Assembly (NCBI GenBank): GCA_028684195.1
Contig: JAQUGH010000008.1
Location: 1 to 33,669 of the forward strand
Direction: 5' to 3'
DNA: 33,669 bases
Source: Clostridia bacterium
Lineage (GTDB): Bacteria; Bacillota; Peptococcia; DRI-13; DTU073
The translations under genes were made by a program, and so were the position numbers. Below the pieces are notes generated by a model, which was not told the DNA's origin, ran no database searches, and saw only the letters and a program-made list of their open reading frames with translations. Positions 1 to 33,669 of this stretch are shown here, piece by piece (within the stretch, counting starts at the first letter, position 1; every line of letters begins with the position of its first letter).

Positions 1-150
1 TCATTTTTCATTTCATCATTTTTCATTTCATCATTTTTCATTTCATCATTTTTCATTTCATCATTTTTCATTTCATCATTTTTCATTTCATCATTTTTCA
101 TTTCATCATTTTTCATTTCATCATTTTTCATTTCATCATTTTCTACTTCA
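1..150 (-). repeat. In-frame 15-bp tandem repeat (TGAAATGAAAAATGA; peptide NDEMK), 9 identical copies plus one degenerate, possibly continuing off the left edge
   Basis: Plus-strand TCATTTTTCATTTCA repeated exactly from 1 to 135, then TCATTTTCTACTTCA (136-150). Confidence 0.97.
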
Positions 151-467
151 TTGTATTGCATCTCTTCCTTTTTAATTTCTTTATCTTTATTCTCTATTTC
201 TTTAATGTTTGCTTTTTTTTCGTCTGCTTCTTTATTTTGTGTTTTATTGTTTTGTGCTTTTAACATATTCCCTACAAGCTTCTCCGTATTATTAAGCTCC
301 TCCATATATGTAGCACTCTGCACCGGTTGATTTACTTTAAGCATAACTTCCCTACTGGTAACAATAATGAATAATACAAAAATAAATAATACTACTATTA
401 TATAAATCCCCAATGTTTTGAATTTATCCTTTTGATTTTTAAATGTCCGCCTATCATTTCTTCTCAT
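1..467 (-). CDS. spoIIQ: Partial SpoIIQ-like membrane protein (N-terminus; C-terminal part, expected M23 peptidase domain, lies outside the window)
   Basis: ATG at 467-465 with GAGGTGAGG upstream; open to the window edge. My translation begins MRRNDRRTFKNQKDKFKTLGIYIIVVLFIFVLFIIVTSREVMLKVNQPVQ..., i.e. a basic N-terminus, one TM helix and a charged linker ending in (NDEMK)n. Lies directly downstream of spoIID, as spoIIQ does in B. subtilis. Missing from the ORF track because it is open at the edge. Confidence 0.68.
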   Translation of the reverse strand, partial: MRRNDRRTFKNQKDKFKTLGIYIIVVLFIFVLFIIVTSREVMLKVNQPVQSATYMEELNNTEKLVGNMLKAQNNKTQNKEADEKKANIKEIENKDKEIKKEEMQYNEVENDEMKNDEMKNDEMKNDEMKNDEMKNDEMKNDEMKNDEMKNDEMKN

Positions 468-538
468 TATTAACCTCACCTCAAGGTTATTATACCCATC
501 CCCTATTGAATCTAACCTAATATAATAGAGGTTTTAAA

Positions 539-1552
539 CTATTCGTACGAAACTTTGATTACGGCAATCTTAACTCCTGTGTAATAATGTTTTAATATAT
601 CAGCATATCCTTTTCCATTTCGAGCTAAATCCGCCGCACCATACTGGCACATTCCCACCCCATGACCATACCCATTCGTTTCAAATTGTATCCCTCCATT
701 TACTATTTTCCAAGCAAATCTTGTTGACTTTAATTGTAAGCACGTCCTTAACTTAGCACCGCTAATTTCTTTACCATTAATCATTACGCTTTTTACACGA
801 CCTGACTTGGTTTTTCCCTTAATATTCAAAATCTTGTTTCCCCCTTGCATCTTCGACACCGCAAGAGTAGAGATGTTTGTGCTTAAGCCAGAGTCAAAAT
901 CTTCAAATTTTATAAACTTAATTACAGCATTATGACTATCCTCATGTCCTGTACATTTTACCCCTCTCAAATATGGAACATCGAATTTCCACACATCCTC
1001 TGAATCATCCGTGCCTTTTCCTCCACAAGATGCGTGATAAACAGGATCTATTAATTGCTCGTTATATACTAATACTTTCCCTTTTGTTTCTTCTACTGCC
1101 TGTACAATTTTTTCTCTATATGATTTATAATTCCATTTTCCCCAACGTTTTTTCATCTCATCTGTGCTTATCCAAGCTTGATTAATATTGTGATCCGTAC
1201 TCAAATCTGCTTCTTTATTCTTCTCCTTGACACGAGGATCGGGTATTTGCAAGCGTTTTACAGCATATGTACGAGCAGCAACAGCCTGTGCTTTAAGGGC
1301 TTCCAACGGGAAAGAGGTCGGCATCTCTGCCGCAACAACTCCAACAACATATTCCTCAAGTCCTAATTCCATGAGTTGCCTTGTTTCATGATTCAAAACC
1401 GAAACTCTCACCTTGTCTTCATATATACTTACATCATCATTTTCATAACTAAAATACCATACCAGCAAAATTATAACAAAAAAAAAGCAGAACACGCCCA
1501 CCAACAAAGCTGGAAACCTTTTCTGCCTTCTCTTTATGAACCTCATAGACAT
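539..1552 (-). CDS. spoIID: Stage II sporulation protein D (SpoIID)
   Basis: N-terminal TM, LEEYVVGVVAAEMPTSFPLEALKAQAVAARTYA and GYGHGVGMCQYGAADLARNG motifs; lies next to murA. Confidence 0.95.
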   Translation of the reverse strand: MSMRFIKRRQKRFPALLVGVFCFFFVIILLVWYFSYENDDVSIYEDKVRVSVLNHETRQLMELGLEEYVVGVVAAEMPTSFPLEALKAQAVAARTYAVKRLQIPDPRVKEKNKEADLSTDHNINQAWISTDEMKKRWGKWNYKSYREKIVQAVEETKGKVLVYNEQLIDPVYHASCGGKGTDDSEDVWKFDVPYLRGVKCTGHEDSHNAVIKFIKFEDFDSGLSTNISTLAVSKMQGGNKILNIKGKTKSGRVKSVMINGKEISGAKLRTCLQLKSTRFAWKIVNGGIQFETNGYGHGVGMCQYGAADLARNGKGYADILKHYYTGVKIAVIKVSYE

Positions 1553-1619
1553 AATTAATCACCCTCAAAATAAGCTTCTTGATTAATATATGTCCACAGT
1601 TTTTTATTTAGAACCTTAA

Positions 1620-2870
1620 TTAACACCTTATAATGCTAGCCCCAACCGCTCTAAGCTTTTCAACTAAATTATCGTATCCCCTATCAATGTGATACAAATT
1701 AGAAACAGTCGTCTCCCCTGAGGCAACTAAACCCGCAATAATTAACGCAGCACCTGCCCTCAAGTCTGTTGCTTTTACCTCAGCACCCATCAATTTTTCT
1801 CTCCCATCTACAACAGCACTCCGCCCTTCAATTCTTATATCTGCACCCATTCGTCTTAGTTCTTCGGCATGCATAAAACGATTTTCAAACACGGTTTCAG
1901 TTATTATACTGGTACCCTGAGCAGCCGCCATTAAAGACATAAACTGTGCCTGCATATCAGTAGGAAACCCCGGATATGGAAGAGTTTTTAAATCCACAGC
2001 CTTAATCACACCATTACTCCGTACTCTTAACCCTGTTCCTTCTTCTGTTACTTCCGCACCAACCTCTATCAACTTTGCTACCACAGGCTTTAGGTGATCT
2101 ATAATAACATTTTCCAGTAACAAATCCCCTCCCGTAATAGCCCCGGCTACAAGAAAGCTTCCTGCTTCAATTCTATCCGGTATAATAGTATGATTTATTG
2201 ATCCAAGATTCTTTACTCCTTCAATTTTAATTACATTTGTACCGGCACCTTTTATTTTTCCACCCATGCCATTAATAAAATTCGCAATGTCTACTATTTC
2301 CGGTTCTTCTGCGGCATTTTCTATGATAGTTATTCCCTCTGCCAAAGCACCTGCCATTATTATATTTTCCGTTGCCCCCACACTTGGATAATCTAAATAA
2401 ATACGAGCTCCTTTTAAACCTGATGTTTCTGCAAGAACATAGCCATGCTCTACACTAATTCGAGCTCCTAAAGCTTCTAAGCCTTTTAGATGTAAATCTA
2501 TGGGTCTCGTCCCTATAGCACACCCTCCGGGCATAGATATTTTTGCCTTGCCCAAGCGAGCTACAAGTGGTCCCATTACAAGAACAGAGGCTCTCATTTT
2601 TCTAACATATTCATAAGGAGCTTCTATTTTATTGATATCCTTACAGTTTATATTCAACATACCTAAATTATTTGATTCAACAGATGCCCCTAATTCCCCC
2701 AAAACATCACATATTGTATAAACATCCGCTAATCGGGGTACATCATTAATGCAACAATTGCCTTCAGATAATAATGAAGCTACAATAATTGGTAAAACAG
2801 AATTTTTTGCACCACTTATTTTTACTTTTCCCTTTAAAGAATTGCCCCCAACTACAATTATCTTATCCAA
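1620..2870 (-). CDS. murA: UDP-N-acetylglucosamine 1-carboxyvinyltransferase (MurA); likely TTG start at 2870
   Basis: [23 protein letters not shown], catalytic Cys loop [13 protein letters not shown]. The ORF track starts at 2888, but AGGAGG sits just before TTG 2870. Confidence 0.95.
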
Positions 2871-3056
2871 ATTTCCTCCTGACAACAAAACCCTTGCAAA
2901 TTTATCCCAAATTTCTCAATTGGTTTTGTCCAGTACTCCCCCCCTTTCTGTTTTACCATTTACATAATAGTGAAACATATTCAAAACAATGGTCAAGTTT
3001 ATACTTCGGGATATTTTGACAATGTCCTCCATAGATTCGAATATATGTCCTTTTTT

Positions 3057-3818
3057 CTAGTATTCTTGATAAATCAAGGGTATTCCTACAATATAATGTG
3101 TTATGTCTTTTTCTTCATTATATGTAAAAGCTAAATTATAATTTATTGCATTACCATTTACCATTATAACGTTTTCAATTTTAGAAGTAAAATAGGAAAT
3201 ACTAGCATATTCATCTTCAATGATTTCCTCTACTTTTTTCCCCCTTAATTTCAATCTAGTATTTTCTATAATTTGCTTCATTTTTTGTCTACTTATATCA
3301 CCTGGAATATTTCCAACACAGGTTGTTCCTATCTGTTCCTTTACCCCTGCATAAATAATTACCTTTTCTAATTTTTCTTTAAACTTTCGTGCCATTTCTA
3401 CATTATTCGTACTATACTGTATCCCCAAATAACTTTTTTTACAATCTTTATTATTTTCCGTTTGAATTATATTTTCTTCAAACGTTATTTTTAGAGCTTC
3501 ATGCTTATTTTTATCTACAAACGAAATGCTTTTGAATTTTTCTTTCTCTTTTCTAACAATAGCACACTTTTGACTTACACCCAGCTCACTTTTAATATAA
3601 TTATATCCATGTCTATCCTCTGTATACTTGCTCTCCTCATTAATTTGACCCCATACCTGTAGCTCTATTTTATCAATTTTCACCTCTGCTCCCTGCATGA
3701 TTTGCTGAACAGTATCAATGTTATTCTGAGACTCAAGCCGGTCTTTGTTCATGACATTACCTGCACATATCAATAGTCCACAATATACAAATATAATAAA
3801 CAACCTTTTTAGATACAT
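3057..3818 (-). CDS. ywmB: YwmB-family (TATA-box-binding-like fold) sporulation-associated protein
   Basis: Secreted or anchored 253-aa protein between atpC and murA, matching B. subtilis ywmB synteny; QGAEVKIDKIELQVWGQI-type N-terminus. Confidence 0.75.
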   Translation of the reverse strand: MYLKRLFIIFVYCGLLICAGNVMNKDRLESQNNIDTVQQIMQGAEVKIDKIELQVWGQINEESKYTEDRHGYNYIKSELGVSQKCAIVRKEKEKFKSISFVDKNKHEALKITFEENIIQTENNKDCKKSYLGIQYSTNNVEMARKFKEKLEKVIIYAGVKEQIGTTCVGNIPGDISRQKMKQIIENTRLKLRGKKVEEIIEDEYASISYFTSKIENVIMVNGNAINYNLAFTYNEEKDITHYIVGIPLIYQEY

Positions 3819-3905
3819 TTTAATCTTCCCTACATTTCTGTTTTAATTATCTATAAAGGTATTATCTCCCATTTATTATACATTTATTCATTATAGTCTT
3901 ACTAT

Positions 3906-3955
3906 TTAAAAAGGAGTAGAGTTGCTTGTCACCAAGCAACTCTACTCCTTTTTAA
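3906..3955 (-). terminator. Strong rho-independent terminator of the atp operon (potentially bidirectional)
   Basis: Perfect inverted repeat AAAAAGGAGTAGAGTTGCTTG-TCAC-CAAGCAACTCTACTCCTTTTT (21 bp, 23 bp with flanking TT/AA), A- and T-tracts at the ends. Confidence 0.9.
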
Positions 3956-4215
3956 CAATTGTTAAACAATGGTTGAACAATAGTTTAACAATGGTTCAAC
4001 AATCGTTTAACAACCGTTCCAGCTATCGTTCAACTATCTTTTCCTGTCCAACTGTCCAACTGTCCAACTGTCCAACTGTCCAACTGTCCAACTGTTTAAC
4101 AATGGTTCAACAATCGTTTTTCCTATCCAATCGCTTAACAATCGCTTAACAATCGTTTAACTATCGTTCAACTATCGTTCAACTATCGTTCTAGCTATCG
4201 TTCTAGCTATTGTTC
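3954..4215. repeat. Degenerate 11-bp repeat array (AACAATCGTTY / AACTATCGTTC type) with a nested 8-bp array
   Basis: Successive units such as aacaattgtta, aacaatggttg, aacaatagttt, aacaatggttc, aacaatcgttt ... aactatcgttc, aactatcgttc, agctatcgttct, agctattgttc; reaches into the atpC stop codon (4207-4209). Confidence 0.92.
4045..4095. repeat. 8-bp tandem repeat TGTCCAAC x 6 plus partial copy
   Basis: Exact TGTCCAAC from 4045 to 4092, then TGT. Confidence 0.97.
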
Positions 4216-4617
4216 AAGGGACGTTACTCGTAAACGAGCCAAGGCCCTCTGTAATGCCATTTCCGCACGAATTTCATCAATACCTGGTGTCTTTTCTTTA
4301 ATGCGCTTCTCTGCCCGTCCTTTAGCAGCTTTTGCTCTTTCAATATCAATTTCCTCAGGTCTTTCTGCGGAATCTACCAAAACAGTAACTTTGTTATTAG
4401 ATACTTCCAGAAAACCTCCGCCAATAACTATTATCTGGCTTTGTTTCTCCGGACAGTTATATTTGATTATTCCTGGTAAAAGCCCCGAAATGATAGGAGC
4501 ATGGTTATAGAGTATACCCATTGAACCTTCTGTCGCGGGGACATTAAGGGAATTGATTTTTTCCCTCAACATAACTCTTTCCGGCGTAACAACTTCCAGA
4601 TCAAGGACCTTAGCCAT
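4207..4617 (-). CDS. atpC: F1 ATP synthase epsilon subunit
   Basis: LDLEVVTPERVMLREKINSLNVPATEGSMGILYNHAPIISGLLPGII; operon position. Confidence 0.96.
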   Translation of the reverse strand: MAKVLDLEVVTPERVMLREKINSLNVPATEGSMGILYNHAPIISGLLPGIIKYNCPEKQSQIIVIGGGFLEVSNNKVTVLVDSAERPEEIDIERAKAAKGRAEKRIKEKTPGIDEIRAEMALQRALARLRVTSLEQ

Positions 4618-4618
4618 A

Positions 4619-6040
<1,422 letters not shown>

Positions 6041-6053
6041 TTACTGGGTACTT

Positions 6054-6908
6054 CTATCCTTGTAGAGCATTTGCTCCCCCAACAATCTCAGAAATCTCAC
6101 TAGTAATAGCTGCTTGCCGTGAACGATTATAGGAAAGCGTCAACTTGTCAATCATATCCTTGGCGTTATCCGTAGCCGCGCTCATCGCGGCCATCCTTGC
6201 TCCATGCTCACTAGCCTTTGTTTCCATCAGTGTATGAAACACCGTATTATTTATGTATTTAGGCAAAAGAATACTTAATACTTCTTGCGAACTGGGTTCA
6301 TAAATATATTCAGTTTCGTCATGTTCCTTCATCTCAAAAGAGATTGGCAACAATTTTTTCATAACCGGCTGCTGCTGTATTGGCGAAATAAACTCTTGAT
6401 ATATTAAATAAACCTCATCATAAGTTCCTTTTGTAAACCCTTCCACAACTAGATTACTAATATTTTGGGCTTCTACAAAAGTAGGTATGTCTTTTATTCC
6501 TAGAAATTCATCGCTAATATCTTTGTTAACATGTCTTAAAGCATCCCTGCCTTTACGACCTACAGCTATAAACTCAACCTTTTGCTCTTCAAATTCAGAC
6601 GCTGCCACTAAACATTTTTTTATGACATTAGCATTATATCCACCGGCTAAACCTCTATCCGCCGAGATAAGAATAATACCAACCGACTTAATCGGTCTTT
6701 CTACCATAAGAGAATTTTTAACTCCTCCCGATGAGGCTATTATTCTCTCCAGTATTTCTTCTAGCTTTTCGGTATAAGGACGAGTCGCCAACACTGCACC
6801 TTGAGTCCTTCTTAATTTCGCTGCAGAAACCATTTTCATGGCTTTAGTTATCTGTTGGGTACTCTTAACGCTTTTAATGCGTCGTTTAATATCCCGTCCA
6901 CCTGACAT
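6054..6908 (-). CDS. atpG: F1 ATP synthase gamma subunit
   Basis: RDIKRRIKSVKSTQQITKAMKMVSAAKLRR N-terminus; NRSRQAAITSEISEIVGGANAL C-terminus. Confidence 0.98.
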   Translation of the reverse strand: MSGGRDIKRRIKSVKSTQQITKAMKMVSAAKLRRTQGAVLATRPYTEKLEEILERIIASSGGVKNSLMVERPIKSVGIILISADRGLAGGYNANVIKKCLVAASEFEEQKVEFIAVGRKGRDALRHVNKDISDEFLGIKDIPTFVEAQNISNLVVEGFTKGTYDEVYLIYQEFISPIQQQPVMKKLLPISFEMKEHDETEYIYEPSSQEVLSILLPKYINNTVFHTLMETKASEHGARMAAMSAATDNAKDMIDKLTLSYNRSRQAAITSEISEIVGGANALQG

Positions 6909-6943
6909 TGTATCACCACCTTCTCTGACAGGTTCAAAAATAC

Positions 6944-8455
<1,512 letters not shown>

Positions 8456-9022
8456 CTACTTTTTCACCTCAATCCCTTCTAACTGTAGCTGCTGAAGTTT
8501 ATTTTTTAATAAGGATAATTTTTTTGTAACACTACCGTCCATCACGGTATCGCCCACCTTTACAGTAATACCCCCAATTATCGAGGTATCTATGATGCTT
8601 TTTAGCCTTACATTTTTCCCTGTTGCCTTGGAAAGGTTTTGTTGCAATCCACGGAAATCCTTGTCGGTGAGTTCTACTGCTGAACGTACCTCAGCATCTA
8701 TAATATTTCTAGCTTCATCAGCATACTTCTTATAGTCACTGATAATATCCATATAAAAGGCTTCCCGCCTCTTATCTATTATTAAATGAAGAAAATTACT
8801 TACAATAGGACTAGCCTTGCCATTAATCAACGAGTCCAAAACTTCTTTCTTCTTTTTCGCTAATATTCTAGGATTATCCATAAAATCTTTGACCTGAGGA
8901 TTCCCCATGAGGGAACTTTGAAAACCTTCTAATTCCTCTTCAAATTGATCCAACCCTTTTTTTTCCGTTGCTATCATCAAAAGTGCCTGTGCATAGCGAC
9001 GAGAAACAGCAGAGGTAATCAA
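8456..9022 (-). CDS. atpH: F1 ATP synthase delta subunit
   Basis: SAVSRRYAQALLMIA..., IDTSIIGGITVKVGDTVMDGSV; ATGA overlap with atpF. Confidence 0.96.
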   Translation of the reverse strand: MITSAVSRRYAQALLMIATEKKGLDQFEEELEGFQSSLMGNPQVKDFMDNPRILAKKKKEVLDSLINGKASPIVSNFLHLIIDKRREAFYMDIISDYKKYADEARNIIDAEVRSAVELTDKDFRGLQQNLSKATGKNVRLKSIIDTSIIGGITVKVGDTVMDGSVTKKLSLLKNKLQQLQLEGIEVKK

Positions 9023-9513
9023 GAAGCATCCCCTACCTCTTCAATAAAATCATTAATGAATTTTTCATGTGTTTCTCTGTCAATTGTTTTACCAATAACC
9101 TTACCTGCAGCAAGTACAACCAGTGAAGAAACTTCATCTCTAAGTTGACCAAGAGCCTCTTCCTTTTCTAAGCGAATCATTTCCTGAGCTTTTTCAGTAA
9201 TCCTGATTGACTCTTCTCTTGCTTGGTTAATTATTGATTCTTTTGTTTCTTCTCCAAGCCCAGTGGCTTTATCAATAATAGCCTGAGCATCTTTCTTTGC
9301 CTGCTCCATTTGTTTAATATATTCTTCTTTCATTTGCTGTGCCTCGTTTTTAGCTATTTCAGCATTATCAAGATCTTTACTAATTTGCTCTTTCCTGGTA
9401 TCCAACATTGATAATAATGGTTTATACAAAAATTTATTTAAAATGACTAACAACACTAGAAAATTTATCATAGAAAAAAGCAGATCAGAACCATTAATAG
9501 TCATTTGCTTCAC
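9019..9513 (-). CDS. atpF: F0 ATP synthase b subunit
   Basis: N-terminal TM followed by a long charged helix; operon position. Confidence 0.96.
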   Translation of the reverse strand: MKQMTINGSDLLFSMINFLVLLVILNKFLYKPLLSMLDTRKEQISKDLDNAEIAKNEAQQMKEEYIKQMEQAKKDAQAIIDKATGLGEETKESIINQAREESIRITEKAQEMIRLEKEEALGQLRDEVSSLVVLAAGKVIGKTIDRETHEKFINDFIEEVGDAS

Positions 9514-9606
9514 CTCTCTTTGTACTACAACCCAATAGGGAAACCCTGAGGGCTTCCAAAGTAATCATCTTAGGCAGCCCTCCAATCCCATTACTCCCCC
9601 ACTTCA

Positions 9607-9840
9607 TTAAGAAATTGCTTGCAATAGTAAAAATGCAATTAAAAGTCCGTAAATAGTTAATGCTTCCATAAATGCCATAGCAACAATCAGAGTAGTTCTG
9701 ATATCATTAGCAGCTTCAGGCTGTCTTGCGATAGCATCCATAGCTTGACTTGCTGCCTTTCCCTGTGCCGTAGCTGGTGCAATTGTTGCAATAGCTACAG
9801 TAAGACCTGCAGCGAGACCAATTAAACCGTTAGCATCCAT
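9607..9840 (-). CDS. atpE: F0 ATP synthase c subunit
   Basis: Two TM helices; ARQPEA loop; [11 protein letters not shown] with the ion-binding Glu. Confidence 0.98.
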
Positions 9841-9906
9841 TAACTCTCCCCTCCTTTCACCGTTATACCAAATATGATGTTATATACAAACAAACTTATG
9901 AAATTC

Positions 9907-10620
9907 TCAATGGTCGGCGGTAGCAGTGCTTATATATATCGATGCCAACATTGTAAACACAAGAGCTTGTATAAATCCAAACAGCAATCCCAATAATTGC
10001 ATAGGTAGCGGTAAGAAAAGTGGTAATAATGCGAAAAGACCAGCTACTACCATTTCTTCCCCAAATATGTTTCCGTAAAGACGTAAAGAAAGTGACAATG
10101 GTTTAACCAACTCTTCTAAAATATTCAGAGGCAATAAAACAGGTATTGGTTCAATAAAATGTTTAAAATATTTAAGTCCCTTTTTCTTAACTCCGTAATA
10201 ATGAGTGGCCAAAAATACAACAATAGCAAACCCAGCCGTAACACTCCACGTGCTAGTGGGCGGTTGTAAACCAGGCAATTCCAAACCTGCACCGGGCAAT
10301 AAACCGGAATAATTAGAACAAAGAATCAGAATAAAGAAGCTCGCTAAAAATGGCAAATACCGCTTAGCTATCTTCTCGCTACCCATTACTTGTCCAAAGA
10401 ATTTAAGTAAACCTTCTAAAGCAAATTCCATAAAATTCTGCAAACGGCTTTCCGGTATTTTTTTAACATTTCTTGTTGCAAAATATGATAAAACAGCTAT
10501 CACAATTATAAGTCCCCACATGGTTGTAGTTACGCTATTGATTTCCAGTTTACCGAAAAGTGTAATCAGTGGTTCGCTGTGCTCACCTGAGGAAGCATAG
10601 GCCGGTTGTATGAAAAGCAT
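9907..10620 (-). CDS. atpB: F0 ATP synthase a subunit
   Basis: EELVKPLSLSLRLYGNIFGEEMV motif with the essential Arg; polytopic. Confidence 0.98.
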   Translation of the reverse strand: MLFIQPAYASSGEHSEPLITLFGKLEINSVTTTMWGLIIVIAVLSYFATRNVKKIPESRLQNFMEFALEGLLKFFGQVMGSEKIAKRYLPFLASFFILILCSNYSGLLPGAGLELPGLQPPTSTWSVTAGFAIVVFLATHYYGVKKKGLKYFKHFIEPIPVLLPLNILEELVKPLSLSLRLYGNIFGEEMVVAGLFALLPLFLPLPMQLLGLLFGFIQALVFTMLASIYISTATADH

Positions 10621-10937
10621 TAATCTTTCACCCCTTTCGTTCCCTTTGATTGGCCCAAGGTTTTTTTATATAAATAAAGGTTTTTTTCCATTGTAAGTCC
10701 TATTGCAACTCCTATCAGCATAAATGAATTTTCTGGAAAAAAGTAATAGACCAAAAACAACACAAGAATATTTGTTAAATATCTAACACTGTATCTTGAT
10801 ATAATTATTTTTTTCGCTTTTGCATCAGGAAGTCCCTCTGATTTTTTCATTGCACGAGATAATATGAAATGATTGAAACCAGAAACCACAAGTCCTACAA
10901 CCAAACCTTTCAAAGCTTGAATAAGCCAAGAATTCAT
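10620..10937 (-). CDS. atpI: ATP synthase subunit I (AtpI)
   Basis: Small membrane protein directly upstream of atpB; KGLVVGLVVSGFNHFILSRAMKKSEGL. Confidence 0.8.
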   Translation of the reverse strand: MNSWLIQALKGLVVGLVVSGFNHFILSRAMKKSEGLPDAKAKKIIISRYSVRYLTNILVLFLVYYFFPENSFMLIGVAIGLTMEKNLYLYKKTLGQSKGTKGVKD

Positions 10938-10948
10938 ATGATCATCCT

Positions 10949-11182
10949 CTACTCTTCATCAAAAGTCTTAATATCCTTAACAAGTCTCCTAAAAACCGTA
11001 ATAATAGCCAAACCAACGCCTACCGCCATAAAGAAAGGTTCTGTACCTAGCTTTTGATCTAACCACATACCCCCTTTAAATAAGAGATACGTGACAATTA
11101 CTAAGGTAAGCCCAAAGCTCAAGGCAAAGTTCACATATTTAAACCCCATACTTCTTTTTTCTCTCATAACACTTTTCACCAT
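10949..11182 (-). CDS. atpZ: AtpZ/AtpI-family small membrane protein
   Basis: Two TM segments, GGMWLDQKLGTEPFFMAVGVGLAIITVFRRL; first gene of the atp operon. Confidence 0.78.
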   Translation of the reverse strand: MVKSVMREKRSMGFKYVNFALSFGLTLVIVTYLLFKGGMWLDQKLGTEPFFMAVGVGLAIITVFRRLVKDIKTFDEE

Positions 11183-11194
11183 ACTAAACTCAAA

Positions 11195-12358
11195 TTATTT
11201 TACATTATCTATCGAAAACGGAGTAGGTCGTTCATCCAACCAGCCCCAATAATGATACAAGGCTTCCGCAATACGCTCACTAGCCCTTCCATCACCATAT
11301 GGATTAACAGCTTTCGCCATCCTATCGTATTCGTTTTTATCTGTAAGAAGTCGCTTCGTTGTTGCGTATATTTTTTCTCTGTCTATTCCAACCAATTCCG
11401 CCGTTCCTGCACTTACAGCTTCAGGTCTTTCTGTATTCTCACGCAATACAAGGACCGGCTTTCCTAAAGACGGCGCTTCTTCCTGCAAACCACCCGAATC
11501 AGTCAGTACCAAATAAGATTTATTCATAAGGTTAGCAAATGGCTGATAATCCAAAGGTTCAACCAACTTAACCCCGTCTACTCCGCCCAACACTTCTTCT
11601 ACCACTTGACGAACGGCAGGATTTTTATGAACAGGGAAAACAATCACGACATCCGGAAATTCTCTGACAATATCCTTAAGAGCCAAATATATCTGACGCA
11701 TTGGTTCTCCAAGATTCTCTCGCCGATGAGTAGTTAGAACAAGCACTCGTTGAGCATCAAAATCTAAATTATCCAACACAGGATCAGCAAATCTGTACCT
11801 ATCATCTACTGTATCTAGCAAAGCATCTATCACCGTATTCCCTGTTATGTAAATTTGCTTGGAATCAATTCCCTCTCGCAATAAATTAGCCTCCGCAATC
11901 TTTGTAGGAGCAAAATGCAGATCCGCTAAAGCCCCTGCAAGACGGCGGTTCATTTCTTCAGGATAGGGAGAATATTTGTCACCCGACCTCAATCCCGCCT
12001 CAACATGTCCTACCGGAATCTTTTGATAATACGATGCCAAAGCACCTACAAAAGTAGTACTTGTATCACCATGTACCAGAACTAGATCCGGTTTCTCTTT
12101 CTGCAAAACATCTCTCAATCCATTTAACGCACGAGATGTAATCTCAAAAAGAGTTTGCCCTGACTTCATTATATCAAGATCATACTCAGGCTTAATTTGA
12201 AAAAGCTCTAAAACTTGATCCAACATCTCACGATGTTGGGCTGTGACAACAACTTGACAATCAATCAGAGAATCATTCTTTAACTTTAGTACTAAAGGAG
12301 CCATTTTAATAGCTTCGGGTCTTGTCCCAAATATAGCTAACACTTTACGAGTATCCAT
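11195..12358 (-). CDS. wecB: UDP-N-acetylglucosamine 2-epimerase (non-hydrolysing)
   Basis: VLAIFGTRPEAIKMAPLV, VHGDTSTTFVGALASYYQKIPVGHVEAGLRSGD, LTDSGGLQEEAPSLGKPVLVLRENTERPEA. Confidence 0.97.
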   Translation of the reverse strand: MDTRKVLAIFGTRPEAIKMAPLVLKLKNDSLIDCQVVVTAQHREMLDQVLELFQIKPEYDLDIMKSGQTLFEITSRALNGLRDVLQKEKPDLVLVHGDTSTTFVGALASYYQKIPVGHVEAGLRSGDKYSPYPEEMNRRLAGALADLHFAPTKIAEANLLREGIDSKQIYITGNTVIDALLDTVDDRYRFADPVLDNLDFDAQRVLVLTTHRRENLGEPMRQIYLALKDIVREFPDVVIVFPVHKNPAVRQVVEEVLGGVDGVKLVEPLDYQPFANLMNKSYLVLTDSGGLQEEAPSLGKPVLVLRENTERPEAVSAGTAELVGIDREKIYATTKRLLTDKNEYDRMAKAVNPYGDGRASERIAEALYHYWGWLDERPTPFSIDNVK

Positions 12359-12528
12359 AATTTATTCATCATTCCCCTATCATTATCACTATGTTATTTT
12401 AACATAAAACAATAGTGTAAAAAATAACATTTTTGTAGAATTTGCGCGCAAAATATACCCACTCTTGAAAATAATAGTGTAAAATATCATTAGAAAGATA
12501 ACTAATTTTTTTTAGGAGGTCTACTTCA

Positions 12529-13044
12529 ATGATATTATCCGGACTAGAAATTAGAAAAAAACTTGGAAATGAAATCACTATTGACCCTTTTAAAGAAACC
12601 CAACTAAATCCCAACAGTTATAATCTTACCTTACACAATGAATTATTAATCTACACAGATCCGATCCTTGACATGAAAAAGGAAAACAAAACCAAAAGCT
12701 TAATAATCCCCTCCGCAGGTTTGGTATTAAACACAGGTTCCCTCTACTTAGGCAGAACAAACGAATATACCATCACCAATAACTATATTCCCATGCTCGA
12801 AGGAAGATCTTCTATTGGACGTCTAGGGATTAGCGTTCATGCTAGTGCTGGTTTTGGTGACGTCGGATTTGCCGGTTATTGGACGTTAGAAATCACCTGT
12901 GCAAAGCCCGTCCGTATTTATCCCGATATCCAAATTTGCCAAATTTTCTATCATCATATTGAGGGTGATTTTGTACGTTATCACTCTACAAAATATCAAA
13001 ATAACCAAGGGATCGTACCCAGCCAATTATATAAAGACTTTTAA
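12529..13044 (+). CDS. dcd: dCTP deaminase family protein
   Basis: MILSGLEIRKKLG..LNPNSYNL, PMLEGRSSIGRLGISVHASAGFGDVGFAGYWTLEI with catalytic Glu; AGGAGG RBS upstream. Confidence 0.92.
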   Translation: MILSGLEIRKKLGNEITIDPFKETQLNPNSYNLTLHNELLIYTDPILDMKKENKTKSLIIPSAGLVLNTGSLYLGRTNEYTITNNYIPMLEGRSSIGRLGISVHASAGFGDVGFAGYWTLEITCAKPVRIYPDIQICQIFYHHIEGDFVRYHSTKYQNNQGIVPSQLYKDF

Positions 13045-13071
13045 AGATAAGCAACCCTTCTGAACTGCTAT

Positions 13072-13112
13072 AAAGCAATGGTATCACATTTTGAGGTACT
13101 ATTGCTTTTTTT
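13072..13112 (+). terminator. Rho-independent terminator of dcd (convergent with comEB)
   Basis: AAAGCAATGGTA / TACTATTGCTTT 12-bp stem (one G-U) followed by a T-tract. Confidence 0.85.
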
Positions 13113-13146
13113 GTGCTAATTAATACTTCCTTAGTGAAGCTTTTAA

Positions 13147-13584
13147 CTACACTTGCCGTAATCTTATGCCTGCTTCTTGAAGAATGCTTACCGCCAAATC
13201 GTCAGGATATGATTCTCTAAAAACTATATCTTTTATGCCTGCATTTATAATCATTTTACTGCAAAGAACGCAGGGCTGTGTCGTAGAGTAAATCGTCCCC
13301 TCTTTTATGCTCACCCCATACACAGCACTTTGAATAATTGCATTTTGTTCAGCATGAAGCCCTCTGCATAACTCAGGTTTTTCTCCTGATGGTATTTTTA
13401 ATTGTTCTCTAAGACATCCCGCTGTCTCACAATGAGGAACTCCTATTGGCGCTCCATTATAACCGGTCGTCAAGATCCTCTTATCCTTCACAATAATCGC
13501 TCCTACGCGACGTCGAAGGCATGTCGATCTAGTAGCAACCTCTTCTGCAATTTTCATGAAATATTCATCCCACGTGGGTCTCAT
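13147..13584 (-). CDS. comEB: Deoxycytidylate (dCMP) deaminase, ComEB-like
   Basis: [39 protein letters not shown] and [16 protein letters not shown] zinc motifs. Confidence 0.93.
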
Positions 13585-14843
13585 AGTAAGACATCACCAG
13601 CAACCAATGGAAATGCTTCAGTCAATTCCTTTACCAAAGCTTTTGCTTTATCCTGTTCAGCCTGTTCACCTCTCTGCGTAATTACTAAGTCAATAATATC
13701 TGCTATTTTCTCCATTTCCTTTTCCTTCATGCCTCTAGTTGTCACTGCCGGGGTTCCTATTCTCAAGCCACTTGTCACAAAAGGACTTTGCGGATCAAAA
13801 GGAATCGTATTTTTGTTGCAAGTTACACCCGCTTCATCAAGGAGTGCTTCCGCTTCTTTTCCTGTAATATCCCTATTTCTCAAATCAACTAACATCAAAT
13901 GATTATCCGTTCCCCCTGAAACAAGACGGAATCCCTTATCCATAAGGGCTTTTGCCAATGCCTGAGCATTTTTTATTATTTGTTCTTGGTAAATTTTAAA
14001 TGGTGTTCCCATAGCTTCTTTAAAGGCTACTGCCTTCGCAGCTATCACATGCATCAATGGTCCGCCTTGAATTCCCGGGAATATGGCTTTATCAATCGCT
14101 TTAGCATATTCCTTTTTACATAAAATCATTCCGCCTCTAGGTCCTCGCAAGGTTTTATGCGTTGTCGTAGTTACAATGTCAGCATAAGGTACAGGACTAG
14201 GATGCAATCCCACTGCCACCAATCCTGCAATATGAGCCATATCCACCATCATTAAAGCCCCAACCTCTTTACAAATACTTGCTATCTTAGCAAAATCAAT
14301 TATTCTTGAATACGCACTGGCTCCGGCAACTATCATTTTAGGTTGAGCCTCTTTCGCTATACGAGCTAACTCGTCATAATTTATCTGTTCTGTTTCTGGA
14401 TCAACACCATAAGGGACAAAATTATAATATTTTCCGGAAATATTTACAGGGCTTCCATGAGTAAGGTGGCCTCCGTGACTTAGATTCATTCCTAAAATAG
14501 TATCCCCGGGGTTAACTAAAGCAAAATATACAGCAGTGTTAGCTTGGGCTCCAGAATGAGGTTGAACATTAACATGTTCTGCCCCAAAAATAGCTTTTGC
14601 TCTTTCCCTGGCAAGATTTTCTGCTTCATCAACCCACTCACAGCCTCCATAATAACGTTTGCCAGGATAACCTTCCGCATACTTGTTTGTTAAAGCCGAC
14701 CCTTGAGCTGCCATAACCGCTCTGCTCACAAAATTTTCCGAAGCAATCAATTCTATTTTTTGCAATTGTCTTTTTTCTTCCTTAGCTATAAATCCGGCAA
14801 GTTCCGGGTCAACAGGCAATACATACTTTTCAATATAATCCAT
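13581..14843 (-). CDS. glyA: Serine hydroxymethyltransferase
   Basis: [40 protein letters not shown]-Lys motif. Confidence 0.98.
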
Positions 14844-14900
14844 AATTTTTATTTCCTCCTCATATGCTAATCTTTAATTCACTGAATAAATTCGCTAGTG

Positions 14901-15449
14901 CTACTCAGCACAATACCTTGCTCTTTCCCCTCCAACAAGCCTTAATCTAGTACTCGCCATAGTCAAATGGGCATGTCCTATTTCTTTATAAGAGCTTCGC
15001 ACCGGTATTGCTACTGGTTTTAAGTGCATCCCTATAAACGTGTCACCAATATCCATTCCTGCATGAGCCTGCACCCTTTCAACCGTAACAGGATCCTTTA
15101 ATATCTTCATTGCACAATGTGCTAAGCTACCACCTGCTTTGGGAATCGGATAAACACAAACCTCTTCTAAACCGTACTTTTCCATACATTCTCTTTCTAC
15201 TACCAATGTCCTGTTCAAATGTTCACAACACTGTACCGCAAGATAAATATGTTTTTCCAAAACAATTGGATATATTCCTTTGAATAATTCCTTAGCTACA
15301 TCCAAACTGGAACTGCTACCAATCTTTTTCCCCAAGACCTCACTAGTACTGCAACCCACAACTAATATCTGTTCCTTTTTTAGAGTTGCAACACTAAGTA
15401 ATTCCAACAACGCCTTACTAGCACTTTCAGCTATTGTATCAATTTCCAT
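14901..15449 (-). CDS. ywlG: YwlG / DUF436 family protein
   Basis: VVGCSTSEVLGKKIGSSSS, QCCEHLNRTLVVE, AHAGMDIGDTFIGMHLKPVAIPVR; adjacent to rpiB. Confidence 0.88.
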   Translation of the reverse strand: MEIDTIAESASKALLELLSVATLKKEQILVVGCSTSEVLGKKIGSSSSLDVAKELFKGIYPIVLEKHIYLAVQCCEHLNRTLVVERECMEKYGLEEVCVYPIPKAGGSLAHCAMKILKDPVTVERVQAHAGMDIGDTFIGMHLKPVAIPVRSSYKEIGHAHLTMASTRLRLVGGERARYCAE

Positions 15450-15477
15450 CTATTCACTCCCTTCTGAGAAGTACTCC

Positions 15478-15924
15478 CTATCTCTGTTCTAATAAAGTGA
15501 TTTTATCTACTCTTTTTTTATGTCTGCCTCCTAAAAATGAGCTTGTCAGCCAAACTCTCACAATTTCCAAAGCCAGCCCTTTGCCTACAACTCTTTCTCC
15601 CAAGGTTAGAATATTAGCATCATTATGTTCACGAGCTGCCCTAGCGGAAAAAGTATCACTACATAAAGCCGCTCTAATCCCCGAAACCTTATTAGCAGCA
15701 ATGCTTACTCCAATACCCGTACCACAAACTATAATTCCTTTATCACATTCCTCAGTCACCACAGCTTGTGCTACTTTAAAAGCATTATCGGGATAATCAC
15801 AAGATTTGGTATCAAAAGTCCCATAATCCTTGAAATCATACCCGTTTTCTCGAAGAAATAGTTTTATTTCTTCCTTTAAGTTATAACCTCCATGATCGGA
15901 TCCTATAGCAATTCTCATCATCAT
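15478..15924 (-). CDS. rpiB: Ribose-5-phosphate isomerase B
   Basis: RIAIGSDHGGYNLKEEI, IIVCGTGIGVSIAANKVSGIRAALC, REHNDANILTLG. Confidence 0.97.
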   Translation of the reverse strand: MMMRIAIGSDHGGYNLKEEIKLFLRENGYDFKDYGTFDTKSCDYPDNAFKVAQAVVTEECDKGIIVCGTGIGVSIAANKVSGIRAALCSDTFSARAAREHNDANILTLGERVVGKGLALEIVRVWLTSSFLGGRHKKRVDKITLLEQR

Positions 15925-15955
15925 TCCACCTCTTTAAAAGTATAATTCAAAAGAA

Positions 15956-16693
15956 TTAATTTTGCAATTTACCAGACGAATAGTTTTTTAAAATCTTGTG
16001 CACAGCCTTTGAAACATATTCCGAAAGTTGCGTAGCACACGCCCGATATTTTTCAATAGATTGACCGAAGGGATCCAGTATATCAAGGTCTTTTATTTCA
16101 TCCTCTACTCTTTTTAAAGCTTTTGTTTCTTCCTTTGCAACTTCAGAAAACTTTTTTTCCCAAGCAATAAGCTCTCCCTCTATTTTCTGTAATTCAAATA
16201 ATGTTTTTTCCCTACTTTTTTCTAATTCTATAATCTCATCACGGTGTTCTTGAAAAAATTCTCGTTTTATCTTTTCTATTTTTTCATAGAGTTTTTTCGC
16301 TAACTCTCTCTGCTTATGTAACATCTCCTCCCCCATAACAAATTCTTTTAATACATAAACCTTTTCTTCAACATCTGGTAGCATCTTCACAACATAATCT
16401 TTTTGTCTCTCTGTCATGGTTAGCACTATTTTTGCTTTTTTAACAAATTCTTTAGTAAGATAGCTTGATCTATGCTTTGAAATATCCAATCCCATTTCTT
16501 GCATAACAGCTCTCGCTTGAGGAGAAGCCATCTCATTATCAATAGCACCCGTTCCAGCCGAAACAACCTTAATATTGGTTTTAGCGTTTTTCATGCGACT
16601 AATAAAATCTTTTGCCAAAGCTTCAGCCATAGAACTCCGACATGTATTGCCTGTACAAACAAAAAGAATCAACGTCTTATCTTTCTCCGCCAT
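15956..16693 (-). CDS. ywlE: Low-molecular-weight protein arginine phosphatase (YwlE-like) with a long helical insertion; ORF-track start is 16708, start at 16693 preferred
   Basis: FVCTGNTCRSS P-loop (Thr in the arginine-phosphatase-type position) and LDPFGQSIEKYR catalytic-Asp loop. GGAGGAAGG precedes the internal ATG (MAEKDKT). Confidence 0.9.
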   Translation of the reverse strand: MAEKDKTLILFVCTGNTCRSSMAEALAKDFISRMKNAKTNIKVVSAGTGAIDNEMASPQARAVMQEMGLDISKHRSSYLTKEFVKKAKIVLTMTERQKDYVVKMLPDVEEKVYVLKEFVMGEEMLHKQRELAKKLYEKIEKIKREFFQEHRDEIIELEKSREKTLFELQKIEGELIAWEKKFSEVAKEETKALKRVEDEIKDLDILDPFGQSIEKYRACATQLSEYVSKAVHKILKNYSSGKLQN

Positions 16694-16707
16694 AATTCCT
16701 TCCTCCA

Positions 16708-17286
16708 TTACCAGATCAATAATTTCAAAGCTATAGCTACGAGAATAAATCCCCCTACTATCTCTGCCTTTTCCCCTATCGCTTTACTAAGTCCCTTCCC
16801 GAAAACAAGTCCTCCCATTGTCATTAAACCTGCCACAATTCCCATAGTAACGACAGTTAATAAAAGCTCTACTTTTAAAGCACCCAACCCAAAGCCTACC
16901 GTCAAGGCATCTAAGCTAACACTTCCCGCCATAAGAACTAAGCTTAGCGGATTTTTAATATTAATTATTCCCTTGGATAAATTATTCTTTTTTAAATCAG
17001 ACAACTTAATTATACCGAGCGTTTGTAGATTATCCCAAATAGTATTTAAACCTATAGCTAACAAAACAAAAGCTCCTACTATATTTGCAACAGGCCCAGC
17101 TATATTTCCTAAATACGTTCCCAAATATAGACCTATCAAGGGCATAAATACATGGAAAATACTCACAATTCCTGAAACAATCAATATCTCCCTTATTTTT
17201 ACCCCCAGCAGCCCAATACTGATTGCAACTGAAAAAGCATCAATACCCAAAGCTACCGACACGAGCAAAACTGTAGTGTAATTCAT
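16708..17286 (-). CDS. mntP: Manganese efflux pump MntP family
   Basis: Six-TM protein, SVALGIDAFSVAISIG and AGSVSLDALTVGFGLG repeats. Confidence 0.93.
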   Translation of the reverse strand: MNYTTVLLVSVALGIDAFSVAISIGLLGVKIREILIVSGIVSIFHVFMPLIGLYLGTYLGNIAGPVANIVGAFVLLAIGLNTIWDNLQTLGIIKLSDLKKNNLSKGIINIKNPLSLVLMAGSVSLDALTVGFGLGALKVELLLTVVTMGIVAGLMTMGGLVFGKGLSKAIGEKAEIVGGFILVAIALKLLIW

Positions 17287-17303
17287 GTTTACTCTCCTTA
17301 ATT

Positions 17304-17373
17304 AAGTGAAACTTGCAAACTTGTTTGCGTAGTTGAACCATTCCAGAAGCTTAGCGTCGTTTATCTCCCATCA
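17304..17373 (+). repeat. Dispersed intergenic repeat, copy A
   Basis: AAGTGAAACTT-[GCAAACTTGTTTGC hairpin]-GTAGTTGAACCATT-ccagaa-GCTTAGCGTCGTTTATCTCCCATCA; matches copy B in inverse orientation. Confidence 0.85.
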
Positions 17374-17430
17374 TTTTTATACACTTTATGCATATTTATA
17401 TTGTCTATGAATACCCTCTCGCAGTCATCA

Positions 17431-17510
17431 CCTTGCGCCTTGTGCCTTGTGCCTTGTGCCTTGCACATTGCAAATTATAAACTATGTATTGCACATTGTA
17501 AACTATATGT
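17431..17510. repeat. 7-bp tandem repeat (CCTTGTG type) followed by ~22-bp imperfect repeats
   Basis: ccttgcg ccttgtg ccttgtg ccttgtg ccttgca cattgca, then attgcaaattataaactatgt / attgcacattgtaaactatatgt. Confidence 0.85.
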
Positions 17511-18571
17511 TATACATTAACTACCTTATATCCTGCTGATTTTAATAAACGGTTCATGAGTGCAGCACCTAACCCTTTTTCAGTGTATGTCTCTGTAAAA
17601 ATAATATCCACACCTGCTACATCACAGCTTCTTAGTTCTCCATATAACATTCTTGCTATTTCATCAAGCGCTAAACAGCTACCAAGATTTTTACTATATG
17701 TTGCTGATAGCATCACTTTATCATCAATATTTTCCCATGTTTCTTCTGTTAATAAAAGTCCTATTTTTTTCCCCATACAAAAGTAGTTTTCTACAAGTTC
17801 ACAGATTTTACACCTAACGTTTTCTCTTTCCCCTTTAATCAAAACGACTTCTGCTCTTGGAGAATAATGTGTATATTTCATTCCTGGTGCTTTAGGCTTT
17901 TGTTGTAAATCAGTCAACCCAGGGTCTACCCTTACCGTTCCCAAGACCTCTGATAGAGCCTCTCTCGTAATCCCTCCCGGTCGCAGAATAGTAGGAATAT
18001 CACCTGATAAATCCAAAATTGTAGATTCTAACCCTACTCCAGTAAAACCGCTGTCCAAAATTGCTTCTATCCGTCCTCCTAAATCATCATAAACATGTTG
18101 ACCGGTAGTTGGGCTTGGATAACCGGAACGATTAGCACTCGGAGCAGCCACAGGTACTCCTGCTTCCTTAATTAAGGCTAAAGCTACTGGGTGAGCAGGC
18201 ATCCGTATAGCAACAGTGTCCAAGCCTGCTGTAACCTCTATCGGTATATCTTTCTGTTTAGGCAAAATAATGGTCAATGGTCCCGGCCAAAAAGTATTTA
18301 TTGCTTTTTGAGCACATTCGGTTACTTGACTAGCCAACTTAAAAACATCTTCAGCTTCAGCAACATGAAGAATTAACGGATTATCAATCGGTCTTCCTTT
18401 TGCTTCAAATATTCTTTTAACAGCTTGCGAATTCAAGCCATTAGCCCCTAATCCATATACTGTCTCTGTCGGGAACGCCACCAAGCCACCGTCACTTATA
18501 ATACCGGCCGCTCGTTCTATTATTTTATGATTAATATCATCTTTAAATACTTTCCAGTATTTTGTTTCCAT
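17510..18571 (-). CDS. ywlC: Threonylcarbamoyl-AMP synthase (Sua5/YwlC, long form)
   Basis: LVAFPTETVYGLGANG, KGRPIDNPLILHV, PSANRSGYPSPTT; C-terminal Sua5 domain. Confidence 0.96.
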   Translation of the reverse strand: METKYWKVFKDDINHKIIERAAGIISDGGLVAFPTETVYGLGANGLNSQAVKRIFEAKGRPIDNPLILHVAEAEDVFKLASQVTECAQKAINTFWPGPLTIILPKQKDIPIEVTAGLDTVAIRMPAHPVALALIKEAGVPVAAPSANRSGYPSPTTGQHVYDDLGGRIEAILDSGFTGVGLESTILDLSGDIPTILRPGGITREALSEVLGTVRVDPGLTDLQQKPKAPGMKYTHYSPRAEVVLIKGERENVRCKICELVENYFCMGKKIGLLLTEETWENIDDKVMLSATYSKNLGSCLALDEIARMLYGELRSCDVAGVDIIFTETYTEKGLGAALMNRLLKSAGYKVVNV

Positions 18572-18716
18572 TTATCCAACCTTCTTTATTTAGAAAATAC
18601 GGGGTCAGGCTTTTATCCGAATAGCTAACCATCGCTAAAACTTCCTCTTTAAAAGAGTAAAGGGGACACACCTGCTGAAACAGTGGTAGTATTTTGAAAC
18701 AGGTATACCCCCAATT

Positions 18717-18855
18717 TGATGGGAGATAAGCGATGCTAAGCTCAGCTTTGCACACAGTAACCACTAACGAACAAGTTCGTAAGTGCTACTAGCGTGTAAT
18801 GGTTCAACTAACCTTCAGTGGGGGATAAAAAACCCCACTGAAGGAAGTTTCACTT
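18717..18855 (-). repeat. Dispersed intergenic repeat, copy B (inverted relative to copy A)
   Basis: Minus strand: AAGTGAAACTT-[hairpin]-GTTAGTTGAACCATT-...-GCTTAGCATCGCTTATCTCCCATCA. Confidence 0.85.
18812..18844 (-). terminator. Hairpin, candidate terminator after prmC
   Basis: CCTTCAGTGGGG-GATAAAAAA-CCCCACTGAAGG, perfect 12-bp stem immediately 3' of the prmC stop; no clean U-tract outside the stem. Confidence 0.55.
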
Positions 18856-19718
18856 TATAATTTTATAACTCTGTCTCGCCCTTCCATATCACAAATTATT
18901 TTCACCGGAGCAAGCCCTTTTTCCTCCATGATTTTTGCTACAGTTTTTCCTTGTTTCCACCCAATCTCTAATAGCAAATTCCCATCGTATTTAAGATATT
19001 CTTTAACAACCAAGCTTATCCTCCTGTAATATTCTAATCCATCCTGTCCCCCCGCCAATGCTAAAGCAGGTTCTTTTCTTACATCTAAAGGTAAACTCTC
19101 CATTTCCTCGGCATCAATGTAGGGAGGATTAGATACTATCAAATCAAACCTTTCTTTTTTGTTGATAGGTTTAAATAAATCACCCTTAATAAATTCAACT
19201 CTATCTGCTACACCTAAATTAATTGCATTTTTTCTAGCAACAGTCAATGCTTCCTCTGATATATCAGTAGCAATTACCGAAACTAGCGGAAGATAATACG
19301 CCAAACTCAAAGCAATAGCTCCGCTCCCTGTTCCTATATCCAATATTTTAGCAGCGCCTTTATCTTTCAATATATTTATTGCTTCATTGACTAACGTTTC
19401 CGTATCCCACCTAGGTATGAGCACAGCTGCTGAAACCTCAAAAGGAAGTGACATGAATTCCTTTTCGCCCAACAAGTAATGAAGAGGTTCGTTATTTCCC
19501 CTCTTTTTTACTAATGCACGATATCTCTCCCAGCTTTTTCTATCCAAGCTTTCATCCAATTCCGTAATTAATTGGACAACATTCTTTTGCCACACTTTAC
19601 CTAAAAGAAGCTTTCCTTCTGTCCAAGATATTTCATGTTCCATTCCTGTCGCTGTTAAAAAAGAAACCGCCCACCGGAGAGCTTCTTTCCCAGTTTGCGG
19701 TTCATTTTCGCTACCCAT
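18855..19718 (-). CDS. prmC: Release factor glutamine methyltransferase
   Basis: ILDIGTGSGAIALSLAY, SNPPYI motif; downstream of prfA. Confidence 0.97.
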   Translation of the reverse strand: MGSENEPQTGKEALRWAVSFLTATGMEHEISWTEGKLLLGKVWQKNVVQLITELDESLDRKSWERYRALVKKRGNNEPLHYLLGEKEFMSLPFEVSAAVLIPRWDTETLVNEAINILKDKGAAKILDIGTGSGAIALSLAYYLPLVSVIATDISEEALTVARKNAINLGVADRVEFIKGDLFKPINKKERFDLIVSNPPYIDAEEMESLPLDVRKEPALALAGGQDGLEYYRRISLVVKEYLKYDGNLLLEIGWKQGKTVAKIMEEKGLAPVKIICDMEGRDRVIKL

Positions 19719-20785
19719 TAATCCACCTTCTTCAATTTCTCAGCCTGATCAGTAGTTATAAGTGCCTCAATAAATTCATCCAATTCCCCTTGAAGTACAC
19801 TTTCAAGCCGATAAGAAGTAAGTCCTATTCTATGATCTGTAACCCTGCCTTGAGGAAAATTATAGGTACGAATTCTCTCACTACGGTCACCGCTTCCCAC
19901 CATGATTTTACGAGCACTAGCCGTCTCTCCCATTTGTTCTCCCTGTGCTTTTTCCAACAATCGTGCCAATAGAACCTTCATCGCTTTATCTTTATTTTTA
20001 TGCTGTGATTTTTCATCCTGACAAGATACAACAATACCCGTTGGAATATGAGTAAGCCTAATAGCTGACTGGGTAGTATTGACTGACTGTCCTCCGGGAC
20101 CACTGGAGCAAAATATATCAACTCTGATATCATTAGGTCCAATTTCAATATCAACATTTTCTGCTTCCGGAAGTACTGCTACCGTTGCCGCAGATGTATG
20201 TATCCGCCCACTTGATTCCGTAGTCGGTACACGTTGTACTCTATGAACTCCACTTTCGAATTTCAATTTGCTATAGGCGCCTTTGCCCTCTATCATCACA
20301 ATAGCTTCTTTAAACCCTCCGATGCCCGTATCATTAGAGGAAAGCATTTCTACCTTCCAGTTTTGTTTTTCAGCATAACGAGAATACATTTTTAAGAGAT
20401 CTGCCGCAAACAAGGCTGCTTCATCTCCACCAGTACCTCCCCTGATCTCCATAATAACATTCTTTTCATCATTTGGATCTCTAGGTAAAAGTAATACCTT
20501 CAGCTTGCTTTCTAGAGCTTCCTTTTTATCTTTCAAGTCTTCCTGGTCTATTTCCACCAGCTCTCTAAAATCCGAATCTGTATTATCCTCCAAAAGATCG
20601 TTGTTATCTTGAATGTTTTGTTGCAGCTCTTTATATTTTCTATAAACAACAACAACATCTTCTAAAGCAGCACGAGCTTTAGTATATTTTCTCCATTCCT
20701 CTTGATCACTAATTATTTCGGGATCACTTACAAGTCCTGTAAGTTCATCATATCGCTCTTCCAGTTGCTTCAACTTCTCTAACAT
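19718..20785 (-). CDS. prfA: Peptide chain release factor 1
   Basis: [32 protein letters not shown] (GGQ), [16 protein letters not shown]-terminus (ATG 20785; ORF-track start is 20812). Confidence 0.97.
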
Positions 20786-21668
20786 TTTTTTCACATCCTT
20801 CTTCCGCTTCAATAACTCGTTTTAATGCACATAAGGCTACTTCCAGTTGACTATCATCCGGTTCTCTAGTAGTTAACTTCTGTAACCACATTCCCGGTCT
20901 ACTAAACATCCGCATAATATAAACATGTTGATATTTACCTGTCATTTTTAAAAATTCATAAGATAAACCTGCTACAACCGGTAAAAGAACTACCCGGGAT
21001 ATAAGACGCATCCAAATATCAGTTTCCCCTACAAAACAAAAAACAATAATACTTATCACCACTACAAAAAGTAAAAAGCTTGTGCCACAACGAGGATGCA
21101 AGGTCGAATGCTTTCGTGCATTCTCAACCGTCAACTCTTCCTTAGCTTCATAAGTATAAATACTCTTATGTTCAGCCCCATGATACTCAAATACTCTTTG
21201 AATATCCTTCATTAGTGAAATAATAATAATATAAGCCAACAGAATAGTTACTCTAAAAACTCCCTCTAAGAGATTCTGAAGAATATATCCTGTCACGTAG
21301 GGCTTTAGTAAATGTGCAAACGCCACAGGTAAGAGAAAAAACAAGACTGTTCCTGCCCCCATAGCAAAAATAACTGACAATGCCATTTCCAAAGGGCTAA
21401 TGGACTCCCCGTTTCCATCACCCTCCACTACCTGATTTGCAGAATAAGTAAGCGTCTTTATCCCCATGATCATTGATTCAATTAAAATCACAATCCCTCG
21501 AATTAAAGGTAGTTTCAAAAAAGGAAAACGATCAGCGATCGAATTAACCTCTTGAAAATCTAGCACTATCTCTTCAGGAGCACGTCTAACAGCAACGGCC
21601 ATGTTCTTTTTCCCCCGCATCATTACTCCTTCTATGACAGCCTGACCTCCATATGAATGATGGGACAT
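20748..21668 (-). CDS. yqhQ: DUF1385 / YqhQ-family membrane protein
   Basis: [50 protein letters not shown]. Confidence 0.93.
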
Positions 21669-21713
21669 AGTTAATCCCTCTTTTCCTATTTTAATCGCTT
21701 CATAAGTATAAAT

Positions 21714-21737
21714 GTAGCAGAGCCTTGGCTCTGCTAC
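21714..21737. terminator. Hairpin between rpmE and yqhQ, terminator-like
   Basis: GTAGCAGAGCC-TT-GGCTCTGCTAC perfect 11-bp stem; no good U-tract on either strand. Confidence 0.45.
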
Positions 21738-21745
21738 TTGTCAAC

Positions 21746-21946
21746 TTATTTGAGACCATATTTACTATTAAACTTTTCAACACGCCCTGTGGTATAAACA
21801 TTACGTTGCTTGCCAGTGTAGAAGGGGTGACAGTTTGAACAAAGCTCTACCTTCAAGTTTTCCTTTGTTGATCCTGTTTCAAAAGACGTCCCACAAGCAC
21901 AAGTCACTGTAGTTTTATAATATTCAGGATGAATACCCTCTTTCAC
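21746..21946 (-). CDS. rpmE: 50S ribosomal protein L31 (zinc-binding CXXC type); likely GTG start at 21946
   Basis: [27 protein letters not shown]...[25 protein letters not shown] before the GTG (ORF track 21964 uses TTG). Confidence 0.95.
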
Positions 21947-22048
21947 ATTTTCACCTTCTTTCAAAAACTCTTCCTAAAAAAGAAGAACTTACACTACATT
22001 ACAGAATAGTATTATAGCATATCTCACATACTAACACAAGAACCAAAT

Positions 22049-23053
22049 CTAATACTCCCGCCCATTTACATATCCTGATTTTTTATCTATTCTATGTTGT
22101 GCTTCTAAGAACCGTACCGTTCCCGAAGCTGCACGCATTACAATACTATGAGTTGTAACATAATTGCCATAATAACGAACGCCTTTAAGCGTATCACCAT
22201 CAGTTATCCCGGTTGCTGCAAATATAACATCATCACTACTTACCAAATCATCCATAGTTAAAATTCTTTTAGTATCAGTTACACCTGATTTATGGACACG
22301 TTTTGACTTTATAGTTCCTCCGTCCCATAGCCTTCCTTGGAGTTCACCACCCAAGCAACGTAAAGCAGCTGCACCCAAAACCCCCTCAGGAGCACCACCA
22401 ATACCCATGACCATATCAACTCCTGAGCCCGGAATAGCCACAGCGACTGCAGGAGAAACATCCCCTGCCGTTATTAATCTAATTCTAGCCCCAATACTAC
22501 GCAATTCATTTATTATATACTCATTACGAGAACGATCTAGTACAACTACAGTAACATCTTGAACTTCCTTATTAAGACTTTTAGCAACTGCCGTAACATT
22601 CTCTGTAATACTTGCATCCAAACTTATTTTCCCAACCGCAGCCTGTCCTACCGCTATCTTATTCATATAATACATATCGGGTGCATGCAAGAGGCATTTT
22701 CTAGGGGCAACCGCAAGCACAGCAATGGCTCCATTAAGCCCTTTTGCTACTAAATCCGTACCTTCTAGGGGATCCACAGCAATATCAACTTTAGAACATT
22801 TCCCTGTACCTACTTTTTCTCCAACGTATAACATAGGAGCTTCATCCTTTTCTCCTTCACCAATAACCACAATTCCATCCACATTAACAGTATCAAACAT
22901 AGACCGCATCGCTCCAACTGCAGCCCCATCCGCATTGTTTTTGTCGCCACGCCCCAGCCAACGTGCAGAAGCAATTGCGGCTGCTTCTGTAACTCTGACA
23001 AATTCCAAAGCTAACTCTCTTTCCATCGTTGAGCACAATCTCTTCGTTGACAT
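22049..23053 (-). CDS. glpX: Fructose-1,6-bisphosphatase class II (GlpX)
   Basis: GEGEKDEAPMLYVGE, DIAVDPLEGTDLVAKG, GIGGAPEGVLGAAALRCLGGE. Confidence 0.97.
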   Translation of the reverse strand: MSTKRLCSTMERELALEFVRVTEAAAIASARWLGRGDKNNADGAAVGAMRSMFDTVNVDGIVVIGEGEKDEAPMLYVGEKVGTGKCSKVDIAVDPLEGTDLVAKGLNGAIAVLAVAPRKCLLHAPDMYYMNKIAVGQAAVGKISLDASITENVTAVAKSLNKEVQDVTVVVLDRSRNEYIINELRSIGARIRLITAGDVSPAVAVAIPGSGVDMVMGIGGAPEGVLGAAALRCLGGELQGRLWDGGTIKSKRVHKSGVTDTKRILTMDDLVSSDDVIFAATGITDGDTLKGVRYYGNYVTTHSIVMRAASGTVRFLEAQHRIDKKSGYVNGREY

Positions 23054-23132
23054 TTCTGTTCCCCCTCAAATTTTTATATCTTTACTCACAGAAATCAAGG
23101 GCAGTAGCTACATATACCGCCCTCTCCTTTGT

Positions 23133-23987
23133 CTATGCCCTTCCATTGCTACCAAAAATGCGAATTTTTTCTCTAACTATCTCAATCATCGCTTCTCTGG
23201 CAGGTCCTAATATTTTACGAGGATCAATCTCTTGAGGGCTTTTCGCTATTACGCTTTTTACACCCTTCACAAAAGCTTCCCGAATATTTGTATCTATATT
23301 TACTTTCCTCACTCCCAAGGCAATTGCCCTTTTTATATCATCCCCCGGTACTCCCGAAGAACCATGCATTACTATCGGTACATCCACCAACTTCTGTATC
23401 TTATCCAATCTTTCAAAATCTAGCTTTGGTTCAAATTTATACCTGCCATGTGCTGTACCAATTGCTACAGCAAGAGAATCTACTCCAGTATTATCCACAA
23501 AATACTTAACTTCTTCCGGATCTGTCAGCATAGCATCTCTCTCATCTACACTAACATCATCTTCTGTTCCGCCAATTTTCCCTATTTCTGCTTCTGTAGA
23601 TACACCTGCTGCAGAAGCAATTCTAACAATCTGTTTTGTTATAGCTATATTTTCTTCCATAGGCAGTTTAGAACCATCAAACATTACAGACGTAAATCCT
23701 TTAGCAATGCAACGTATCACCTGCTCAAAATCAGTCCCGTGATCTAAATGTAAGCAAATCGGAACGTGCGCGTTTTTGGCAGCTGTACTTACCAAACCTA
23801 CAATGTAATCAAGTCCAGCATATTTTATAGCACCTTGACTAGCTTGAATAATGGCAGGGGATTTTTCCGCTTCAGCAGCAGCAACAATTGCTTGTATTAT
23901 CTCCATGTTATTACAATTAAAAGCCCCCACTGCATATCCACCTTTTTTCGCTTCGTCTAACAATTCTTTTCCTGTAACAAGTGACAT
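23133..23987 (-). CDS. fba: Class II fructose-1,6-bisphosphate aldolase
   Basis: AVGAFNCNNMEIIQAIV, HLDHGTDFEQV, MHGSSGVPGDDIKRAI. Confidence 0.97.
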   Translation of the reverse strand: MSLVTGKELLDEAKKGGYAVGAFNCNNMEIIQAIVAAAEAEKSPAIIQASQGAIKYAGLDYIVGLVSTAAKNAHVPICLHLDHGTDFEQVIRCIAKGFTSVMFDGSKLPMEENIAITKQIVRIASAAGVSTEAEIGKIGGTEDDVSVDERDAMLTDPEEVKYFVDNTGVDSLAVAIGTAHGRYKFEPKLDFERLDKIQKLVDVPIVMHGSSGVPGDDIKRAIALGVRKVNIDTNIREAFVKGVKSVIAKSPQEIDPRKILGPAREAMIEIVREKIRIFGSNGRA

Positions 23988-24226
23988 TTTATTGTTTCAA
24001 GCCTCCTTTAAAATATTAAAATTTATATATCTACAAACCTACATCAATATAGTATAAGTAGATACCACTCTATTCAATATACCACTAATAGCTACTTAGA
24101 AAAAGGTTTTTACACTATAATCTTTATTTTAAACCCAATATCAAAAAATTCCTTCTTCTTTTAATTTGCAAAAAATACAAACATACTCTTGCTATGAATT
24201 TTGACAATCCTTTTGAATGAGTTTTT

Positions 24227-24928
24227 TTATATTTTTTCTCCTTCAAGATGCTCTCCATAAAAGCATCTGCATGAATAAGCTTCCAATTTAATACATTTCA
24301 TATCATAAATTCGTCGCAAATCACCTCTCGTTTTTACAAATACTACACCAGTAGCATTGCAATGAGGACAATTTATTTCTACCCTGTCTTGAAACGCATC
24401 TACCTCTAACTGGCTATTTCCACAACTACAGGACATTTTCCCTTCTTCCAACATATCACTAAGATAATCAACGGTTTTGTTTATTATATTGAAATCATCA
24501 GAGCACTCCTCATTGTATCCCAATTCCTCGACCATTTGTCTATAACTATTCTCTTCTTGACTAATATTTTCGATAACCTTTTCCCTTATTCCCATAAATC
24601 CAATCCTCATAGCAGTTCCTTCACACTTGATAGGAATCACATATTTATTCCATACTTCGTCTTTTCTAAAAAGATATCTATGTTTGGTTTCGCACATAAA
24701 ACATCTGACTTGAAGACAAAAAATGTTTTTACCCTTTTTATTAATATTGGCTAAGCTATTTCCGCATTCACAAAAAAGCTTTACACTGCCAACTCCACTA
24801 AAATCAAAGCGAGACAGCGAACGCACATTTATCTTTCCACAACTGGAACACCGCAAAGCTATCACTGTATGGGTACATATAACCATTCCCTCGCCACCTT
24901 TTCGTGTCTTTACGGAAATATTCTTCAT
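24227..24928 (-). CDS. Uncharacterised Cys-rich (multi zinc-ribbon-like) protein
   Basis: 233 aa with about 17 Cys, including CSSCGK, CECGN, CFMC, SCSCGN, CPHC; intact ORF between fba and spo0F. Confidence 0.7.
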   Translation of the reverse strand: MKNISVKTRKGGEGMVICTHTVIALRCSSCGKINVRSLSRFDFSGVGSVKLFCECGNSLANINKKGKNIFCLQVRCFMCETKHRYLFRKDEVWNKYVIPIKCEGTAMRIGFMGIREKVIENISQEENSYRQMVEELGYNEECSDDFNIINKTVDYLSDMLEEGKMSCSCGNSQLEVDAFQDRVEINCPHCNATGVVFVKTRGDLRRIYDMKCIKLEAYSCRCFYGEHLEGEKI

Positions 24929-24949
24929 GATATGACATAATCCTGCAAA

Positions 24950-25315
24950 TTAATTATTAATAACTTTTTCTAATAACTCTTTTACATCTTCAATACCAAA
25001 AGGTTTTTTAATAATTGCGTCTATTTTTAATCTATAAACCTCTTCCGCCAACTCAGACTCACTATACCCAGTCATCAATATTATTTTTAGATCTTTTTCC
25101 TGCCTCAGTAAATTTTTTATAGTATTGACACCATTCATTCCCGGCATTTTCATATCTACCATTACAACATGAAAATCACCCTGCTTTACTAATTCAAGAG
25201 CCTCTTCTCCAGCAGCTACCGAATGTACTTCGTAACCCAACATTACACAGGTTTCAACTAATACTCTGCGAATCCCTTCTTGGTCATCTACAATTAAAAC
25301 CTTAAAATTCTTCAT
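24950..25315 (-). CDS. spo0F: Stand-alone response regulator receiver, Spo0F-like
   Basis: KVLIVDDQEGIRRVLVE, VVMVDMKMPGMNG, KKPFGIEDVKELL. Confidence 0.9.
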   Translation of the reverse strand: MKNFKVLIVDDQEGIRRVLVETCVMLGYEVHSVAAGEEALELVKQGDFHVVMVDMKMPGMNGVNTIKNLLRQEKDLKIILMTGYSESELAEEVYRLKIDAIIKKPFGIEDVKELLEKVINN

Positions 25316-25377
25316 GTTCCTTTCTTCCCTTCTACCCTTCTACCTTTCCATTATCATTCATTTAATCCGCCGCCAAC

Positions 25378-25409
25378 CTTTATCCGAAAGCTAAGCGACG
25401 GTTTCACTT
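25378..25409 (-). repeat. Dispersed intergenic repeat, short copy at the alr 3' end
   Basis: Minus strand AAGTGAAACCGTCGCTTAGCTTTCGGATAAAG; the alr stop TGA lies inside it. Confidence 0.65.
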
Positions 25410-26594
25410 TATCCCATTTTTTACGATACTACCTACCCTGACCCTTACAATTCTACCATTCTCCAAATAAACTTTAGGTATATCAAGTCTCATCGTCGTT
25501 CTTCTGGCAGAAATTTGAGCTACATCCCCTACCTTTAGATTATTGACCCTTGAGACATCCACCATTGTGTACTGCATGCCCACCTTGCCAATTACCTTAC
25601 CTTTTCCTTCTTTGAAAATAGCAAATGGTACAACCCTTAAATAACCAAAATAATTTAGAATTAACTTTGCAATATTTTTAAAAAGTTCCCACCCATTTAC
25701 AGGTTTAGATACCGGCTCTACCTGAAATCCATCGATAACTCCTATTGGTAAAACCGCAACAGAAATGTTTTTGTGAGTACGAAAAGCACGCCCATAGCCT
25801 ACCGATTGACCACGAGGTAAATCTCTAACGTATACTATTTTCGCCTTGAATACCCATGAATCCTTTAATTTTAATGTATCTTCCATGTACGGAGCCGGAT
25901 ATTGACCATAAAGCAACGTTCCAACACGAACCATATCAAGCTGCATTTCCGGTAAATCTACAACAGCAGAACTATTAGCAATATGTCTTATTAACCCTTT
26001 TATCCCAGCCTTCTCTAAGCTTTTACAAGTTTCCTGAAATACACTAAATTGCCGAAAGCTAAAGCTCTTGTTTTTGCGCATGGCTACAGCAAGATGTGAA
26101 TACACCCCTTCCAACTGAAGACCTGGTATTTTTAAAATTTCTTTTGCTGCCAATACTACATCACAAGGCCAAAATCCAAACCGTCCCATACCTGTTTCAA
26201 CTTTAATATGAATCTTAATGCTTTTATCATCTCTATCTGTACACTGCTTCAACCATTGTATAGATTCCATACATGCTACTGTAGCCGTTAAATTGAAGTT
26301 AAAATAGAGCTCTACATCTTCAGGAAAAAAGGCACCGAAAACCAAGATGGGAATAGATACCCCTGCCAAGCGCAATTCTTTCCCTTCTTCAGCCGTGGTT
26401 ACCCCTAACATATCTGCACCTATTTTTTCTAATAAAAGACCAACCTCAACCGCTCCATGGCCATAAGCATCTGCTTTAACTACACCTAAAAATTTTACAC
26501 CAGGATTTAATTTTTGCTTTATGTTCATGTAATTAGTTTTGATAGCATCAAGATCTATCTCAATCCACTTTGAACCTACTAAGCTGCTCTTCAT
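25404..26594 (-). CDS. alr: Alanine racemase family protein, divergent
   Basis: VKADAYGHGAVEVG (PLP Lys), SVGYGR (catalytic Tyr), LDMVRVGTLLYG; atypical GVIDGF and MQY motifs. Confidence 0.85.
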   Translation of the reverse strand: MKSSLVGSKWIEIDLDAIKTNYMNIKQKLNPGVKFLGVVKADAYGHGAVEVGLLLEKIGADMLGVTTAEEGKELRLAGVSIPILVFGAFFPEDVELYFNFNLTATVACMESIQWLKQCTDRDDKSIKIHIKVETGMGRFGFWPCDVVLAAKEILKIPGLQLEGVYSHLAVAMRKNKSFSFRQFSVFQETCKSLEKAGIKGLIRHIANSSAVVDLPEMQLDMVRVGTLLYGQYPAPYMEDTLKLKDSWVFKAKIVYVRDLPRGQSVGYGRAFRTHKNISVAVLPIGVIDGFQVEPVSKPVNGWELFKNIAKLILNYFGYLRVVPFAIFKEGKGKVIGKVGMQYTMVDVSRVNNLKVGDVAQISARRTTMRLDIPKVYLENGRIVRVRVGSIVKNGIK

Positions 26595-26598
26595 AGAC

Positions 26599-27693
26599 TT
26601 ACTTCCCCCGTTTACCTTTTAAAATCTTTTTTAGGGCAATTATCCTTCTTATATTCTTTTGATAAATTGGTTCAAGTATACTCCACAAATGATAATAAAA
26701 AGGTGAAAATACTAAATCATATTCACCTATGAATTCTATAAAGTCGCCCTTAAAGCCCTTTTTAAAACGATATAACCCATAAAGAGGATTATCCTCCGAA
26801 ATATCCCCTGAAACACCTCGAAAGTCATAAAAGCTACAGTCGTTTTCTTTAGCCCATTTAATCATTGTCCATTGTAAAAGATAATTGGGCATTACATTTC
26901 TATAAGAATTTGAAGAAGCTCCATAAATATACCAACCCTTATCCCCAAACAAGAAAGCCAAAGTTCCCGCAACAGGTTTCCCTTGGTAGTAAGCCATAAA
27001 CAGCTTCAAATTCCCAGAAGGCATGAGATGACGCCACATATTTTCAAAATAGCTGTAAGGTCGAACTAAAAACTTATCACGTTCTGTTGTTTCTTTAAGA
27101 ACTTTATAGAATACCGGAAGTTCCTCTACCTCACAATCCCCATTAATTTCAACACCTTTTTTCTTGGCCAATCTTATATTATATCGAGTTTTAGAATGAA
27201 GGTTATTAAACAGGGTATCAATATCCGGTTCTAAATTTAACCGAAACACAAATCTGGGCTGAACTCCTTCAAATCCTTTGCCCTTTCCCGTTTGAATAAA
27301 ATTACGACTATGAAGATATTCTTCAAACTCGCTATCCTCTACAGAAATATCGGGATCAATTTTAAGAAATATCGCACCTCTTTTTTGGGCAAATTTTTTA
27401 ACTTCGCCAAATAAAAAATCCATTAATTTAAAATTATGCACGTCTCCCACAGGACCTCTGGGAGCATAAAAGAAAGTTCTGCCTAACCCGGGAATCTTAC
27501 GTCCCAATATACTAATTGCCGCTACCGGATTTCTTTCTCCCTCCTCCACAATAAATCGATAGGGATTCCACTCGCCTTCGCCTTTAATTTCTCCCCATTC
27601 AAAGGATTGCAGTACATGTCCTTTAATCGCTGTAGCTATATAATTATTATAATATTCTTTTTCATTTTGCTTAATCAATTTCAATACATACAT
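26599..27693 (-). CDS. FemABX-family peptidoglycan bridge peptidyltransferase
   Basis: HVLQSFEWGEIK, LHSKTRYNIRLAKKKGVEI, YGASSNSYRNVMPNYLLQWTMIKWAKENDCSFYDFRG. Confidence 0.9.
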   Translation of the reverse strand: MYVLKLIKQNEKEYYNNYIATAIKGHVLQSFEWGEIKGEGEWNPYRFIVEEGERNPVAAISILGRKIPGLGRTFFYAPRGPVGDVHNFKLMDFLFGEVKKFAQKRGAIFLKIDPDISVEDSEFEEYLHSRNFIQTGKGKGFEGVQPRFVFRLNLEPDIDTLFNNLHSKTRYNIRLAKKKGVEINGDCEVEELPVFYKVLKETTERDKFLVRPYSYFENMWRHLMPSGNLKLFMAYYQGKPVAGTLAFLFGDKGWYIYGASSNSYRNVMPNYLLQWTMIKWAKENDCSFYDFRGVSGDISEDNPLYGLYRFKKGFKGDFIEFIGEYDLVFSPFYYHLWSILEPIYQKNIRRIIALKKILKGKRGK

Positions 27694-27787
27694 AATTTCA
27701 ATTTTTATCCTCCTTCATTTGCGTCTTTAGTTTGTCCATTCTACACAAACTATATTTCGTTTTTATTTTCAAACTACCCCGTTTGCC

Positions 27788-27822
27788 AAAAATAGGCGCA
27801 GCATAGCTGTACCTATTTTTTT
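27788..27822 (-). terminator. Terminator of pyrG
   Basis: AAAAATAGG...CAGC-atA-GCTG...CCTATTTTT stem with small internal loop; T-tract on the minus strand. Confidence 0.75.
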
Positions 27823-27856
27823 AATATTCTACCAAAACGATTAAAATACCTAATTA

Positions 27857-29500
<1,644 letters not shown>

Positions 29501-29544
29501 TTATGAATTTTATACTTCCCTTCATCTTACGTCAAGGGAAGTTT

Positions 29545-29585
29545 CTCTTTATCTTAAATAGCTAACTGTCGCTAAGACTTCACTT
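29545..29585 (-). repeat. Dispersed intergenic repeat, copy 3 nt after the rpoE stop
   Basis: AATAGCTAACTGTCGCTAAGACTTC (29557-29581) versus AATAGCTAACCATCGCTAAAACTTC (18620-18644): 22/25 identical, all three differences transitions. Confidence 0.75.
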
Positions 29586-29587
29586 TC

Positions 29588-29911
29588 CTAACGCCTTCCA
29601 AAAGATATCTTATGCAGACCTGCACGTGACGCATTTCGTTTCACTATTTTTTTCTGTGTCCATTCCTTCAAGCCCCAGCTCCCTTGTCCCAATAAATTAA
29701 AGCGACTATCCAAGGTCATCTCCGTGTGAACTGCTGCCATCATTTGCGAGTTCGCCAAACATCCTTTAATGATAAAGACCTCCTGCATTAGCTCTCGAAG
29801 GTTTTTACCTTGGCTAGCATATTTCAATATTAAATACGCTATTTCTGTTTCGGATAATTTAGGATCAATGCTCTTACTATTCTTCGTCTCTTGATTCATT
29901 CTCTGGGTCAA
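29588..29911 (-). CDS. rpoE: RNA polymerase delta subunit-like (HARE-HTH) protein
   Basis: ETEIAYLILKYASQGKNLRELMQEVF...DSRFNLLGQGSWGLKEW; between argS and pyrG. Confidence 0.88.
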   Translation of the reverse strand: MTQRMNQETKNSKSIDPKLSETEIAYLILKYASQGKNLRELMQEVFIIKGCLANSQMMAAVHTEMTLDSRFNLLGQGSWGLKEWTQKKIVKRNASRAGLHKISFGRR

Positions 29912-29930
29912 CCCCTTTTTTATAAAAGCG

Positions 29931-31604
29931 CTACATTCTTTCAGGCGCAGATACTCCTATAAGCAAAAGTAAATTACGCAAGGTAATTCTAGTTGCATCC
30001 ACAAGACCTAAACGTGCTTCCCTTAACCCTTTCTCATCAGTTAAAACACGGCAACTATTGTAAAAACTATGAAAAGCAGAAGCGAGGTCTTGAGCATATC
30101 GAGTAAGACGATGCGGTTCGTAATTCAATGCTGCTTCTGTTATCTCTTCAGGATAATCAGCAATTTTACGAATCAAATTCAATTCCGTTTCTTCTTTTAA
30201 CAATGCAAAATTAATTAACTCAATATTTTTAATTTTTTCAGGACTTGCCTTAAGAATACTAGCTATCCGAGCATGAGCATACTGTACATAATAAACCGGA
30301 TTATCTGATGATTCTGCTTTGGCTAAATCTAAATCAAAATCCAAGTGACTATCAGGATTACGCATTATAAAGAAATATCGTGCTGCATCCTTTCCAACTT
30401 CATCTATCAACTCAGAAAGTGTAATGTACTGACCACTTCTTTTAGACATCCGAACAACATCGCCATCTCTGAGAAGACGAACAAGTTGCATTATTATAAC
30501 ATCTAACTTCTTCTCATCATACCCTTGTGCCTTCATCGCTCCTTTCATTCTAGCTACATGCCCATGATGATCTGCTCCCCAAATATTAATTACCTTTTCA
30601 AACCCACGTTCAAATTTGTTTATATGATATGCTATGTCGGCAACAAAATACGTGGGAATTCCGTTGGCACGAACAACCACTTCATCCTTATTGTCTCCGA
30701 ATTGAGACGTCTTAAACCATAAAGCTCCTTCTTTTTCATAGATAAGGTCTTTGTCCTGCAGCTCCTGAATAATTCTTTTTATAGCACCTGTATCATGCAA
30801 GCTTTGTTCACTAAACCAAACATCATATTCCACGCCAAACCTTGCCAAATCATTTTTAATATTGGTTATCTTTTCTTCCAAACCCTTTTGAATTAAAAAT
30901 TCTCTCCGCAAAACTGAATCAACATTTAAATATTTATCCCCTACTTCGGAAATAATATTTTTCACGGTTGCAACTACATCTTCACCATGATAACCTTCTT
31001 CGGGAAAATCAGCTTTTTGTCCCAATAATTGAAAATAACGAGCTTCTAAGGATTTACCAAAGTTCTCTATTTGATTGCCTGCATCATTTATATAGAATTC
31101 TCTAGTAACATTAAATCCAATGGCTGCCAAGAGATTGCTCAACGTATCGCCCAAAGCCGCTCCCCTAGCATTTCCCATATGGAGAAGACCCGTAGGATTC
31201 GCACTAACATATTCTAATTGAATCTTTTTCCCCTGTCCAACATTCGACTTACCAAAATTTTCTCCTTCTTTTATCACATACGGCAATACCTTATATAGCC
31301 ATTTTTGTCCTAGATGAAAATTAATAAATCCTGAACCGGCAATCTCTACTTTTTCAGTCCACTCATCAACATTTTCTAAGTTCTCTATCAAAATTCGAGC
31401 AACTTCCCTAGGCGGCATCTTGACTTCCTTGCATAAAAGCATAGCTATATTTGTGGCAAAATCGCCATGAGTTTTGTCCCTCGGTACTTCAACAGTAAAA
31501 TCAGGTAATACATTAAATTTGAGTATTTCCTTTTTCTTTGCTTTATTCAAAGCTTTTTTTATTTCAGAATATACTTCTTCCCTCTTGGAAGTAATAATAC
31601 TCAT
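29931..31604 (-). CDS. argS: Arginyl-tRNA synthetase
   Basis: EYVSANPTGLLHMGNARGAALGD, VVRMSKRSGQYITL. Confidence 0.99.
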   Translation of the reverse strand: MSIITSKREEVYSEIKKALNKAKKKEILKFNVLPDFTVEVPRDKTHGDFATNIAMLLCKEVKMPPREVARILIENLENVDEWTEKVEIAGSGFINFHLGQKWLYKVLPYVIKEGENFGKSNVGQGKKIQLEYVSANPTGLLHMGNARGAALGDTLSNLLAAIGFNVTREFYINDAGNQIENFGKSLEARYFQLLGQKADFPEEGYHGEDVVATVKNIISEVGDKYLNVDSVLRREFLIQKGLEEKITNIKNDLARFGVEYDVWFSEQSLHDTGAIKRIIQELQDKDLIYEKEGALWFKTSQFGDNKDEVVVRANGIPTYFVADIAYHINKFERGFEKVINIWGADHHGHVARMKGAMKAQGYDEKKLDVIIMQLVRLLRDGDVVRMSKRSGQYITLSELIDEVGKDAARYFFIMRNPDSHLDFDLDLAKAESSDNPVYYVQYAHARIASILKASPEKIKNIELINFALLKEETELNLIRKIADYPEEITEAALNYEPHRLTRYAQDLASAFHSFYNSCRVLTDEKGLREARLGLVDATRITLRNLLLLIGVSAPERM

Positions 31605-31732
31605 AAATTACTCCTCTCCTCTACGCTTTTGCTCCTTAAAACAATTAAGAAACCTTATAATTTAATTCAAAAGAACTCAATCCAATTAATTATATCTATC
31701 ATCAACATGTAATGTCAATGATATAATAAATG

Positions 31733-33106
31733 TTACGCTACATTAAATTCAGATTCCGTTGGAGGTGTAATCCTTGTAACAACTTCCTCACCACCTGTAT
31801 TTGCATTATAAAATATAATGAACTTTTCTTCAGAAAAAGTACCCCTTACTTCCCATGTTAGCACTTCTTTTCCCCATGTATTAACAATTAGAGCTGGGCG
31901 TATCAATTCTACTTTCAAATTAGGATTGATTTGTTTGCGTAATTCTTCTTTACTTAATGTCGCCTTTGATAGTTCTCTCTTCTTGTGGTACATATAATAA
32001 TTTGTACCCTCATAACCTAATATTTCTCCATTATCAAGGGCTATTTGTAACTTTATCTGATCCGGATATAGTAAGACATCCTCTTGACGTGGGGCTAAGG
32101 TATATATACCAGTATTATCCTGCTTTTGCACTTGCACAACAGTAAAATTATTGTAATTTCGTTTTTCTAAAAATGTCTGTACTCTCCTCTCCCCCTCATT
32201 TAAATCTATATTATCTTTTTCAACCACTTTCCTTTTCATAGCCCATACTACCGCTCCATCTAATTTACTAACATCAATATATACTGGTTCTGTTTCTTCT
32301 CCTATAGGTAATATCTCAAGTCCAAAGGTCGGAATATCACCTATTCCTTCATAAGCTAACTTTGCTTTATACTTACTAGAATCAGGATACCACCAAGAAA
32401 GTGCAATTTTTTTTGCCTCTTCTTGCGTAATATTTTCTTTTCCTCTTACTTTTTTAGCATCAGGTTCTACTGCTGATAAATTTTCACCTAAATTTATTTC
32501 TGGATACTCTTCCATTTTTTTTTCCATTAATTCAAACCCATCAACAATCGTATTATCTTCAAGTTCTTTATTAGTAGTAATAGTAGCGACTTCAACCTGC
32601 GTCCAACTTAATTCCTTATTTAATATTTTCGCCCCTAATTTATCTAAATCTTCTTTCATGCTTTTAGAGCGATTATATAATTCCTCAATAATCTCAGAGC
32701 TTTTTTTGTCAAATCCACCCTCTCCTTGAGATACCTGATTCAAAAGGGCACTAGCCACCTCTCCTGTATCAGATAAAAATTTTTCCGTGTTGGAAAGTGA
32801 TACATAAGCCAATGGTAAGCTACCTATATTAGCTTGAGCCGCAAAAACCTGTCTCCAGATTGTTGCTATAGATAAAATAGACTGCTCCTTTGAACTATTT
32901 ATCAATGTTTGTGCTAATTGTCCCGAAATATTATCTAAATGCCATGTAAGCTCATAAAATGACTTTTGATACTGACTTTCTGCTCTGTTTTGTAAATTTT
33001 GTCTTATTTTAGATTCTTGATATCCCCATACCCCCGTACTAATAAGTCCTATCACTAAAATTCCAGGAACTATCCACTGCTTCCATTTTTTCATTATTAT
33101 ATTCAT
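31733..33106 (-). CDS. ypeB: YpeB, spore germination protein
   Basis: N-terminal TM, PepSY-like C-terminal repeats; directly downstream of sleB. Start placed at ATG 33106 with GGTGA upstream; the ORF-track extension to 33199 overlaps sleB. Confidence 0.92.
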   Translation of the reverse strand: MNIIMKKWKQWIVPGILVIGLISTGVWGYQESKIRQNLQNRAESQYQKSFYELTWHLDNISGQLAQTLINSSKEQSILSIATIWRQVFAAQANIGSLPLAYVSLSNTEKFLSDTGEVASALLNQVSQGEGGFDKKSSEIIEELYNRSKSMKEDLDKLGAKILNKELSWTQVEVATITTNKELEDNTIVDGFELMEKKMEEYPEINLGENLSAVEPDAKKVRGKENITQEEAKKIALSWWYPDSSKYKAKLAYEGIGDIPTFGLEILPIGEETEPVYIDVSKLDGAVVWAMKRKVVEKDNIDLNEGERRVQTFLEKRNYNNFTVVQVQKQDNTGIYTLAPRQEDVLLYPDQIKLQIALDNGEILGYEGTNYYMYHKKRELSKATLSKEELRKQINPNLKVELIRPALIVNTWGKEVLTWEVRGTFSEEKFIIFYNANTGGEEVVTRITPPTESEFNVA

Positions 33107-33114
33107 TCCTTTCT

Positions 33115-33621
33115 TCACCGAGCAAATACATGCATCCCAATACGAGCAATAATGGGTCTTGACCAAATCCACTTGGATGTTGCCGTGGCAGGATTCCAAT
33201 AATACAAAGCTCCTCCCGTAGGATCCCAGCCGTTTATAGCTACTCTGGCTGCCTTCACTGCATCTGCCTTAGGAGCTCGATAATACTGTCCATCCGACAC
33301 TGCGTCAAATGCTCCCGGTTCAAAAACCACACCGTATACACTATTGGGGAAATTTGGGTTTTTTGTACGATTAACTATAACTGCTCCAACCGCAACTTGT
33401 CCCAAATAGCTTTCGCCCCTTGCTTCTCCTGCTATTATTTTGGAAAGAACATAGACATCATTACTAGAAACTGTACCACCATTTTTACTACTTTGTGCAA
33501 CTTCAACAGCACCATATGGCGTACTGTAATCCCCTTTTTGTACGTATTGCCTTTGTTGCCACATTCCAACTGCCACTAAAAATATTGTAGCTACAATAAG
33601 CAACGCTACTTTTTTTGTCAC
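33115..33621 (-). CDS. sleB: SleB spore cortex-lytic enzyme (short form), GTG start
   Basis: VYVLSKIIAGEARGESYLGQVAVGAVIVNRTKNPNFPNSVYGVVFEPGAFDAV; GAGGGGAG RBS before the GTG. Confidence 0.94.
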   Translation of the reverse strand: MTKKVALLIVATIFLVAVGMWQQRQYVQKGDYSTPYGAVEVAQSSKNGGTVSSNDVYVLSKIIAGEARGESYLGQVAVGAVIVNRTKNPNFPNSVYGVVFEPGAFDAVSDGQYYRAPKADAVKAARVAINGWDPTGGALYYWNPATATSKWIWSRPIIARIGMHVFAR

Positions 33622-33669
33622 TGTTTTCTCCCCTCAATCAAAATACATTTGTAAAGCTAGTATTTGTGA

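Follow-up and report, generated by a model that had tools for sequence, protein, structure and literature searches.

What, if anything, does an otherwise ordinary protein-arginine phosphatase gain from a predicted helical arm of about 80 residues set beside its catalytic-acid loop? The question is raised by a gene in a 33,669-nucleotide stretch of DNA from a Clostridia bacterium (contig JAQUGH010000008.1), which we refer to as the window. The gene and its relevant parts are as follows.

15956..16708, minus strand: open reading frame of a YwlE-type protein-arginine phosphatase, 250 aa
16634..16657, minus strand: P-loop CTGNTCRS, residues 18-25, with Thr at the position for pArg over pTyr
16082..16339, minus strand: 86-residue linker with a conserved helical insert, residues 124-209
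16064..16075, minus strand: DPFG loop with the general-acid Asp, residues 212-215

Judged from its sequence, the window protein is a protein-arginine phosphatase of the YwlE kind, as the initial annotation had proposed, and phosphoarginine activity is predicted for it. The protein contains KVYVLKEFVMGEE...LDILDPFGQSIEKYR, matching the quotation in that annotation. It belongs to the Pfam family LMWPc (PF01451; 99.8 bits, 2e-28, cutoff 23.2), whose best match covers residues 14-128 and ends at the insert. The solved PDB structures nearest to it are YwlE arginine phosphatases from Geobacillus and Bacillus, and the core of its predicted model superposes on YwlE (LMW-PTP fold) with target TM-scores of 0.88-0.91 in Foldseek. 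The P-loop had rightly been described as intact: CTGNTCRS follows the pattern C(X)5R(S/T) and includes the arginine-specificity Thr. This Thr, rather than Ile at the fifth variable position, occurs in 53/53 insert-bearing and 52/52 insert-free sequences, and a DP-x-G-like loop is found in nearly all of the 105 compared sequences, in both forms.

Comparison with characterised enzymes places the difference in the linker. The YwlE proteins of Bacillus subtilis and Geobacillus stearothermophilus (PDB 4kk3, 4etn, 4pic) share the core, the P-loop Thr, the DPFG motif and the LMW-PTP fold, but have about 9 residues where the window protein has its 86-residue linker with the helical arm. PtpB of Staphylococcus aureus is likewise an arginine phosphatase with the P-loop Thr; according to the sections of its description at hand (PMC8001253), this Thr confers phosphoarginine selectivity in both YwlE and PtpB, the Asp equivalent to that of DPFG is catalytic as part of a D-P-Y triad, and those same sections describe no insert. 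A low-molecular-weight phosphatase fused to RpiB in T. tengcongensis (PDB 4egs, chain named RpiB) has a catalytic core of the same family, yet there the added part is a C-terminal enzyme domain, whereas in the window protein it is an internal arm. Among PDB chains, no solved structure matched across the insert. The window protein thus departs from the compact domain of ~150 aa without a large insert, a build that we regard as typical of YwlE phosphatases and not as defining them.

The linker was counted from LKEF (last residue 123) to two residues before DPFG. In the alignment with B. subtilis YwlE (4kk3; KVFTLKEYVTGS..DVLDPFGGSI) LKEF stands exactly on one side of the insert and DPFG on the other, which confirms the claim that it lies directly before the DPFG loop. 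A profile made from the insert only (27 sequences, the window's own among the 27 rows) matches 16088-16333 on the minus strand at 75.6 bits, and so returns exactly the stretch of ~82 aa that had been annotated at first, for which no strand had been given. The size itself is corrected slightly: the linker is 86 aa long, and the net gain over the usual linker of 6-9 residues is ~78-80 aa. Across 36 sequences, L162 is fixed in 100%, residue 194 (E194 in the window protein) is D/E in 100% and residue 177 (E177) in 92%; the insert positions also show a heptad hydrophobic stripe, together with D at 209 or a near equivalent. Near-fixed positions beyond the heptad stripe argue for selection on the arm. 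Searched alone against Pfam, the insert gave no convincing family match, and its weak matches (a BBS2 hairpin, DUF445 and others) were judged to be coiled-coil noise.

The initial annotation had considered both that the insertion might be ubiquitous in the family and that it might be restricted to one clade; it is neither. A profile search detected the full-length armed form in 48 of 399 genomes spread over the phylum, roughly one in eight, with scores of 210-325 bits that stand clearly apart from all others (<=181 bits). Among 100 relatives, matches were full-length in 20 genomes (the window's own included) and ended at the insert in the rest; over all searches, carriers fall under about 28 family codes. 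Linker length is two-peaked. About 30 of 40 insert-bearing linkers have exactly 86 residues (range 79-86), and most relatives are insert-free with linkers of 6-38 residues, apart from two exceptions of 62 and 64. These two (L110 in genome G300, 62 aa; L108 in genome G282, 64 aa) are partly helix-like with a Gly-rich middle, and could be shortened arms, although their scores do not show it: the arm-like resemblance of these linkers, and of those in genus g42, did not clearly beat shuffled sequences. More generally, a search for arm remnants in insert-free linkers gave no support for them, with one weak case (L107).

Judged by profile scores, the inserts of the different families are homologous. 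The window-order profile scores a median of 37.7 bits on inserts from other families, against 99th percentiles of 6.2 bits for shuffles and 26.3 bits for shuffles that preserve the hydrophobic pattern. Even the weakest families (f10, f24 and f83), each scored against a profile made from the remaining ones, exceeded every one of 500 shuffles that kept the pattern. These scores and the exact length rule out convergent coiled coils of similar composition. The insert occurs once per genome, and its profile matches strongly only the phosphatase; phages held no match covering 80% of the window protein, and plasmids only two such records, at 23-29% identity. Consequently, we also discard the idea of a mobile or dispersed module. 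Elsewhere, the insert profile matched a 119-aa open frame at G180:C12:3052-3267, possibly a frameshifted or broken armed phosphatase.

The history of the insert is one of repeated change of state. Both states occur inside nine families (the window's own, f1, and f4, f10, f11, f24, f39, f50, f101 and f118), and also within the single genus g42, where the coding DNA on either side can be aligned as far as the linker. On a tree of the cores only, 20 state changes are needed, and well-supported branches impose six or more of these; given the short core, only a few forks are resolved. A single clade of all insert-bearing cores is rejected (p-AU 2.5e-56), and this, with the distribution, rules out an insert private to the window organism or to one clade. 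Further, insert and core distances are correlated (Mantel r 0.68, and 0.36 between families; permutation maxima 0.14 and 0.13). Taken together, the rejected clade and the correlated distances are best fitted by an old element that was lost many times. One old gain followed by many losses is the simplest reading, in which we infer loss over transfer; that only the insert was transferred is less probable.

The gene lies in a conserved setting, of which the nearest members in the window are listed here.

15478..15924, minus strand: RpiB (ribose-5-phosphate isomerase B), the next gene downstream, a conserved neighbour
16708..17286, minus strand: MntP-like membrane protein, the upstream neighbour, conserved
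17510..18571, minus strand: Sua5/YwlC-type protein, further upstream, a conserved neighbour

The phosphatase gene thus occupies the orthologous operon position, sua5 - mntP - ywlE - ywlG/rpiB - glyA, and insert-bearing and insert-free genes have a common neighbourhood of sua5, mntP, rpiB, glyA and often ywlG. In-frame fusions to RpiB were seen in four insert-free phosphatases (L024 in G006, L029 in G004, L097 in G357 and L119 in G423), and in no insert-bearing phosphatase among the relatives examined. Elsewhere in the window, open reading frames that by eye resemble SpoIID (539-1552), the single-domain response regulator Spo0F (24950-25315), YpeB (31733-33199) and SleB (33115-33621) suggest a spore-former. 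A dCTP-deaminase-like frame, also recognised by eye, lies on the plus strand at 12529-13044, with minus-strand genes in long series on either side.

The insert does not track the arginine kinase, a relation that had been raised for McsB at the outset. McsB is encoded in 50 of 53 insert-bearing genomes (18/20 and 32/33 in two sets); of the 37 insert-free genomes in the second set, 36 have it too. McsB and CtsR were not found in the window's genome, but there the ClpC gene (contig G000:C220, locus L130) runs off the end of a 4,106-base contig, with its first 21 aa missing. In the nearest relative, G003, ctsR-mcsA-mcsB lie immediately upstream of clpC, so the absence is probably an assembly gap; loss of the two genes, which we had considered, is withdrawn. 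The insert-bearing members G001 and G003 of the window's family both encode McsB. Four genomes of family f8 (G017, G018, G020 and G023) have neither a YwlE match nor McsB, in keeping with the established connection between phosphatase and kinase. The insert-bearing genome G075 is without McsB and ClpC, whether by loss or by an assembly gap, and its congener G150, also armed, has both (loci L123 and L133).

We tentatively favour, with less than even confidence, an ordinary YwlE phosphatase that carries an old helical arm of ~80 residues for docking or positioning. The enzyme is of the usual kind, at the usual position of the ywl operon, with the arm beside its catalytic-acid loop. At the level of sequence the arm is one homologous, old element of the phylum, near-constant in length and kept by purifying selection where present; it was probably lost many times independently. 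Because the catalytic residues are the same in both forms, the arm most likely contributes to the surroundings of the active site and leaves the chemistry unaltered, and it may decide which phosphoarginine proteins or partner complexes reach that site. Three things make docking or positioning our first choice: the arm is attached beside the general-acid loop, it is conserved, and the catalytic residues are unchanged. In B. subtilis, YwlE removes phosphate from McsB and from the substrates of McsB, and oxidation regulates it (PMC5506225, PMC8370763); candidate docking partners are therefore McsB, ClpC and their clients.

Several observations count against a docking arm, and they also speak for its nearest rival. 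Frequent loss, inside families and inside one genus, shows that many species can do without the arm; the LKEF-DPFG linker varies across the family (6-38 residues, with the two of 62-64), so that the site is tolerant of decoration; and the presence of the arm bears no relation to that of McsB. All of this would fit a neutral or nearly neutral decoration, in which a tolerant loop accepted an arm that only keeps itself folded. We nevertheless consider neutrality unlikely. Had so old an insert been neutral, its length ought to have wandered like that of the insert-free linkers; the near-constant 86 aa over about 26 families speaks against this, as do the strongly conserved columns, some of them charged.

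How the arm is folded bears on the remaining alternatives. Two AlphaFold2 models were made: one of the window protein (19 sequences; mean pLDDT 86, pTM 0.72) and one of a relative, L043 (46 sequences; mean pLDDT 94.6, pTM 0.61). The insert is divided as follows.

16247..16330, minus strand: predicted helical segment 1, residues 127-154, in both models (the second transferred by alignment)
16235..16246, minus strand: helix break, residues 155-158
16139..16243, minus strand: predicted helical segment 2, residues 156-190, in both models
16091..16135, minus strand: predicted helical segment 3, residues 192-206, in both models

Both models and the sequence pattern bear out the initial description of the insert as helical and coiled-coil-like. 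Its further description as a helical hairpin stands less well, since a simple two-helix hairpin is doubtful with Gly/Pro breaking the helix at 155-158 and not in the middle. The window-protein model has helices at 127-154, 156-166, 173-190 and 192-206, and shows a hairpin with a central turn whose apparent tip has a pLDDT of about 55. The better-supported L043 model has three segments, equivalent to window residues 127-154, 156-190 and 192-207, with the middle unbroken across the low-confidence interruption at 167-172 of the first; it does not show the central turn, and neither do the positions of Gly/Pro, which occur at 155-158 in 25 of the 36 sequences and at 164-174 in only five. Candidate topologies on these predictions are a two-helix hairpin, a three-helix arm or bundle, and a rod that would require a domain-swapped dimer.

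The last of these would make the arm a domain-swap device: one long kinked helix through which chains pair antiparallel into an obligate or regulated dimer with distant active sites, each chain lending its DPFG loop and last helix to complete the active site of its partner. In the L043 model the segments are only one residue apart, and residues 165-175 have the best helix propensity within the insert and few turn-formers. Foldseek aligns only the first ~112 residues of this model to YwlE (target TM 0.71), where the window-protein model aligned throughout; this suggests that the C-terminal part lies away from its own core in the L043 model, a displacement read from the extent of the alignment and not from coordinates, and Foldseek may simply have stopped at the long gap. 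The window-protein model, by contrast, keeps the C-terminus in its canonical place after the hairpin. Tests of pairing register are similarly divided. With conserved charges, a centre at 171 was the commonest best (158/300 family bootstraps), but that test rests on about 10 columns, and with family weights register 325 is slightly better; by the hydrophobic mirror register, a fold at 156.5 is preferred in 300/300 family bootstraps. Charge covariation between columns gave no usable signal for the pairing register in the 36 sequences. Overall, a swap of this kind seems quite unlikely. Less probable still is its fuller version, in which a helical rod would form a domain-swapped antiparallel dimer with Cys and Asp from different chains, and species would switch to a compact monomer by deleting the rod.

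A fold near 156 would instead suit a three-helix arm, turning at 155-158 and about 191, whose basic patch at 147, 148, 165 and 166 binds an acidic or phosphorylated partner. K/R occupy these positions in 83, 75, 72 and 78% of the 36 sequences, and the Gly/Pro break and the hydrophobic register (313) fall where such an arm would need them. However, a heptad stutter centred at 155 gives the same mirror signal without a fold, which makes that register a weaker argument for folding at 156. In the AlphaFold2 models the breaks span a single residue, too little for the chain to reverse, and the window protein, which deviates from the family at 147 (Ile), 165 (Ser) and 169 (Thr), retains only half of the patch. 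We consider an anion-binding arm improbable. Least probable of all is an autoregulatory lid, an arm that would cover the P-loop and swing away when triggered, for example by stress, by a bound partner or by oxidation: its attachment directly before the general-acid loop and the regulation of YwlE, which gates McsB activity, by oxidation of the catalytic cysteine (PMC5506225) are in its favour, but no active-site-mimicking segment was found in the sequence.

The initial annotation had also allowed that the insertion might already be described in the family; in the open-access literature searched, we found no published description of it in arginine phosphatases. The structural work that we found on these enzymes covers the compact YwlE and PtpB. 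If roughly one in eight of the sampled genomes of the phylum carries a conserved arm at the edge of the active site, then present knowledge of how the phosphatase of the McsB-ClpC system selects its substrates and is regulated extends to only one of the two forms found in nature. The many natural pairs with and without the arm, in the same operon and down to a single genus, provide ready comparisons of how the phosphatase chooses its proteins.
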